From NCBI GenBank assembly GCA_012270965.1, contig JAAXHJ010000041.1, positions 21,169 to 85,168 on the forward strand: 64,000 nt of DNA, in the 5' to 3' direction. Source of the stretch: Candidatus Palauibacter poriticola (GTDB lineage Bacteria; Gemmatimonadota; Gemmatimonadetes; Palauibacterales; Palauibacteraceae). Positions 1 to 64,000 of this stretch are shown here, piece by piece. The notes below the pieces were generated by a model, which ran no database searches, was not told the DNA's origin, and was given only the letters and a program-made list of their open reading frames with translations. The translations under genes were made by a program, and so were the position numbers. How positions within the stretch are numbered: the stretch's first letter is position 1; every line of letters starts with the position of its first letter.

Positions 1-1026
1 CAGTCCCACCCGCGACAGACGGAGGGCTCGGACATCCGGGCCGGGATCTCCATGGATCAGCTCTACGCCCAGCGCTTCGGGCAGGACACGCCGATCCCCT
101 CCATGCAGCTCTGCATCGAGAACGTGGACCAGTCCGGCGGGTGCGCGTACGGGTACGCGTGCGTGTATACGGACACGATCAGTTGGGCGTCGCCTACGGA
201 ACCGCTCCCCATGATCCGCGATCCGAGGGTCGCGTTCGACCAGTTGTTCGGGGCCGGGGGAAGCGCCGAGGAACGCGCCGCCCGCCGCCGGACCAACCGG
301 AGCGTGCTCGACTTCATCGCGGGACGCATCGGGGAACTCCGCCGCGAGCTGGGACCCGTCGACGTCCGCCGGCTCGACCGCTACCTCGACAACGTGCGGG
401 AGATCGAGCGGCGCATCGAGCGCGTCGAGACGCAGAACCGGAGCGGCGAGGAGCGGGCGCTGCCCGAGGCGCCGGCCGGCGTCCCGGACTCCTTCGTCGA
501 GCACGTGCAATTGATGTTCGACCTCCAGGCGCTCGCGTTCGAGTCCGACATGACGCGCGTGTTCTCGTTCAAGCTGGGGCGCGACTCGTCGGCCCGCGTC
601 TTCCCCGAGAGCGGCGTCGACAAGCCGTTCCACCCGGCCTCGCACCACGGCGCCGACGAGGAGAACATCGACGACTTCGCGCAGATCAACCGGTTCCACG
701 TGTCGATGGTCCCCTACCTGCTCGAGCGGCTGCGGAACACGATGGACGGCGAGACCGACCTGCTCGAGAAGACGATGGTCATCTACGGCTCGCCGATGGG
801 CGACCCCAACGTCCACAACCACAAGCGCTGCCCCCTGTTCGTGGCCGGCGGAGCGAACGGAAAGCTAGACGGCGAACTCCACGTGCGGGCCGCGCCGGGC
901 ACGCCGATGGCGAACGCCCTCCTCTCGCTCATGCACGCGCTCGGGCTCGAGGACGTGGAGCAGTTCGGGGACAGCACCGGCACCCTGTCGCTTTCCGCCC
1001 CCGGCGCGAGCGCGGCGGGCTCGTGA
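1..1026 (+). CDS. DUF1552 domain-containing protein, C-terminal part (5' end outside window)
   Basis: Frame open from base 1; motifs PSMQLCIENVDQSGGCAYGYACVYTDTISW and DPRVAFDQLFG typical of DUF1552; stop TGA at 1024-1026. Confidence 0.88.
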   Translation, partial: QSHPRQTEGSDIRAGISMDQLYAQRFGQDTPIPSMQLCIENVDQSGGCAYGYACVYTDTISWASPTEPLPMIRDPRVAFDQLFGAGGSAEERAARRRTNRSVLDFIAGRIGELRRELGPVDVRRLDRYLDNVREIERRIERVETQNRSGEERALPEAPAGVPDSFVEHVQLMFDLQALAFESDMTRVFSFKLGRDSSARVFPESGVDKPFHPASHHGADEENIDDFAQINRFHVSMVPYLLERLRNTMDGETDLLEKTMVIYGSPMGDPNVHNHKRCPLFVAGGANGKLDGELHVRAAPGTPMANALLSLMHALGLEDVEQFGDSTGTLSLSAPGASAAGS

Positions 1027-1118
1027 AGCGGGACGGACATCCTCGGCACGGCCGCCCCCGGCTCGTGAAGCGGGACGGGCGCCACCGGCACGGCTGCGGC
1101 GGGCTCGTGAAGCGTGAG
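1019..1118 (+). repeat. 42-bp tandem repeat (~2.4 copies) over the DUF1552/ankyrin junction
   Basis: TCGTGAAGCG at 1021, 1063 and 1105, spacing 42/42. Confidence 0.85.
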
Positions 1119-2906
1119 GGGCGCCCCGGGGTTGCCGCAGCCGCGAGGGCGCCGGCGGTCTCGCTGCTGGCGGTACTCCTGAGCGGCGCGCTCCTTCCCG
1201 ATGCGCCGGTCGCCGACGCGGCGATGAGGGGCGACGTCGCCGCCGTTCGGGCGCTCCTGTCCGATGGCGCGGACGTGAACGCGCCGCAGGGCGACGGAAT
1301 GACCGCGCTGCACTGGGCGGCGCGCTCCGCAAACGCCGGCCTGGCCCGCCTGCTCCTGGAGGCGGGCGCCGATGTCGGCTCCGCCATCCGCATCGGGGCC
1401 TACACGCCGCTGCACCTCGCGGCCGAAGTCGGTGGCTCGGAGGTCGTGGGCCTCCTCCTCGAAGCGGGCGCGGAACAGACCGCCACCACCGGAGATGTGG
1501 GCGGCGCGACTCCGCTGCACCTCGCCGCGGGTGCGGGCGGCGCGGAAGCCGTCCGCCTGCTGCTGGAAAACGGCGGGGACGCCGACATGCGCGAAGCGCG
1601 CTGGGGACAGACGCCGCTCATGTACGCGGCCGCCCGCGGGCGGGAGGCCGCCGTGAGGGCGCTGCTCGCGGGCGGCGCGGATCCATCTCTCGCCACCTGG
1701 GTGACCAACATCACGGCGGTGGCCGAGTGGTCCCAGGCCGACCGCCGCGCTCGCGCGGCCCGGATGCGCGGGGAACCCGAACCGCCGGTGCCGCCCCGCC
1801 CCGCCCCGTCCGATGCGCCGCTGGCCGCCGCCTCCGACGCCCCCGACGTCTCGGGTGCGCGTCTCGCCGCGGAGGACGAGGACGGCTACGAGCGCCCCAT
1901 CGAGGAGCCCGAGCCCCTCGGCTACGGCGACCTCATCGGCGGCCACGGCGGCATGACCGCCCTGCTCCATGCCGCACGCGAAGGGCACGCCGGCACCGTG
2001 CGCGCGCTCATCGAGGGCGGGGCGGACATCGATCAGCCGAGCGGCGGAGACCGCACGAGCCCCATGCTCATCGCGATGATCAACGGCCATTTCGACCTCG
2101 CCATGGAGCTGCTCGAGGCCGGGGCCGATCCCCGACTCGCGTCCGCCGCCGGCGCGACGCCGCTCTTTGCCGCACTCAACGCCCACTGGGCGCCGAAATC
2201 GCGCTACCCGCAGCAGCACGCCTACGGGCAGCAGCGGCACGGCTACCTCGACGTCATGCGACGCCTACTCGACGCCGGCGTGGATCCCGACATCCGTCTC
2301 GAGAAACACCTGTGGTGGGTGTCGTACAACTTCGACCTCCTGCAGATCGACCTGAAGGGCGCGACCCCGTTTTGGCGCGCCGCGTACTCGCTGGACGTGG
2401 AGGCGATGAAGCTCCTCGTCGAGTACGGCGCCGACCCCCACCTCGCCACGATCAAGGTGCCCCCGCGGCGACTCCCGGCGTGGGACCGCGAGAAGCGGGA
2501 CCTGTCCGGGGTTCCCCCCGTACCCGTGGGCGGCCCCGCCGACTACCCGATCCACGCCGCGACCGGCATCGGCTACGGACAGGGCTTCCCGAGCAACGCC
2601 CACCGGTACGTTCCGGACGGCTGGCTGCCGGCCGTTCGCTATCTCGTCGAGGAACTTGGCGCCGACGTGAACCAGCGCGACGATGAGGGCTACACGCCCC
2701 TCCACAACGCGGCCTCGCGCGGCGATCTCGAGGTCATCCGCTTCCTCGTCGAGCACGGCGCGGACGTGACCGCCGTGAGCCGCGTCGGGCAGACGACCGC
2801 GGACATGGCGAACGGCCCCTACCAGCGCACCCAGCCCTTCCCGGAGGCGGTGGCCCTGCTCGAGAGCCTCGGCTCGAAGAACAACCACAACTGCGTGTCC
2901 TGCTGA
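1023..2906 (+). CDS. Ankyrin-repeat protein, probably secreted
   Basis: Many ankyrin repeats (GMTALHWAARSANAGLARLLLEAGADV etc.). GTG start candidates at 1023, 1065 and 1107; the 1107 start gives a signal-peptide-like N-terminus (VSLLAVLLSGALLPDAPVADA). The called start at 141 is a frame artefact. Confidence 0.85.
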   Translation: MKRDGHPRHGRPRLVKRDGRHRHGCGGLVKREGRPGVAAAARAPAVSLLAVLLSGALLPDAPVADAAMRGDVAAVRALLSDGADVNAPQGDGMTALHWAARSANAGLARLLLEAGADVGSAIRIGAYTPLHLAAEVGGSEVVGLLLEAGAEQTATTGDVGGATPLHLAAGAGGAEAVRLLLENGGDADMREARWGQTPLMYAAARGREAAVRALLAGGADPSLATWVTNITAVAEWSQADRRARAARMRGEPEPPVPPRPAPSDAPLAAASDAPDVSGARLAAEDEDGYERPIEEPEPLGYGDLIGGHGGMTALLHAAREGHAGTVRALIEGGADIDQPSGGDRTSPMLIAMINGHFDLAMELLEAGADPRLASAAGATPLFAALNAHWAPKSRYPQQHAYGQQRHGYLDVMRRLLDAGVDPDIRLEKHLWWVSYNFDLLQIDLKGATPFWRAAYSLDVEAMKLLVEYGADPHLATIKVPPRRLPAWDREKRDLSGVPPVPVGGPADYPIHAATGIGYGQGFPSNAHRYVPDGWLPAVRYLVEELGADVNQRDDEGYTPLHNAASRGDLEVIRFLVEHGADVTAVSRVGQTTADMANGPYQRTQPFPEAVALLESLGSKNNHNCVSC

Positions 2907-2970
2907 CCCGCGTCCCGCCCCCGCCACCCCATCACGACAGCGACAGTCCGCGCCCCGGGCAGATGCGCCG

Positions 2971-4953
2971 ATGATCACCGTCTCCGGCCTTGGAAAGGCG
3001 TTCGGCGGCCAAGTCCTCTTCCGCGACGCGACCTTCCTCCTCAATCCCGGCGAGTGCCACGGCCTCGTGGGCGCGAACGGATCCGGCAAGACGACGCTCC
3101 TCAACATCCTCGGAGGCGCGGAGGATCCGACGGAGGGATCCGTGACCATCCCGCGACGCTTCCAAGTCGGCATCCTTCGCCAGGACCATTTCCTCCACGA
3201 CGACGAGGAGATTCTCGGCGCCGCGCTCATGGGGAACCCCGATCTGTGGCGCGCCATGGTCGAGCGGGAAGCCCTGATGGAGGCGGAGGACGGAGAGTTC
3301 GATGCCGACCGCTTCTCCGAACTCGAGGAGACCTTCCAACGTCATGACGGCTACGCCGCGGAGGCCCGCGCAGGCGAGATCCTCGAGGGCCTCGGCTTCC
3401 CGAGCGAGATTCACCGCCGGCCGCTCTCCACGCTCTCGGGCGGGTTCAAGCTCCGGGTGCTGCTCGCCCAGGCGCTCGCCGGCGCGCCCGATGTCCTCCT
3501 CCTGGACGAGCCGACGAACCACCTCGACATCCTCTCCATCCGCTGGCTCGAGAAGTTCCTGCGGGAGTACAAGGGAGCGATCGTCGTCATCTCCCACGAC
3601 CACCGGTTTCTCGACAATGTCGCCACGCACATTCTCGACATCGACTACGAGACCGTCACCACTTACAAGGGCAACTATGACGACTATCTGAGCCGGAAGA
3701 AGGAAGACCAGGAGCGGCGCGAGAAGGAACTCGCGAACCGCGAGCGTGAGATCGCCCACCACCGACAGTTCGTCGACCGCTTCCGGGCCAAGGCGAGCAA
3801 GGCGCGGCAGGCCCAGAGCAAACTGCGCCTCATCGAGAAGAAGGCGGAGGCGCTGAAGCCGCTCCCGGCCTCCTCGCGCCGCTATCCGAACTTTCGCTTC
3901 GAGACGCGCCGCCCGAGCGGACGCACCGCCTTGGGAGTGGAGGGCGTGAGGAAGGCGTTCGGCGACAACGAAGTCCTGCACGGCGTCGACCTCGCCCTCG
4001 AACGCGGCGACCGCATGGCGATCATGGGCCCCAACGGGATCGGGAAATCGACGCTGCTCAAGATCGTGATGGGCGAACTCGAGCCCGGCGCCGGCCGCGT
4101 CACGTGGGGTTACGAGACGCACCCAAGCTATTTTGCGCAGGACCAGGAGGCTCGCTTCGGGTCGCCGGGGCAGACCGCCGAGGACTGGATCGCGGGCTTC
4201 TGCCCCGGCCGGACGCTCGGTGTCGTGCGTGGCGAGATGGGGCGGGTACTCTTCTCCGGCGACGACGCGAAGAAGCGGGTGGGCGACCTTTCCGGCGGCG
4301 AGGCCGCCCGGCTCGTCTTCTGCCGGATGGCGATCGAGCGGCCCAACGTCCTCGTCCTCGACGAACCCACGAACCACCTCGACCTCGAATCCATCGAGTC
4401 GCTGGTCAAGGCGCTCCGGCGCTACGACGGCACCCTCATCCTCGTCTCGCACGACCGCTGGTTCGTCTCGCAGCTCGCGACCCGCATCGTCGAGATCTCC
4501 GACCACGGGATCCGCGACTTCCGGGGCAGCTACGAGGAGTACGTCCACTACTGCGGAGACGACCACCTCGATGTCGATACCGTCATCCTCAAGGCCCGGC
4601 GCGAGAAGCGCGCTGCCCGCGATGCCGCCGCCGATACTCGCGGCGTCGTCAACCCCTCCGCCCAGGGAACCTCGCGCCACGCCACCGGCGCGGCAGTCGC
4701 GCGCGGCAACAGAAACCGCTACCGGGGCGGCGCGCTGCGGAAGAAGCTGAACGACATCACCAAGCGGATCGAAGCGGCCGAGACCCGTCTCGCCACCATC
4801 GACGAAGTCTTCGCCGACCCCACCTTCTACGCCGACACCCCCCTCGAGGAAGTCCACGCCCTCCAGACCGAGCGCACCTCCCGCCAGCACGAACTCGACG
4901 AATTGATGCGAGCCTGGGAAAAGGCAGAGACCGAACTGACTCGCTTCGACTAA
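2971..4953 (+). CDS. ABC-F family ATP-binding protein
   Basis: Two ABC domains with Walker A (GANGSGKTT, GPNGIGKST), signature (LSGG) and LDEPTNHLD; no TM segments. Confidence 0.93.
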   Translation: MITVSGLGKAFGGQVLFRDATFLLNPGECHGLVGANGSGKTTLLNILGGAEDPTEGSVTIPRRFQVGILRQDHFLHDDEEILGAALMGNPDLWRAMVEREALMEAEDGEFDADRFSELEETFQRHDGYAAEARAGEILEGLGFPSEIHRRPLSTLSGGFKLRVLLAQALAGAPDVLLLDEPTNHLDILSIRWLEKFLREYKGAIVVISHDHRFLDNVATHILDIDYETVTTYKGNYDDYLSRKKEDQERREKELANREREIAHHRQFVDRFRAKASKARQAQSKLRLIEKKAEALKPLPASSRRYPNFRFETRRPSGRTALGVEGVRKAFGDNEVLHGVDLALERGDRMAIMGPNGIGKSTLLKIVMGELEPGAGRVTWGYETHPSYFAQDQEARFGSPGQTAEDWIAGFCPGRTLGVVRGEMGRVLFSGDDAKKRVGDLSGGEAARLVFCRMAIERPNVLVLDEPTNHLDLESIESLVKALRRYDGTLILVSHDRWFVSQLATRIVEISDHGIRDFRGSYEEYVHYCGDDHLDVDTVILKARREKRAARDAAADTRGVVNPSAQGTSRHATGAAVARGNRNRYRGGALRKKLNDITKRIEAAETRLATIDEVFADPTFYADTPLEEVHALQTERTSRQHELDELMRAWEKAETELTRFD

Positions 4954-5025
4954 TTCGGCGGGGCCAGGCCCAGCCGCCCTACCCGTGGCTCCACGACCTT
5001 GCAGGAAGCTCGGAGTTCCACCGCC

Positions 5026-6168
5026 TCACACACCACGTTCAACGTCCCGAAACGCATCAACATCGACCTGAAGCGCATCAAAGCGGCGCTTCCTCACTCC
5101 GACTTCGTGCTCGATCAACAGATCGATGAGCTTTTCACCGTCAATCAGCGTGATCGGAGCAGCTCCCAACTCCAATGCCGTGTCTTCGGCACCTGTGGCA
5201 AACTTCGATGTCGTGATGATCGTCCCTCGGACAGCTCCGAATCGAAACAGGGAGCCTCGGAGCGCATCAACCACGGTGCGTTGAATCGTCCGGCTGTGCC
5301 GCTTCGCCTGCACGACTTCACGAATCGCAGTAATCCCGAGTTCGATTTCTCCCACAACATCCACACCGCCATCCCCTGAGGCTTTCGTCACATAGACGTC
5401 ACGGTAACCCATCTCGATCAGCAGTCGCTTAATAAGATGTTCGAACGCGAATGGATCCAACTCCAGAAGGGCATTCCGTAGTTGGTCTCGTGCCGACGCT
5501 TCCTGCTTTCTTACAAGTCGTTGCAGTTCAGAAAACAAAGGGTCCGCGCCCGAGTCCAAATAAGCGAGCCCGGAATCGGTTACCGTGTAGTGGTTGGCCT
5601 TCCGGCCTATGAGGCTCCGATCCAGAAGATTATTCAGGCGACGACGGAGCGCATCTCTAACAGTCGTGTCAGTCTTGTACGGTGACCGTACGCTCCTCAA
5701 GTAGTCCGACCAAACTTCATGGAGTGCGCCGACGGGAGCCGGTCCCGCGTCGGCTACGAAATTGAGGAGCTGGACCACTCCTTCTTGCCGGTCGATGTGT
5801 TCTTCCGTCTCGCCGTATTCTCTGTCTCGAAAATCCCTACCACTCGGAGTCAGATGAAGCACCCCGTCGGGGCCGGTCTCAAGAAGGGCGTAGTTCTGAA
5901 TTAGCAACCAGTGGCCCGTCGTATATCTGGGATTCACCCCTGCTTTCCAGATCTTTTGAGCCAAGACACCGTAATCACCCTCGAGTCTCTTGCCGATCCA
6001 TCTGTCAGGATCCGTCCAATCGACAGGCTCCTGAGGTGTTCCGGTGAACTCCATTAGCTTGGCCCTGAGTTTCGTGACCCGTGATCGAGGCCACCCCGGC
6101 AACACCGTCAGAAGCTTGCGGATTTCGGAGTACGGAGGATATACGGCAGTACGAACCCGCTTTGACAT
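5026..6168 (-). CDS. Mrr-like restriction endonuclease (type IV-like)
   Basis: C-terminal FEHLIKRLLIEMGYRDVYVTKASGDGGVDVVGEIELG...VVQAKRH motif of Mrr endonuclease domains; ATG at 6166-6168. Confidence 0.82.
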   Translation of the reverse strand: MSKRVRTAVYPPYSEIRKLLTVLPGWPRSRVTKLRAKLMEFTGTPQEPVDWTDPDRWIGKRLEGDYGVLAQKIWKAGVNPRYTTGHWLLIQNYALLETGPDGVLHLTPSGRDFRDREYGETEEHIDRQEGVVQLLNFVADAGPAPVGALHEVWSDYLRSVRSPYKTDTTVRDALRRRLNNLLDRSLIGRKANHYTVTDSGLAYLDSGADPLFSELQRLVRKQEASARDQLRNALLELDPFAFEHLIKRLLIEMGYRDVYVTKASGDGGVDVVGEIELGITAIREVVQAKRHSRTIQRTVVDALRGSLFRFGAVRGTIITTSKFATGAEDTALELGAAPITLIDGEKLIDLLIEHEVGVRKRRFDALQVDVDAFRDVERGV

Positions 6169-6371
6169 CTCGGTCACGTTCTCCTCATTCCCTCTAGGTC
6201 CACGCCTCGGAGCTGCATTGCTTTCATCGCTATTGGATCGTCGCGATGAATGGACGCGCTTCGACCGGTCCAAGCAGAACGCAGCCGCCTCGTTGGCCAG
6301 CCCGTCAAAGGTAGGGCTGGGTCGGTAGAGCGAACAGGGGCAATCGAGTTGCTGCCCGAGGGAACGCCCGC

Positions 6372-8729
6372 TCAGAGCGGCCAGACGATGGGAAGGAAGA
6401 AGACGACCATGAGCAGCAGGAGCAGGAAGAGCGGCGCGCCGACCCTCGTGTAGTCGACGACTTTGTAGCCGCCCACGCCCATCACGAGCAGGTTCACCGG
6501 GTGGCCGAAGGGGCTCAGGAAAGCGCAGGAGGAACCCACCGCCACAACCATGAGCAGGGCCCGCGCCGAGAGATCCAGTTCGGAGGCGGCGCTGAGCGCG
6601 ATGGGCGCGACGAGAACGGCGACCGCCGAGGTGGGGACGAACTGCGCCGCGAGCGCGCAGATGAGGAAGAGGCTCGCGATGAGGACGCGCGGTCCCATCT
6701 CCGCCGCCCGCCCCACGACTTCGCGAGCGATGAGTTCCGCCGTGCCGGAGTCCTCCATCGCGAGACCGAGGGCCAGCATCCCGCCAAGGAGCATGACGAC
6801 CCGCCATTCGACGAAGGTGTAGACCTCGTTTCCCTTTACGCACCCCGTGAACACCGTCAGGAGCGCGCCGAGCAGCGCCGCAATGTACACGGGGAGCAGG
6901 TTGAGGGATGCCGTGAGGATGAAGCTCGCCATGATCGCGCTGGCGATCCACGCCCTGTCGGCGCGAAACACCTCGTGGAGCTGCCCGTGGAGGACGAGGA
7001 ATCGCGGGTCGCGGGCGAGGAGCGCGATCTTCCTCCGGGGGCCGTAGATGAGCAGCGCATCCCCGAACTGAAGGGCCATATAAGCGATCCGGAGGTTCGA
7101 GCGGAAGGCCCGTCCCCCCCGGAAGATCGAGAGCAGGTTCAGTCCGTAGGACTCCCGGAAGAGGACCTCGCGCAGCGTCTTGCCCACCAAGTCGGAACTC
7201 GGAGCGAGCGTCACTTCCGCGAACCCGACGTCCTCCGACTCCAGTTCGCCGACCGAGGGTCGTTCGTCCGTCCAAAGGAGTCCCTGCAGCGCCTCCAGCA
7301 CGGCGAAGCAGGCCGGAGTCCCCTCCACGATGAGGCGGTCGCCGGCCCGCAACATCTCCGACGCGTGCGGCAGGGCGATGTCGCCGTCCTCGCGCTCGAT
7401 CTCCAGTACCGTGAGATCGAAGGCGAGCCGGAGACGCGATGCCTCCAGCGTCTGCCCGTCCAGCCAGGAGCGATCCGGGACATGGAGGCGCATCAACCAC
7501 CGGTACAGCCCGTATTCCTCGGTGGCGGAGCCGATGTCGGTCCATCCGATCGATGAGAACTCCGTCGCATGGCGGAATCGCCGGAGCTGGTCTTCTCGCC
7601 CCAGCAGGAGGAGCGCGTCGCCCGCCTCGAATCGCACGGTCTGAAACGAGCCGCCCAGCACGTGGGCGCCGCGGCGGATGGCGACGACGTGCGCTTGGAA
7701 CCGGTTGCGGAAATCGATGCTCCGAACCGTGCTGTCGATGAGGGTCGAGCCCTCGGCGATCTCGACTTCGGCCAGCACGGTCGAATCCCTCACGAGACGT
7801 CCCAGGGCATCGTTCGATTCCCGGTGCCTGGCGAGGTGACCCCAAGCCTGCAGGTGCTCGAGCGCTTCGATCCGCCCCTCGACGATGAGCACGTCGTCGC
7901 TCCGAAGCCGAAAATCCCGCTCCGGGGCCCGCACCAGCTGCCCCTTGCGGCGCACGGCGAGCAGATCGTATCCGAGCGCCTGCCCGAGCCGTGCCTCGAC
8001 GAGTGAACACCCGTCGAGCGCGGAACCCGAGGGAACCCGGAGTGCGATCAGCGACTCCGCGAGCTGGTAGCGGCCGCTGAGGTCGATCTCGTCACCCCCT
8101 TCCTCGTCCGCTGTGGAACGGTCCGGAAGGAAGTGCCTCCCCGCGAGGACCACGTACAGGATCCCCAAGCTGAGCGCGGCCGCGCCGACGGGCGTGAAGG
8201 CGAAGAAACCGAACCCCCCCTGCCCCATGCCTTCGAGGATGCTCGAGAGGAGGATGTTGGGCCCCGTCCCGATGAGCGTCGTCATGCCGCCGAGCAGCGC
8301 CGCGAAGGAGAGCGGGATCAACAGGCGGGACGGACGCATGCCGAGGCGGCGGGAGATCTCGATCACGACGGGTATGAGGAGGGCGACCGCCGCCGTGTTG
8401 TTCATCACCCCCGACATGAGCCCCGACGTCAGCATCAGCAGCGCCGTGACCCGCACCGGAGAGTCCCCCGCGAGCCGCAACACCTGCGCGCCGACGAGGT
8501 TCGCGACGCCGGTCTTGTAGAGCCCGCCGCTGAGCACGAGCACGGCCGCGATGGTGACCACGGCCGGGTTGGCGAACCCATCGATGGCGCGGGCCATCGG
8601 GATGACGCCCGAGATCGCCAGCGAGAGGAGCACCATGAGCGCCACGCCGTCGTAGCGGACCCATTCCGTGATGAAGAGGACGACCGCCACCGCGACGATG
8701 GCGAGGACGATGATGACGTCGGCCGTCAC
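6372..8729 (-). CDS. SLC13-type permease with TrkA-C domains
   Basis: TM-rich ends flanking repeated TrkA-C-like segments; 785 aa. Confidence 0.85.
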   Translation of the reverse strand: MTADVIIVLAIVAVAVVLFITEWVRYDGVALMVLLSLAISGVIPMARAIDGFANPAVVTIAAVLVLSGGLYKTGVANLVGAQVLRLAGDSPVRVTALLMLTSGLMSGVMNNTAAVALLIPVVIEISRRLGMRPSRLLIPLSFAALLGGMTTLIGTGPNILLSSILEGMGQGGFGFFAFTPVGAAALSLGILYVVLAGRHFLPDRSTADEEGGDEIDLSGRYQLAESLIALRVPSGSALDGCSLVEARLGQALGYDLLAVRRKGQLVRAPERDFRLRSDDVLIVEGRIEALEHLQAWGHLARHRESNDALGRLVRDSTVLAEVEIAEGSTLIDSTVRSIDFRNRFQAHVVAIRRGAHVLGGSFQTVRFEAGDALLLLGREDQLRRFRHATEFSSIGWTDIGSATEEYGLYRWLMRLHVPDRSWLDGQTLEASRLRLAFDLTVLEIEREDGDIALPHASEMLRAGDRLIVEGTPACFAVLEALQGLLWTDERPSVGELESEDVGFAEVTLAPSSDLVGKTLREVLFRESYGLNLLSIFRGGRAFRSNLRIAYMALQFGDALLIYGPRRKIALLARDPRFLVLHGQLHEVFRADRAWIASAIMASFILTASLNLLPVYIAALLGALLTVFTGCVKGNEVYTFVEWRVVMLLGGMLALGLAMEDSGTAELIAREVVGRAAEMGPRVLIASLFLICALAAQFVPTSAVAVLVAPIALSAASELDLSARALLMVVAVGSSCAFLSPFGHPVNLLVMGVGGYKVVDYTRVGAPLFLLLLLMVVFFLPIVWPL

Positions 8730-11023
8730 TGTCCCGGCCTCGGCCCCGGCCTTTGCCCCGGCCTCTGCCCCGTCCTCTGCCCCGGCCTCTGGATCGTCGA
8801 CACCGCCTGGGCGAGCCCTCGCGCGGCGCGCGTCCCGGCGTGGCGCCGCCGGCCGAGGAGGATGAGCGGCATGTCCGTCCTCCGGGCCACCTCCAGGGCG
8901 AAGGCGCCGATCACCGGTTCGCCCCTGCCCCGCCGTTCCATCCCCATCACCACCAGATCATTCTCCCGTCCCAGGCGGGCGACCGGTTCCGCCGGGTCGT
9001 CCGTGTGTTCGAATGCGACTTCATACGGACCCGCGGCCTCATCCCTGGCGAGCTGCCGGATGGTGCGCTCGACCGTTCGTCGCCGGTCGGGGGACGCGTC
9101 GGACGGGAGCGTGCGCAGGAAAGTGACGGAGCGCTCGGAGGAGCGGGCCAGGCTCCCGAGCAGCCGGGCGCGCAGTTCGCTGTGGTCGCGCCGCCCCATC
9201 ACCGGCACGAGAATGCGCCGCGCCTCCTCGATCCGCCAGCGGGGCGGCGCCCGCACAATGACGACGTCCGCCGCAATCCGGGAGATGAGGCCTTCGAGCC
9301 GTGCCTCCATCCGGGGTTCCGTGAGCCGCGGCAGCCCCACCAGCACCGTTTCGCACGTGCGGTTGTTGGCCACGCGGGCGATCTCGCCCCAAACGTCCGA
9401 CGCAACCGTGAACAGCGTCTCCGGCTGAACCGCGTCCTCGAGACCGCGCCCCACCGACTCGCCCAGGATGTCCTTGGCGTCCCGCACCACCGCGTCGATG
9501 GAGACGGCGGGCCGTCCCTCCCTCGGGATCACCGACAGCAACAGGATCCGCCCGACGCTCGGGGCGCGCACGGTCGTGGCCACGTCCACGAGGCTCGCCG
9601 CGCTGGCGGGATTGCCGATCGGCACGAGGACAAGCGGGCTGCGGCCGCGGAGGCGGGCGAGATCGGGGTCCCGCGCCTGAGCGCTCGCGTCGGCGAGACG
9701 GGCGCCGGGCGCGAGCAGGATCAGGTAGAGCCCCACGCCGAGGCCGAGCCACAGCACCACGACCCGTCCCGCCTCCGGTACGGCGATGGCTTGGAAGATC
9801 GCCAGCCCCAGGCAGAGGGCCGCGCCAGCCGACGGGAGCGCCGCCGGGCGCGGGTGGCCCGAGCGCCTCCGCGCGAGCATCGCGGCCCAATGGACCATCG
9901 CGAACGAGATGAGGAAGATGAGGCTGGACGCGGCGCCGGCCGAGGCGACGTTCCCCACCGCGACCGCGATCAGCGTCATCATCGCACCCGTCGCGACCAC
10001 GGCGATGGCCGGCGTCCCCGTCCGCCCCCGCATCTCTCCCACCCGGCGGGGCAGCGTCCGGTCGCGCGCCATCGAGAACGCGACGCGCGAGGCCCCGAAC
10101 AGGTTCGCCTGCAGCGCGGACAGCATCGACAGGAGTCCGGCCCCGATGACGAGCCAGTAGCCGGCCGATCCCATGAAGCGCTCGGCCGCCTCGGCCACGA
10201 CCCCCTCCGGGTTTGCCCGCGCCGCGGCCTGAATCCCCTCGGCAGGCGCGCCGACGGTCGCGACGACGACGAGCAGGGGGATGTAGACGACGAGCGCGAT
10301 CCCGAGCGACAGATACATCGCGCGCGGCACCGTGTGGCGCGAGTCCCGGACTTCCCCGCCCACGGCGGCGATGAGGTCGAACCCCTGCAGGGCGATGAAG
10401 GTGTAGCCCATGGCCTGCAGCAGACCGAGCGAACCCTCGGGAGTGAACGGACTCAGCCGCCGGAGCGCCGCTCCGGGTTCGCCCATGATCCACGCCGCGA
10501 AGCCCCCGGCGATGAGGACCGCGAAGACGATCACCTTGCCGATCGTGGCCGCGTTCCCCCCGCCGGCGGTGCGCTGAACGAGGAGGAGCGAGTAGACGGC
10601 GACGGCCCCGACCGCGAGGGCGACCTGCGTGCGGCCCTGTCCGATCCAGTCCCACGAGGCACCCAGCACAGGGGCCAAACGCTGCAGGCCTTCGACGAGG
10701 AAGGCGGCGAAGCCCAGCGCGTAGAGGACGCCCGCCACGATGGAGGCGAACCAGACCACCCATCCCACCACGAAGGCGACCTCGATCGAGAGCACCTTCT
10801 TCGCGTACGTGTAGATGCCGCCGGACTCCGGGAAGCGACGCGCGAGGCGGGCGAAGCTCATCGCGGTGAGGAACGCGATCCCCCCGTTGAGGCCGAAGGC
10901 GAGGATGGCGGCGGGGCCCGCGGTCGCGAAGGCGACGCCCGCGAGCGCGAGGACCCCGCCCCCCACGATCGCACCGACTCCCAGCGCCGTCGCGCCGTAG
11001 AGCCCCAGATGCCGTTCGCTCAT
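8726..11023 (-). CDS. APC-family amino acid permease with C-terminal universal stress protein domains
   Basis: MSERHLGLYGATALGVGAIVGGGVLALAGVAFA start of APC permeases, then UspA-like segments (LILVPVMGRRDHSELRARLLGSLA). Stop overlaps downstream start by 4 nt. Confidence 0.85.
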   Translation of the reverse strand: MSERHLGLYGATALGVGAIVGGGVLALAGVAFATAGPAAILAFGLNGGIAFLTAMSFARLARRFPESGGIYTYAKKVLSIEVAFVVGWVVWFASIVAGVLYALGFAAFLVEGLQRLAPVLGASWDWIGQGRTQVALAVGAVAVYSLLLVQRTAGGGNAATIGKVIVFAVLIAGGFAAWIMGEPGAALRRLSPFTPEGSLGLLQAMGYTFIALQGFDLIAAVGGEVRDSRHTVPRAMYLSLGIALVVYIPLLVVVATVGAPAEGIQAAARANPEGVVAEAAERFMGSAGYWLVIGAGLLSMLSALQANLFGASRVAFSMARDRTLPRRVGEMRGRTGTPAIAVVATGAMMTLIAVAVGNVASAGAASSLIFLISFAMVHWAAMLARRRSGHPRPAALPSAGAALCLGLAIFQAIAVPEAGRVVVLWLGLGVGLYLILLAPGARLADASAQARDPDLARLRGRSPLVLVPIGNPASAASLVDVATTVRAPSVGRILLLSVIPREGRPAVSIDAVVRDAKDILGESVGRGLEDAVQPETLFTVASDVWGEIARVANNRTCETVLVGLPRLTEPRMEARLEGLISRIAADVVIVRAPPRWRIEEARRILVPVMGRRDHSELRARLLGSLARSSERSVTFLRTLPSDASPDRRRTVERTIRQLARDEAAGPYEVAFEHTDDPAEPVARLGRENDLVVMGMERRGRGEPVIGAFALEVARRTDMPLILLGRRRHAGTRAARGLAQAVSTIQRPGQRTGQRPGQRPGPRPGQ
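8744..8791 (+). repeat. 12-bp tandem repeat x4 at the 3' end of the APC/USP gene
   Basis: CCCCGGCCTTTG CCCCGGCCTCTG CCCCGTCCTCTG CCCCGGCCTCTG. Confidence 0.85.
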
Positions 11024-11241
11024 CCCCGAGTCCCTCAAGCTTGCGGTGGACATGCCCGCAGGACACGCCGTGTGACGTGCCGCGTCATTGCTTTCGGCGG
11101 GAGCCCCGCTAATCTTGGGTCGCACCCCAAAGTTGTCACTCCGGCCGTCCCGGCGGAGCAAAGTGAACGAACCAGCCCTCTTCTCCAAGCGTTTCCGCGG
11201 CCCGGCAGATCGTCCGAGTCAGCTTCACTGGCGAGAGCAGG

Positions 11242-11646
11242 ATGAGTAGCAGGTCCAAGCTCGGCCTCGCGGGGTTCATCTTGCTCTTTGTCGGCGTATT
11301 CGCACCCATCGCGCAAGTCCCCGTCATCGGAAACATCCCCTTCTTTCGGAGCGGCCAAGGAGAAGGAGTGGGCTTGATGGGGCTCGCGCTGGTTTCGCTC
11401 GGGCTCGTATTGGCCCGACGCTACGAGTGGCTCTGGTTGACCGGGCTCGGGTGCGGCGGGCTATTGCTGTTCGCCTTCGTGAACGTCCGACAAGCTCAGA
11501 CCTGGGTGGCTTCCGAACTCGCCGACCACCCGCTTGCGGGGGCTCTCGGAGTAGCTGTCCGACTTCAGTGGGGTTGGGCGGTTCTCGGTCTGGGGGTTGC
11601 CTGCCTCCTGGCATGCGCAGCCATGAACCGAGACTCCGCTTCGTAA
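11242..11646 (+). CDS. Small integral membrane protein, unknown function
   Basis: 134 aa with about four hydrophobic helices. Confidence 0.65.
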   Translation: MSSRSKLGLAGFILLFVGVFAPIAQVPVIGNIPFFRSGQGEGVGLMGLALVSLGLVLARRYEWLWLTGLGCGGLLLFAFVNVRQAQTWVASELADHPLAGALGVAVRLQWGWAVLGLGVACLLACAAMNRDSAS

Positions 11647-11694
11647 CCGAAGGAGCCTCAGCATCGGCAGTCGTCTTCCCCCAAAACGGGGGAT

Positions 11695-13773
11695 CTACGG
11701 GCTGCGGAGGGCCTCGATGCGGCGGGCGACGCCTTCTTCGTAGCCGGATTCCTCGAAGCCCTCGCGCTTGAACTGGATCATGCCGGCGTGGTCCAGATAG
11801 AACGTCGTCGGGTAGGCGAGGATCTCGTAGTCCAGGGCGAGGCCCTGCTCGTCGAACAGGACCGGGAAGGTGAAGCCGCCCTCCTCGATCTGCCGCGCGA
11901 CCTCTTCCCGGGGAGACCCCGCGGTCGCAACGGTGAGAAACACGACATCCTCATCGTCCTCGTACGTCTTCAGCAGCTCGACGAAGTGCGGCAACTCCTC
12001 GAGGCAGGGGCCGCACCACGTGGCCCAGAACTTGAGCACGACGATCCTTCCCTCGAGGTCGCCCGGACGCCACTCGACCCCATGCTGGTCCTCGAGCGCG
12101 AAGGCGGGCGCCTCGCGCTCGATGCGCGCGCCGAGTTCGCGCCGCTCCAGCTCCTCCGCCACAACGGGCTGCCGTATCGCGAGCCGCTCTTCCACGTCGT
12201 CGGCGGACAGGCCGATCGCCGCGGCGGCCTCCACGGCGGCGGGGCGATACCAGCCGCGGAAGGCCGTGGCTTCCACGAAGACGTCGAGCGCTTCGGCCGG
12301 ACGGTCCTCGCGGAGGAGGTGCCGGCCGTATGCGGCAAGCGTCCAACTGCGTCGGGACTCGGTCGCAAGTTCCTTGAGCAGCGTTCCCGCCGCCTCGATC
12401 TCGCCAAGCTGGGTGAGTGCCCGGGCCTGAATCACCCGAGCCTGATCGATGAAGCCCCGGCGTGATTCCTCCCGCTCCCGGCCGCGGCTTCCCGCATAGA
12501 GGTATCCCGGACGGTCCGCGCGCAGATCCTCCTCGAGCGCAATGGCCCACTCGAGCACGACCTCGGGCCGGATGCCGAAGTAGAGGAGGGTGAGGAGCCT
12601 GGAACCGTAGACCCCGTTCTGCCACTGGATATCCTCCGTCGCGGCGATGAACAGCGCGTCGGCGGCGTCCGGATCGAGCGCCGGGCCCGGCGGTTCGGCC
12701 GCCACAAGTGGGTAGTTCAGTTCGGATGACGAGGGCTCCGGGTCCAGCGAAGCGAGGATCTCGGTCTCGACCGACGCGTAGCGCCGGACGAACCACGCGG
12801 CCCGTTCCGAGAGTTGCGTCGACTTCAGTCCCTCGGCGACGAGGCGGGACAGCTCGTCCCATCGATCTCCCTCGGTGGCACCTCCACGGTCACGACCCCC
12901 GTAGAGGAGGTCCTGCCATTCAATGGCCAGGTTCCAGTAGCGCAGATCGCCCGCCAGATCGCCGCGGTCGGCGGCGGCCTCCAAGCGTGCCAGCCAGCGG
13001 TCCGCGTCGTCGTCCCGCCGGAGCATGCGGAAGTCGTATCCCGCCGCGAGCCGGTACAGGACCGGCGCCGCGACACTCGCGTCTCCCTCGATCTCGGCGG
13101 CGAGCGCGTCGAGGACGTTCCCGATCGAGTCCCTCACGGCCTGGGCCCGGTCCCCCTCCTCCCGCTCGGCGAGTGCGATGCGGAGCGACCCCAGGGCGTG
13201 CAGCAGGATCTGGTCGTCCGGCCGCGTGGCCACAACCTCGGCCAAGATCGCGGCGTAGGTTTCGAGTTGCCCGAGATCCGACGCCGCCTCCCGCGCTTCT
13301 TCGTAGATGACGGGCCGGTCCGGCGCGTGGCGCAGCGCCTCGGGGAGAACGCGCAGAATCTGCTCCCCGTACCTCCGGTCCGTCTCGAAGATGCCGGCCC
13401 AGCGAAGATCGTGGACGTAGCCTTCCCAAGCGGCGGAATCGTCGGGTTCGAGTTCGAGCACGCGCTCCCAAGTCCGGGCGGCTTCCGCGTGAAGACTGAA
13501 GTAGCTGGCCAGCGTGGCGTACTGACGGTGCGCCTCCGCGTCACCGGGCGACGCGTTGCGCGCCGAATCGTAGCGAACCATGGCCCGTTCCAGCCGGATG
13601 GCCTCGAGGTCCGCCGCCGCGTCCGCCACCAAATCCGCGTGCGGGCGCCCGTCGCCGCACCCCGCGAGAAGGGCGAGGCCCCCGAGACCGGCGAGACCCG
13701 CGAGACCGGCCCGGCCCCCGAGACCGGCCCGGGAGAGAGTCATAGATCGCTTCGCCGTCGCCTCGCTTCTCAT
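11695..13773 (-). CDS. TPR-containing lipoprotein with C-terminal TlpA-like thioredoxin domain
   Basis: Lipobox LALLAGC; TPR-like region; VLKFWATWCGPCLEELPHF thioredoxin motif. Confidence 0.88.
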   Translation of the reverse strand: MRSEATAKRSMTLSRAGLGGRAGLAGLAGLGGLALLAGCGDGRPHADLVADAAADLEAIRLERAMVRYDSARNASPGDAEAHRQYATLASYFSLHAEAARTWERVLELEPDDSAAWEGYVHDLRWAGIFETDRRYGEQILRVLPEALRHAPDRPVIYEEAREAASDLGQLETYAAILAEVVATRPDDQILLHALGSLRIALAEREEGDRAQAVRDSIGNVLDALAAEIEGDASVAAPVLYRLAAGYDFRMLRRDDDADRWLARLEAAADRGDLAGDLRYWNLAIEWQDLLYGGRDRGGATEGDRWDELSRLVAEGLKSTQLSERAAWFVRRYASVETEILASLDPEPSSSELNYPLVAAEPPGPALDPDAADALFIAATEDIQWQNGVYGSRLLTLLYFGIRPEVVLEWAIALEEDLRADRPGYLYAGSRGREREESRRGFIDQARVIQARALTQLGEIEAAGTLLKELATESRRSWTLAAYGRHLLREDRPAEALDVFVEATAFRGWYRPAAVEAAAAIGLSADDVEERLAIRQPVVAEELERRELGARIEREAPAFALEDQHGVEWRPGDLEGRIVVLKFWATWCGPCLEELPHFVELLKTYEDDEDVVFLTVATAGSPREEVARQIEEGGFTFPVLFDEQGLALDYEILAYPTTFYLDHAGMIQFKREGFEESGYEEGVARRIEALRSP

Positions 13774-13948
13774 GCTGCCCTCCGAACGTGTTCCTCGAAG
13801 CCCTCGTCGCGGCACTCGGGCCCCGCATGGATCCCGCGGCGCCGACACTCTGCCGACACCGAATCCTCGGACGACGGTTGTCAGCGGCCCGTCCGTGGCG
13901 GAAGGTAGGTCACCCGAGGTTGCCCGGACAATGCGAACGGAGGCGTGA

Positions 13949-15454
13949 ATGCCCTCTCCCGCGATCATCGGCGTCGTGGTCGTCTACCTCCTATTCCTCC
14001 TCGTCATCGGGGTGTGGGGCGGGAAGGAATCGCACGACGTGAAGGGCTACTACGCGGCGGGCAAGAAGCTCCCGTCGTGGGTGCTGGCGTTCTCCTCGAA
14101 CGCGACCGGGGAGAGCGCCTGGCTTTTGCTCGGGCTCACGGGGATCGGGTACGCCCTCGGCCTGCACGCCCTCTGGGTCGTCCTGGGCGAGGTGCTCGGC
14201 GTCGCGCTGGCGTGGGCCTTCGTGGCGCGGCCCTTCAAGGCGTTCACCGACCGCTACGGCTCGATCACCGTCCCCGACTATCTCGGGGACCGCTTCCGGG
14301 ACAAGACGCACAGCTTCCGCATCGTGGGGGCGGTCATCGTCCTCTCGATGGTCGCCTTCTACGTGGGAGCCCAGCTCACGGCGACGGGGAAGGCGTTCGA
14401 CTCCTTCCTCGGCACCGGCTACGGCGTGGGCGTCGGGCTCGGCCTCGCCGTGGTTCTCTTCTATACGGTCGTGGGCGGATTCAAGGCGGTCGCCTACTCG
14501 GACTTCGCCCAAGGCGTGCTCATGTTCACCTGCCTCCTCGTCCTGCCGTTCGTCGGCATCGGCGCGGCGGGGGGCTGGGGCGCGCTGCTGGACGGGCTGC
14601 GGGCCGCCGAACCTCTCGCCGCCTTCGAGGGGCTGCAGGCGTCGGGCTCGGACCTCCTGCGGCTCGACGGCGGGCTCGGACTCACTCCGCTCGGGATCGC
14701 GAGCGCGGCCGGGTTCGTGGGCGTCGGACTCGCCTTCCTCGGCGCCCCGCAGCTCCTGGCGCGCTTCCTCGCGGCACGGGACCAAGGCGAGATCCGGAAG
14801 GCCGGGCCGATCGCCGTCGGCTGCATCATTGTCTTCGACATGGGGGCGGTGTTCACGGGGATGGCCGCCCGCGTCCTCTACCCGGCCCTCGCCGACCCCG
14901 AGACGGCGCTCCCCGCCATGGCCGCGGGACTCCTGCCCGACCTGTTCACGGGACTCGTCCTCGTCGTCGTCCTCGCCGCCATCATGTCGACGGCCGATTC
15001 GCTGCTGATCCTCGCCTCCTCCGCGGCGGTGCGGGACGTTTATCAGAAGGTCTTCCGCCCCGACGCCCGGCAGCGCGCGCTCTCGATGCTGGGAAAGGGG
15101 GTGACGGTCGTGCTCGGGCTCACGGGCCTCGTGCTCGCGTTGACCGCCGAGAGGGCGATCTTCTGGTTCGTCCTCTTCGCGTGGTCGGGCCTCGCGGCGG
15201 CCTTCGCCCCGGTCGTGCTGTGTTCGCTCTTCTGGGCCCGAACCACGCGCGCGGGCGCGCTCGCCGGCATGATCGCCGGCTTCCTCGTCACGATGCTGTG
15301 GGTCGTCCTCTTCAAGGAGGGCTTCCACGACTTGTACGAGATGCTGCCGGGCTTCGCGGCGGGGTTCGCCGTCACCATCGGCGTGAGCCTGTTCACCCAG
15401 CCGCCCGAGGGCGCGGCCGAGGAACTGGCCGCGATCCGCGAGGAGATACGGTAG
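13949..15454 (+). CDS. Sodium:solute symporter (SSS) family protein
   Basis: 501 aa, ~13 TM, KGYYAAGKKLPSWVLAFSSNATGESAWLLLG typical of SSS transporters. Confidence 0.92.
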   Translation: MPSPAIIGVVVVYLLFLLVIGVWGGKESHDVKGYYAAGKKLPSWVLAFSSNATGESAWLLLGLTGIGYALGLHALWVVLGEVLGVALAWAFVARPFKAFTDRYGSITVPDYLGDRFRDKTHSFRIVGAVIVLSMVAFYVGAQLTATGKAFDSFLGTGYGVGVGLGLAVVLFYTVVGGFKAVAYSDFAQGVLMFTCLLVLPFVGIGAAGGWGALLDGLRAAEPLAAFEGLQASGSDLLRLDGGLGLTPLGIASAAGFVGVGLAFLGAPQLLARFLAARDQGEIRKAGPIAVGCIIVFDMGAVFTGMAARVLYPALADPETALPAMAAGLLPDLFTGLVLVVVLAAIMSTADSLLILASSAAVRDVYQKVFRPDARQRALSMLGKGVTVVLGLTGLVLALTAERAIFWFVLFAWSGLAAAFAPVVLCSLFWARTTRAGALAGMIAGFLVTMLWVVLFKEGFHDLYEMLPGFAAGFAVTIGVSLFTQPPEGAAEELAAIREEIR

Positions 15455-15489
15455 GGTTCGGGCTTCAACTCTTCGGCTTCGGAGGCAGC

Positions 15490-18400
15490 ATGTACGATAG
15501 CGTCATCCCGTTCCTTACCTCACGGCCGACGCACCTCTGTTTGGCCCTGCTCACGCTCTCGCCGCCGACCGCGATGACGGCGGGGCTCGAAGCCCAAGAC
15601 TACACCTCGCTCCTGCCTCCCATGGAGTGGCGCTCGATCGGGCCCGACCGGGGCGGACGCTCCATCGCGGTGGCGGGCCACGCCGAACGACCATTCGAGT
15701 ACTACTTCGGCGCGACGGGCGGAGGGCTGTTCAAAACGACCGATGGCGGGACGACATGGACGCCAGTGACCGATGGGCAGGTGGGCAGCGCCTCGGTCGG
15801 CGCGGTCGCGATGGCCCCCTCCGACCCGGATATCGTCTACATCGGCATGGGCGAGGTACAGTTGCGCGCCAACGTCCTTCAGGGCGACGGCGTCTACCGC
15901 TCGGACGATGCGGGGGCGACCTGGCGGCACCTCGGCCTCGCCGACACACACGCGATCGGGCGCATCCGCATCCACCCCACCGACCCCGGCCGGGCCTACG
16001 TGGCGGCACTCGGCCATCCCTTCGGTCCCAACTCCGAGCGCGGCGTCTTTCGGACCATCGACGGGGGCGAGACGTGGGAGCGCGTGCTCTTTCGCGACGA
16101 GCATGCCGGGGCCGTCGACCTCGCCATGGATCCGAGCGATCCGGACGTCCTGTACGCGACGCTATGGCAGGTGTATCGGAAGCCGTGGCGCCTGTGGAGC
16201 GGCGGCGAGGGAACGGGGATCTTCAAGTCCACCGATGGCGGCGACACCTGGACCGAACTCACGCGCAACCCGGGTCTCCCCACGGGCGTGCTCGGCAAGA
16301 TCACCGTCACCGTGTCCGGCACGGATCCGAGCCGGGTGTGGGCGAATGTCGAGGCCGGACAGGGCGGGCTGTATCGGTCCGACAATGGAGGCCGGACCTG
16401 GGAGTTCGTGAACGGCCACCGGGACATTTGGCAGCGCGCCTTCTACTTCCAGCGCCTGGTGGCGGACCCGGTGGACCGAAACACGCTCTACATTCTCAAC
16501 TTCAGGCTCATGCGCTCGACCGACGGCGGACGGACGCTCGAAAGCGTGCCGGAGACCCACGTCGACCACCACGACCTCTGGATCGATCCGACGAACCCCC
16601 AGCGCATGATCGACGGCAACGACGGGGGTGGCGTCGTCACGGTGAACGGCGGGCGGACGTGGACCCCGATGCGGTATCCGACGGCGCAAATCTATCGGCT
16701 CGCGACGACCGGGGACTTCCCCTACCACGTGTGCGGCGCGCAACAGGACAACACCACGGTGTGCGTATCGTCCGAATCGGCCCACCTGCGGGATCCCGCG
16801 AGCCCGAACGCGGAGTGGATGTACGCGGTGGGCGGAGGCGAGAGCGGCTACATCGCGCCGCACCCCGCCGACCCCGACATCTTCTACGCGGGCGCGACGA
16901 ACTCGCTCACCCGCTACGACCGCGAAACCGGCGCGGTTACGGACATCCAGCCGTGGCCACGCATCGTTATGGGCGAGCCCGCGCGGGACATGCCCGAGCG
17001 GTGGAACTGGACCTATCCGATCGCGGTGTCGCCCCTGGCGCCCCACGCGCTGTACGCCGGATCGCAGCACCTGTGGAGGTCTCTCGATGAGGGTGAGTCG
17101 TGGGCAAGGATCAGCCCGGACCTGATCCGCGCGGAGCCGGAAACGCTCGACGACTCCGGTGGCCCGATCGTCAGGGACCAGGACGGGCCCGAGATCTACG
17201 GCACCCTGTACTCGATCGGGCTGTCTCCGCACGAACCGGAGACGATCTGGACGGGATCGGACGACGGTCTCGTGCACGTCTCGCGCGATGGCGGCGACAC
17301 CTGGCGGGACGTCACGCCCCCCGGCATGCCCCCGCACACGCGCGTCATGACCGTGGAGGTGTCTCCGCACCATCCCGCGAGCGCGCATGTGTCCGGGATC
17401 AGATACGAGATGGACGACCGCTCGCCGTACGCGTGGAGGACGGACGACTACGGCGCGAGCTGGACGAGGATCGGCAACGGCATTCCCGATGGTGCCTTCG
17501 TGCGCGTGATGCGGGAGGATCCGAAGCGCGCCGGGCTCCTGTACGCGGGCACCGAGCGCGGCGTGTTCGTTTCCCTCGACGGCGGTTCGAGTTGGAGCGA
17601 CCTGTCGTTCCGGCTTCCGGATACGCCCGTAACCGGAATCTCGGTCGAGGAGCGCGACCTCGTGATCAGCACGCACGGCCGCTCCTTCTGGATCCTCGAC
17701 GACATCGAGACGCTGCGGCAGCTACGGACGGATGTCGCGGGCGCCGACGTGCATCTCTTCCGGCCCGCCGACGCGGTTCGGCGGTCCATCCCCGCCGTGA
17801 TCGATTTCCGCGTGAACGCGGCCGGGCGCCACGCGCGACTCGACATCCTGACGGGCGAACGCGAACACGTCCGCACCCTCGTCAACCAGACCATGGCTGA
17901 AGGCACGCACCGGACCCGCTGGAACCTCCGTTACCCGGGCGCGGTGACGTTCCCGGGGATCGTCCTCGAAGGCGGCACCCCCTCGTTGGGGCCGTGGGCG
18001 CCGCCGGGACGCTACGTCGCGCGACTGACCGTCGACGGCGTAACTCGGGAGCAGACGTTCGACGTGAATCCCGACCCGAGGCTCGGTGACATGCCGGCCG
18101 CCGCCCTCACCGATCAATTCCGCCTCGCCATGGCGATCCGCGATGCCGAGAGCCAGGCCAACGAGAGCGTCATCCTCGCGCGCGATCTCCTCGCCCGGAT
18201 CGACGTGATCGCCACCGAGACCGACGACGCGGATCTGAAGGGACGGATGTCCGGCTTCGCGGCGGGAATCGAGGCGGTTGCGGGAGAACTCTACCAGCTC
18301 CGGAACCAGAGCCCGAAGGACAAAATCGCCTTTCCCATCAAGCTCAACGACCGCCTGACCGGCCTGCGCAGCCACTTGGAACGGGGAGACGGCACCCCCG

Positions 18401-18558
18401 TAGACGCATACCAAGCGGTGTTCAACGAGCTGTCCGCGGAGTTGGACGAGCACCTGCGGACCCTGGAACGGCTGCTCGGCGACGACCTGCCCCATCTGAA
18501 CCGGCGGCTTGAGGAGGCGGGACTCCCGCAGATAGAGGTCGGATCCGCACGCGACTGA
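15490..18558 (+). CDS. Secreted VPS10/sortilin-type (BNR-like) beta-propeller protein
   Basis: WRSIGPDRGGR and repeated S.DGG.TW blades; signal-peptide-like N-terminus; ATG at 15490. Confidence 0.88.
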   Translation: MYDSVIPFLTSRPTHLCLALLTLSPPTAMTAGLEAQDYTSLLPPMEWRSIGPDRGGRSIAVAGHAERPFEYYFGATGGGLFKTTDGGTTWTPVTDGQVGSASVGAVAMAPSDPDIVYIGMGEVQLRANVLQGDGVYRSDDAGATWRHLGLADTHAIGRIRIHPTDPGRAYVAALGHPFGPNSERGVFRTIDGGETWERVLFRDEHAGAVDLAMDPSDPDVLYATLWQVYRKPWRLWSGGEGTGIFKSTDGGDTWTELTRNPGLPTGVLGKITVTVSGTDPSRVWANVEAGQGGLYRSDNGGRTWEFVNGHRDIWQRAFYFQRLVADPVDRNTLYILNFRLMRSTDGGRTLESVPETHVDHHDLWIDPTNPQRMIDGNDGGGVVTVNGGRTWTPMRYPTAQIYRLATTGDFPYHVCGAQQDNTTVCVSSESAHLRDPASPNAEWMYAVGGGESGYIAPHPADPDIFYAGATNSLTRYDRETGAVTDIQPWPRIVMGEPARDMPERWNWTYPIAVSPLAPHALYAGSQHLWRSLDEGESWARISPDLIRAEPETLDDSGGPIVRDQDGPEIYGTLYSIGLSPHEPETIWTGSDDGLVHVSRDGGDTWRDVTPPGMPPHTRVMTVEVSPHHPASAHVSGIRYEMDDRSPYAWRTDDYGASWTRIGNGIPDGAFVRVMREDPKRAGLLYAGTERGVFVSLDGGSSWSDLSFRLPDTPVTGISVEERDLVISTHGRSFWILDDIETLRQLRTDVAGADVHLFRPADAVRRSIPAVIDFRVNAAGRHARLDILTGEREHVRTLVNQTMAEGTHRTRWNLRYPGAVTFPGIVLEGGTPSLGPWAPPGRYVARLTVDGVTREQTFDVNPDPRLGDMPAAALTDQFRLAMAIRDAESQANESVILARDLLARIDVIATETDDADLKGRMSGFAAGIEAVAGELYQLRNQSPKDKIAFPIKLNDRLTGLRSHLERGDGTPVDAYQAVFNELSAELDEHLRTLERLLGDDLPHLNRRLEEAGLPQIEVGSARD

Positions 18559-18569
18559 TCGAAACTTGC

Positions 18570-18603
18570 CGTCCGTATGCCGTCATGCGACACTTTACGG
18601 ACG
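18570..18603 (+). promoter_or_regulatory. Candidate autoregulatory operator: inverted repeat CGTCCGTA-N18-TACGGACG
   Basis: Perfect 8-bp arms at 18570-18577 and 18596-18603, immediately 5' of an in-frame ATG at 18609 of the HTH antitoxin. Confidence 0.5.
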
Positions 18604-19181
18604 ATGGGATGCTTGCCCTTCATCGGGAGCGGTTGGTGCAGGTTCTGAGCCCCCCTCACCCGGGGGAATTCATTAGGGTGGAAGTCCTCGAGCGTCGTGG
18701 CCTGACCGTGGTCGAGGCGGCGGCGGCGGTCGGCGTTTCACGCCCCGCACTGTCGGCGTTTCTCAATGGCCGTTCGGACCTCTCCGGGACCATGGCACTG
18801 CGCATCGAGAAGGCGTTCGGCGTCAAGATGGAGAAGCTCATGCGGATGCAGGCGGACCACGACAGCGCACGGATTCGGAGACAGGAGGACGAGATCCGCG
18901 TCAAGCGGTACGGAACGCGGGCCGTGCGGGAAGGGTCGGCGCCCTACGATGCTCTCCACATCGACAGCGCGGTGATGCGTCGCCTACGGGAAGAAGCCGC
19001 ACGGCGGCGGACGACGATGTCCGAACTCGTGGCGGCGGGGCTAAGGCGCGTGCTGGACGAGCCGGTGTCCGGCGAATCGAAATCTGACGCGCTGGAGCCA
19101 CTCCCTTCTTGGCGTGGTGGTCAGCCTCTGGTGGACATCTCCGACCGGGACGCGCTGTACCGAGTGATGGACGAGGAGTAA
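18585..19181 (+). CDS. Fused antitoxin: HigA-type HTH plus VapB-like C-terminal segment (start could be 18609)
   Basis: HPGEFIRVEVLERRGLTVVEAAAAVGVSRPALSAFLNGRSDLSGTMALRIEKAFGV...IRVKRY (HigA family), then DALHIDSAVMRRLREEAARRRTTMSELVAAGLRRVL (VapB/RHH-like). Confidence 0.82.
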   Translation: MRHFTDDGMLALHRERLVQVLSPPHPGEFIRVEVLERRGLTVVEAAAAVGVSRPALSAFLNGRSDLSGTMALRIEKAFGVKMEKLMRMQADHDSARIRRQEDEIRVKRYGTRAVREGSAPYDALHIDSAVMRRLREEAARRRTTMSELVAAGLRRVLDEPVSGESKSDALEPLPSWRGGQPLVDISDRDALYRVMDEE

Positions 19182-19185
19182 GGCG

Positions 19186-19617
19186 CTGGTCTTCGACACC
19201 AACGTACTCGTGTACGCCGCGACCGAAGACTCGGACCTCCATCTCGCCTGCCGGCGGCGGCTGGAAGAGGCGCGTCGCGGGCCTTGGCCGTCCTTCCTCA
19301 CATGGAGCGTCTGTTACGAGTTCCTGCGCGTGACGACCCACCCGCGCGTGATGACGTCACCGCAGCGACCCGCGGAGGCTTGGCGCTTTCTTTCGGAACT
19401 ACTGAAGTCGCCCGGGATCGATCTCTTGACCGCCACCGAGCGTCACGCGGCCGTCTTGGCACAGACGATGGCGGAGCTGCCGGAGATCCGCGGCAGCCTG
19501 ATGCGCGACCTGCACACGGCCGTCCTGATGCGCGAGCACGGTGTGGGCCGGATTTGCACGCGCGACGCCGGCTTCCGTCGTTTTCCGTTCCTCCGCGTCA
19601 TCGATCCGCTGGCCTGA
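19186..19617 (+). CDS. PIN-domain (VapC-like) toxin
   Basis: VFDTNVLVYA...YEFLRV...RDLHTAVL...CTRDAGFRRFP acidic motifs; in-frame start is CTG at 19186, 4 nt after the antitoxin stop. Confidence 0.83.
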   Translation: MVFDTNVLVYAATEDSDLHLACRRRLEEARRGPWPSFLTWSVCYEFLRVTTHPRVMTSPQRPAEAWRFLSELLKSPGIDLLTATERHAAVLAQTMAELPEIRGSLMRDLHTAVLMREHGVGRICTRDAGFRRFPFLRVIDPLA

Positions 19618-19649
19618 CGCGGGGACGAATCGCTCTTGTTCCGTCGTCG

Positions 19650-20915
19650 CTACACGCGGGCGGCGATCACTCCGAGGAGGCGGTCGACGTCGGCGCGGTT
19701 GTTGAACATCGCGACGGCGGCGCGGAGGAGCGCCCCTCCCTCCTGGTAGGTGAAGAACACGCCCTCCGCCCGCAGCGCGTCCCCTAGTTCATCCGGATCC
19801 AACCCGTGGTAGAAGCTCACGATCGCCGACGGGTTGGCGGGCGGCGTGAACAGCTTCATTCCCAGATCCGCCGCGCCCTGCCGGAGCTGGCCCGCAAGCG
19901 CGTGCGTGTGCTCGGCGATCCGCTCCAAACCCACATCGCCGAGGAACCCGAGGGCGGCGTCCATCGCGGCGATCGGACCGTACGCCGGGTTCGCGTACTC
20001 GTACTTCCGCGCGTCGGTCTTCAGCCGGTACTGGTGCTCGGGGAGCGTCTCGGCCACGTGCCCGTGCCCGAAGCGGTCGGGCCGCATCCACTCGTGGTGC
20101 TCGCGGCGCACGTACAGCGGCGCGCAACCGAAGTCGGCGAAGAGCCACTTGTAGCCGTTGCCGCAGGCGAAGTCGACGCCCTCGTCGTGGAGGTTCGTGG
20201 GGAAGGTGCCGAACGCCTGGATGCCGTCGGCGAACAGGTAACCGCCGCGGGCATGCACGATCTCGGCCAGCGTCGGCAGGTCGTGCCGGAACCCGTTCCG
20301 GTTCGAGACCCATGCCACGCTGATGAGGCGCGTGCGGTCGTCGGTGTAGGCGTCGTAGTCCTCGGGAAGCGCGCGCCCCTCGCGCGAGGGGATGATCCGG
20401 AGTTCGACTCCGTGACGCCGCTCAAGCTCACGGTACACGACAAAGGCGGTGACGAAGTGGAGTTCGTCGATGACCACGTTGTCGCCCGGCTTCCAGTCGA
20501 TCGCCTTGGCCACCATGTTCTCGCCGTCGCTGGTCGAGAAGAGGAGCGCGGTCTCGTCCTCGTCCGCCCCGAACAGGCTCGCGAAGCGGCTGCGGGCGCG
20601 GGCCATGGCCCGTCCGCGACTCCCCGGATCGTTGTAGCTGAGCTTCTCGTCCGCGTACGCGACGAGCGCCTCGTGGACGGGACGCGGGAGCGGCCCCGTG
20701 GAGGCCGTGTTCAAGTACGCGAACTCCTCGGTGACCGGGAACTGATCCCGGATGCCGAGCGGGTCGTCATCCGCACGAGAGCCATCGGTCGGACCCGCCC
20801 TCCGTTCGGCGTTCGCGGCCCTCGGGTCGGTCGCGGCGAGGGCAGGCGCGGCGGGCAAGACCAGCCCCGCGGCGGCGGTCGTCTTGACGAAGTTGCGGCG
20901 GCTCCACGCGTTCAT
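19650..20915 (-). CDS. Aminotransferase class V (PLP-dependent), Tat-exported
   Basis: Tat-like RRNFVKTTAAAGLVLP; GGYLFADGIQAFGTFPTNLHDEGVDFACGNGYKWLFADFG. Confidence 0.88.
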   Translation of the reverse strand: MNAWSRRNFVKTTAAAGLVLPAAPALAATDPRAANAERRAGPTDGSRADDDPLGIRDQFPVTEEFAYLNTASTGPLPRPVHEALVAYADEKLSYNDPGSRGRAMARARSRFASLFGADEDETALLFSTSDGENMVAKAIDWKPGDNVVIDELHFVTAFVVYRELERRHGVELRIIPSREGRALPEDYDAYTDDRTRLISVAWVSNRNGFRHDLPTLAEIVHARGGYLFADGIQAFGTFPTNLHDEGVDFACGNGYKWLFADFGCAPLYVRREHHEWMRPDRFGHGHVAETLPEHQYRLKTDARKYEYANPAYGPIAAMDAALGFLGDVGLERIAEHTHALAGQLRQGAADLGMKLFTPPANPSAIVSFYHGLDPDELGDALRAEGVFFTYQEGGALLRAAVAMFNNRADVDRLLGVIAARV

Positions 20916-21282
20916 CGATCCCTCCTAACCCCTCTCGTGTGCGGCTCGTCACGGCCTCTCGGAACGTACGTGGGGACACGGTGCCCGGGACAGCGGTCCC
21001 CGGTTGGGATCAGCGCATCCTTCGCCTCGTCCCTGACGATTGACTCCCACCAAACCTGCGCGGCGGGATCCTCGGCAAGCGGATGCTCCTCGAGTTCACT
21101 CTCGCCACAAGCTTGACGATGCGGGTCGTTGGTGCTCGGCCCATGGCTGGATTCTCCTCGCTGCGAGTCGTGCAGGGATTCCTGCGATTACGCCCAGTCT
21201 CCGTCAAGCCGTCGACCGACCCGTGGACCAGAGCCCTCCGTCGTGCCTAAAATCCGCGGACCGTCTCATCTCTCCATTCTCC

Positions 21283-21846
21283 ATGAATCGGAACGGGAGC
21301 CGCGCCATGTCGAAGCTCGTCGTCACCGTCCTCGCGGGTGGAACGCTCTGGGCCGGGGTATCCGCCGCAGCGCCGAAGCGCACGCAAGACAATCCGCCGG
21401 CCACCTACATCTCCGCCGCGGACATCCTCGCCACGATCGCGAAGGCGCCGGAGGGCCGGGTCAGCGACCAGCAGATTCGGCACATCGACGCGGGCGGACA
21501 CAACGCCGGCGTCGGTGTCGTCCAGCGCCCGCCCACCACCTCGCTCGGGGCGATCCGGCACCACAAGCAGACCGAGGTCTACTATGTCGTCTCCGGCCGC
21601 GGCACGCTGGTGACGGGCGGCGCGCTTTCGAACGCGCGCGATCTCGACCCCGAGGGACAGACCGTGCGCACGCTCACCGGCCCCAGTTCCGTGGGCGGGA
21701 TCGTGGGCGGGGAGCGCCAGGAAATCGGCCCCGGCGACATGCTCATCATTCCGGCGGGTTCGCCGCACGGCTTCAGCGAAATCACGGAGACGATCACCTA
21801 CATCGTCGTGCGCGTGGACCCCGAGCAACTCGTCGAGCTAAAGTAG
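21283..21846 (+). CDS. Secreted cupin-domain protein
   Basis: HHKQTEVYYVVSGRGTLVTGG and GDMLIIPAGSPHGFSE cupin motifs; N-terminal signal. Confidence 0.85.
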   Translation: MNRNGSRAMSKLVVTVLAGGTLWAGVSAAAPKRTQDNPPATYISAADILATIAKAPEGRVSDQQIRHIDAGGHNAGVGVVQRPPTTSLGAIRHHKQTEVYYVVSGRGTLVTGGALSNARDLDPEGQTVRTLTGPSSVGGIVGGERQEIGPGDMLIIPAGSPHGFSEITETITYIVVRVDPEQLVELK

Positions 21847-22002
21847 CGAGATCCTGCGTACCGTCGTCAGCGGGCGCGCGACATACGAAGCTTGAGGAGG
21901 CGTGAGCGTTCGGCGCGCGCGAACCTCTTGACGAGGCGCGCGCGTTCGGCACGAGCTGGGCACGAGCGCTGGGCACGAGCGAACCCTTGTGAGGAGGCGA
22001 AG

Positions 22003-23709
22003 ATGAGCGAGGTCAATCGCCGGGAGTTCATGGCCCTCTCCGGGCTTGCGGCCGGGGGCGCGGCCCTGGCCGGCTGCGGGACGCGGGGCGGGAGCGGCGG
22101 GCAAGGTGGCGCCGGCGACTCCGCGCACGCGGACCAGGTCGTGACGAACGCCACCGTCTACACGGTGGACGACGCGAACCCGCGAGCGGAGGCGCTCGCC
22201 GTGAAGAGCGGCCGTTTCCTCGCCGTGGGATCGAACGCCGACATCGTGAACCTCGCCGGACCCGGCACGGAGCGCATCGACGTCGGCGGCGGCACCGTCG
22301 TCCCCGGCTTCATCGATTCGCACAACCATCCCTCCTCCGCGGGCATGCGCCATCTCACCGAGGTCGACATGAACATCCGCACGATCGAGGGGATGAAGTC
22401 CGCGCTCCGCGAGCGGGCGCAGAACACGCCTCCGGGCGAGTGGGTCGTCGGCTTCCTGTACGACGACACAAAGATCGAGGAGGGGCGTCCGCTCAACCGG
22501 CGCGACATCGACGAGGCCGTCCCCGGCCACCCGGTACAGGTCACGCACCGGGGCGGACACACGAGCGTCTACAACTCGAAGGCGTTCGAACTGGCGGGGA
22601 TCACCGTGGACACGACGGATCCGCCCGGCGGGCACTTCTACCGCGAGGACGGCGAACTCACGGGCAAGGTCGCCGAACTCGCGCGCCTCCCGCTGCAGCG
22701 CCTCGTCCCCGGCGGGAGCACGCGGGAGGAACGACAGGCCGGCGTCGCCCTCATCGGAGAGCTGATGTCCGCCGCCGGCATCACCTCGGTCCACGAGACG
22801 GGCGGGAGCAGCCAGGGCCTGACCGCGCTTCAGGACGCCTACGACGCGGGGGATCTCCGCTTCCGCATGTACTATTTCCCCTCCGGGCGCGGTCTCCTGT
22901 TCGCGGCGCTGAAGCAGGCCGGGATCCGTACCGGCTTCGGCGATGAGAACCTCCGCATCGGCGCCGTCAAGTACGGTGCTGACGGGTCCGCCTCCGAGCG
23001 CACGATGGCGATGCGCACCCCGTACATCGGACGCCCGGACGACTACGGCATCCTCACCATGACGCAGGAGGAGATCCACGAGGCGGTGGACGACGCGGTA
23101 CGGGCCGGCTTCCAGATCGGGATCCACGCCAACGGCGACAAGACGATCGACATGTGCCTCAACGCGTACGAGCGCGCGCAGCGCGAGATGCCGCAGGCCG
23201 ACCCCCGCTTCCGCCTCGAGCACTGCTCGCTCGTGGACGATCCCCTTCTGCAGCGCATCAAGGACATCGGCGCCATCCCCACCCCCTTCTACACCTACGT
23301 CCACTTCCACGGGAACAAGTGGGGGGAATACGGGCCGGCGAAGATGGAATGGATGTTCGCGCACCGCCGCTTCCTCGACTACGACATCCCCGTGGCGGGG
23401 GCCTCCGACTACCCGCCGGGGCCTTTCGAGGCGCTGATGGCGATCCAGAGCATGGTCACGCGCACGGACATGCAGGGACGCGAATGGGGGCCGAGCCAGA
23501 AGATCTCCGTCCCCGAGGCGCTCCGCATCTGCACGATCAACGGAGCCCACGCCTCCTTCGAGGAAGACATCAAGGGCTCGATCACCGCGGGGAAGCTGGC
23601 CGACTACGTCATTCTCGGCGACGACCCGCATACGGCCGATCCCTACGCGATCAAGGAGATCGACGTCGTCCGCACCGTCCTCGGCGGCCGCACGACCCAC
23701 GAGGCTTAG
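22003..23709 (+). CDS. Amidohydrolase (YtcJ-like), Tat/lipoprotein signal
   Basis: NRREFMALSGLAAGGAALAGC; TVVPGFIDSHNHP metal site; upstream AGGAGG-like RBS. Confidence 0.88.
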   Translation: MSEVNRREFMALSGLAAGGAALAGCGTRGGSGGQGGAGDSAHADQVVTNATVYTVDDANPRAEALAVKSGRFLAVGSNADIVNLAGPGTERIDVGGGTVVPGFIDSHNHPSSAGMRHLTEVDMNIRTIEGMKSALRERAQNTPPGEWVVGFLYDDTKIEEGRPLNRRDIDEAVPGHPVQVTHRGGHTSVYNSKAFELAGITVDTTDPPGGHFYREDGELTGKVAELARLPLQRLVPGGSTREERQAGVALIGELMSAAGITSVHETGGSSQGLTALQDAYDAGDLRFRMYYFPSGRGLLFAALKQAGIRTGFGDENLRIGAVKYGADGSASERTMAMRTPYIGRPDDYGILTMTQEEIHEAVDDAVRAGFQIGIHANGDKTIDMCLNAYERAQREMPQADPRFRLEHCSLVDDPLLQRIKDIGAIPTPFYTYVHFHGNKWGEYGPAKMEWMFAHRRFLDYDIPVAGASDYPPGPFEALMAIQSMVTRTDMQGREWGPSQKISVPEALRICTINGAHASFEEDIKGSITAGKLADYVILGDDPHTADPYAIKEIDVVRTVLGGRTTHEA

Positions 23710-23802
23710 CTTACCGCCCTTGGCGAGCCCCCGCGCCGGCGCGAGACAGCCGCTTCGCTGGCGACGGCCGCACGTCGATGCGGCGGGCGGGCAGGTGTCG
23801 AC

Positions 23803-23823
23803 TCAGAATATCTTACTTTCTGA
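23803..23823 (+). promoter_or_regulatory. Candidate TA operator: TCAGAA-N9-TTCTGA
   Basis: Perfect 6-bp arms in an AT-rich patch, 40 bp 5' of the AbrB-type antitoxin ATG. Confidence 0.35.
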
Positions 23824-23863
23824 ATTATCGGACTCCGCCGTCGATGATCGAGGGGGGCGAGCG

Positions 23864-24088
23864 ATGGAAGTCTCAAGGATCACGGCCCGCGGGCAGACGA
23901 CGATCCCGAAGAGGATTCGTGAGCAGGCGAATCTCTCGGAGGGCGATCTCCTGTCGTTCGAAGTCAGGGACGATCACCTGCGGGTCCACAAGATCTCACC
24001 CGACCGGGACGGTTACCTGCACGCCGTATCGGAGGGATTGAACGAATGGTCCTCACCCGAGGACGAGGACGCGTGGCGTGACCTTTGA
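23864..24088 (+). CDS. AbrB/MazE/SpoVT-family antitoxin
   Basis: MEVSRITARGQTTIPKRIREQANLSEGDLLSFEV swapped-hairpin motif. Confidence 0.9.
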   Translation: MEVSRITARGQTTIPKRIREQANLSEGDLLSFEVRDDHLRVHKISPDRDGYLHAVSEGLNEWSSPEDEDAWRDL

Positions 24089-24386
24089 GCCGTACGATGT
24101 CGTCGTCGTTCCCTTCCCCTTGACGGACGAACGGGCGTCCCGGCGGCGACCGGCGCTCATCGTCTCGTCGGAGAGCTTCCACGTGGAACACGGACAATCG
24201 GTTCGCTTCAAGCTCTTCGCGCTCGATCACTCCCTGATCCTCCGCACCGTCGGCAGGCTGGCCGAACGTGACCTTGTGGCCGCGAGCGAGGCTCTCACGC
24301 GCGTGCTGGCGTGCGATCCGCCGGCCGCTGCGGACAGTGCGCTCGCCGAACCGACGAACCCGAACCGGAACCCACCCAACCTGTAG
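24078..24386 (+). CDS. MazF/PemK-family toxin with apparent internal deletion
   Basis: MTFEPYDVVVVPFPLTDERASRRRPALIVS and SVRFKLFALDHSLILRTVGRL match the two ends of PemK-like toxins; the usual intervening ~30 aa with the xMITxA motif is absent. Confidence 0.75.
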   Translation: MTFEPYDVVVVPFPLTDERASRRRPALIVSSESFHVEHGQSVRFKLFALDHSLILRTVGRLAERDLVAASEALTRVLACDPPAAADSALAEPTNPNRNPPNL

Positions 24387-24398
24387 CCTGGAGTCGTC

Positions 24399-25178
24399 AT
24401 GAGTGACGTTCTTCTCGTCGAAAAACTCGACGGACACATCGCCAAGCTCACGGTCAACCGGCCGGAGAAACTCAACGCGCTGAACGGCGCCGTGCGCTGC
24501 GCCATCTTCGGCGCCCTCGACCGCCTGGCGGCCGACGACGAAGTCCGCGTCGTCGTCATCACGGGGGCGGGCGACCGCTCCTTCATCGCGGGGGCCGACA
24601 TCTCGGAGTTCAAGGACGCGCGTCCGGTCGAGCAGTACCGCAGCATGACCCGCGGCGACATGTACAGCGCGATCGAATCCTTCCCCAAGCCCGTCATCGC
24701 GATGATCAACGGTTTCTGCCTCGGCGGCGGTTGCGAACTCGCCATGTCGTGCGACATGCGCGTGGCCTCGACCTCGGCTCGCATCGGCCAGCCGGAGATC
24801 AACCTCGGACTCATCCCCGGCGCCGGGGGCACGCAGCGCCTCCCCCGCCTGGTCGGCGAGGGCTGGGCGATGCGGCTGGTGATGAGCGGCGAGTTGATCT
24901 CGGGGGAGAAGGCGGAGCAGATCGGCCTTGTGGAGGCCGCGGTCGCCCCGGAGGGGCTCGAGGACCATGTGATGGAACTCGCGTCGAACATCGCGAGCCG
25001 CAGTCCCGTCGCGCTTCAGGCCGCCAAGGAGTCCATCCTCGCCGCGCGGCGGATGCCGCTGGACGAGGGGCTCAAGTTCGAGCGGAGCTGGTTCGCGCTC
25101 CTCTTCTCGACGGACGACATGGCGGAGGGCGTGGGCGCCTTCCTGGAGAAGCGGAAGCCCGAGTTCAGGGGTTCCTGA
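24399..25178 (+). CDS. Enoyl-CoA hydratase/isomerase
   Basis: ITGAGDRSFIAGADISEF and FCLGGGCELAMSCDMRVAS crotonase motifs. Confidence 0.93.
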   Translation: MSDVLLVEKLDGHIAKLTVNRPEKLNALNGAVRCAIFGALDRLAADDEVRVVVITGAGDRSFIAGADISEFKDARPVEQYRSMTRGDMYSAIESFPKPVIAMINGFCLGGGCELAMSCDMRVASTSARIGQPEINLGLIPGAGGTQRLPRLVGEGWAMRLVMSGELISGEKAEQIGLVEAAVAPEGLEDHVMELASNIASRSPVALQAAKESILAARRMPLDEGLKFERSWFALLFSTDDMAEGVGAFLEKRKPEFRGS

Positions 25179-25338
25179 TCCTAAGCGGGATCCTCAGGGG
25201 ATTCCGGCGGCACCCGGACTGCCCGGCGCGGCTGCAGCCGGTGGCGGTTCGGCTGTCAGCGCGCGGCGGGTTGGCAGCCCGTGCCGGAGCCTCGCTGCGT
25301 GCGAGCGGCGCTGACGCGGGGAATTGCCGCGGGCGGCT

Positions 25339-25596
25339 CTATGGCCCCGGCGTCACGACGCTGACGAAGCGGCGGCCTCGTCGGCGGTGGAACTCGACCT
25401 GTCCATCGGCGAGGGCGAACAGCGTGTCATCCTTCCCCCGGCCGACGTTGCGGCCCGGGTGGAAGGGCGTGCCCCGCTGCCGGATGAGGATGTTGCCCGC
25501 GACCACATACTCGCCGCCGTAGCGCTTGACGCCGAGGTACTGCGGGTTCGAGTCGCGTCCGTTGCGGCTGGAGCCGACACCTTTCTTGTGCGCCAT
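25339..25596 (-). CDS. rpmA: 50S ribosomal protein L27
   Basis: [48 protein letters not shown]. Confidence 0.97.
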
Positions 25597-26165
25597 CAGT
25601 CGCCTTCCTTCGCCGCAATGGCCCCGTCCGCATCGCCCTTGAGGATGCGGCCGTCCTTGCCCGTCCCCTTGATCGCGCCCGAGTCGAGCCCATGCTCCTC
25701 GGCCAGCTTCCGCGCGACGGGCGTAAGGTCCACCGGTGCCGACTCGGCGGCCTCGGACTCCGGAGCCGCGTCGGGCGCGGTTTCGGCCTTCGAAGTGGCG
25801 TCCGGCGCGGCCTCCCCGGGCACCGGCTCAGCCACCGCTTCCCGCGGCTCGCCGGGCAGTTCGATGCCGAGGATGCGGATCTCCGTGTAGCCCTGGCGGT
25901 GTCCCTGCTTCCGCCGGTAGCCCTTCCGCCGCTTCATCTTGTAGACGACGATCTTCTCGCCGCGCCCGTGGCTCACGATCTCGGCCGCGACCGAGGCTCC
26001 CGCCACGCACGGGGCTCCGACGTGAACGTCCCCGTCCCGCTCGGCGAGCAGCACGTCGCCGAACTTGACCGTATCCCCAGGCTCCGCGTCGAGGGAGGGG
26101 ATGCGGAGCACCGCGTCCTCCACCGCTCGAAACTGCTTTCCCTGAGCCTTGAAAATTGCGTACAT
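25596..26165 (-). CDS. rplU: 50S ribosomal protein L21 with C-terminal E3-binding-like extension
   Basis: [16 protein letters not shown]...[26 protein letters not shown] (L21), Ala/Glu/Pro linker, then [29 protein letters not shown]. Confidence 0.95.
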
Positions 26166-26210
26166 ATCGTCAGTTCACCACCGGAATCCCACGAATTGCG
26201 AGCCGCTGAG

Positions 26211-26237
26211 ATTATCCGCACCGGGCGGATGTGTCAA
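26211..26237 (-). promoter_or_regulatory. Candidate sigma-70 promoter for rplU-rpmA
   Basis: Minus strand TTGACA-N15-GATAAT about 46 nt upstream of the rplU ATG; spacer is shorter than ideal. Confidence 0.4.
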
Positions 26238-26358
26238 ACAAAACGGCGCGGCTCCGATACGTCCCCACAACGTCGCCACGGCCAGCGACGGCTCGTTCCG
26301 ACATGCCTGTGAGACTCCCCGTCTCAGTCCGGCGGGGTGGCCGACCCAGCGGCCACCG

Positions 26359-27927
26359 TTAGCCCGTAACGTACTTCTTCGTGACGTCGGCGTCGGCCGG
26401 GTGGGCGAGGAGCCGGAACTCGTCGAGACCCAGGAGAGGATTGTCGCGCAGATCGATCGCGATCCCGCCGCGGTTCCTCATGCGGCCCAGGAACTCGCGC
26501 TCGCGCTCCAGCAGGTGGAGGGCGATCACCGGGTGGGTGAGGATCGTGATCCCGCTCTCCCGCCCGGCCGCGGCGACCCTGTCCAACGCCCGCTCCAGAC
26601 GGCGCACCACCGTCTCGGAGGCGAGGATTCTCCCCGCGCCCTCGCAATACGGACACGGTTCCATCATGCGCTGGTGCAGGCTGGGGCTCACGCGCTGGCG
26701 GCTGAGCTGGAGCAGCCCGAGTTCCGAGAGTCCGAACACCTTCGTGCGCGCGCGGTCATGGCCCACGAGCGTCCTCATCTGTTGCACGACCTTGTTGCGG
26801 GACTCCTCCTCGTCCATGTCGATGAAGTCGATGACGATGATCCCGCCCACGTCGCGCAGACGGAGCTGGCGGGCGATCTCCTCCGCCGCCTCGAGGTTCG
26901 TCTTGAGGATGGTCTTCGCCGGGTCGCGGCGGCCCGTGTAACGCCCCGTGTTCACGTCGATGGAGACGAGGGCCTCGGTCTGTTCGATCACGACATGGCC
27001 GCCGGATTTCAGGTGGACGGTACGGCGGAAGGCGCGCCGGATCTCCTCCTCGATCCCGAACTCGTCGAAGATCGGCGCCGCGCCGTCGTACCGGCTCACC
27101 CGCTTGAGCAGATCCGGGTCCACCTGTCCCAGATAGGAGCGGATCTCGTGGTACAGTTCCGCCGAATCGACCGTGAGCAGGTCGATCCGGTCGCTGAACA
27201 GGTCGCGGATGATGCCGGACGTCAGACGCGCGTCCTGGTACGCGAGGGCCGGCGCCTTCATCCCCTGCTGCCGGCGCCGCACCTTCCGCCACGTCTTGCG
27301 CAGCGACTTGAGTTCCCGCTCGCAGCCCTCCTTCGTCAACTCCTCGCCGACGGTTCGGACGATGACGCCGCCATCGCCGCCGAGGACGTCCCGCACCATG
27401 CTCCGCAGGCGGACGCGCGTCTCCCGGTCGGCGATCTTGCGGCTGACGCCGACGTTGGAGGAGTCCGGGATGTACACGAGGAAGCGCCCCGGGAGGGAAA
27501 CCTGCGTCGTCACGCGGGCCCCCTTCGTGCCGATGGGCTCCTTCACGACCTGGACGAGGAGCGTCTGACCCTTGCGGATCGCTTCCTCGATGCGGGGAGC
27601 GTTCTCGTTGCGCGTCCTCCGGCGCCCTTCATTCCGATCCCGTACCCCGTTCCCCTCTCCCTCGGGATCTTCGTCGGACTGTAGGTCGGAGGCGTGCAGG
27701 AAGGCGGACTTCTCGGCGCCGATGTCGACGAAGGCGGCCTGAAGTCCGGGCACGATCGCCTCGACCACGCCGAGATAGATATCGCCGGCGATGCGGCGCT
27801 CGTCGGGCCGTTCGTACATCAGTTCGACGAGCCTGCGGTCTTCTACGATCGCGACGCGTTTCTCGCGGGTCGTGGCGTTTACGACGATCTCGCGGCGCAC
27901 GTCAGCGCGCGCGCGGGTTCGCCGCAC
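26359..27927 (-). CDS. rng: Ribonuclease E/G family protein
   Basis: YLGVVEAIVPGLQAAFVDIGAEKSAFLHASDL (S1), VSIDVNTGRYTGRRDPAKTILKTNLEAAEEIARQLRLRDVGGIIVIDFIDM, CPYCEGAGRI. Confidence 0.93.
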   Translation of the reverse strand: MRRTRARADVRREIVVNATTREKRVAIVEDRRLVELMYERPDERRIAGDIYLGVVEAIVPGLQAAFVDIGAEKSAFLHASDLQSDEDPEGEGNGVRDRNEGRRRTRNENAPRIEEAIRKGQTLLVQVVKEPIGTKGARVTTQVSLPGRFLVYIPDSSNVGVSRKIADRETRVRLRSMVRDVLGGDGGVIVRTVGEELTKEGCERELKSLRKTWRKVRRRQQGMKAPALAYQDARLTSGIIRDLFSDRIDLLTVDSAELYHEIRSYLGQVDPDLLKRVSRYDGAAPIFDEFGIEEEIRRAFRRTVHLKSGGHVVIEQTEALVSIDVNTGRYTGRRDPAKTILKTNLEAAEEIARQLRLRDVGGIIVIDFIDMDEEESRNKVVQQMRTLVGHDRARTKVFGLSELGLLQLSRQRVSPSLHQRMMEPCPYCEGAGRILASETVVRRLERALDRVAAAGRESGITILTHPVIALHLLEREREFLGRMRNRGGIAIDLRDNPLLGLDEFRLLAHPADADVTKKYVTG

Positions 27928-28092
27928 CCGATTGTGTTACCAGAGGGCTGGCATCCTGTAAGACTCGATTCTTCGCTGCGAACCGCCGGCCGCTGACCGG
28001 GGGTTCGTGTATCTATTCGTTACTGCCCTGTTTTTTTCCGCCCCGTTTCCGCTGACAGCCCGTGACGCGCGGCTGAAGCGGCTCCACCCAAA

Positions 28093-29319
28093 CTAATCGA
28101 GGGAGCCCGCCTCGCGCAGCATCTCCCTTGAAATCACGACCTTGAGGATCTCGCTCGTCCCCTCGCCGATCTCGGTGATCTTCGCGTCACGCATCATCCG
28201 TTCGACCGGATACTCGCGCGAATAGCCGTAGCCGCCGTGCAACTGCACCGCCATCGTCGTCACGTCCATCGCCGTCTCCGAGGCGAAGAGCTTGGCCATC
28301 GCGGCCTCCTTCTTGTGCCTCTCCCCCGCCATCCGGAGGCGCGCGGCGTGGTGCATCATGAGCCGCGCCGCGTGAATGCGCGTCTGCGCCTCGGCCAGCA
28401 TGAAGCGGACGCCCTGGAAGTCGTGGATCTTCTTGCTGAACTGCTTCCGCTCGCCGGTGTAGCGGACCGTCTCGTCGAGCGCCCCCTGGGCGATCCCGAT
28501 CGCGTGGGCGGCGATCCCGACCCGTCCGCCGTCCAACGTGTCGAGGAAGATGGGGAACCCCCGGTCCACTTCGCCGAGCACGTTCTCCTCCGGGACCTCC
28601 ACATCCTCCAGCGTGAGTTCGCGCGTATCGGAAGCGTTCCAGCCCAGCTTGCGCAGCTTCTGTCCGGCGCTGAACCCCGGCATCGGGTCGAGGTCCGAAG
28701 AGTGACCGAACCCGACGCGCGCGGCGTCTTCGAGATCGCACGTCTCCTTGGTGAGGACGAACGCCGTGATGCCGCGCGAACCCTTCTCGGGCGAGGTGAG
28801 GGCGCCGACGACGAACACCTCGCCCACCCCCCCGTGCGTGATCCACGTCTTGCGGCCGTTGAGAATCCACCGGTCCCCGGCCTTCCGGGCCGTCGTCCGC
28901 ATGCCGCCCGCGTCGGAACCCGATCCCGGCTCCGTGAGCCCGAATCCGCCGAGCACGCGGCCGCTCGCGAGGGGCCGGAGGAAGCGTTCCTTCTGCGCCT
29001 CCGTCCCCCAGCGCGCGATCGGGGTCGCGGCCAGACTCGTGTGCGCCCCGATCATGATCGAATGGCTCGCGTCCACGCGGGCGAGTTCCTCCACGGCGAT
29101 CGACGCGGCGAGCAGATCCATGCCGGCGCCGCCCATCCCCTCCTCGAAGGGAATCCCGAACAGTCCGAGTTCGGACATGAGGGCGCCGGTGTCCCACGGA
29201 AAATCCTCCGACTCGTCGTAGCGGGCGGCCACCGGAGCGATCTCCGCCTCGGCGAACTCCCGCACCATCTCGCGGATCATCTCGTGGTGGTCTTCCAAGT
29301 AGAAACTCGGGTCTCCCAT
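28093..29319 (-). CDS. Acyl-CoA dehydrogenase
   Basis: GGFGLTEPGSGSDAGGMRTTA and QLHGGYGYSREYPVERMMRDAKITEIGEGTSEI. Confidence 0.93.
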   Translation of the reverse strand: MGDPSFYLEDHHEMIREMVREFAEAEIAPVAARYDESEDFPWDTGALMSELGLFGIPFEEGMGGAGMDLLAASIAVEELARVDASHSIMIGAHTSLAATPIARWGTEAQKERFLRPLASGRVLGGFGLTEPGSGSDAGGMRTTARKAGDRWILNGRKTWITHGGVGEVFVVGALTSPEKGSRGITAFVLTKETCDLEDAARVGFGHSSDLDPMPGFSAGQKLRKLGWNASDTRELTLEDVEVPEENVLGEVDRGFPIFLDTLDGGRVGIAAHAIGIAQGALDETVRYTGERKQFSKKIHDFQGVRFMLAEAQTRIHAARLMMHHAARLRMAGERHKKEAAMAKLFASETAMDVTTMAVQLHGGYGYSREYPVERMMRDAKITEIGEGTSEILKVVISREMLREAGSLD

Positions 29320-29586
29320 TCGCTCCTCGGTGTTGTGCGCGCGGCCGGCGTCGCAATCCGCGCGTCTCGTACGCGCGGCGGAGTCGCTTGCGTGGCCCGG
29401 CGGCGGGCGGGCTGTGACTTCGGGACGGCACGCGCCTAACGTACCGGAGGCGGGCCTCCCGCCCAAACGTGGAGTGCATCCCGGACGCGTCACGATCGGG
29501 CTCCGGCAGGCGTTGACCCTATGGATGGCAAGGGTGCAAGCCCGCGGCGCTCTTCGCGTACCGGCAACGGTGTGGAGGGGAGAACC

Positions 29587-30102
29587 GTGGACTTCGAGGC
29601 GGCATACAAGAGCCACTGGACGCCACTCTTTCGGTATGTCGACCGGATGGTGGGTGACGCCGACCTTGCGGCGGACGTCGTACAGGAGGCGTTCGTTCGG
29701 CTGTTGGACCAAGCCCTTCCGGATGAGGAGGTGCGGCGCTGGCTGTTTACGGTGGCGACGAACCTGGTGCGGGACGACGCTCGCATGAGCGCGCGGCGGC
29801 GGCGGTTGCTGTCGCAGCGCTACGAGCAGATGGATCTCGCGAACGATCCGGTGGAGTCGCCGGACCAGCCGGTCTTGCGGGCTGAACGGGTCGCGGCGGT
29901 GCGCGCCGCGCTGGCGGAGATGCCTGAACGCGACCGCCGGTTGCTGTTGATGAGAGAGGAGGGGTTCCGGTACGCCGAGATCGCCGAGGTGATCGAGGTC
30001 GCGCCGGGGTCGGTGGGGACGCTGCTCGCGCGGGCACTGCGCCGGTTCACGGAGGCGCTGGATCCGCGGATCGTGGAGGACGAGACCGGTCGGGGCCGGT
30101 GA
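29587..30102 (+). CDS. ECF RNA polymerase sigma factor
   Basis: YVDRMVGDADLAADVVQEAFVRLL region 2 and FRYAEIAEVIEVAPGSVGTLLARALRRF region 4; start GTG 29587 or ATG 29521. Confidence 0.9.
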   Translation: MDFEAAYKSHWTPLFRYVDRMVGDADLAADVVQEAFVRLLDQALPDEEVRRWLFTVATNLVRDDARMSARRRRLLSQRYEQMDLANDPVESPDQPVLRAERVAAVRAALAEMPERDRRLLLMREEGFRYAEIAEVIEVAPGSVGTLLARALRRFTEALDPRIVEDETGRGR

Positions 30103-30170
30103 GGGGTGGACGATGGGTGACCGGTCGGGATGCGACTGGAAATCTGCGTCGATAATAGTGAGGATGAGAT

Positions 30171-30944
30171 ATGTCTACGCGTGAACAGCCACATGTCGAC
30201 GACGGAGCGCTGCTCGCTCTGCTCGACGGTGAGCTGACCACGGCGGAACGGAGAGCCGTCGAGATGCGCGTGGCGGCGTGCCCGGAGTGCGCGGCGCGGC
30301 GCGACGAACTGCGCTTCGCGACGCGGCGTGCGACCGCGGCGCTCGACCTGCTCTCGGTGCCGCAGTCGCGGCTCGAGATGCCGGCGGCGCTGCGGGAAGC
30401 CGCGCGCGGGGCGCCGGTGCCGCTCGCAGGCGCGAGGGGGCACCGCTGGGCGAGGCTGAGCCGCCGCTCCGTCGCGGTGGCGGCGGGGATTACGCTTCTC
30501 GTCGCCGCGGGCGCCTACGCGGTACCGGGATCGCCGGTCAGGGGCTGGGTCGACGCCGGCATCGATGTGGTTACCGCGTGGATCGCGGGCGATCCCCAGG
30601 TCACCGGGGACGCCGGTCCCTCCCGGGTTTCGGTGGGTCCCCGCGACGGCACCGTACGGATCACGGTCGTCGGCGGGCACGAAGGCACCCGGTTGACGGT
30701 CGAACTGTCCGACGGGGAGACGGCCGCGGTGGCGGCCCGCGACGCGAGCTTTCACGTGGAGCCGGGCGTCATCGAGGTCGCGGGAGCGGCGGATGAGATC
30801 CGCGTGACCTTGCCGCGGGACGCCGCGATCGGTTCCGTAGTCATCGATGAGAGCGAGGTCGTCCGCCTCGAGGATGGCGAGTTGCGGCGCACGGATTCGG
30901 CGGCTGCGAGTCCCGTGGAGATCTTTCTCGGCACCGACGGGTAG
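30171..30944 (+). CDS. Membrane anti-sigma factor with zinc-finger domain
   Basis: ALLDGELTTAERRAVEMRVAACPECAARRDEL plus one TM helix. Confidence 0.85.
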   Translation: MSTREQPHVDDGALLALLDGELTTAERRAVEMRVAACPECAARRDELRFATRRATAALDLLSVPQSRLEMPAALREAARGAPVPLAGARGHRWARLSRRSVAVAAGITLLVAAGAYAVPGSPVRGWVDAGIDVVTAWIAGDPQVTGDAGPSRVSVGPRDGTVRITVVGGHEGTRLTVELSDGETAAVAARDASFHVEPGVIEVAGAADEIRVTLPRDAAIGSVVIDESEVVRLEDGELRRTDSAAASPVEIFLGTDG

Positions 30945-31022
30945 CAGCTCAGGTAGCCGACGCCGCCGTGTGGACGACGGTGACCTGACGATCTGAGCGA
31001 GCCTCGAAGGGTGGATCCCGGG

Positions 31023-33347
31023 ATGACGAAGCCCATGTACCGAAGGTCGGGGTTCGTCTCCCATCCGTGGCGATTCGCCCTGCTCCTCGGCCCGGTGTCG
31101 GCCTGCCTCCCCGCTTCGCCGGTTCTCGCCCAGGATCCCCCGCCGCCCCCTCCTTCCGAGGACGCGCCGGTCGTCGGGGCCGTCTTCGGCCGCGTGCTGC
31201 GCGCCGAAACCCAGACGCCGATCGCGGCCGCTTCGGTGGAAATCCGCTTTCCCGCCTTCTCCTGGTTCCTCGTTACGGATGACGACGGCGTCTACCGGGC
31301 GGAAGGGCTTCCGCCGGGACCCATCTTTCTCGTCGCGCGGGCGCTGGATCGCGAACCGCTGGCCGCCAGCATCGTGGTTCCCGCGGGCCGAGATGTCCCG
31401 CTCGAGCTGGCCCTGGAACGGCGACCCGTCGCGATGCCCAGCCTGTTCGCCCACATCTTCGCACGGCGGCTGGCCGCCCCGGGCCTCACCCGCGCCGGAT
31501 TCCGGGAGGAGGGAGAAACGGAACTCCGCGCGCTGGATTCGTCTCCGGGCGTGGCGGAGGCGGGTCTGACGCTGGATGATTCCGGCATCGATTCGGCGGA
31601 TCCAACCAGCGTGCTCTACGTGCGGGGCGCCGCGTCGGACCTGAAGCTCGTGCTGCTCGACGGCGCGCCGGTCTATGCGCCCTTCCATCTCAGCGGACTC
31701 CTCGACGCCTTTCCGGACGGCGTGCTCGACGAGGCGTCGCTGTACATCGGAGGCACGCCGGCCCGCTACGACGGGGGACTGTCCTACGTCCTCGACCTCA
31801 AGCTCCGGGAGGGAGATGCGGAGAGCTTCCGCGTCGCCGGCGCGGCCGACCTCCTGGGCGGCACTCTGCGGGCGGAGGGCCCGATCGGACCCGCGGGGCG
31901 GATCCTCCTCAGCGGCCGGGCGCTGCACGGACTCGGCTATCCGATCATCACGAGCGAGGGGGAAATGCCGTACGCGTACGGCGATGTCCTGGGCCGGCTC
32001 GACTATCGTCTGGGGCCCGGAGACTTCACGGCCACCGGGTTCTGGAACCGCGAAGCCGTCCTGCTCGACATCGGGCGGCTGGAGGACGCCGGGGCGGTGG
32101 AGTCGGCCTACTGGGGTAATCTGGCGGGGTCCGCGAGCTATCGGGTTCCGCTGGCCGACGGCACGTTCACGCTGAGGGGTGCCCACGGACGGTTCGGCAC
32201 GGGCCTGCCGTTGCCGCGCGACAAGGAACTGGACTTCGAGGTCTCCTTCGCGGACGTCATCGCACGGACGGTACGAACCCGCACCGAGGCGCTGTTCGAG
32301 TCGGGAGGCCGCGAGATTCGGTGGGCCGCGGGCGGTGGCTTCGACTCGTACGAGACGGTGGTGGACCGGCGGACGGTACTCGGCGGCAGAACGGCACACG
32401 ACGCCATCCACGCGGTGCGGCGCGCCGACGTGTGGGCCGGCTGGGGCGAGGCCATCTGGGAGGTGGCCCCGCAAGTCGAGGTGAGGGGAGGATTCCGGAC
32501 CAGCTATTTCGCCCCCTCCGGCCGTGCGAAGTTCGCGCCGCGAGGCACCTTCACCTGGCACCTTACGGAAGCGGCGGATCTCCGTTTTTCGGCCGGGAGG
32601 TTTTATCAGGTTGTGCGCGGACCCGAATCCATCCTCTCGGGAGACCTCACCGGACCCACGATCGGCGGCGTCCTGCCCACGTTGGATCCCGACCCGCTCC
32701 CGCCGTCGACGCCGGGGTCCGGTATCGCGGGAGCCTCCCACTTCGTGGTCGGATTCGCGAACTCGCTCGAGAACGGCGTCGATGTCGGCGTCGAAAGCTA
32801 CCTCAAGTCCTTCGACGATCTCCCCGACGCCAATCAGCTCTACTCCTGGGGCGGGGATCTGTGGGTGCAGGCGAAGGAGGGTCCGGTGCGGGGCTGGGTC
32901 GGCTACTCGATCGCGTTCGTGTGGACGAACGATCCGGAGGAGGAGACCCCGTTCGTGGGTCGGCAGCTGCTCAGCGGCGGACTCTCCTCCGACGTGCGCG
33001 AGTTCGACTTGGGAATCCGGCTCGCCTACGGGGCCGGCCTGTCCTTCGCGTCCGTGACCGGGGGACGCGACGAGAAGGGCGCCCCGAGCGGGGACGATCC
33101 GCTGCCGGTGCTTTCGGGCGCGCCGGACGACTCGTATCTCCGGGTCGACGCGGAAATCTCGCGACGCTGGGTCGCGAGCATCGGCCGCTCGTCCGTCGAG
33201 ATCGCCCCGTATGTGCGCGTGCTCAACGCGCTGGATCGCCGGGACGCGCTGTTCTATCAGACGACGTCGGACCAGCCGCTCACGCGTCCCGCCCCGCTCG
33301 CTTCCCTTCCCGTGATCGCCATCTTCGGCGTGTCGTGGTCTTTCTGA
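31023..33347 (+). CDS. TonB-dependent receptor-like outer membrane protein with N-terminal carboxypeptidase-regulatory-like domain
   Basis: VFGRVLRAETQTPIAAASVEIRFP, plug-like ASDLKLVLLDGAPVYAPFHLSGLLDAFP, beta-barrel C-terminus ending IFGVSWSF. Confidence 0.85.
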   Translation: MTKPMYRRSGFVSHPWRFALLLGPVSACLPASPVLAQDPPPPPPSEDAPVVGAVFGRVLRAETQTPIAAASVEIRFPAFSWFLVTDDDGVYRAEGLPPGPIFLVARALDREPLAASIVVPAGRDVPLELALERRPVAMPSLFAHIFARRLAAPGLTRAGFREEGETELRALDSSPGVAEAGLTLDDSGIDSADPTSVLYVRGAASDLKLVLLDGAPVYAPFHLSGLLDAFPDGVLDEASLYIGGTPARYDGGLSYVLDLKLREGDAESFRVAGAADLLGGTLRAEGPIGPAGRILLSGRALHGLGYPIITSEGEMPYAYGDVLGRLDYRLGPGDFTATGFWNREAVLLDIGRLEDAGAVESAYWGNLAGSASYRVPLADGTFTLRGAHGRFGTGLPLPRDKELDFEVSFADVIARTVRTRTEALFESGGREIRWAAGGGFDSYETVVDRRTVLGGRTAHDAIHAVRRADVWAGWGEAIWEVAPQVEVRGGFRTSYFAPSGRAKFAPRGTFTWHLTEAADLRFSAGRFYQVVRGPESILSGDLTGPTIGGVLPTLDPDPLPPSTPGSGIAGASHFVVGFANSLENGVDVGVESYLKSFDDLPDANQLYSWGGDLWVQAKEGPVRGWVGYSIAFVWTNDPEEETPFVGRQLLSGGLSSDVREFDLGIRLAYGAGLSFASVTGGRDEKGAPSGDDPLPVLSGAPDDSYLRVDAEISRRWVASIGRSSVEIAPYVRVLNALDRRDALFYQTTSDQPLTRPAPLASLPVIAIFGVSWSF

Positions 33348-34749
33348 CGCTCGCTTCGGGGGGGCGCGCGGGCGCGGCCCGGGTCGGGGCGGGTGCGACC
33401 CGGGTCGGAGCCGGTGCGGCCCGGGTGCGGTCGCAGTTGTCACAGCCGTCGCAGAGCGGAGCGCGTTCGCCGAAGTAGGCGGCGATGGCCGCCCGGCGGC
33501 AGTCGGCGGTCTCGATGTAGGCTCGCATCGCGGCGCGCCGTTCGGCGTCGATGGCGACCCGGTCGGAGCCGGGCGGCCGGCTGCCCGGCCGGGGGCGCTC
33601 GCGCCGGCCGAACGGAAGGGCGCGGCGGCGATTCCCGCGGATCGCGACCATCACGCAGCGCGCCTGTTCGCCGTCGCGGCCGGCGCGACCCGCTTCCTGG
33701 ACGTACTCCTCCAGCGATTGCGGGGCACCGAGATGCGCGACGAGACGCACGTGCGGGTGGTCGATCCCCATGCCGAACGCGGTCGTGGCGCAGACTACGC
33801 GAATGCTCCCGTCCAGGAAGGCCCGCTGCGTCGCCTGGCGCCGCTCGATCGGCAGACGCGCATGGTACGGCGCGCTGGGCACCCCCGTCCTCGAGAGCGC
33901 AATCGCAAGCCGCGCACTCAGTCCCCGGGTGCGCGCGTAGACCACCGCCGACGCCCCCCCGCACGCCGCCACCTCGCGTCGCACGCGCCGATAGGCTTCG
34001 CGCGTATCGGGGGCCATCTCCACGGAGTAGCACAGGTTCGGGCGGTTTCCGGGCACGAAGATGCGGATCGCCCCCTCCATCCCCAGGAAGCGCTCGATCT
34101 CGCGCCGCGTTCGCCACGTCGCGGTGGCGGTGAGCGCCGTCAGCGGCGGGCTCCCCATCCTCTCCCTCGCACGTCCGATGTGCAGGTACGACGGACGGAA
34201 GTCGTGCCCCCACTGGGAGACGCAGTGCGCCTCGTCCACCGCGATGCCCGCCACGCCAACCTCGCGCAGGCGATCGCACACGGCTCGGTTCTCCAAGCGC
34301 TCGGGCGCGAGGTACAGGAGGTCAAGTTCACCACGCCGGGCGCGCTCGAGCGCTTCGTTCACCTCTTCGCGCGGGGTGGCGCCCGTCCAACCGAGCGCCC
34401 GCATGCCCCGGCGCGCGGCCCCGGCGACCTGATCCTCGATGAGCGAGATGAGCGGCGACACGACAAGGGTCGCCCGCGGACGCAGTAGCGCGGGGATCTG
34501 GAAGCACGCCGACTTGCCGAAGCCCGTCGGAAGCACCGCGAGGGTGTCGCGGCCGCTGAGCACGGCCTCCACCACGCTCGCCTGCGCGGGACGGAAGTCG
34601 TCGTAGCCGAACCGGTCCCGCAGGAGGCCGCGCGCCTCCCGGAGAGTGGCCCCAGCAGTCCGTGACGAACCCCCGCTGGGTTCGAGCGGCGCTGCATCCC
34701 GCCTGAACGCTCCGCTCGGCGTCGCTCCTCGGTCACATGGTTCCGCCAT
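33280..34749 (-). CDS. recQ: RecQ-family ATP-dependent DNA helicase (short form)
   Basis: FGYDDFRPAQ, LPTGFGKSACFQIP, DEAHCVSQWGHDFRPSY, FGMGIDHPHVRLVAHLGAPQSLEEYVQEAGRAGRDG, CDGCDNCD Zn motif. Confidence 0.92.
   Translation of the reverse strand: MAEPCDRGATPSGAFRRDAAPLEPSGGSSRTAGATLREARGLLRDRFGYDDFRPAQASVVEAVLSGRDTLAVLPTGFGKSACFQIPALLRPRATLVVSPLISLIEDQVAGAARRGMRALGWTGATPREEVNEALERARRGELDLLYLAPERLENRAVCDRLREVGVAGIAVDEAHCVSQWGHDFRPSYLHIGRARERMGSPPLTALTATATWRTRREIERFLGMEGAIRIFVPGNRPNLCYSVEMAPDTREAYRRVRREVAACGGASAVVYARTRGLSARLAIALSRTGVPSAPYHARLPIERRQATQRAFLDGSIRVVCATTAFGMGIDHPHVRLVAHLGAPQSLEEYVQEAGRAGRDGEQARCVMVAIRGNRRRALPFGRRERPRPGSRPPGSDRVAIDAERRAAMRAYIETADCRRAAIAAYFGERAPLCDGCDNCDRTRAAPAPTRVAPAPTRAAPARPPEASVRKTTTRRRWRSREGKRAGRDA
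33374..33430 (+). repeat. 21-bp tandem repeat (~2.7 copies) in the recQ 3' end
   Basis: GCGGCCCGGGTCGGGGCGGGT / GCGACCCGGGTCGGAGCCGGT / GCGGCCCGGGTGCGG. Confidence 0.8.
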
Positions 34750-35079
34750 TCTCCCTCGTCCCTCCTTGTCAGGCGGGCGCTTTACCGCTCTCGGCGCTGA
34801 CGCGGAGTTTCGCCACGGACTGCCGGGGCGATCCGTGGCGGGGCCCCTTTCGGTAGTCACACCCTAAGATGCGCCGTGCGATCACCGTGGGATCAACTCG
34901 CAGTAGACGTCGCCGACTTTCGGCCGCGAGGCGGGCACCGTCGGCTCGATGGGCTCGCCGGGCGGCGAGCGACGACGATCGTGGGCGGGGCGGTGAGGGC
35001 CGCCGAATCGTGGGCCGGGCCGGCGTCCGCAACCGATCTGGGGGCGGGGCGGCGTGCGCGGCCGAATCGTGCCCCGGGG

Positions 35080-35241
35080 TTAGGCGTTCGTTCGCCCCAG
35101 GCGGAGAACGACGGCGGCGATGAGGAGGCCGCAGCCCGCGCCGGCCACGAAATCCTGCTCGGTGAGCGCGCCGATGAACCACATGGCGCCCCCGGCCAGG
35201 CCGAGGCCGATCTGCAGCCGCAGCCACCAGTCGCGGCTCAT
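35080..35241 (-). CDS. Small membrane protein (53 aa)
   Basis: MSRDWWLRLQIGLGLAGGAMWFIGALTEQDFVAGAGCGLLIAAVVLRLGRTNA; ATGA overlap with upstream gene. Confidence 0.55.
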   Translation of the reverse strand: MSRDWWLRLQIGLGLAGGAMWFIGALTEQDFVAGAGCGLLIAAVVLRLGRTNA

Positions 35242-35960
35242 TCGTCGATCGGGCGGGCGGGCGGCGTCTCGTCGATCGGGCGGGCGACCGGCGTTTCGTA
35301 GCCCGCTTCCCCCCAGCCCAGCGTCGCGCCGGCGATCGCCCCCCACAGCACGTTGACCGCAAGGATGGAGAAGACGACGAACACCCCCCGCCCCGCGTAG
35401 AGCGCGAGCGCGGACACCAGGGGGAGTTCCCCTCGCGCAAAGTCCAGCGCCGGCTCGCCGAGGCCGAGCCGGATGACGACGTAGAGGGTCGGCGCAAGGG
35501 CGAAGGTCGCGCCCCGAGACGCCGGCGAGCCGGGCAGATGGGTGTAGAGCACGCCGAGCATGAGGCCCCACACGGCGCCGCTTCCGAGGTGCGACAGGAA
35601 CTCCGCGCCCGTCCACCCCGAAGTCAGTCCCATGCTCAGCGCTCCGATGGAACCGAACATCGCCACGACCGAGCGGGCGGCGGCGGATGCCGCGGCGCCG
35701 AGGAGGCCGCCGAGCAGCCCGAGCCCGAGGCGGGCGCTCAGATCGAGCCGGCCCTCCACCGCGGTGCCGTGCGCGCCGCCTCCGAGGAGCACGCCCGTCG
35801 CGGCGAGCGCCGCGATGAGTAGGAGGACGGCGAGCGTGAGCGGCGCCCCGTCCGTCGTGAGGAGAACGATCCCCGTCGCGCCGGCGCCCAGCGCCCCGAC
35901 CCGCCACAGGAAGGCCGACCCCGATGCCCAAGCCACGCCCCGCTCGCCCCGCTCGCTCAT
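35238..35960 (-). CDS. Multi-pass membrane protein, unknown
   Basis: 240 aa, about seven hydrophobic segments, coding continuity. Confidence 0.7.
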   Translation of the reverse strand: MSERGERGVAWASGSAFLWRVGALGAGATGIVLLTTDGAPLTLAVLLLIAALAATGVLLGGGAHGTAVEGRLDLSARLGLGLLGGLLGAAASAAARSVVAMFGSIGALSMGLTSGWTGAEFLSHLGSGAVWGLMLGVLYTHLPGSPASRGATFALAPTLYVVIRLGLGEPALDFARGELPLVSALALYAGRGVFVVFSILAVNVLWGAIAGATLGWGEAGYETPVARPIDETPPARPIDE

Positions 35961-36084
35961 GCCGTCGCTCCCCTTCTCCCGTTTCTGCGAAACTCCTCAG
36001 CGTCTCAGTGCTGCGAGGTGGCGGACCCAGCGGCTATGAACTGTTCGCCCGTCCGCGGCAGCCCGAGGCAGACCCCGCTGCGCT

Positions 36085-36882
36085 TCAGCGCTCTCGGTGC
36101 CGACGCGGGGTCTTGCCGCGGGCTCCCAGAAAGCGGCGGATGCCGGACTGGCAGTCGTCCGTCATGCGGGCGAGCGCGTTCACGCGCGCGCCGGTCGCGA
36201 CCGCGGCCTCGAAGCTCTGGCCGTCCGTGCCGTACAGCAGCTTCTTCGTGAGCGCGAGCGCGGATGCGCTCCGCCCGGCGAGCTCGGCCAAGAGGGCGGA
36301 GCATGCCGCCTCGAACTCCGCGTCCGGGTAGATCCGGTTCACGAGGCCCAGCCGCGACGCCTCCGCCGCATCGACCGTGTCGCCGAGCAACATCAACTCG
36401 AAGGCGCGCTTCTCCCCCAGGTTCCGGCGCAGGATCGCCGTCACCATCGCGGGCACGAAACCGAGCCGCACCTCCGGGTAGCCGAAGCGGGCGCTCTCCG
36501 CCGCGAGCACGAGGTCGCACGCCGTCGCGAGGCCGCACCCGCCGGCCAGCGCCCGGCCTTGCACGAGCGCGACGACCGGCTTCGAGAGTCTCCTCAGAAG
36601 CGTGAACAGTTCGCCCAGCGCTTCCGCCTCCCGCAGGCTGGCCATGACCCCCTCCTCGACCGAGGCCTGCACCTCCTCCAAGTCGGCACCCGCGCAGAAG
36701 TCCGGGCCGCGCCCCCCGATCCCGATCACGCGCACCCGGGCGTCGGCCTCGGCAAGCGCGAGCGCCTCCTTCATCTCCGCAACGAGCGCCCCGCTCAGCG
36801 CATTGCGGCGGTCCGCGCGGTCGAGACGGATCCGGTTCACGCCGATCCGCTCGTCGATTTCTATCTCAAGGTATTCGAACAT
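36085..36882 (-). CDS. Enoyl-CoA hydratase/isomerase
   Basis: GGRGPDFCAGADLEE and GRALAGGCGLATACDLVLAAESARFGYPEVRLGFVPA. Confidence 0.92.
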   Translation of the reverse strand: MFEYLEIEIDERIGVNRIRLDRADRRNALSGALVAEMKEALALAEADARVRVIGIGGRGPDFCAGADLEEVQASVEEGVMASLREAEALGELFTLLRRLSKPVVALVQGRALAGGCGLATACDLVLAAESARFGYPEVRLGFVPAMVTAILRRNLGEKRAFELMLLGDTVDAAEASRLGLVNRIYPDAEFEAACSALLAELAGRSASALALTKKLLYGTDGQSFEAAVATGARVNALARMTDDCQSGIRRFLGARGKTPRRHRER

Positions 36883-36976
36883 GGCCCCCCCGAGTCCCCG
36901 ACCGCGTCAAGCAGGCCGCAGCGAGAGGTCCGCTGCGTTCGAGCGGCGCCGCATCCCGCCTGAACGCCACGCTCTG

Positions 36977-37315
36977 CTAGTCCGTCCGGTCGAGGAGATG
37001 GTCCGGCACGTCGATCTCCATCCTGAGCAGAGCGGTGGCGAAGGTCTTTCCCTGCGCATCCAGCATGAGCGACACCGTTCCGCCGCCCCCCAGCGAGCGG
37101 TGGAGGCGGAAGTTGAGCGCGCGCAGGTTTGGAAGCTCGAAACGCTCGACTTCGCCTTCGCAGATCCCTTGGAAGTGGTGTTTCACTCGTTCCGCCGTGA
37201 CTTCCTTTACCAAGAACGGATAAATCGAAGGTCGAAAGGCGATAAGACCCACGTTCGCCGTGTCTCCCTTGTCCCCCGAACGGGCGAAGGCGACCTCCCC
37301 CAAGCGCACTCTCAC
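36977..37315 (-). CDS. AtuA C-terminal-domain-like protein (separate polypeptide)
   Basis: VRVRLGEVAFARSGDKGDTANVGLIAF; GTG start overlaps AtuA stop (GTGA). Confidence 0.8.
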   Translation of the reverse strand: MRVRLGEVAFARSGDKGDTANVGLIAFRPSIYPFLVKEVTAERVKHHFQGICEGEVERFELPNLRALNFRLHRSLGGGGTVSLMLDAQGKTFATALLRMEIDVPDHLLDRTD

Positions 37316-38784
37316 AGTTCCATCGTCTCCACCTTCACGTTGCCCTCCACGACCCCGCGGTCGATGAGCGCGGGCCAGTAGGCGACGACCTCCCGCACGC
37401 GGGGGCGGCCGCCCGCGAAGCCGGTGACGGTGGGCGGGCCGGCAAGGATGAGGGGGGCAATCTCCCGGCTGAAGCGCGACACGGCGCGGCGGTCCGGACT
37501 GCGGACGCCGACCCGCAGCGTGACCTCGGGCAGGTCGTCGGAGGGGGTGCCGGCCAGCGGCCCGTGACAGGCGCCGGCGCCGACGATCTCCGTTCGGATC
37601 TCGTCGAACTCGAGCCCCAGGTGCCGCAGGCGGCCCCGGAGTATCTCGTCCGCGCGCCGCGCCTTGTCCACCGCGTCGGGCCAAGCGTAGGTCAGGGCGC
37701 CCACCGCCTTGAAGCCATCGTGGTACGCGATGGACACCTTGAGCTTGTCCGTGCGCGAGCGGCCGGCCACGCCGTCGACCCGGACGCGGTCCCGCCCCAG
37801 ATCGCGCAGCCGGATGGTCGAGAAGTCCGCGATCACATCCGGCGTGATGTACTCCCGCGGGTCGCCGAGTTCGTACACGATCTGCTCCGCGACGGTCGCC
37901 CAGGTCACCCGCCCGCCAAGCTCCGGGTGCTTCGTCACCACGAAGGTTCCGTCCTCTTCGGCTTCGATGATGGGATAGCCCGGCAGCGTGAGGTCGATCT
38001 CCCGCCAGTCGACGAGCGAGTTTCCGCCGGAGGCTTGGCAGCCGCACTCGTTGATGTGCCCGGCGACGACCCCGTGCGCGAGCCGGTCCCAGTCGTCGGC
38101 CGGCCAGGAGAACTCGTGCATGAGCGGCGCGTAGGTGAGCGCCGTGTCCGTCGAGCGCCCGGCCACGACGATGTCCGCCTCCTGCCGCAGCGCCTCGATG
38201 ATCGGTTCGGCGCCGAGGTACGCGTTTGCGGCGGCAACCCGGTCGCGGACGGCGGAGAGCGGCTCCCCCGTCTCCATGTGGCGAAGTTCGTGTCCCGCCG
38301 CGAGGAGGTCGTCGAGCGAGTCCATCAGGTCATCACCCGTGATCACCGCCACGCGGGGGCGGCGCGGCAGCGACTCGTCCGCGAACGCGAACCCGAGTTC
38401 GGCCCGGCACGCCTCCGGGTTCACGCCGCCCGCGTTCGAGACGACGCGGATCTCCCGCTCGAGGAGATCGCGGACGAGGTCGTCCATCAGGGGCACGAAG
38501 TCGCGCGCGTAGCCGGCGTTGGGGTTCCGGTCCCGCTGCTTTTGCATGATCGACATCGTGATCTCGGCCAGGTAGTCGAGCATCAGGTAGTCGATCGGTC
38601 CGCGCCGCACCTGCAGCTTCGGCGCCTCCTGCCAGTCCCCCCAGAACCCCTGCCCGGCGGCGACCCGCACGCGGCGCCCGCCGTCGCGTCCGACACGGGC
38701 CGGGAGCGGCCGCTCCTCGAGTCCCACCGCGGTGGACCCCTCTTCGAGCGCGAGGGCCTCCCCCGCCCCGGGCCGCGCGTTCAC
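37312..38784 (-). CDS. Acyclic terpene utilisation AtuA family protein (DUF1446)
   Basis: SNAGGVNPEACRAELGFAF, VVAGRSTDTALTYAPLMHEF, GHINECGCQASGGN. Confidence 0.88.
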   Translation of the reverse strand: MNARPGAGEALALEEGSTAVGLEERPLPARVGRDGGRRVRVAAGQGFWGDWQEAPKLQVRRGPIDYLMLDYLAEITMSIMQKQRDRNPNAGYARDFVPLMDDLVRDLLEREIRVVSNAGGVNPEACRAELGFAFADESLPRRPRVAVITGDDLMDSLDDLLAAGHELRHMETGEPLSAVRDRVAAANAYLGAEPIIEALRQEADIVVAGRSTDTALTYAPLMHEFSWPADDWDRLAHGVVAGHINECGCQASGGNSLVDWREIDLTLPGYPIIEAEEDGTFVVTKHPELGGRVTWATVAEQIVYELGDPREYITPDVIADFSTIRLRDLGRDRVRVDGVAGRSRTDKLKVSIAYHDGFKAVGALTYAWPDAVDKARRADEILRGRLRHLGLEFDEIRTEIVGAGACHGPLAGTPSDDLPEVTLRVGVRSPDRRAVSRFSREIAPLILAGPPTVTGFAGGRPRVREVVAYWPALIDRGVVEGNVKVETMEL

Positions 38785-40391
38785 AGGCTGTCCGGGAGGG
38801 TGAAGGGTCCGAGATGAGGGCCCGGGTTGGCGAGGGAGCAGCGCAGCGCGAGCGACAGCACCGCCCGCGTGTCCTCCGGGGTCAAGATCGCGTCCACGAA
38901 GCCGCGCGCCGCCGCGTATTTCGCATCGAGCTGCTCCTCGTAGGTCTCCCGCGTCCGTTCGATCGCCGCGGCCGTCTCCTCGTCCAACTCTCCGCCCGCC
39001 GCCTCCTCGAGTTTGCGTCCGAAGGCGGCCTGTACGGCGGCCTCCCCCTCCATCACCCCCATGCGCCCCGTCGGCCAGGTGAAGATGAAGTCGGGATCAA
39101 ACCCCTGCGCCGCCATCGCGTAGTACCCCGCCCCGCTCGCGTGGTTGACCGTGAGCACGATCTTGGGCACGCGCGCGGTCGCCATCGACTCGACCATGCG
39201 CGCGCCCGCCCGGATGATGCCGGACTGTTCCGCCTCCGGCCCGACCATGAACCCGCTCACATCCTGCACGAAGAGGAGCGGCGCGTCGTGCCGGTCGCAG
39301 AGATCCATGAAGTACGCCACCTTCTCCGCGCTCTCAGTGTACACGATCCCCCCAAACTTCGGCGGTTCGCCGGCCTCGCCCCGGAACATGCCCCGTCGGT
39401 TCGCGATGACGCCCACTCGGAAGCCGTCGATGTGCCCCGTTCCCGTGAGCATCTCCGGCGCGCGGTCCGCCTGGAACTCCTCGAACGGACCCTCGTCGAG
39501 GATCGTCTCGAGCACCGCCTCCATGTCGAAGGGTTGGCGGTGGTCGCCGGGTAGGAGCGCGTAGGCCTCCTCCGCCGCCCGCGCCGCGGCCCGCGCTTCG
39601 ACGGCGGGATCCGGGCGGAGGCCGGCGGGGAGTCCGGCGACGAGCGAGCGCACCTTCTCGATGCACGCGCCGTCGTCCGCCACCCGGTAGTGCGCCACGC
39701 CGCTCACGCGGTTGTGCATGAGCGCCCCGCCGAGTTCCTCGGCCTCGACCTCCCGTCCCGTCGCCCCCTTCACGAGGTTCGGCCCTCCGAGACCCATGAA
39801 GCTCGTCCCCTCGACCATCACGATCACGTCCGACAGGGCGGGAAGATAGGCGCCCCCCGCGATGCACTGGCCCATCACGGCGGAGATCTGCGGCACCTCG
39901 AGGTAGTGTCGCATGATCGAGTTGTAGTAGAAGATGCGGCTGGCGCCGTACTGTCCCGGGAAGACGCCGCCCTGATACGGCAGGTTCACGCCGGCCGAAT
40001 CCACGAGATAGACGATCGGCACGCGGCACCGCATCGCAATCTCCTGCGCCCGCAGGATCTTCGTGATCGTCTCGGGCCACCAGCTCCCGGCCTTCACCGT
40101 CTGGTCGTTCGCGACGATGACGACCTCGCGCCCGCACACCTCGCCCACCCCCGTGACCACGCCGGCGGCCGGCGCCTTGCCCTCGTAGCGGTCGTGCGCG
40201 ATGAGGAGGCCGATCTCGAGGAAGCCGCCGCCCTCGTCGATGAGGAGGTCGACCCGCTCGCGCGCCGTGAGCTTGCCCCGGGCGTGCTGCCGGGCCACGC
40301 GCTCCTCCCCGCCGCCACGCTGGATCCGGGCCTCGAGGTCGCGCAGTTCGGCGACGAGCGCGCCCATCCGGCTGTCGCCGTTTTCCCCCAC
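38781..40391 (-). CDS. Acyl-CoA carboxylase carboxyltransferase (beta) subunit, methylcrotonyl/geranyl-CoA type
   Basis: RQHARGKLTARERVDLLIDEG; LPYQGGVFPGQYGASRIFYYNSIM; QDVSGFMVGPEAEQSGIIRAGARMV. Confidence 0.9.
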   Translation of the reverse strand: MGENGDSRMGALVAELRDLEARIQRGGGEERVARQHARGKLTARERVDLLIDEGGGFLEIGLLIAHDRYEGKAPAAGVVTGVGEVCGREVVIVANDQTVKAGSWWPETITKILRAQEIAMRCRVPIVYLVDSAGVNLPYQGGVFPGQYGASRIFYYNSIMRHYLEVPQISAVMGQCIAGGAYLPALSDVIVMVEGTSFMGLGGPNLVKGATGREVEAEELGGALMHNRVSGVAHYRVADDGACIEKVRSLVAGLPAGLRPDPAVEARAAARAAEEAYALLPGDHRQPFDMEAVLETILDEGPFEEFQADRAPEMLTGTGHIDGFRVGVIANRRGMFRGEAGEPPKFGGIVYTESAEKVAYFMDLCDRHDAPLLFVQDVSGFMVGPEAEQSGIIRAGARMVESMATARVPKIVLTVNHASGAGYYAMAAQGFDPDFIFTWPTGRMGVMEGEAAVQAAFGRKLEEAAGGELDEETAAAIERTRETYEEQLDAKYAAARGFVDAILTPEDTRAVLSLALRCSLANPGPHLGPFTLPDSL

Positions 40392-40400
40392 CGGCCGCGG

Positions 40401-40829
40401 CTAGCCTTTCGCCCCGGAGGCTTCGCGTCCGTTCTCCTCGAACCAGGCGCGGATGTAGGCGACGGCTTCGGAGGTGGAGGTCCCGGGACCGAAGAGGCGG
40501 CCGACGCCGAGGTCGTGCAGCGCCTCCATGTCTTCGGCGGGGATGATCCCTCCCCCCGTGAGAAGCACCCGGTCCATCCCCTGGCCGTCGAGGAGCGACT
40601 TCACGCGCGGGAAGAGCGTCATGTGCGCGCCCGACAGGATCGAGAGCGCCACGACGTCCACGTCCTCCTGGAGCGCGGTGGCGGCGATCATCTCCGGCGT
40701 CTGGTGGAGTCCCGTGTAGATGACCTCCATGCCCGCGTCCTGGAGGGCGGCCGCCATCACCTTCGCACCCCGGTCGTGGCCGTCGAGCCCCGGCTTGGCC
40801 ACGAGCACACGGATCTTCGGTTCGATCAA
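40401..40829 (-). CDS. Standalone cobalamin-binding domain protein (methylmalonyl-CoA mutase C-terminal type)
   Basis: [58 protein letters not shown] start at 40829 inferred. Confidence 0.88.
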
Positions 40830-40997
40830 GCGCCTCTTCTCGGCAGTTCGCTTCGGGAGTCCATCCCGGAAGTCGCGGTCACGAGGGAACGGTCGAAGGT
40901 ATCCGCGCAAAGGCGTACGCTGCAACGACGATGCGGCGTCGACCCGGGTCTCGTCTCCGGGGTTGCCTCGACCCGCTCCGGCCCGCACCCTCGTCTC

Positions 40998-42116
40998 ATG
41001 CGGGACGACGCGACGCGAGTACACCGGATCCTTCTGAACCTGGCCGCCTTCGTCATCATCGTGGCCGGGATGCGGGCAGCCTCCGCGCTCATCGTCTCCT
41101 TCGTGCTTGCGCTCTTCCTGACCATCCTGTGCTCCACGCCGCTCCGCTGGATGACGGACCACAGGATTCCCAAGTCCATCGCGGTCCTCGCCCTGGTGCT
41201 CGTCATCCTCGCCCTCGGGACCGTGGCGGGGGGCCTGATTGCGAACCCCGTCATGGAACTGGGACGCTCGGAAGCGCAACTCGACCGACTCTTTGCGGAG
41301 CAGGTCGAGGCCGTGGAGGCGACGCTGAGCGACTACATGGTGCGTTTCGGGCTCCAGTCGCCCCTGCTCGATGCCGACCAACTCATCTCGCCGAGCTGGC
41401 TGCTCGGCCTCATGCGACAGCTCGTGGAAAACTTGGGGTTCATCCTCGCCAACGGACTCCTGGTCATCCTCACGATGGTCTTCATGCTGCTCGAAGTGTC
41501 GGGCTTCCCCACCAAGGTGCGGGTCGCCCTCGGCGAGGCCGATGCGACGGAGGCGCGGGAGAACTGGGAGAAGGTCGGGAGCGCGGTTCGGCGCTACGTC
41601 GTACTCAAGACGATCGTCAGCCTCGGAACCGGCCTCTGCGTGGCGGGGCTCATGACGCTGCTCGGCGTCAACTACCCGATTCTGTGGGGCGGGCTCGCGT
41701 TCCTGCTCAACTACGTGCCCAACATCGGATCCTTCATCGCCGCCGTGCCGGCGGTGCTGGTCGCGTGGCTTACGGTCGGGGTCGGGACGGCGGTCGCCGC
41801 CGCGGCCGGGTTCCTCGTCGTCAACGTCGTCTGGGGCAACCTCATCGAACCCCGGGTCATGGGGTACAGCGTGGGTCTGTCGACACTCGTCGTCTTCACT
41901 TCGCTCGTCTTCTGGGGCTGGGTGTTGGGACCCGTGGGGATGCTGCTGTCGGTGCCGCTCACGGTGATGTTCCGCATCGTGCTGGGAACGAACGAGTCCA
42001 CGCGCTGGATCGCCGTCCTGCTTGGCTCGGAGCGCTCGGACGAGGTCACGCAGGCGATCGAGGCCGAAGTTGCCGTCGCGCTCGGGAAAGGGGGGGCCGC
42101 GGCGGGCACGCCGTGA
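40998..42116 (+). CDS. AI-2E family transporter (PerM-like)
   Basis: TM-rich; [64 protein letters not shown]. Confidence 0.9.
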
Positions 42117-42127
42117 GCGGCGGGACG

Positions 42128-42207
42128 CGGCCCCGGGACGCCCTCCGGCTGCCGGTCGGACGGAATGCGGCCCCGGGACGCCCTCCGGTTGCCGGTCAGA
42201 CGGAGGC
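42128..42207 (+). repeat. 40-bp tandem duplication spanning the ltaE-like 3' end and convergent intergenic region
   Basis: GCGGCCCCGGGACGCCCTCCGG at 42128 and 42168. Confidence 0.8.
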
Positions 42208-43233
42208 GGCCCGGCGGAACGTCTCGAGTGCCTGCTCCACATCGTCATCCGTCGTGTGGAGGTGGGGGATGATCCGCAGATCCCGCCGACTGTAGGCGTT
42301 CAGCAGGACTCCCCTCTCCCGGCAGCGCCCCGCGAACTCCGGCGCATCGACCGCCACCGTCCGGAAGCGGACGATGTTCGTCTCCACGCCTTTGACATCG
42401 ACCTCCAGTCCCGGGATCGCCGCGAGTCCGCGGGCCAGCGTCCCCGCCCGGGCGTGATCCTCGGCAAGCCGCCCGCGGTGGTGCTCGAGCGCGTAGAGGG
42501 CGCCGGCGGCCACGATCCCCGCCTGCCGGAAGCCTCCGCCATAGAGCTGCTTGAAGCGGCGGGCGCGCTCGATGAGGCCGGCCGGGCCGGCGAGGGCGGA
42601 ACCCAGCGGGGCGCCGAGCGCCTTGGAGAAGCAGGCGTTCACGGTGTCGAAGCCCGCCGCGAACTCGGCCTCGGGGATGCCGGTGGCCGCGGTCGCGTGC
42701 CACAACCGGGCGCCGTCGAGGTGAGTCGCGAGGCCGGCCTCGCGCGCGGCGGCGAGCATCTCGCGGAGGACGTCCGGCGGCCACACCGTGCCGCCCGCCC
42801 CGTTGTGCGTGTTCTCGGCGCAGACGAGCCGCACGGGCGCCTGCATGCGCGCGCGCACGGTCCCCATGTCGAGGTTGAGCGCCGCCCGCAGCGTCGCCGC
42901 GCCGAACATGCCGCGTTCGCCGTCGAGCGGCCGGATGACAACCCCGGAGATGGGCGACGGCGCGCCTCCCTCGCCGAACCAGATGTGCGCTCCCGGTCCG
43001 ATGAGCACGGCGTCGCCCGGCTCCGTGTGCGCGCGCAGGGCGAGCTGGTTGCTCATCGTCCCGGTCGGCACGTACATGGCGGCTTCCTTGCCGAGGATCT
43101 CCGCCGTCCGCCGCTCCAGTTCGAGCACCGTCGGGTCGTCCCCGTAGCAGTCGTCACCCACGGGCGCCGCCGCCATCGCCGCCCGCATCGCCTCCGTCGG
43201 GCGCGTCACCGTGTCGCTGCGAAGGTCGATCAT
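42196..43233 (-). CDS. Low-specificity L-threonine aldolase
   Basis: [36 protein letters not shown]...[13 protein letters not shown]...[10 protein letters not shown]. Longer 43356 start adds only low-complexity sequence. Confidence 0.92.
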
Positions 43234-43352
43234 CCTCGCCGCCCCGCTCCCGCCTGCCCTCGCGGCCGCGTTGCCAACTGCGTTCGCGTTCCCGTCCCCG
43301 GCTGCGGGTGTGTTGGTGGCTCCGTCCCCGGCTCCGTTCCCGGCCGCGGGGC

Positions 43353-45130
43353 TCACGGGGCGAATTGCGGCGGACGGCGCAGGTGGTGCTCCGTCGCGTC
43401 CTGCACCGCCTTCGCAAGCCGCAGCGCCTCCGCGTCGCCGAACAGCTTCCCGACGAACGAAATGCTCGTCGGCGTCCCGTCCTCCGACCGATACCCGTTG
43501 GGGATCACGACCTGCGGGTGCCCCGTGAGGTTCGTGAGGAGAAGCATCGATCCCCCGAAACTCGGCGTGACGACGACATCGATCCCCTCCATAGCCCGTG
43601 CGAAGCGGTGCATGGCGATCGTGCGCAGCCGGTTCGCCTGGATGGACTCCACCCGGGGATCATGCGCGCCTTGCGGACGGTGTTGGGCCGCGCGCCGCGC
43701 GTCTGGCGCACGAGCAGATCGTCCCGCCCGCTCCGGGTAAGTTCGTCGAAGGCAGCCCCCAACTCGGCACTGAGGATGATCCGCATCGCGCCGTAGGGGA
43801 TGTCGTCGGGGAGTTCCAGCGCCACGGGGTCGATCCCGAGCCCGCGGACAACCTCGAGCGAGGCTTCGTCGAACGCCTTCCACTCCTCGTCCTCCCGCTC
43901 CGCCGCGAAGGCCGAGGGTACGTAGGCGACGCGGACGTCGGAGAGCGGCCGCTCCGGATCCCAGTCGAAGGCGACATCGCGCGCCGTCGGGTCCAGCCCG
44001 TCCGCCCCGTGGATCGCGTGCAGAACGAGGGCGCAGTCCTCCACGCCGCGGCAGATCGGTCCCAGCTTGTCCATCGACCACGAGAGCGCCATCGCCCCGG
44101 ACCGGCTCACGCGCCCGTAGGTGGGCCGGAGCCCGGAGGCGCCGCAGCGGGTGGAGGGAGAGACGATCGACCCCAGCGTCTCACTCCCGATCGCGAACCC
44201 CACGAGTCCGGCCACGACCGCCGAGGCGGAGCCGGCCGACGAGCCGCTCGACCCCTGCCCGGGGTTCCACGGATTCCTCGTCTGTCCGCCGTACCAGCAA
44301 TCCCCCTGCGCGAGCGCACCCAGCGTGAGCTTCGCCACGAGCACCGCCCCCGCCTCCTCGAGCCGCCGGCCCGCGGTGGAGTCATCGGCGATATGCTGGT
44401 CCTCGTAGAGTTTGGCGCCCCACGTCGTGCGGTAGGAGTCCTCGGCGAGGAGGTTCTTCGCTCCCCACGGGATCCCGTGCAGCGGCCCCCGGTAGTAGCC
44501 GCGCGCGATCTCCGCGTCCGCGCGCGCCGCCTGCCGAAGGGCGAGTTCCTCGGTGAGCGTGATCAGGCACTCGAGCGTCTCCCCGTGCGCCTTCAACCGG
44601 CCCAGATACATCTCCGTGAGTTCGGTCGACGTCACCTGCCGGGAGCGGACGAGTTCGGCCAACTCCGTGACCGGCGCGAAGGCCAGCGCCTCGAGATCCG
44701 CCGGTCGCCCCAGCCCCCGCGGGCGGGTGTAGCGGAAGATGGACGATTCGGCCGGATAGCGGGTGCCGGGGAGCGCCGGCTCGAAGTGGAGGGCGGGGAC
44801 GGCGGAGTTCGGGATCTCGACCGTGCGCAACTCGGCGTAACTCTCCCGGGTTCCGTTCAGATCCTCCAGCATGAGGTCGAGTTCCTCGTCCGCGAACTCG
44901 AACCCGGCGACGCGCGCGGCGGCGGAGATGTCCGCCTTGGTCAGCCCCTCCCGCCCCTCGCGCGTGCGCGCCCAGAGGGCGGCGGGAAGCGCCGTGGCAC
45001 CCAGTCCCAGCCCCGAGGCGGCCGCCATGAACGCCCGACGGTCGAGCGCGGGACGGTCGAGCGCGGGACGGCCGGAATCGCGCGATTCACTTCCGTCGTC
45101 GTTGGACAATCGCAGACTCCAATCTCCCAT
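43353..45130 (-). pseudogene. Amidase-signature family protein interrupted by a 1-nt frameshift
   Basis: N-terminal frame (43505..45130) has the amidase signature (GSSGSSAGSASAVVAGLVGFAIGSETLGSI). C-terminal frame resumes at VESIQANRLRTIAMHRFARAMEGIDVVVTPSF. One extra G on the minus strand near 43652 would restore ARMIPGVESIQANR. Confidence 0.82.
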
Positions 45131-45589
45131 GTCTCCCAGCCGTAAAACTCGCCGCGAAGTTCAGGAACTTCGGGTCAAAGAACCGGTCGGCGTTCGCAGA
45201 GTTCGTCGCGGGAGATTTTGTCGGATACCCGGTAGCCTCTCCGCGTGGCGCGGATGTCTTCGAGTAATTCCCTTCGAAGCCGAAATCCTCGCTCCTTGGG
45301 CGTCTCCACGGCGTCCGAGTCGCCCCCAGCCGAGGCCCCATCCTCCGTGCCAGGACGTACGGTCATGTTCTTCATGCATAGCCTCACAGCCCAAGCGTTC
45401 CACAGCGTGGAGCTTCGTCTACTGCCCCGCAAGCGCGCACGGTGCCGGGAGGGGCATCCGACATCGATCCCCGTCCGCCGCCGTCCCCCGGCCCGGGCCT
45501 CACGCGGCGAGGGCCGTCCGGGAAGCCGCACCGGACCGTGCCGCAACGGAGGGTTGACGCGGCACCGGGGGGCGGGCAGGGTTCCGTCC

Positions 45590-45735
45590 ATGCGAGCCGT
45601 CTTCTCCACTCTGCCCCGCACCGCCGCCATGGAGCGTGCCGGCTTCCGCTTCGGCGAGCGCGGAACCCATACGAGTCGCATGATGATGTTGCGGGAGTTG
45701 GAAGACCTGCTCGCGGTCGTGCCGCCTGACGCGAG
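45590..45735 (+). pseudogene. Fragment of BrxA/DUF1819-like protein
   Basis: ERAGFRFGERGTHTSRMMMLRELEDLLAVVPPDA resembles the N-terminus of BrxA-family proteins, then changes to unrelated sequence. Confidence 0.45.
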
Positions 45736-46218
45736 CTGCTCGCGGAGATCGGGGAGGGGAGCGTCATCGTACGTTGAGCCACGGTATCGAGCCCAAGCGA
45801 CGAGGGAGGATCTGCCACTGCTGCCCGAGGGGGTTCTCCGAGAGGCCGTCGTGAACGCCGTCATCCACCGCGACTACGCTCAGACCGGGGCACCCGTGCT
45901 GCTCGAGGTGTTCCGCGACCGCGTGGAGGTGACGAGTCCCGGCACGCTCCCCAACCACATGACGGTGGCCCGGCGACCGGCGGCGGCTCGCCGCGGTCCC
46001 GCAACGAAATGATGGCGAACGCGATGGGCGTGCGGCGGGTGATGGAGCGGCGGGGCCGGGGCTGGCTCCTCATGCGGCGGGGGATGCGCGACTTCAACGG
46101 CACCGAGCCCGAGATGATCAACGAGGTGGAGGGAGGCTACGTGCGCGTGCGGTTCGACCTCGCGCCCCGGGGCGCACCGGTGGGGGGACGCTCGGGAGGC
46201 CCCGGCGGAGCGCCATAA
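45731..46218 (+). pseudogene. Degraded AlbA_2/HATPase-type ATP-binding protein, copy 1
   Basis: ELLAEIGEGSVIVR / REDLPLLPEGVLREAVVNAVIHRDYAQTGAPVLLEVFRDRVEVTSPGTLPNHMTV / RSRNEMMANAMGVRRVMERRGRGWLLMRRGMRDFNGTEPEMIN distributed over different frames. Confidence 0.65.
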
Positions 46219-46279
46219 CGGGACCGCTCGCCACCGATTCTGAGCACCCTCCCGATCGCGGATGGGCAACGCAGGTCGC

Positions 46280-47068
46280 TGCTGGCCCGCCCCGAGGGGC
46301 TTCACCGAGCAGGACCACGAGCGGGTGAACGGGATGGGTGAAGGGGAAGTTGACCGCCACGGTGCCTTGCGCGAAGTGCTCTCTCGTCTCCCTCCGCCTG
46401 ATCAATCGCAGCAACCTGGGCATGGAGCGGATCTATGGCGCGCTCTTGATGGAGGGAAAGGACCCGCCCAACGTCGAGGAAGTGGGAGGGGGGCGTTCGA
46501 CTTACCTTCCGGGCATCCCCGTTGTCACCGGAATTCCGAGGGTTCGTGGCGGATGAGGCGGGAGACGGCATCATCCGCGGTGCCGACCACCTGCTGGTTC
46601 TGCGGCGGCTCCTGCGCGACGGCCACGTACGGGCCTCCCACGCGGCCCGGCTGTGCCATCGGGGGGAGGAGGACGCCCGTGGTATTCTGTCGACAATGGA
46701 ATCGGAATTCGGCTACTTGAACAGGGTCCTGACGGACGCGATCCGTTCTGGCCGCTGAGACCGGCAATCCTAGCGCGGCTGACGGGATCGGCGGTGGCGG
46801 ACGGGCGCGGCACAGTCGACCGAGGATCCGCAAAATCGAAGGTGTTGGCGGTCATGCGAAGTCGCGCCATACGAGGCGAGTTGCCTCTCACGAACGCGAC
46901 CGTACGAGAGATGACGCTGCTCGACCGGCGACAGGTGAACGGCTCATGCGCGAGCTTGCCGAGGCGGGCGAGGTGCGGATCGAGGATCATGGGCGCGGTG
47001 CCCGCTACGTCTACCTCGATCATGCTACACCGTCGGACTGGGAAATGTATGATCGATACATTTCTTGA
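46280..47068 (+). pseudogene. Degraded AlbA_2-type ATP-binding protein, copy 2 (C-terminal half with winged helix)
   Basis: LRLINRSNLGMERIYGALLMEGKDPPNVEEVGGG / PEFRGFVADEAG..HLLVLRRLLRDGHVRASHAARLCHRGEEDARGILSTMESEFGYL / MRELAEAGEVRIEDHGRGARYVYLDH in three frames. Confidence 0.6.
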
Positions 47069-47125
47069 TACATTTATGCTGCGAAATGTATCGGAGAACT
47101 CGGCCAAGGCACCTTGTGATACATT
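47043..47125. promoter_or_regulatory. Cluster of ATACATT/AATGTAT half-sites with a central palindrome
   Basis: AAATGTAT-GATCG-ATACATTT at 47043-47063, GATACATTT 47067-47075, AAATGTATC 47084-47092, GATACATT 47118-47125. Confidence 0.45.
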
Positions 47126-47175
47126 CCCGCAGCGCCCTCCGCTGTCGAACAGCGACGGTGTCGATGGTTCCTGCG

Positions 47176-48732
47176 CTACGGTCGGCGGGCGGGCGGGGTG
47201 CCGAGTTCGAATTCGTCGCGATCAAAGCGGTGGCCGCGCTTGAGTGTGAAGCGGATGGACTTGAGATTCTCGACGCCTGCCGTGGGATCCTCTTCCAGGA
47301 AGACGAGGTTGGCGTACTTCCCTTCCTCTACCGTCCCGATCTCGTCGGCGAGACCGAGTGCGAGCGCGCCGTTGCGTGTCGCGGCCTGGATCACATCCTC
47401 CATGGGCATGCCCACGCGCTCGCGGAGGTAGGCCAACTCATCGTACAGGGCCGGCCATTCGGCGCCCGGGGCCGGCGGTGCGTCGGTTCCCGCCGCGATA
47501 AGGACGCCTGCCTCGTAGGCGCGCCGCGTGAGGGGGACACTATCCTCGGCGCTACACTTGCCTCGGACCCCTCGCCGGCGCGGATCCGGAGGCGGGGCGT
47601 CCGGCTCTTCCCTCGGGGTGTCCGGCCTCCTTGTCGAGAGCGTGGCGCGGCTATCCCCCACCGCCATCATCTCCTCGCGGAAGAAGCCGACCTTGAGCGT
47701 TGCGTCCAGCACCGTGCCTTGTCGCCTCATCTCCGCGAGGACCGCATCGATGCGTGGATCCTCCAAGGCCACGTCGACAATGCCGGAGCGGCGTCCGGCG
47801 AGCGCTTCCGCCACCACTTCGTCGGGGATCGCGGCGCTGGCCAGACTGCACACGTGGGACATCGAAGTGACGCCCGCCCTCGCAACGTCCATAGGGAGGG
47901 CCGGGCCGACGTGCGTGTGGGACCAGACCGGGATTCCCTGGCGCCGGGCCTCCGCCGCAATCCGCGCCAGGAGGGGACCCTCGATCGACGCGTAAGTCTT
48001 CAGTCCCGTCGCCCACGTGCCGCGGGCCAGCGCGATCGTCTCGGCCAAGTCCGTGTCTTCGTTGACGATCTGAAGCCAAGGGACGCGTCCGGGCACTTCG
48101 CCCATCGACGAAGCCCGCGTGCGCGGATCGACGAAGAAGGATTCGCCCGCGAGCAACGCCGCATAGTGGATGTCCGGCGACGGGATCTCGTCCACCAGCG
48201 CGGCCCGCTGCAGCTCCGCGAGCGCCCGCACGTCGCCGGCCATGTCCCGAACCGTCGTCACACCGCCGTAGATGAAGCGGTTCAGCTCGAACTCGGCCGC
48301 CTCGCGATCCGCGCGCGTGGCCAGGTGCGTATGGCTCTCGATCAGTCCGGGGATGACGTACAGCCCCCGCGCAACCTCGATCTCGGCTTCGGACCAGTCT
48401 TCGAGGGACCGTTCGTTCGTCGGGGCGAGCACCGCGATCCGTCCGTCGCGGACGACGATCGACATGTCCGGCATAAGCGGCGCGCCGGTGCCGTCGAGAA
48501 TGGACACGCCCTCGTAGACCGTCGTCTCGGATTCCGCCCCCGGATTCCGCGGCGGTTCTCCGCTCCGCGACTGGCCCGCGAGGGGAGCGCCCCGCGCCGA
48601 GAGCACCGCCGCCACCGTGAGCATCGCCGCCGCCGTTAGCGCCCCCGTCCCCGTGGCCACCGGCACCGCCGTACCCGCCACCGCAGCCCTCCATGGCAGC
48701 AGCCCACGCGCGACGCGTCTCGACATCATCAT
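47176..48732 (-). CDS. Secreted amidohydrolase (imidazolonepropionase-like)
   Basis: GLYVIPGLIESHTHLATRADREAAEFELNRFIYGGVTTVRDM; VLIAAGTDAPPAPG; AATRNGALALGLADEIGTVEEGKYANLVFLEEDP. Confidence 0.88.
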   Translation of the reverse strand: MMMSRRVARGLLPWRAAVAGTAVPVATGTGALTAAAMLTVAAVLSARGAPLAGQSRSGEPPRNPGAESETTVYEGVSILDGTGAPLMPDMSIVVRDGRIAVLAPTNERSLEDWSEAEIEVARGLYVIPGLIESHTHLATRADREAAEFELNRFIYGGVTTVRDMAGDVRALAELQRAALVDEIPSPDIHYAALLAGESFFVDPRTRASSMGEVPGRVPWLQIVNEDTDLAETIALARGTWATGLKTYASIEGPLLARIAAEARRQGIPVWSHTHVGPALPMDVARAGVTSMSHVCSLASAAIPDEVVAEALAGRRSGIVDVALEDPRIDAVLAEMRRQGTVLDATLKVGFFREEMMAVGDSRATLSTRRPDTPREEPDAPPPDPRRRGVRGKCSAEDSVPLTRRAYEAGVLIAAGTDAPPAPGAEWPALYDELAYLRERVGMPMEDVIQAATRNGALALGLADEIGTVEEGKYANLVFLEEDPTAGVENLKSIRFTLKRGHRFDRDEFELGTPPARRP

Positions 48733-48970
48733 TCTCCCCATGCGTCGCGCATCGTGCGTAGCGCGTTCAGCCCCAGAATCCTCTCGATACGCTCCGACGA
48801 GTGTCCGCGCGCCCCCAGCATGCCGGCCAGCTTCCGGACGGGTCAGGCTGGCCGCGCCTCCATCCGGGCATTCGAGGGCTACCCGCCACCCCGGTTGCCG
48901 CGAGCGCCAGCCCGGCGGCCGCACTGAGGAACATCCGCCTTCCCATGTACGCGGGGCTCGTCGCTTCCAT
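48729..48970 (-). pseudogene. Membrane dipeptidase (M19) remnant: signal peptide joined to last ~35 residues
   Basis: N-terminal GRRMFLSAAAGLALAATGVAG; C-terminal RKLAGMLGARGHSSERIERILGLNALRTMRDAWGE* in another frame; catalytic domain absent. Confidence 0.55.
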
Positions 48971-49093
48971 CGTCAGCAGTCCCTCCGATTCACGGGGCCT
49001 CGCCGCGGACGGCGGGCTTCGAGCGACTCGGGAATGTCACGCCGACCGTGCGCGATCCGCCAGACGGCAACCGAACCCTCACCTTCCATCCAG

Positions 49094-49130
49094 GATTGGC
49101 CCAGTGGGATTGGCCCAGTGGGATTGGCCC
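49094..49130 (+). repeat. 15-bp tandem repeat (~2.5 copies)
   Basis: GATTGGCCCAGTGGG GATTGGCCCAGTGGG GATTGGCC. Confidence 0.8.
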
Positions 49131-49208
49131 GCCGGTCGCGCCGATTCCGCCGGAGCGCCTGGCGGGGCGTCGCTTCATCGGGTGCGGCTCCGCCCGGCAA
49201 GCCCCCGT

Positions 49209-50384
49209 TCAGCCGTCGGGAGTCGTGTCGCGGAAGCTGAGCTTCGTGATCTGCCACGGCGGGAAGCTCCGGTCCCGGAGTAGGTAGAGGTAGCGGCCGC
49301 CTCCGAGCACCCTCGATCCCTCCGGGAGCGGGATATCCTCATACAGCTTGGCACCCGTGTGCCGGTCGTAGACATCCAAGGACGCATGGTAGGATCCGAA
49401 GGTCGTGAAGGCGTCGGAGGCGGTGGGTTGCCGGAAGACTCCATGCGTGAGAACGAGACGTGAACCCAAGACGGAGATCCGCGTGAGGGTGTTGCTGCCC
49501 CCAAGCAGCCTGGGAAGCTGCGTCGGGTAGGAGCCCGGCATGAGCGACCCCCGCTCGAGCACGGGGAACGGCTTGTATGACGCCGACGGCGTGCCGATCT
49601 CGCCGATGGAATCGCCGGCGGCGCTCAGGATGACCACCGGGTATCGAAGCGAGGACGCCACGTAGATGGAGTCCCCCGCCACGGCGTAGGGGAACCAGAC
49701 GAACGAACGCCAGTACGATCTCTCCCGCGGCACGAAGGGCAGGCGGAACGCGCTCCACACCACCTCGCTCCCCGCGAGGCGATGGAACTGCAGGGGCCGG
49801 TCGAAGAGTCTTGAAGCGCCGACGGGACGCTCGGCGGCGAGCGTCATTCCCACGAGAAGATCCTCGCCCAGCGCCGCACCCTCGCGCGCGACCCCGGCGA
49901 TTCGCACCACCGTGTCCGGCAGCAGCGCTGGGGTAAGGTAGGTCAGCCGGTTCTGGCGCGAGTCGAAGACGACGACCCGGCCGGAGGACGTCGCGGTCAC
50001 GCCGCTCACGCGCTCGAACTCGAACGGGCCCTGGCCGAACCGTCCGAACGCCGCCTCCAGCTGCCCGTCTTCGCCGTAGCTGCGGACTCTTGGCAGGTTC
50101 TCCTCGGCCAGCAGGAACCCGCCCGCCGGCCGTTCCGCGAAGACGCCGGGCGAGGCGATGGAGTCCTGTGGATCCTCGACCAGCTCGATCACGGCTTCGG
50201 TCCCGAACACTTCCTCCAAGGCTGCCCGGACGGGCGGTGGTGGCGTCCCGGGCGCCCGTTCGCACCCGGCCACGAGCGGTACCGCCATGATTCCGAGGAT
50301 CCGCGCGAGCGATGGGGCGCGCGGAAGCGGCGGGGGGCGCAGAAGCGGCGGGCGTCCTGGACGGACCAACGTTTCCGCGATCAC
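49209..50384 (-). CDS. 6-bladed beta-propeller-like lipoprotein
   Basis: Lipobox LVAGC; propeller-like VRSYGEDGQLEAAFGRFGQGPFEFERVSGVTATSSGRVVVFDSRQNRLTYL; GTG start at 50384 overlaps upstream stop. Confidence 0.75.
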   Translation of the reverse strand: MIAETLVRPGRPPLLRPPPLPRAPSLARILGIMAVPLVAGCERAPGTPPPPVRAALEEVFGTEAVIELVEDPQDSIASPGVFAERPAGGFLLAEENLPRVRSYGEDGQLEAAFGRFGQGPFEFERVSGVTATSSGRVVVFDSRQNRLTYLTPALLPDTVVRIAGVAREGAALGEDLLVGMTLAAERPVGASRLFDRPLQFHRLAGSEVVWSAFRLPFVPRERSYWRSFVWFPYAVAGDSIYVASSLRYPVVILSAAGDSIGEIGTPSASYKPFPVLERGSLMPGSYPTQLPRLLGGSNTLTRISVLGSRLVLTHGVFRQPTASDAFTTFGSYHASLDVYDRHTGAKLYEDIPLPEGSRVLGGGRYLYLLRDRSFPPWQITKLSFRDTTPDG

Positions 50385-50647
50385 CGGCGAACAATGACGA
50401 AGATCTCTTCGAGACAGCACATTTCGTGTCCAGGGTAGCATTTCGATCCTTCGCAAACCCCGTTATACCGGTGCGCCAGGTCCACGCAGGGGCCGAACAC
50501 CTCCCGGGGGCCCATGCAATGCTCCTGCGCCTGCGCCCGAAGGGAGTCCGGGCCCGCGGTGATCCAGGCGACGCCGAGCAGGACGGTCAGCGCCAGCGGC
50601 GTGGCGATGCGAATCAGGGGGTCGAGTCGGTTCTTGCATCGATTCAT
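50381..50647 (-). CDS. Small secreted Cys-rich protein (88 aa, six clustered Cys)
   Basis: MNRCKNRLDPLIRIATPLALTVLLGVAWITAGPDSLRAQAQEHCMGPREVFGPCVDLAHRYNGVCEGSKCYPGHEMCCLEEIFVIVRR; signal peptide; GTGA overlap with next gene. Confidence 0.72.
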   Translation of the reverse strand: MNRCKNRLDPLIRIATPLALTVLLGVAWITAGPDSLRAQAQEHCMGPREVFGPCVDLAHRYNGVCEGSKCYPGHEMCCLEEIFVIVRR

Positions 50648-50672
50648 GACGTTCTCCTTGTGGTGATGGACT

Positions 50673-51278
50673 TCAGGGTGATGGACGCCGACTGCGGATG
50701 ACGCCCGAGGCGATCGCGCCGCGCAGGGCGCCGACCTGCGCTTCGAAACTCCAGTCGCACGCCGAGACGGCGGTCCTGGAGTCGGCCATGAGCACGATTC
50801 CCTCACGGTCGACGAGAAGTTTCGTGCTCGGGAGAAGGGGACCGAACGCGGCGTCCGCCTCCTCCGAGGACAGCGACGTGACCGGCGTCCCGCGCAGCGC
50901 CCGGCGGGCGATCTCCGGTATGTCGCCCCCTCCCACGACGATGAGGTGGCGTCGCAGGGACGCGTCCTCTCCAAGGGCATTCCAAGCGGGGGTCGCCCTC
51001 GCGAAACATGTGGGGCAGCGTTTGTGATCGACGATCCACAGCAGATGTGCCTCGGCCGCGTCGGGCTCGCCGGCCGACAGGAACGAGAGCGCCACGCGGG
51101 CACCGACGAGGCGGTCCCGCACGACGGCCTCGCCGGCGCGCGAACCGGCCGCGACGAGCGCCGCCTGCAACTCGCGGTTGTGCGACGCCACGTTCCACAC
51201 GCCGATCGCACCGCCGACCGCGAGGGCGAGTACCCCCAAGTCCACGTACCGTCGGTTCGCTCCGGCCTTCGATCCCAT
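50673..51278 (-). CDS. Membrane-anchored thioredoxin-like protein
   Basis: N-terminal TM helix; LLWIVDHKRCPTCFARATPAWNAL with CPTC active-site-like motif; STKLLVDREG. Confidence 0.7.
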   Translation of the reverse strand: MGSKAGANRRYVDLGVLALAVGGAIGVWNVASHNRELQAALVAAGSRAGEAVVRDRLVGARVALSFLSAGEPDAAEAHLLWIVDHKRCPTCFARATPAWNALGEDASLRRHLIVVGGGDIPEIARRALRGTPVTSLSSEEADAAFGPLLPSTKLLVDREGIVLMADSRTAVSACDWSFEAQVGALRGAIASGVIRSRRPSP

Positions 51279-51553
51279 CTCTCACCTCCTCCCGGCTTCC
51301 TAGCCAGAAGATCGCGCTTGGTATCAACGGGTTATCAACTCGCCACACAGCCCGTGGCGAAACCCGTGGTAGGCCGTGGCTAACCCTGCGTCGGCACCGC
51401 TCGAACGCGGCCGGGGTTGCCGCGGGCGGCTGGGCGACCCGCCCTTGCACCGGTTCGGCCGCCGCGGTAGAACGAGCGTCGCCCACGCACTGGCCGGCAC
51501 CCCCGCCTTGAGCGGGGATCCGACCAACCCGCCGGAGCAACCCGGAGCGATAG

Positions 51554-51778
51554 ATGAACATGGCGCAGATGAAGCACTACAGGCGGAAGCTCGCCTTCGA
51601 GACCGACGCGTGGGACCTCCAGGAAGCGCTGGACGGGCACGATCCCGTCGTCGTGATCGATGGCCGCTCCGCCGAGGCTTACGCCCGCGAACACATCCCC
51701 GGCGCCGTGAACCTCCCGCATCGGGAGATCAGCGCCGAGACGACGGCGTCGCTGGACCGGTCCATGCTCTACGTCTGC
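51554..51778 (+). pseudogene. Rhodanese-like protein, N-terminal half
   Basis: MKHYRRKLAFETDAWDLQEALDGHDPVVVIDGRSAEAYAREHIPGAVNLPHREISAETTASLDRSMLYVC, then switches to DUF1156-like sequence. Confidence 0.8.
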
Positions 51779-52517
51779 CTACTACGCCAATCTCCCCGAC
51801 GCGCTCAAGAAGATCCGGGAGGGCGGCGTGGGTCCGGTGGACATGGCTCAGGCCTTGATCGGTCCCGGGTTGGGTATCTTCACGGCGGCGTCCAGAGTGC
51901 TGGAGCCAGACGACACGCCGATGACAGTGCGGGCGGCGATCGCGCTCATCAATCAGGTTCGGGCCGAAATCTCGGGCGAGGAGGCAACCGGCTACGACCG
52001 GGAAACGCAGTTCTGCATCGACTGGTTCGAGGCGTTCGGGATGGAAGAAGGCACGTCCGGTGACGCGATCAACATGGCCCAAGGGTACGACATCGGGATC
52101 GACGCTCTTCAGAAGGCCGGTGTGGTCCGCGCCCACGGCGGGAAGACAAGGTTGCTCCGGCGCGAAGAGATGCCGGACGACTGGAGCCCGGGAACCGACA
52201 AGCGCCTGACCGACTGGGAGTGCGCGCAGCATCTCGCGCGCGTAATGGAATTGCCGGACGGGGGCATGGACGCGGCGGCGCGGCTCTACTCGGCGATGGG
52301 GGCCGAGCGTGTCGACAATGCCCGCATGTTGGCTTACCGCCTCTACGACATCTGCGAGCGGACGAACCGGGCCGCAGAAGCGCAGGTTCGGAACGCGCTG
52401 GCGCAGGAATGGCCGGCGCTGGACGCGGCGCTCATCCGCTTCGAGGAGGAGTCTGGGCGGCATCCCTCCGATAGCCAGGGCAGTCTCGGGCAAGGACTGG
52501 CCGGATGGGACGACTGA
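51777..52517 (+). pseudogene. C-terminal fragment of DUF1156-type adenine-specific DNA methylase (anti-phage associated)
   Basis: AYYANLPDALKKIREGGVGPVDMAQALIGPGLGIFTAASRVLEPDDTPMTVRAAIALINQV...TDWECAQHLARVMEL...LAYRLYDICERTNRAAEAQVRNALAQEWPAL; no N-terminus present. Confidence 0.7.
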
Positions 52518-52542
52518 CGCCTACTCGAATGGAGACGAAGCG

Positions 52543-52870
52543 ATGAGCACGAAGCCCGAAAACCCCGCGCTTGCAGCCAAGAAGCGTGTCGATAGCGGGC
52601 TGGAGGCGCTCGGCGTCACGCTCGGGTTCTATGTCGAACGGAACATGAAGAAGCGCTACGGCGGCCGTTGGCGGCAGTACGCGAGCCGCGCGGGCGGAGG
52701 CCGAGCCGATGGCGAACTGGATGTGTACGCGCAGTTGAAGACCGTGCTCGACCACTGGCGGGAAGTGTTTTCGGACGACGCCCGGCTGAGGAAGGCCCGG
52801 AGCTACGTCTCGCTCGCGATGGATGCCCGCAACAGCGCGGCACACTTCGCCGGTCGGATGGGCACGGCGC
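52543..52870 (+). pseudogene. N-terminal Swt1-type HEPN fragment of a DUF499-like protein
   Basis: ALAAKKRVDSGLEALGVTLGFYVERNMKKRYGGRWRQYASRAGG..DVYAQLKTVLDHWREVFSDDARLRKARSYVSLAMDARNSAAHFAGRMG, then frame/family change. Confidence 0.62.
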
Positions 52871-52879
52871 GCGGGCAGG

Positions 52880-53160
52880 GTTGGCCCGAGCGGAAGGCCA
52901 GTGTCCGACCGGACGATCGAGCACGACCTGAAGTTTCTGATGGCCGTGCTCAACTGGACCGCCAAGTCGAGGGACGAGCGGGGCGGTCTGCTCCTCGACT
53001 CCAACCCGCTGAGGGGGCTCAGGACGCCTGCGGAGAAGAACCCCACGCGGGTGGTATTGGCCGAGGAGGAATACCAAGCGCTTATCGGCGTGTCTGGGCA
53101 GATCGACTGGCGGTTCCAGTCGCGCTGGTGTTCGCTCACGAGACAGGGGCAAGAGGGAGT
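52880..53160 (+). pseudogene. Tyrosine-type site-specific integrase fragment
   Basis: SDRTIEHDLKFLMAVLNWTAKSRDERGGLLLDSNPLRGLRTPAEKNPTRVVLAEEEYQALI, then VALVFAHETGARG in another frame; no catalytic C-terminus. Confidence 0.65.
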
Positions 53161-53187
53161 ACCAGCGGCTGGCTTCTCGCGCGGCCG

Positions 53188-54477
53188 CTAGGGCGCTTGG
53201 GAGCCGCGCGGCAGGGTCCCGGGGTCGGGGCCCGGTCCACGGGCGGAGCGCGGCAGCGTGTCGACTTCGACGTCGGCCGCGGCGGCGGCGCGGGGAAGCG
53301 CGGCTCGCGCCTCGAGCTTCCCGATCGCGGCGGAGACGGCCTGGCCCGTGGCGTTCCGCGTGCCGACGCTACGCTGCACTTCGCGCAGCCGGGGGAGCGC
53401 CTCCACGGCGTGGATCTCGGCGAGCGCGTGTGCCGCGTGCGCGCCGGAGGAGCCCTCGAGCGCGCGGCCGAGCGCCCCGATGATCTCCCCCCTATATCCG
53501 CGGTCGTACGCCTTTAGACGCCCGGAATCGCCGCCGAGCGCCGCGCTCACGGCGTCGACCAATTCTCCCTTGCCCAATTGCCGCAAGGCGTCGGCGACCC
53601 CGTCGCGGAATCGCAGCCCGGCGGTCCTCCGCGCGTCGCCGAGCAGAGGGATGAGCGGCCCGATCGCAGCGGGGTGCCGAATCCCGGCGAGCGCTTCGAC
53701 CGCCCGGGATCCGAGCACCGTGTCTTCGTCCCAGAGTACGGAAGCGAGGGCCGGAATCGCCGCGGAATCCCCCAGCCGCCCGAGTTCGGCGGCCGCGTCG
53801 CGTCGCGGGCCGTCTCCCTCCCAGAGGAGGTACTTGTCCCGGATCCGGCCTCCGGGCGCGCCCAGGCGCCGGATGTGGATCGGGACGTCGTCGGGCCGCG
53901 ACCTTCCGTCGTAGCAGAGGTGCCGCAGGATATCGCCGAAGAGATCGAACAGGGTCCGGAGCTGCGCGAGGTCCTTGATCGCCCTCTCGGCCCGGAAGTG
54001 GAGTTCGTCCACCCCGTCGGGGAACTTGCTGAACCACCCGTCATGACCCTTGACGGACAGATGAATCTTGGGCTGGGCCTGGATGCCTGCGCGGATCTTC
54101 CGGTTGTTGAAGAGGCGTCTCACGCGGCGCGGCGCATCGCCCTTGATCACGAAATCCCGGTCGAACCGGGGATGGCCGACATCGATGTCCTGCAGGCCCA
54201 TCGCCTTCCCGAACCCGCTCAGGAGGCCCGCCCGGTAGATCTCGAATCTGAAGCCCTCGGGATTGAAATAGGGCGCGCGGATCCTCGTGAACGTCTGGTT
54301 CGTCTTGCCGTCGCCCGACGTGAACGTGTCGAGCGTGATGATCCAGTCGCCCGTGCGGGCCTGGACGGCGAACGGACTGAAGAGTCCTCCCTCGTGAAAC
54401 GTCCCGTCCACCTCGCCGGCAAGCTGCCGCCAGACATCTCTCCGGCTCGGTCCGAACAGGGCTTTGAGGAAGTTCAT
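53188..54477 (-). CDS. HEAT-repeat-containing protein
   Basis: AAAELGRLGDSAAIPALASVLWDEDTVLGSRAVEALAGIRHPAAIGPLIPLLGD repeats. Confidence 0.75.
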   Translation of the reverse strand: MNFLKALFGPSRRDVWRQLAGEVDGTFHEGGLFSPFAVQARTGDWIITLDTFTSGDGKTNQTFTRIRAPYFNPEGFRFEIYRAGLLSGFGKAMGLQDIDVGHPRFDRDFVIKGDAPRRVRRLFNNRKIRAGIQAQPKIHLSVKGHDGWFSKFPDGVDELHFRAERAIKDLAQLRTLFDLFGDILRHLCYDGRSRPDDVPIHIRRLGAPGGRIRDKYLLWEGDGPRRDAAAELGRLGDSAAIPALASVLWDEDTVLGSRAVEALAGIRHPAAIGPLIPLLGDARRTAGLRFRDGVADALRQLGKGELVDAVSAALGGDSGRLKAYDRGYRGEIIGALGRALEGSSGAHAAHALAEIHAVEALPRLREVQRSVGTRNATGQAVSAAIGKLEARAALPRAAAAADVEVDTLPRSARGPGPDPGTLPRGSQAP

Positions 54478-56066
54478 CGCAATCTCACCACGGGGTGCTT
54501 GACCTTGAGGTCGGTCTTCCGGCGCAGGTCATGTACGGTTACACACAGCCAGCGGTTCTCGTCCACGGAATACGTCACGCGCAGCCGGGGCGCCGTGCCC
54601 TGCCCGGCGGGGTTGAGCGGCAGGGCGGGGTCCGCCTCGTTGAGGCAGAGGCAGAAGGCCCGTTCGCCCACGGTTCGGGGCACGAAGTAATGGGAGCCGT
54701 TGCTGCGCTCGGTCCAGTCGATCGGGCGTCCGGCCACGCGCCCGACCTCGCAGATGAAGAGATTGATGTGCCGCTGGCCATCGAAACCGGGGGCGTAGTA
54801 GCGCGTCGCGAAGTTGTCGACGGTCGGGAAACACGTTCCACCGGGGATGAGCAGCTCGTACTCCGCCTCGGCGTCATCGTCGGGCAGGACGCGAAGCGCG
54901 TAGTCGTGGTAGATGAAGTCCTCGACGTGCGCGCCGCCCGCGAAGATGCACGCGCCCCTCGCGACGGCGGCGAAGGGGAGCCACTCCCGCACCTTCTCCC
55001 GGCCGAGCACGTCGCCCACGACGTTGCGCACGTCCGGGAGGAGCGTCGACCCACCCTCGAGGATCACATCATCGATGCCGTCGGCGAGAATGCCGTGGCG
55101 AGTGCGCAGCTCGGCGAGCAGCGCGCCGAGCAGTTCGCGGATGCGGGCGTGGAGGCCGTTCGCGGCGAGAATGTCGCTCAGGACGGGATAGTCCAGCTTC
55201 CCGTACGATTCGTTGCGGAAGGTGAAGTCGCCCTCGTTCCCCGCGCTCGCGAGCAGCTTCACGCGCTCGGCCTCCCAGCGGAGCGCGACCTCCCATTCGG
55301 GCCAGTCGTGTAGGGCCGCGGGAACGAACCGCTCCAGAATCCAACCGTCGACGTCGTCGCCGCCAAGTTCCACCGCCTGCTTGGCCAGCACCTCCGCGCG
55401 CCCGGTCTCCACGGTCCGCGCGCCGTGGGTCCTCACGACGGCGGCTTCCATCGATCCGCCGCCGAAGTCGAACGCGACGAGGGTGGTGGGGCGTCCGACA
55501 TCCACGCCGTAGCCCAGCGCGGCCGCGACCGGCTCGTCGAGCGTGCGGAACACGATCCCGGCCGGTTTGCGCCGAAGTCGCGCCCACATGCGCGCCCACC
55601 ACCCGCGGCGCTTCAGGCGGCGGATGATCGCCTGCAGCTCGGCGCGGTACGTCTCGTAGAAGCCGCTCGGCGTGGCGATCGTGATGTCGGCGACCTCTTC
55701 GTCGAATCGCGCCTCGAGGGTGCGGATGACCTCCCTCAGGAAGAGCGCCGCGATGTCCTGAGCGGTGAAGGCTCTCCCGCCGGCGCGCGCCAGGGCCCGG
55801 CCGCTCTCCGTGCCGAGGTAGCGCTTGAAGCCGCGCGCGAAGCCGGTGGCCTGTCCGTCCCAGTTATAGGTGACGGCCGCCTGCCCGATGAGGACTTCCT
55901 CCCCATCCCGGTCCATGACGCACACGCACGAAGGCATGACCGGCGTCTGCGTGACGGGCTCCAGCTTGACGAGATCCGGCAGGTTCACGATGTGTGGCCG
56001 GCCGGACCGGTCTTCGCAGATGGTGGTGTTGGACGTGCCGAGATCGATGGCCCAATGGGTCGACAT
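54474..56066 (-). CDS. Hsp70-family (DnaK-like) protein
   Basis: WAIDLGTSNTTICEDRSG, TPSGFYETYRAELQAI, DEPVAAALGYG..FDFGGGSMEAAVV, VILEGGSTLLPDVRNVV; 4-nt overlap with HEAT gene. Confidence 0.85.
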   Translation of the reverse strand: MSTHWAIDLGTSNTTICEDRSGRPHIVNLPDLVKLEPVTQTPVMPSCVCVMDRDGEEVLIGQAAVTYNWDGQATGFARGFKRYLGTESGRALARAGGRAFTAQDIAALFLREVIRTLEARFDEEVADITIATPSGFYETYRAELQAIIRRLKRRGWWARMWARLRRKPAGIVFRTLDEPVAAALGYGVDVGRPTTLVAFDFGGGSMEAAVVRTHGARTVETGRAEVLAKQAVELGGDDVDGWILERFVPAALHDWPEWEVALRWEAERVKLLASAGNEGDFTFRNESYGKLDYPVLSDILAANGLHARIRELLGALLAELRTRHGILADGIDDVILEGGSTLLPDVRNVVGDVLGREKVREWLPFAAVARGACIFAGGAHVEDFIYHDYALRVLPDDDAEAEYELLIPGGTCFPTVDNFATRYYAPGFDGQRHINLFICEVGRVAGRPIDWTERSNGSHYFVPRTVGERAFCLCLNEADPALPLNPAGQGTAPRLRVTYSVDENRWLCVTVHDLRRKTDLKVKHPVVRLR

Positions 56067-56084
56067 GGGCCGAACTTAAGGGGC

Positions 56085-57242
56085 CTACCGGGAACGGTGG
56101 AAGAATACGGTTTCGGCCAGGTGCCGGGACACCTTCCAGCTCAGGAGTCCGGCTTGCAGCGCGCGGGCCACCGGAAGGTGGTCGAACCCCCAGCGCGCGG
56201 CGCGTTTCAGGGCGTGGTTCGGATACGCGCGGCGGAGGATGGGGCCCGGATGGGGGCCGCCGTTCAGGTATTCGGCGATCGCATCCCCGGCAAGCTTGCC
56301 GAAGCGGTAGGCTTGGTGGATGCCGCCGGCGGTCAGCGGCGACACCATGCCGGCCGCGTCTCCGACGAGCAGCATCCGCTCCGCGTGGAAGTTCCTCAGC
56401 CGGCCGCCGATCGGGATGACGCCGCCGCGCTTCTCCAGCACCCGTCTCCCGGACAATCCGAACAGATCGTCGATCTTCTCGCTGAAGCGGCGCAGGTCCG
56501 CGCGCCGGTCGCGGTGAAGCGCCAGCCCCACCTGCGTGACCCCGACGCCGGGCACGACCCACCCGATGTAGCCCGGCGCGCACTCCGGATCGACGAAGCA
56601 GTGCAGACAGTCGCCGTCGGCGCTCCGGAGCTCGTACTCCCACTCCACGCCCTTGAGGAGTCGGCGGTTCCGGTCCAGCCCGAAGCTCTCGGCCACCTTG
56701 GAGCGCGCCCCATCGGCCCCGACGAGGAAACAGCAGGTCACGCCGGACGCCGCGCCGGAGCCCACGAGCGTCAGCGGCATCGAGCCTCGGGTCCCGCGCG
56801 ATCCCGCCGACCTCGCGCCCGGCCCCGCGGACCTCGCGCCCGGCCCCGCCGACGCCACGCCCTCGTAGGGAGAGCCGAACCGGATCTCGGCCCCCGAGCG
56901 GCGCGTCTCGCTGACGATGTGGCGGAGAAGTCCCGCCGTGTCCGTCGCCATGAAGAAGTAGGAGTCCCGTTCCAGTTCGACGAAGCGGTGGTTCGGATCG
57001 TAGACTCGGACGCGCCGGATGCGGCGGACGAGCGACGCCGGGGCGGCCCACTCCTCCCACGCCTCCTTCACGAGGATGCCCGTCGTGTGGATGCGCTCGC
57101 CCGGCTCCGATTGCCGCTCCAGGACGAGAACGGAGAGACCGCGCTCCGCCGCCCGCCGCGCGCAGGCAAGCCCGGCGAACCCGGCCCCCGCCACGACGAG
57201 ATCGTAGTCCGCGGCCTCGCGGGACGCCCCGAGTGCCGTCAA
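56085..57242 (-). CDS. Geranylgeranyl reductase-family FAD-dependent oxidoreductase
   Basis: YDLVVAGAGFAGLACARRAAERGLSVLVLER; LLVGDAAGMVSPLTAGGIHQAYRFGKLAG. Confidence 0.87.
   Translation of the reverse strand: MTALGASREAADYDLVVAGAGFAGLACARRAAERGLSVLVLERQSEPGERIHTTGILVKEAWEEWAAPASLVRRIRRVRVYDPNHRFVELERDSYFFMATDTAGLLRHIVSETRRSGAEIRFGSPYEGVASAGPGARSAGPGARSAGSRGTRGSMPLTLVGSGAASGVTCCFLVGADGARSKVAESFGLDRNRRLLKGVEWEYELRSADGDCLHCFVDPECAPGYIGWVVPGVGVTQVGLALHRDRRADLRRFSEKIDDLFGLSGRRVLEKRGGVIPIGGRLRNFHAERMLLVGDAAGMVSPLTAGGIHQAYRFGKLAGDAIAEYLNGGPHPGPILRRAYPNHALKRAARWGFDHLPVARALQAGLLSWKVSRHLAETVFFHRSR
56809..56850 (+). repeat. 21-bp tandem repeat inside the FAD-reductase gene
   Basis: GACCTCGCGCCCGGCCCCGCG GACCTCGCGCCCGGCCCCGCC. 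Confidence 0.8.
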
Positions 57243-57293
57243 GGTCCGCTTCGGTGGCTCAGCAGACGTTCACGCGGAAACGCCGAGGTGGGC

Positions 57294-57461
57294 TCAGCAG
57301 CCGCAGGCGATCGCCGTTGCGGCGCGCGCTTCGGTGCCCTCGGTCGCGTAACCGTCGCGCTTCCACCAGTCGAGACCGCCCATCAGTTCGCGCACCTCGA
57401 AGCCGAGGCCGAGGAGCTTGAGCGCCGTCTTGGTCGAGGCATTGCAGCCGATCCCGTCGCA
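57294..57461 (-). pseudogene. Rhodanese-like protein, C-terminal half
   Basis: CDGIGCNASTKTALKLLGLGFEVRELMGGLDWWKRDGYATEGTEARAATAIACGC; begins where the 51554..51778 half ends. Confidence 0.78.
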
Positions 57462-57695
57462 GTTGCGCATCAACAAAGGGACAAATCACGACGGGGAATC
57501 GTGTAACTACTTATGGGACTGCACGATCTGCGTTCCCTGCCGTTGTATTGGACCTTGCTGGACCGGGCCGTAAAAGCGGGAAAACCGGAGTCGATTGGTG
57601 GGACTCCCGCGACTCGTCTGAGGCACCAGTCTTGACCGCTCCGGCCATCTCCTCTGGCGTTCAATGGCGCGGCCTCCCGGTGTCCGGTCCCGACC

Positions 57696-58970
57696 CTAGG
57701 ATGAGGGAACGAGGTTCACGAGCCGAAGCACCCTCACGAAGGGTATGCCCAGTTCGTTCGTCTCGATGTACGCCATCAGGCCATCGGGGCCGAAGGCATC
57801 CGGGATCCGGAAGTCATCGGCGAGCAGAGTCCCCAAGTAGTTGCCCGAAGGGGTGTGGACATCGGTTGGACCTCTGGACACGCCATCCATGCCCGAGCGT
57901 GTGACCCAGACCCGGTCCTCGGCGTCAACGGCCATTTCCTCGATCACCGGCACCTCGGAGGCGAATTCCGTCTCCGAGGCCATTGCCTCCATGAGGGATG
58001 ACGCTAAGCCCTCGCCCTCTGAACTCGACACGCCGGGACCCATGACGATAGCCCGCGTACCCGCGCCGCCCCGTTGGCGCTCTCGGGCAGCTTCCTGCAT
58101 TTCCGGGGTCACCGTCAGCGGTTCAATCAATCTCTCCAAAGCGGCGTCGAGGGATCCGTCGGGTTGCAGGATTTTGACCCGATAGCCCACGGAATCGACG
58201 ATGGCAACGCGCCCGTCGGAGAGCGCGGCACCCAACAGCGGTGGCCCGAACGCCAACTCCCGCGGCAGAATCCCGGAGGGTAGCGCCACCTCCAGATCGC
58301 CCAAGCGGATCGAAATACTTCCACCCTGCTCAGGGCTCCCGGCCGGGGGTTCGTATGCGCGATAGAGTTCCTCGGTTCCCAGCCCCAAGGCATGGATGTC
58401 GAACGTGCGGATCTGGAGGCGTCGCAGCAGTAGTCGGCTACCGGGAAGGCTGCCCAAGAGTGTGGCGACGGATCGGACTGAACTGGTCACGACCGTACCT
58501 GTCGTCGCGCCATCCGAGCGTAATGTCCGAGGCGGTTCGCCGATGGCGGTCTGCTCCAGAAAGTTCCCGTTCTCGTCGAAGATGAGCAGGGCATTGTGCC
58601 CGACATCGTTTACGGCCAAGCGGTTGTCGCGGAGTACCGCGACGCTGCCGACGATGCGCAGTTCTCCGGGTCCGTCGCCGCGCCGAGAGACATGATGGCG
58701 TAGTTGCCCATCGGGACCGGCGACCACGATGCGACCCTGTCTGCGGTCGACCAGGATCAGGTTACCCGCGCCGTCGAAGTGTACCTCCGAGATTTCCGAG
58801 AAGGCCTGCCATTCCTCTTCCGGCTGGGCAGCGCCAAGAGTGAAGACCTCCTCGGTCGTCGCGGTCATCGGGATGTCCGGTTCGGCCACTACCGGACCGG
58901 AGTCCTCACCGCAACCCAAGGCTCCCGCGATCAATACACACGGAAGCGGAAGGGCTCGGGTCGTCATCAT
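57696..58970 (-). CDS. 6-bladed beta-propeller-like lipoprotein (second copy)
   Basis: Lipobox IAGALGC; EVHFDGAGNLILVDRRQGRIVVAGPDGQLRHHVSRRGDGPGELRIVGSVAVLRDNRLAVND. Confidence 0.75.
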   Translation of the reverse strand: MMTTRALPLPCVLIAGALGCGEDSGPVVAEPDIPMTATTEEVFTLGAAQPEEEWQAFSEISEVHFDGAGNLILVDRRQGRIVVAGPDGQLRHHVSRRGDGPGELRIVGSVAVLRDNRLAVNDVGHNALLIFDENGNFLEQTAIGEPPRTLRSDGATTGTVVTSSVRSVATLLGSLPGSRLLLRRLQIRTFDIHALGLGTEELYRAYEPPAGSPEQGGSISIRLGDLEVALPSGILPRELAFGPPLLGAALSDGRVAIVDSVGYRVKILQPDGSLDAALERLIEPLTVTPEMQEAARERQRGGAGTRAIVMGPGVSSSEGEGLASSLMEAMASETEFASEVPVIEEMAVDAEDRVWVTRSGMDGVSRGPTDVHTPSGNYLGTLLADDFRIPDAFGPDGLMAYIETNELGIPFVRVLRLVNLVPSS

Positions 58971-59396
58971 TCGGCGCGCTCGGTAGTTGGTGGGAAAAGG
59001 CAGAAGTCGAATCATAGGTGTACGGGCTGGCCTTGCCAATCGGGCGAGCCGGCACCGACGACGACGGATCGCCCTCCGCCGAGGCGCATGATCGGCCTTG
59101 TTCTCGTCCAAGAGCGGATGCAGCGCGGTGGTCCGACCCCATTCATGGGTGCGGCCCACGGGCTCGTGGGGCGCTGCTAAGGAAGTTGAGCCAGCGCACG
59201 CCACGTTCAACGTTGGCTGGCGAGGGGGCTGCGACCCCTCCGACCCCAGCTTTTTCGCTCCGATGTCGGAGCATCGGATCGGGCCGGGCGCAGCCGCTGC
59301 CCGAACCGCCGCGAACGCGCGCGACGTGGTATCTTCTTTGAATTGCCGGACGGCAGCCTCAGGGCGGAGGCATGGCCGAATCGCTGGGAAGACACG

Positions 59397-62324
59397 ATGG
59401 CCGGACCGAACAAGAAGCTGGTTGCCGCCGTGGAGGCGTACTTCGCCGATCGTGGGCGCGTGCGCGCATCGGGCGGAGCGACGGCGGAGCGTTCGTACTA
59501 TCCGCCGCTGGAGCGCTTGTTGCGCACGGTCGGGGCCACGCTCAAACCCAAGGTGTTCTGCGTTCAGGAACCGGCGGATCACGGGGTCGGCCATCCCGAC
59601 CTCGCCCTGTACACGGCGAGTCAGGTTCAGAGGGGTCGCCCGAGTCCAGGGCAGGTTCCCGGGCGTGGCGTCGTCGAGGTCAAGGGCGTTGGCGACGATG
59701 TCCGGTCAACCGCGGTACACGAGCAGGTAGAGCGCTACTGGGGCCGCTACCGCCTGGTCCTAGTCACGAACCTGCTGAGCTTCCAGTTGGTCGGCGCGGC
59801 CGACTCGAACGGCTCCGCGAAGCTCGAAACTTTCACGCTGGCCGAAGGTGTCGAGAACTTCTGGCGCAAGGTGGAAACGCCTCGTGCCTTCGCCCGCGAG
59901 GTGGGCGCGAGGCTGGGAGAGTATCTCGCCCGAGCACTTTCGCACCGGGCCGTACTGGCCGAGCCGAAGGACTTGGCGTGGCTGCTGGCTTCCTACGCCC
60001 GCGACGGCTTGGCCCGAGTCGAGGCGGCCGGGTACACGCCGACCGAGGTGGTCCGCTACATGGTGGCCCGCGTGGACAAGGCGCTGAAGGACGATCTCGG
60101 GATCCCAGCGGGGCTCGCAGCCGAGAATGTCTATGTGCTGGACCCGTGCTGCGGGACTGGGGCCTATCTGGCAGAAGTCCTGCGCCGCATCTCCCTGAAT
60201 CTTGGGGAACAGGGTCTCGGGGCGCTCGCGGGCGAGGCGGTGAGGAAAGCAGCGACCGAGCGGGTGTTCGGGTTCGAGATCATGCCCGCGCCGTTCGTGG
60301 TTGCCCATTTGCAGGTCGGCCTCACGATGCAGAGTCTGGGCGCGCCGCTGCCGGAGGACGGATCGGAGCGCGCCGGGGTGTTTCTCACCAACGCGCTGAC
60401 CGGCTGGGAGCCGCGCACGACCAAGCCCTTGCCGTTCCCGGAGCTTGAGGAGGAGCGCGACCTCGCCGAATCGGTGAAGCGGGACATCCCGATCCTCGTG
60501 ATCCTCGGCAACCCGCCCTACAACGGGTTCGCTGGCATGGCGGTGGACGAGGAGCGCGAACTCTCGGAAGCCTATCGTACCACAAACCGGGTGCAGGAGC
60601 CTACAGGCCAAGGCCTGAACGATCTCTACGTCCGGTTTTTCCGAATGGCGGAGCGGCGCATCGCCGAGAAGACCGGTCGAGGCGTGGTCTGCTTCATTTC
60701 GAACTACTCATGGCTCGACGGGCTTTCCTTCACCGGGATGCGGGAGCGGTATCTCGAAGCGTTCGACGCGATCCGGATCGACTGCCTGAACGGCGACAAG
60801 TACAAGACGGGCAAGGTTGCGCCGGACGGCTCGCCCGACCCGAGCATCTTCTCGACCGAGGGAGATCCGGTCGGCATCCAAGTGGGCACCGCCATAGCAA
60901 CGTTGGTGCGCAAGGTGGACCACGAACCCGCCGAAGCGGTCGGGTTCCGGCACTTGTGGGGGCAGTCCAAAGCGACGGAGTTGACCGCCACGGCCGACGC
61001 GGAAGCGGACACGCTGTACTCCGAAGTCGCACCGCTGCTGCCGCTGGGCCTGCCGTTCGCGGAGGCCGCGGGGAGTCCCGATTGGTTCGACTGGCCCGCG
61101 CTGCCCGACCTGTTCCCGGTTTCCTTTCCGGGCGTCAAGACGAGCCGCGACGGGTTCCTGGTGGACACCGACCTCGACCGCCTCCGGGCGCGCGTAGGAG
61201 ACTACTTCGACCCGGCATTGAGCCATGAGGAAATCGCGCGACGCCATCCGAGGGTCATGAAGTCCACGGCGCGTTTCGATGCCCAAGCCGTGCGCGACGC
61301 GCTGCTAAGGCGCGGCGGGCCGGACGAGTCCGGGTTCATCCGCTTCGCCTACCGGCCATTCGACACCCGGTGGGCCTACTGGGAGAAGGAAACGAAGCTG
61401 CTCGACGAGAAGCGTGCCGACTACAGGCCCCATGTGTTCAACGGCAACAGGTGGCTGTCCTCCGCCCAGCATCTGCGGAAGGGAGCCGGTGAGCCGCAGA
61501 CTTGCTGTACGAGTGACATGGGGTCTCTGCATCTGATCGAGCGCGGGGCGCTGATGTTTCCGGCATGGCTTCGCGAGGAAGGATTGGGAGCATCTTCTGG
61601 GACTGACCGCCGCGCCAATCTCTCGGGGAAGGCGCAACGGTATCTCGACCGTCTAAGCCTCGGTGTCGAGGATCTGTTCCACCACGTGCTCGCCACCCTT
61701 CACGATCCAGCGTATCGGGAGGCCAACGCGGGAGCGCTGCGCATGGAATGGCCGCGCATTCCGCTGCCCGGCTGGCCGGACGGAGAGGCGGACGGGGCAG
61801 CGCAAGCTCTCAAGCCTTCGGCAGCGCGCGGGCGCACGCTGGCCGCGCTGCTCGACTCGGAACAGGCTGTGCCAAGCGGGACCGGGACGCCCCTGCGTCC
61901 CGAGATCGCGGTGCCGGACACCATGACGGGACGCTACATGGCTGGCGCGGACTTCGCCGTGACCGCGGGCTGGGGCCACTTCGGGGCAGGCGACGCCGTG
62001 ATGCCCGGAAGGGGCCGCATCGTCGAACGCGCCTATCGACCGGACGAGCGCGCCGCGTTGGCGGAACACGTTGCCGTCCTTGGTGAGACGACCTTCGACG
62101 TGTACCTGAACGGCGAAGCCTTCTGGCGCAACGTCCCCTCCGGCCTCTGGGACTACACGCTCGGCGGCTACCAAGTGCTCAAGAAGTGGTTGTCTTACCG
62201 GGAGAGTGCGGTCCTGGGCCGGAGCCTTCTACCAGAGGAGGTCCAGCACTTCGCCGACACCGCGCGGCGCATTGGCGCGTTGCTGATCGCAACATCCAAC
62301 CGACCCGAGAGGAGTTCACCATGA
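59397..62324 (+). CDS. Type ISP-like restriction-modification enzyme / N6-adenine DNA methylase
   Basis: VYVLDPCCGTGAYLAEVLRRI (SAM motif), ILGNPPYNGFAGM (NPPY), FIRFAYRPFDTRWAYWEKETKLLDEKRADY; ~975 aa. Confidence 0.85.
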   Translation: MAGPNKKLVAAVEAYFADRGRVRASGGATAERSYYPPLERLLRTVGATLKPKVFCVQEPADHGVGHPDLALYTASQVQRGRPSPGQVPGRGVVEVKGVGDDVRSTAVHEQVERYWGRYRLVLVTNLLSFQLVGAADSNGSAKLETFTLAEGVENFWRKVETPRAFAREVGARLGEYLARALSHRAVLAEPKDLAWLLASYARDGLARVEAAGYTPTEVVRYMVARVDKALKDDLGIPAGLAAENVYVLDPCCGTGAYLAEVLRRISLNLGEQGLGALAGEAVRKAATERVFGFEIMPAPFVVAHLQVGLTMQSLGAPLPEDGSERAGVFLTNALTGWEPRTTKPLPFPELEEERDLAESVKRDIPILVILGNPPYNGFAGMAVDEERELSEAYRTTNRVQEPTGQGLNDLYVRFFRMAERRIAEKTGRGVVCFISNYSWLDGLSFTGMRERYLEAFDAIRIDCLNGDKYKTGKVAPDGSPDPSIFSTEGDPVGIQVGTAIATLVRKVDHEPAEAVGFRHLWGQSKATELTATADAEADTLYSEVAPLLPLGLPFAEAAGSPDWFDWPALPDLFPVSFPGVKTSRDGFLVDTDLDRLRARVGDYFDPALSHEEIARRHPRVMKSTARFDAQAVRDALLRRGGPDESGFIRFAYRPFDTRWAYWEKETKLLDEKRADYRPHVFNGNRWLSSAQHLRKGAGEPQTCCTSDMGSLHLIERGALMFPAWLREEGLGASSGTDRRANLSGKAQRYLDRLSLGVEDLFHHVLATLHDPAYREANAGALRMEWPRIPLPGWPDGEADGAAQALKPSAARGRTLAALLDSEQAVPSGTGTPLRPEIAVPDTMTGRYMAGADFAVTAGWGHFGAGDAVMPGRGRIVERAYRPDERAALAEHVAVLGETTFDVYLNGEAFWRNVPSGLWDYTLGGYQVLKKWLSYRESAVLGRSLLPEEVQHFADTARRIGALLIATSNRPERSSP

Positions 62325-62533
62325 CCGATAAGCTCATCGACAGAAACCCCGACGTGTTGGGCGGCACGCCCGTGTTCTCGGGGACCAGGGTTCCCGTGCG
62401 TATCCTGATGGAGCACCTCGAGGCGGGCGACCGGCTCGACGACTTTCTGGACGACTACCCCACGGTCACGAGGGAGCAGGCCGTCGGCGTGCTCGAACGG
62501 GCCACGGCGCAGCTGGTGGGCGATGCCCGATGA
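62321..62533 (+). CDS. DUF433 family protein (antitoxin-like)
   Basis: RNPDVLGGTPVFSGTRVPVRILMEHLEAGDRLDDFLDDYPTVTREQA. Confidence 0.92.
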   Translation: MTDKLIDRNPDVLGGTPVFSGTRVPVRILMEHLEAGDRLDDFLDDYPTVTREQAVGVLERATAQLVGDAR

Positions 62534-62856
62534 AGGTGCTGTTGGACGAATCCGTTCCAAGGCGGCTCGCGGCTGAGTTTCCCGAGTCGTTCGGGTCGCG
62601 CACGGTTCAGCAGATGGGCTGGGCCGGGTGCTCGAACGGAGAGTTGCTGCGGCTTGCGGCGGACCACGGGTTCGGTGTCCTCGTTACGGTGGACCAAGGG
62701 TTCGCGTATCAGCAGAGCGTCCGCAGTCTTCCGATCCCCGTCGTCATCATGATCGCCGGACGCACCCGATTGCAGGAATTGCGTCCCCTCGTCCCGGAAG
62801 TGATCGCGGTTCTCTCGGGCGATCTCGGGCAGCGAATCCACCGTGTCGTGGCCTGA
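62530..62856 (+). CDS. DUF5615 PIN-like toxin candidate
   Basis: MKVLLDESVPRRLAAEF...LLRLAADHGFGVLVTVDQGFAYQQ; ATGA overlap with DUF433 gene. Confidence 0.88.
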   Translation: MKVLLDESVPRRLAAEFPESFGSRTVQQMGWAGCSNGELLRLAADHGFGVLVTVDQGFAYQQSVRSLPIPVVIMIAGRTRLQELRPLVPEVIAVLSGDLGQRIHRVVA

Positions 62857-62967
62857 CATTGACCCTGCCCGACTACCGTTGAGTATTCCAAGTTGAATGC
62901 AATCAATCAGCCTCCGACTCATCCGCGCCCACCGGGCGCGGGCCTGCCTCCAGAAAGAGTAACGGAC

Positions 62968-63630
62968 ATGGGCAGCTTACAGGATGCCGTCATGCAGTAC
63001 GTGGAAGGGGAACTGAAGAAGGATCCCCGCGTGAAGAACGCCACCCTGTTCGCGGTGGCTCGCGAGATCGACGAGTCGGTCGGGGAGCTGACGCTGCAAC
63101 AGTTTCACGCCAAGTATCGGCTACCGGCGATCCGGAGCATAGCGCCCCAAGAGCGGCCCGCGCGGCAGCCGAAAGCTGACCCCTCGCCAGCGTCTTTGAG
63201 TGATGGTGCCGCCGTCATGGAGTACGTGGAGCGGACGCTTGAGGCGAACCCCGGAATCGCGAACGCGGACCTGTTCGCGGGCGCCCGCGAGATCGACCCC
63301 TCCGTAGGGCAACTCACGGGTCGGCAGTTTCACGCGAAGTATCCCCTCCAAGTGAAGGCCCGGCTCGCAAGGGCCTCCGCGCCTGAGCCCAAGACGCCGC
63401 CGGAACCGGAGGTCGCGACGGCTGAGGAGCCCATCGCGCCGGACGTGTCGGCGGCGGCCGGTGACCCGGAGGCCCCGCCGACCGGGGCGGGCGACCCGCT
63501 CACGGTTCGCCGCCTACTGCTCGATCTGTCGAAGGAACTCGTGAACGCGGAAAGCAAGGCGGAAGTGATCGAGGTCATGGCCCGGCTGGACAACTACGTG
63601 GCCGAGATCATGGAGGCGGCGCGAGGCTGA
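62968..63630 (+). CDS. Hypothetical protein with duplicated ~50-aa domain
   Basis: AVMQYVEGELKKDPRVKNATLFAVAREIDESVGELTLQQFHAKYRLP and AVMEYVERTLEANPGIANADLFAGAREIDPSVGQLTGRQFHAKYPLQ; C-terminal coiled segment. Confidence 0.72.
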   Translation: MGSLQDAVMQYVEGELKKDPRVKNATLFAVAREIDESVGELTLQQFHAKYRLPAIRSIAPQERPARQPKADPSPASLSDGAAVMEYVERTLEANPGIANADLFAGAREIDPSVGQLTGRQFHAKYPLQVKARLARASAPEPKTPPEPEVATAEEPIAPDVSAAAGDPEAPPTGAGDPLTVRRLLLDLSKELVNAESKAEVIEVMARLDNYVAEIMEAARG

Positions 63631-63747
63631 GTCGTCCGCGCGCCTCCGTGGCCCGACATCGGCTTCGAAGGCGGCGAGGGTGCGGCGGCGTGCACGGCAC
63701 GAAGGAGACGGGCCAGGAGCGCCCGGCGCGGACGCAGTAAAGGGGGT

Positions 63748-63787
63748 CCGGGGCATCCCCGGCCAGAGGTTTTTGTGAAACAAAAAC
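63748..63787 (+). promoter_or_regulatory. Two adjacent perfect short hairpins in a leader region
   Basis: CCGGGG-CAT-CCCCGG (63748-63762) and GTTTTTGT-GAA-ACAAAAAC (63769-63787), directly 5' of a GTG-start ORF. Confidence 0.5.
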
Positions 63788-63791
63788 AAAT

Positions 63792-64000
63792 GTGGCTACT
63801 CCGAACCCCGACGAAAGTCGGGCCGTTCTTCGAGCCGACGTGTCGGCTGCATCGCAGGCCTTGGTCGCGCCGCCACGTTGGGAGCTAAACGCGCACGGGC
63901 GCAGTTCGCCCGTGAAGGCGCTCGCCCAAGCCGCGACAGTGGCGGAGAAGCCTTCGCTCCGCGATACCTCGTTCGCGCAGATCGTGCAGTCCATCAATCG
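63792..64000 (+). CDS. Hypothetical protein, 3' truncated by window end
   Basis: GTG start, open frame to the end: ATPNPDESRAVLRADVSAASQALVAPPRWELNAHGRSSPVKALAQ... Confidence 0.45.
   Translation, partial: MATPNPDESRAVLRADVSAASQALVAPPRWELNAHGRSSPVKALAQAATVAEKPSLRDTSFAQIVQSIN

Follow-up and report, generated by a model that had tools for sequence, protein, structure and literature searches.

A natural HigA–VapB chimeric antitoxin encoded with a PIN-type toxin in Candidatus Palauibacter poriticola

Type II antitoxins are known to be modular and to exchange partners; the steps of such exchanges have rarely been caught. A stretch of 64,000 nucleotides from Candidatus Palauibacter poriticola (the window, in which all positions below are counted) holds an antitoxin gene that joins a HigA-type helix-turn-helix (HTH) domain in frame to a VapB-like segment, directly ahead of a gene for a PIN toxin. 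Palauibacter is a genus of sponge-associated bacteria of the Gemmatimonadota. The locus raises the question of how two antitoxins of different families came to be one protein, and of what each half does. An earlier note, made from the DNA alone, had proposed that the HigA part may serve DNA-binding autoregulation and the C-terminal part neutralisation of the toxin. The analysis speaks for this division of labour on the strength of a HigA-type promoter, a HigA fold, an altered RHH strand, a conserved tail and toxin, and the lack of HigB in the genome. We consider it probable that the two genes form a type II toxin-antitoxin operon of VapBC type with a natural chimeric HigA–VapB antitoxin, in which the HigA half regulates and the VapB half neutralises.

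The two-gene operon lies between a gene for a BNR-repeat protein, which ends at 18558, and a convergent aminotransferase gene. Its features are:

18566..18600, plus strand: HigA-type promoter/operator by weight matrix (35.8 bits), TTGCCG (−35), 17-nt spacer, GACACT (−10), then TTTACGG
18570..18603, no strand: candidate operator dyad CGTCCGTA-N18-TACGGACG with perfect 8-bp arms (inverted-repeat search; reverse strand second in the matrix scan)
18585..19181, plus strand: chimeric antitoxin, whole ORF as first read, 198 aa, ATG 18585 to stop 19181, open throughout
18636..19181, plus strand: chimeric antitoxin, likely real coding sequence, 181 aa, GTG start with GGGAG 7 nt upstream
18648..18914, plus strand: HigA/GraA-type HTH domain with recognition helix SRPALSAFLNGRSDLS (TIGR02607, AlphaFold, Foldseek)
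18915..18944, plus strand: linker under relaxed constraint (pN/pS 0.63), of low model confidence
18945..19067, plus strand: VapB-type RHH domain with altered strand YDALHID replacing KTTLNID (comparison with standalone VapBs)
19104..19178, plus strand: VapB C-terminal tail LPSWRGGQPLVDISDRDALYRVMDEE, putatively toxin-binding, with terminal helix (residues 171–179); pN/pS 0.25, conserved with standalone VapBs
19173..19178, plus strand: toxin ribosome-binding site GAGGAG, within the last codons of the antitoxin, 7 nt before CTG 19186
19186..19617, plus strand: VapC toxin (PIN ribonuclease by homology), 143 aa, with D4, E45, D108 and D127; CTG start predicted from a comparison of starts
19650..20915, minus strand: class-V aminotransferase gene (PF00266)

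The reading frame had been described as running uninterrupted from HigA into the VapB-like part and as being followed 4 nt past its stop by a PIN toxin with its acidic residues present; both descriptions were borne out. Equally, no HigB-sized ORF is present between 18558 and the antitoxin, as the earlier note had it, so that the HigA half has no HigB partner beside it.

The same fusion, with the same PIN gene 4 nt later, was found in six other Candidatus Palauibacter species (L005–L010), the proteins being 67–76% identical to that of the window; four of these loci were independently met in public MAG contigs (L034–L037). Its presence in independent assemblies of seven species rules out an assembly join or a frameshift between the halves, a flaw for which the earlier note had allowed. 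All seven intact copies adjoin the same aminotransferase gene and the same symporter or BNR gene. The site is empty in G010, where the aminotransferase and symporter genes are adjacent, and holds other cargo in G008 and G002; foreign genes thus enter this site, and species differ in whether they have the module. The gap itself (18558–19650) appears as a small insertion hotspot (L062, L063, L064), occupied by a cysteine synthase-like gene in G008 and an HTH/peptidase-like gene in G002, both identified by eye. A decayed copy is found in G012 (L018/L049): the HigA domain has been cleanly deleted, with the promoter and ribosome-binding site left in place, and an internal part of the toxin is gone. 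Part of the promoter is duplicated in this copy, CCGTATGGCGTCATGCGAC occurring twice.

Selection on the module was assessed from Nei–Gojobori counts; the seven intact copies were compared pair by pair, the pairs not being independent of each other, and mean pN/pS came to 0.31 in the HigA domain, 0.38 in the RHH domain, 0.25 in the tail and 0.30 in the toxin. The joins gave higher values: the linker had 0.63, and the spacer ahead of the tail 0.69. By these ratios, both antitoxin halves and the toxin are under purifying selection, the halves being maintained and the joins not. In the toxin tree, the VapCs of the seven fusion loci group as one clade (100/98), beside standalone VapCs of another Gemmatimonadota family; in the HigA tree, the fusions likewise form one clade (95/96), within the non-fused HigAs. 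These trees indicate that the fusion arose once, in an ancestor of part of Palauibacter. About 1,150 distinct genomes of three phyla (Gemmatimonadota, Acidobacteriota and Pseudomonadota) were searched with profiles and yielded no fusion outside Palauibacter; the larger surveys scored the best 8–9 candidates per genome, some phyla, Actinomycetota for one, lay outside the sample, and independent fusions that are highly diverged could have escaped. The confinement of two-half matches to Palauibacter argues against a common architecture; the survey of homologues that the earlier note had suggested thus returned the fusion and its PIN neighbour in seven species of one genus, with no sign of an architecture that is common or already characterised. 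No plasmid or phage record matched over 80% of the fusion protein, and five matches in viral contigs concerned the HigA half only.

The N-terminal half of the antitoxin matches TIGR02607 (antidote_HigA) over residues 22–99 in the 198-aa numbering, with 69.1 bits against a cut-off of 47.7. The domain is 55–67% identical to HigAs of other Gemmatimonadota and of Acidobacteriota. An AlphaFold model from the seven fusions alone had a pLDDT of 46 and was discarded; a 54-row alignment gave a mean pLDDT of 80.6, with values of 94–98 over most of the HigA domain. The best Foldseek matches of this model were GraA and HigA, operator complexes included, and a sequence search with the antitoxin also led to HigA structures. 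All fusions have the same recognition helix, and the non-fused HigAs whose loci supplied the promoter matrix (see below) have an almost identical one. The HigA half is thus predicted with confidence to adopt a HigA/GraA fold with a conserved recognition helix.

Related higBA loci carry the element TTGACR-N17-AACACTATACRG upstream of higB. At three of them (L012, L013 and L014) no higB or just a remnant of it is left, and higA follows that higBA promoter almost immediately. A weight matrix built from eight promoter sites of non-fused higA genes was run over both strands of the whole window. The top site, at 35.8 bits, was 18566–18600; its own reverse strand came second (8.8 bits) and the next unrelated site scored 4.6 bits. 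The site still ranked first with both promoter hexamers masked. At the other intact fusion loci, the matrix score was 36–41 bits for five and 9.5 bits for the most divergent one (G005), and a matrix site sought upstream of vapB at standalone vapBC loci was not found. A simple sigma-70 consensus scan, whose thresholds demand more matches, returned no promoter; the promoter assignment rests on the comparative matrix. Judged by this comparison, the promoter of the fusion is a HigA-type promoter/operator and not one of the vapBC type. The candidate 8-bp dyad overlaps its −35/−10 region. Loss or decay of higB with retention of the higA promoter was seen at five loci of related Gemmatimonadota and Acidobacteriota (the three above, L016 and L039), and fusions of this kind may start from such solitary HigAs.

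The position of the promoter bears on the start of the antitoxin, which had been placed at ATG 18585 to give 198 aa. This assignment is probably wrong. The ATG lies within the promoter and upstream of the expected transcription start, so that GTG 18636, behind GGGAG, is the likely start of a protein of 181 aa; a GTG start is present at this position in five of the six intact orthologues. The most divergent intact copy, that of G005 (L048), has a compact operator, CCGTAA-N9-TTACGG, with an ATG immediately after it, which suggests a leaderless message.

The domain search for which the earlier note had also called was less decisive for the C-terminal half, where the Pfam RHH_1 match (residues 124–149, 16.8 bits) stays below the cut-off of 20.5. 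The assignment to VapB holds because this region is 46–65% identical to standalone VapB proteins encoded directly 5′ of VapC genes. The tail aligns with 25 or more standalone VapBs and is the most constrained part of the protein. In the AlphaFold monomer model, the RHH helices have pLDDT values of 83–89, the linker is at about 58, and a short C-terminal helix is formed by residues 171–179. The helices are kept and the RHH_1 match is weak; residues of the strand have been replaced. Intact standalone VapBs begin with MKTTL in 31 of 31 cases and have N at position 6 in 28 of 31. All seven fusions keep L5 and I or V at position 7; K2 has become Y, C or D, T3 is always acidic (D or E), position 4 is A or T, and N6 has been replaced by H or R. 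CopG, Arc and other RHH proteins insert every second residue of the strand into the major groove of the DNA. By analogy, the inward-facing residues should be L5 and I7 and the DNA-facing ones K2, T4 and N6, and the simplest reading would be that the RHH strand of the fusions no longer reads DNA. The changes could equally mark the fusion breakpoint, given that all fusions descend from one event and the losses are therefore not independent.

The toxin matches TIGR00028 with 97.1 bits (cut-off 73.6) and PF01850 with 48.2 bits. In a sequence search, the nearest solved toxin structure was that of Mycobacterium tuberculosis VapC43 (PDB 7vwo). The four acidic residues are all kept in six of the seven intact copies; in the toxin of G005, the catalytic Asp108 is replaced by His. 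Fusion-associated VapCs are 52–71% identical to their standalone relatives, which nearly always start with GTG (a few with TTG or ATG), mostly four codons before the DxN motif. At the position of this ancestral start, the seven fusions have GCG, ACT, ACG (four times) or ACC (19183–19188 of the window; L005–L010). Directly after that position, six species have CTG and G007 has TTG; this is the only NTG codon that retains the first catalytic Asp, and no ATG, GTG or TTG in the toxin ORF of the window does so. A mechanical ORF call places the toxin start at GTG 19210 and thereby leaves this residue out. From the comparison of starts, translation of the toxin would have to begin at CTG 19186, and the positions of GAGGAG (7 nt) and of the antitoxin stop (4 nt) upstream of it suit coupled reinitiation. 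Since the normal initiator tRNA initiates inefficiently at CUG (PMC11497404), synthesis of the toxin is probably kept low.

The events and workings that would account for these observations can be outlined as follows. A higBA module minus its higB would have left higA under its own promoter, and this higA would then have been joined in frame, once, in a Palauibacter ancestor, to the vapB of a vapBC pair. The N-terminal HigA domain would dimerise on the CGTCCGTA-N18-TACGGACG operator over the −35/−10 region and repress the operon; the RHH part would still dimerise the protein, its reading of DNA having been lost, and the C-terminal tail would wrap VapC and block the active site. Degradation of the antitoxin would lower repression and leave free VapC to cut RNA (tRNA or other). 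Toxin output would be held down because ribosomes reach the weak CTG start by terminating at the antitoxin stop and reinitiating 4 nt further on. To the fuller claim of a domain swap, in which the promoter and DNA-binding domain of higA captured a vapBC pair, the RHH was demoted to dimerisation and toxin binding, and the toxin came to start at the weaker CTG to suit a changed level of expression, we give an even chance. Counting against the chimera as a working VapBC-type operon are the G005 copy, which has lost Asp108 and has a shorter, diverged operator, the G012 copy, which lacks the HigA domain and part of the toxin, and the inefficiency of CTG as a start.

Other explanations of the chimera were weighed against the same observations. 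The RHH part might still touch DNA, the two domains together reading a compound operator for tighter or longer-range autoregulation. The conserved RHH helices would fit this, as would the His or Arg at strand position 6 of all fusions, which could contact phosphates or bases; however, the fusions lack K2, T3 and N6, which almost every standalone VapB retains, all seven have an acidic residue at position 3, and the only recognisable promoter site is of the HigA type, which makes such two-handed binding unlikely. A bivalent antitoxin, whose HigA half, complete as it is, also neutralises a HigB encoded elsewhere, is a highly improbable reading. HigB-like toxins do occur elsewhere in the genomes of the carriers G003, G005, G009 and G011, but these HigB genes sit beside their own HigA genes. 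In contrast, no match to PF05015 (HigB) was obtained in the whole genomes of G000, G007 and G016, which are 94–97% complete, carry intact fusions and include the genome of the window; at least in these three, where there is no HigB to act on, the HigA half is unlikely to double as an antitoxin of HigB.

A functionless in-frame fusion on its way to decay, its toxin unmade after loss of the start codon, would explain the CTG, the missing catalytic Asp of G005 and the deletion remnant of G012. We regard it as very unlikely: the four acidic residues are intact in six of seven copies, the promoter is well conserved in as many, pN/pS is low in both genes with the relaxed linker and spacer as internal controls, and the TTG that G007 has at the start codon is usable. 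Alternatively, ribosomes might shift into the +1 frame at the antitoxin stop and so make the toxin as an antitoxin–toxin fusion, instead of initiating at CTG; the toxin frame is +1 relative to the antitoxin and open for six codons upstream of CTG, and the overlap is fixed in all seven species. Yet GAGGAG stands at ribosome-binding-site distance from the CTG, and GAG, the last antitoxin codon (before UAA or UGA), is not known to be slippery; we hold frameshifting to be extremely improbable.

The preferred reading, a VapBC-type operon with a chimeric antitoxin, can be placed among known systems. With VapBC systems that have an RHH antitoxin, the locus shares the PIN toxin with four acidic residues, the antitoxin gene in first position, the RHH helices and the putative C-terminal toxin-binding tail. 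It differs from them in the whole HigA domain in front, the altered RHH strand, the HigA-type promoter in place of its own, and a toxin that would start at CTG, one codon after the GTG or TTG of the standalone genes. With HigBA and GraTA (PDB 6f8s, 6fix, 7csy and 4mct), it has in common the HigA domain and the class of promoter/operator; unlike HigBA, where higB lies upstream of higA, it has no HigB gene, its partner is a downstream PIN nuclease, and HigA runs on into a linker and VapB. The locus is VapBC by toxin and tail and HigBA-like by promoter and regulator; lacking a HigB partner, it does not count as a HigBA.

Makarova 2009 (PMC2701414) described HicB antitoxins in which either an Xre-type HTH or an RHH domain is fused on; these likewise join one toxin-neutralising part to different DNA-binding domains. 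The HicB core is not itself DNA-binding, whereas here a complete HTH antitoxin is set on a complete RHH antitoxin with an altered strand. The same study listed 67 Xre–PIN gene pairs, an under-represented combination; these also place an Xre-type antitoxin beside a PIN toxin, but they are Xre proteins with PIN, and a HigA–VapB fusion is absent from that work. A 2025 survey of marine toxin-antitoxin systems (PMC12654330) reported hybrids with exchanged partners, for example YoeB/HigA-1 and VapC/CopG, with no HigA–VapB fusion among them. Those hybrids share with the present locus the exchange of partners between families; they swap whole genes, whereas this is an in-frame fusion of antitoxin to antitoxin. 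No report of a HigA–VapB fusion was found in the open-licence literature. A search of a defence-system library gave a weak HTH match only, and for this reason no role in phage defence is claimed.

One genus thus holds a captured promoter, a captured DNA-binding domain, an altered strand, a shifted toxin start, an empty site and a decayed copy. With these stages at hand, the uncoupling of autoregulation from neutralisation can be asked about directly, as can the fate of toxin-dependent repression after a change of DNA-binding fold. If the domain swap is true, regulation and neutralisation by an antitoxin would be separable and exchangeable in nature, and repression may depart from the VapBC scheme, in which toxin binding alters the affinity of the RHH for the operator. 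Annotation pipelines are likely to label the antitoxin gene simply HigA and to cut the toxin at GTG 19210, without the catalytic Asp.

Two further observations concern the region downstream. A second toxin-antitoxin pair consists of a MazE/AbrB-type antitoxin (23864–24088; PF04014, 36 bits) that overlaps a PemK/MazF-like gene (24078–24386); the latter matches well to only the first 35 of 109 profile positions, and the toxin looks internally deleted. Between 21892 and 23709, the window has one amidohydrolase gene, the more conserved copy of two that stand in tandem in seven other Palauibacter genomes (L043–L049).

Follow-up and report, generated by a model that had tools for sequence, protein, structure and literature searches.

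The window, the whole stretch of 64,000 nucleotides that was analysed, is part of contig 60 of a 94% complete Palauibacter genome (G000) assembled in 99 contigs; the order Palauibacterales is known from sponges and marine samples (PMC10469786). On the plus strand at 51554..51778 lies the 5' half of a rhodanese gene (residues 1-75, product MNMAQ...LDRSMLYVC), joined at a junction termed J1 (51777..51787) to the C-terminal part of a 5'-truncated hmaB (51786..52516), which is followed on the same strand by the N-terminal Swt1-like HEPN part of a truncated Hma-island gene (52543..52860; PF18731 E 3.7e-11) and a fragment of a tyrosine integrase (52861..53148). Then come, on the minus strand, a HEAT-repeat gene (53188..54477; PF13646), an Hsp70-like gene (54474..56066; PF00012 E 2.5e-22), a gene for an FAD-dependent oxidoreductase (56085..57242; Pfam FAD_binding_3/Lycopene_cycl) and the 3' half of the rhodanese (57294..57464; residues ~76-131 and the stop, reading (N)CDGIGCNAS...AIACGC). 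The latter abuts a reversed insertion with restriction-modification (RM) cargo, element A, that extends from 57465 to ~65220 and is followed head-to-tail by element B.

Reverse-complementing exactly 51779..57464 in silico yields an uninterrupted rhodanese ORF of 131 residues, which reads MNMAQ...LYVCNCDGIGCNAS...ACGC with SMLYVCNCDGIGCNAS in the region of the join; moving either end of this interval by 1 bp destroys the frame. The sole change at the re-inverted join is Y76N, i.e. an asparagine in place of the Tyr76 of the congeners. In profile searches only the plus half scores by itself against the Pfam Rhodanese domain (PF00581, E 1.2e-7), while the joined protein, with residue 76 entered as the Tyr of the congeners, reaches E 4.1e-16 and is 87-92% identical across residues 1-131 to full-length proteins in five congeners; the DNA of the 5' half is 90-91% identical to that of the closest intact relatives. 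Sequence comparison thus confirms that the two are halves of one gene and not pieces of two rhodanese subfamilies. This bears out the preliminary description, which had proposed a single split gene that an inversion would make whole. It had further stated that the halves meet with neither overlap nor a sizeable gap, which stands with a single residue affected (Tyr76 to Asn), while its start of the minus half at 57461 and its end of the inverted interval at 57465 both have to be shifted to 57464. The best solved relative of the joined protein is 3nhv (E 1.9e-28), and the PF00581 domain with a Cys in the active-site loop places it among the single-domain BH2092-like rhodaneses. The break falls within this loop, a single residue ahead of the first Cys in CDGIGC. 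Further rhodanese domains exist in the same genome, none of which matches at the threshold used except the two halves themselves. We infer that the rhodanese function has been lost in this genome.

In five congeners the intact rhodanese and the FAD, Hsp70 and HEAT genes occur in this order on one strand, whereas in the window the latter three and the rhodanese 3' half are opposite in strand to the rhodanese 5' half. The assignment of the three genes to this host block is based on synteny and, for the HEAT gene, on a DNA identity of 87-90% to the intact relatives, in which the order runs along one strand. Because of the one-strand order in the congeners, and because re-inversion restores the ORF, an inversion of host DNA in the window is well supported, and the prediction that it would reunite the rhodanese on the strand of its FAD, Hsp70 and HEAT neighbors agrees with the congeneric arrangement. 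The distal end of the inversion is off the contig, and it is not placed by a gene found 3' of HEAT in the relatives, which is matched only in part in the same genome (on C17 and C59). The block also varies in its spacing: the gap between the Hsp70 and FAD genes (56066-56085) is 18 bp in the window as against several hundred bp to ~2.3 kb in intact congeners. In the interval that separates the FAD gene from the 3' half of the rhodanese, G015 has an ORF of 395 residues (L041 8745-9929) that looks like an AAA ATPase, and G010 has ~1.3 kb of extra DNA (L045 ~9476-10750), both of which are absent from the window.

The position of the break recurs in other genomes. In six further members of the genus (G005, G007-G010 and G015) the rhodanese match ends at residue 79-80 or begins at 75-76, with the right half alone present in G005 and the left half alone in G007 and G008. 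The left junction in these genomes passes from GTCTGCTACTGCG into GCGGAAGC... and reaches a tyrosine integrase (385 aa in G007; Phage_integrase, PF00589 E 6.4e-19) at its 3' end, at the right junction CTACTGCGACGGG comes after a conserved right end, and the core in the rhodanese of the relatives is GCTACTGCG. With the left junction as a DNA query over 198 genomes of the class, the same junction was also recovered in a second family, where six species (G065, G069, G097, G150, G168 and G195) have both halves cut at identical residues, only the right half is present in one (G180), and another six have the rhodanese intact; as this sample was selected by its hits, these counts are not frequencies. 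Identical codons are thereby occupied by element ends, either a left end with a tyrosine integrase or a right end with a conserved box, in 13 other species (six of Palauibacter and seven of the second family), and none of the genomes examined holds an intact together with an interrupted rhodanese. These observations are best explained by the break being an integrase attachment site, approximately GTCTGCTACTGCG, that codes for V-C-Y-C in the active-site loop: the insertion is precise, the relatives retain an intact attB, and a short core is present at both ends (~CTACTGCG in the rhodanese and GCCTACGCG in the element of G010:C22). This left end, with an identical core CTGCTACTGCG, was also found within an unrelated gene (...EFDFCYC) in G058, G091, G118 and G180, which suggests that the integrase recognizes a short DNA core and not the rhodanese gene as such. 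Our literature search found nothing relevant on a rhodanese as attB or on these elements in Palauibacter, and the rhodanese as an integration hotspot is apparently undescribed.

The right end of element A (attR, at the junction J3; 57465..57545, minus strand) is near-identical to the right ends that adjoin the 3' half of the rhodanese in G180, G065 and G097, and contains the box CGCAGATCGTGCAGTCC at 57516-57532, an inverted copy of which is found at 63976-63992. In between are encoded, on the minus strand, a 6-bladed beta-propeller protein (57696..59252; PF17170 E 2.5e-5) and, on the plus strand, a cargo comprising a type IIG/ISP-type restriction-methylase (59397..62324; PF18135 E 9.6e-39, PADLOC REase_MTase_IIG E 4.7e-69), a DUF433 antitoxin-like protein (62321..62533; PF04255 E 5.7e-18) and a DUF5615 PIN-like protein (62530..62856; PF18480 E 5.5e-11), followed by an ORF of 245 aa (62893..63630) that scores above the cut-off of no Pfam family. 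The plus-strand integrase gene of element A starts within the window (63970..64000) and continues past it to ~65113 in four pieces with shifting frames; two ambiguous bases (NN) occur near its start, just past 64000 (L048 3269-3270). The left end of element A directly adjoins that of element B on its right side, at ~65211-65221. The assembly stops 1.1 kb into element B, and the reciprocal junction with the hmaB 5' part is off the contig.

The integrase family to which these elements belong is multi-copy: a genome can have as many as 13-15 matching stretches, of which many are cut by contig ends. The left ends have in common two GGCGGGAATC-like repeats and one CCCGTAAGTTCAA-like stretch, and their targets, as read by eye, include tRNA genes as well as protein-coding sequence. 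An end box of the form [CGT]GCAGATCGTGCAG[TC]CC is typically situated ~70-90 bp inside the right end, with an inverted copy just upstream of the integrase gene; a control search with the reversed pattern came back almost empty. Related elements for which both ends are available measure 4.5-14.4 kb, and the left-end repeats and right-end box are common to them. Among the genes that they carry as cargo are those of type I RM (G010:C22) and, in G007:C6, a relaxase of the MobA/VirD2 type adjoining the integrase (PF03432 E 1.6e-24), whereas no relaxase was recognized in element A. A tyrosine recombinase is encoded both in the G007 copy and, in frameshifted form, in element A. A phylogenetic tree groups the rhodanese-site integrase with that of G007:C27 in a single clade (100/100) and places the G010:C22 integrase, whose core is GCCTACGCG, in another. 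These features are best explained if the elements are small multi-copy integrative elements with RM cargo that would be mobilized by one clade of tyrosine integrases. No intact integrase of the rhodanese-site family was seen in the genome of the window itself, where the copies on contigs C74, C67, C28, C60 and C39 are frameshifted or fragmentary, in contrast to G007, G015 and G046, in which many copies are of full length.

The hmaB fragment at J1 matches positions 762-956 of the 967 in the PADLOC HmaB profile (E 1.5e-56) and is 90-91% identical at the DNA level to hmaB of G009 and G007. The preliminary description had named this neighbor a 5'-truncated DUF1156 fragment; the truncation is real, and the identity can be refined to an HmaB-like methylase of the DUF1156 type. 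Homology with the Hma island of G009 and G007 stops at 52860, where the integrase fragment begins (residues ~135-222 of the rhodanese-site family; 74% identity, DNA identity 73-76%). Of the helicase-methylase-ATPase set of a complete Hma defence system, the locus has only the C-terminal fragment of hmaB, accompanied by the truncated HEPN gene. Queries with PF06634 (DUF1156) and with the 744-aa N-terminal part of hmaB returned nothing in the same genome, an empty result that constitutes weak evidence. Elsewhere, Hma-type genes share contigs with integrases of the rhodanese-site family (G009:C97, L223; G007:C4, L225), and in G007:C4 an end box is located at 29201, after the Hma-type genes; Hma may be a cargo of such elements.

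J1 carries an 11-bp att-like core, GCCTACTACGC, which recurs in inverted form at the junction between elements A and B. Intact relatives of hmaB read CGCCTACGGGCT at the position of the break, close to the GCCTACGCG core flanking G010:C22, an element whose right end resembles that of element B and whose integrase is of a different clade from the rhodanese-site one. The cores of J1/J4 (CTACTACG) and J3 (CAACTGCG) each deviate by one base from the standard CTACTGCG, with small indels adjacent to them.

Taken together, the arrangement is most readily understood as the outcome of an insertion of elements A and B followed by a single integrase crossover between inverted att sites, which would have flipped the interval between them; we assign this reading a probability of about 0.82. 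It would require that, prior to the crossover, an att-like site lay in opposite orientation beside the broken hmaB, downstream of HEAT; the exchange would then have connected the 5' half of the rhodanese, via the common core, to the hmaB 3' part, and the 3' half of the rhodanese to the right end of element A. Two histories, each of two insertions and one inversion crossover and each with one event that joins A-type and B-type cores, yield an identical map. In the first, element A would have entered the rhodanese, splitting the gene before any inversion, and element B would have entered hmaB, whereupon attL of A recombining with attR of B would have inverted 13.4 kb (51779 to ~65220). In the second, A and B would have been inserted in tandem in hmaB, and attR of A recombining with the intact attB of the rhodanese would have inverted 5.7 kb (51779-57464). 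The first is slightly preferred, since the relatives show A-type insertions in the rhodanese with an attR near-identical to that of the window, and the occurrence of an identical core at the A/B junction and at J1 shifts the balance slightly in the same direction. We infer that the crossover was performed by an integrase. As that of element A is frameshifted and no intact family member was seen in the genome, an old event, or one catalyzed in trans, is probable. The mechanism is of a known and ordinary kind, here well documented by comparison. The earlier proposal of a ~5.7-kb inversion footprint with both ends at broken genes was accordingly right about the inverted host DNA and the truncated gene on the left; it missed the integrase att site as the cause and an extent possibly reaching 13.4 kb, and its right end is the right end of element A and not a bare inversion end.

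An inversion by illegitimate breakage, through end-joining or microhomology, with the mobile-element sequences present by coincidence, would fit the short homology at the junctions and the restoration of the frame upon re-inversion. It is nevertheless improbable, as the break coincides with the codons occupied by element ends in the 13 other species, J3 is typical of the right ends of these elements, and the 11-bp core is common to J1 and the A/B junction. A mis-join of the metagenome contig at J1, at J2 (53188) or at J3 might be suspected from the 99 contigs of the genome, the frequent ending of contigs at repeated elements of this integrase family and the two ambiguous bases just past the window; yet in the extended contig no junction-spanning k-mer of more than 11 bp occurs more than once, genomes of another family show a junction near-identical to J3, and a random mis-join would not be expected to produce the att-like core of J1, making this explanation very improbable. 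A live genetic switch, in which the block or element flips or excises to restore the rhodanese in the manner of gene-interrupting prophages, is scarcely credible: precise re-inversion does restore the ORF and the insertion is recurrent and precise across many species, but the assembly contains one orientation only, no intact integrase was seen in the genome, the restored protein would have Y76N, and intact and interrupted forms were found together in no genome examined. It is likewise quite improbable that interruption of the catalytic loop is maintained as a reversible switch in sponge-symbiont Gemmatimonadota, with excision or att flipping restoring the sulfurtransferase under some condition; if true, this would explain the repeated occupation of identical rhodanese codons in two families.

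Insertion of A and B with a subsequent crossover between their att sites is reminiscent of several known systems. SGI1, an integrative mobilizable element for which a secondary attB and tandem arrays have been reported (PMC2297512), is similarly an integrase-borne island with a primary attB in a protein gene, a second site and head-to-tail arrays; unlike the Palauibacter elements, which cut their target gene mid-way and are also associated with an inversion, it targets the 3' end of thdF. The dusA-associated genomic islands (PMC4482086) likewise combine one integrase family and one conserved protein-gene site in many genomes with variable cargo. However, their site is at the 5' end of dusA and a possible restoration of function has been discussed for them, whereas no restoration is seen for the rhodanese, whose 5' half runs into a short foreign tail. 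The integrase of pTN3 from Thermococcus inverts DNA between inverted att sites in vitro (PMC5495485) and thus offers a precedent for inversion by an element-encoded tyrosine recombinase, which in the rhodanese case is deduced from sequence only; the archaeal system differs in that it employs tRNA genes and a longer homology of low specificity in place of short cores in bacterial protein genes. With the integrative and mobilizable elements reviewed in PMC5704250, the relaxase beside the integrase in G007:C6 constitutes a further likeness, and its apparent lack in element A a difference.

An isolated broken gene thereby becomes a mapped integration hotspot, for which ~25 related species present intact, occupied and rearranged states, and its multi-copy integrase family includes clades that use different short cores in the rhodanese, other protein genes and tRNA genes. 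A single group of uncultured symbionts thus offers a comparison of attB choice, tandem accretion and inversion mediated by att sites, and elements at such hotspots may explain why these metagenome assemblies frequently break at such places. In G046, a single-contig genome from another family, a related rhodanese (G046:C1:2868989-2869276; L020) matches residues 1-45 and 81-131 with nothing in between; residues 46-80 have been lost in frame and the loss ends at the att core region, possibly as a scar from an imprecise excision.
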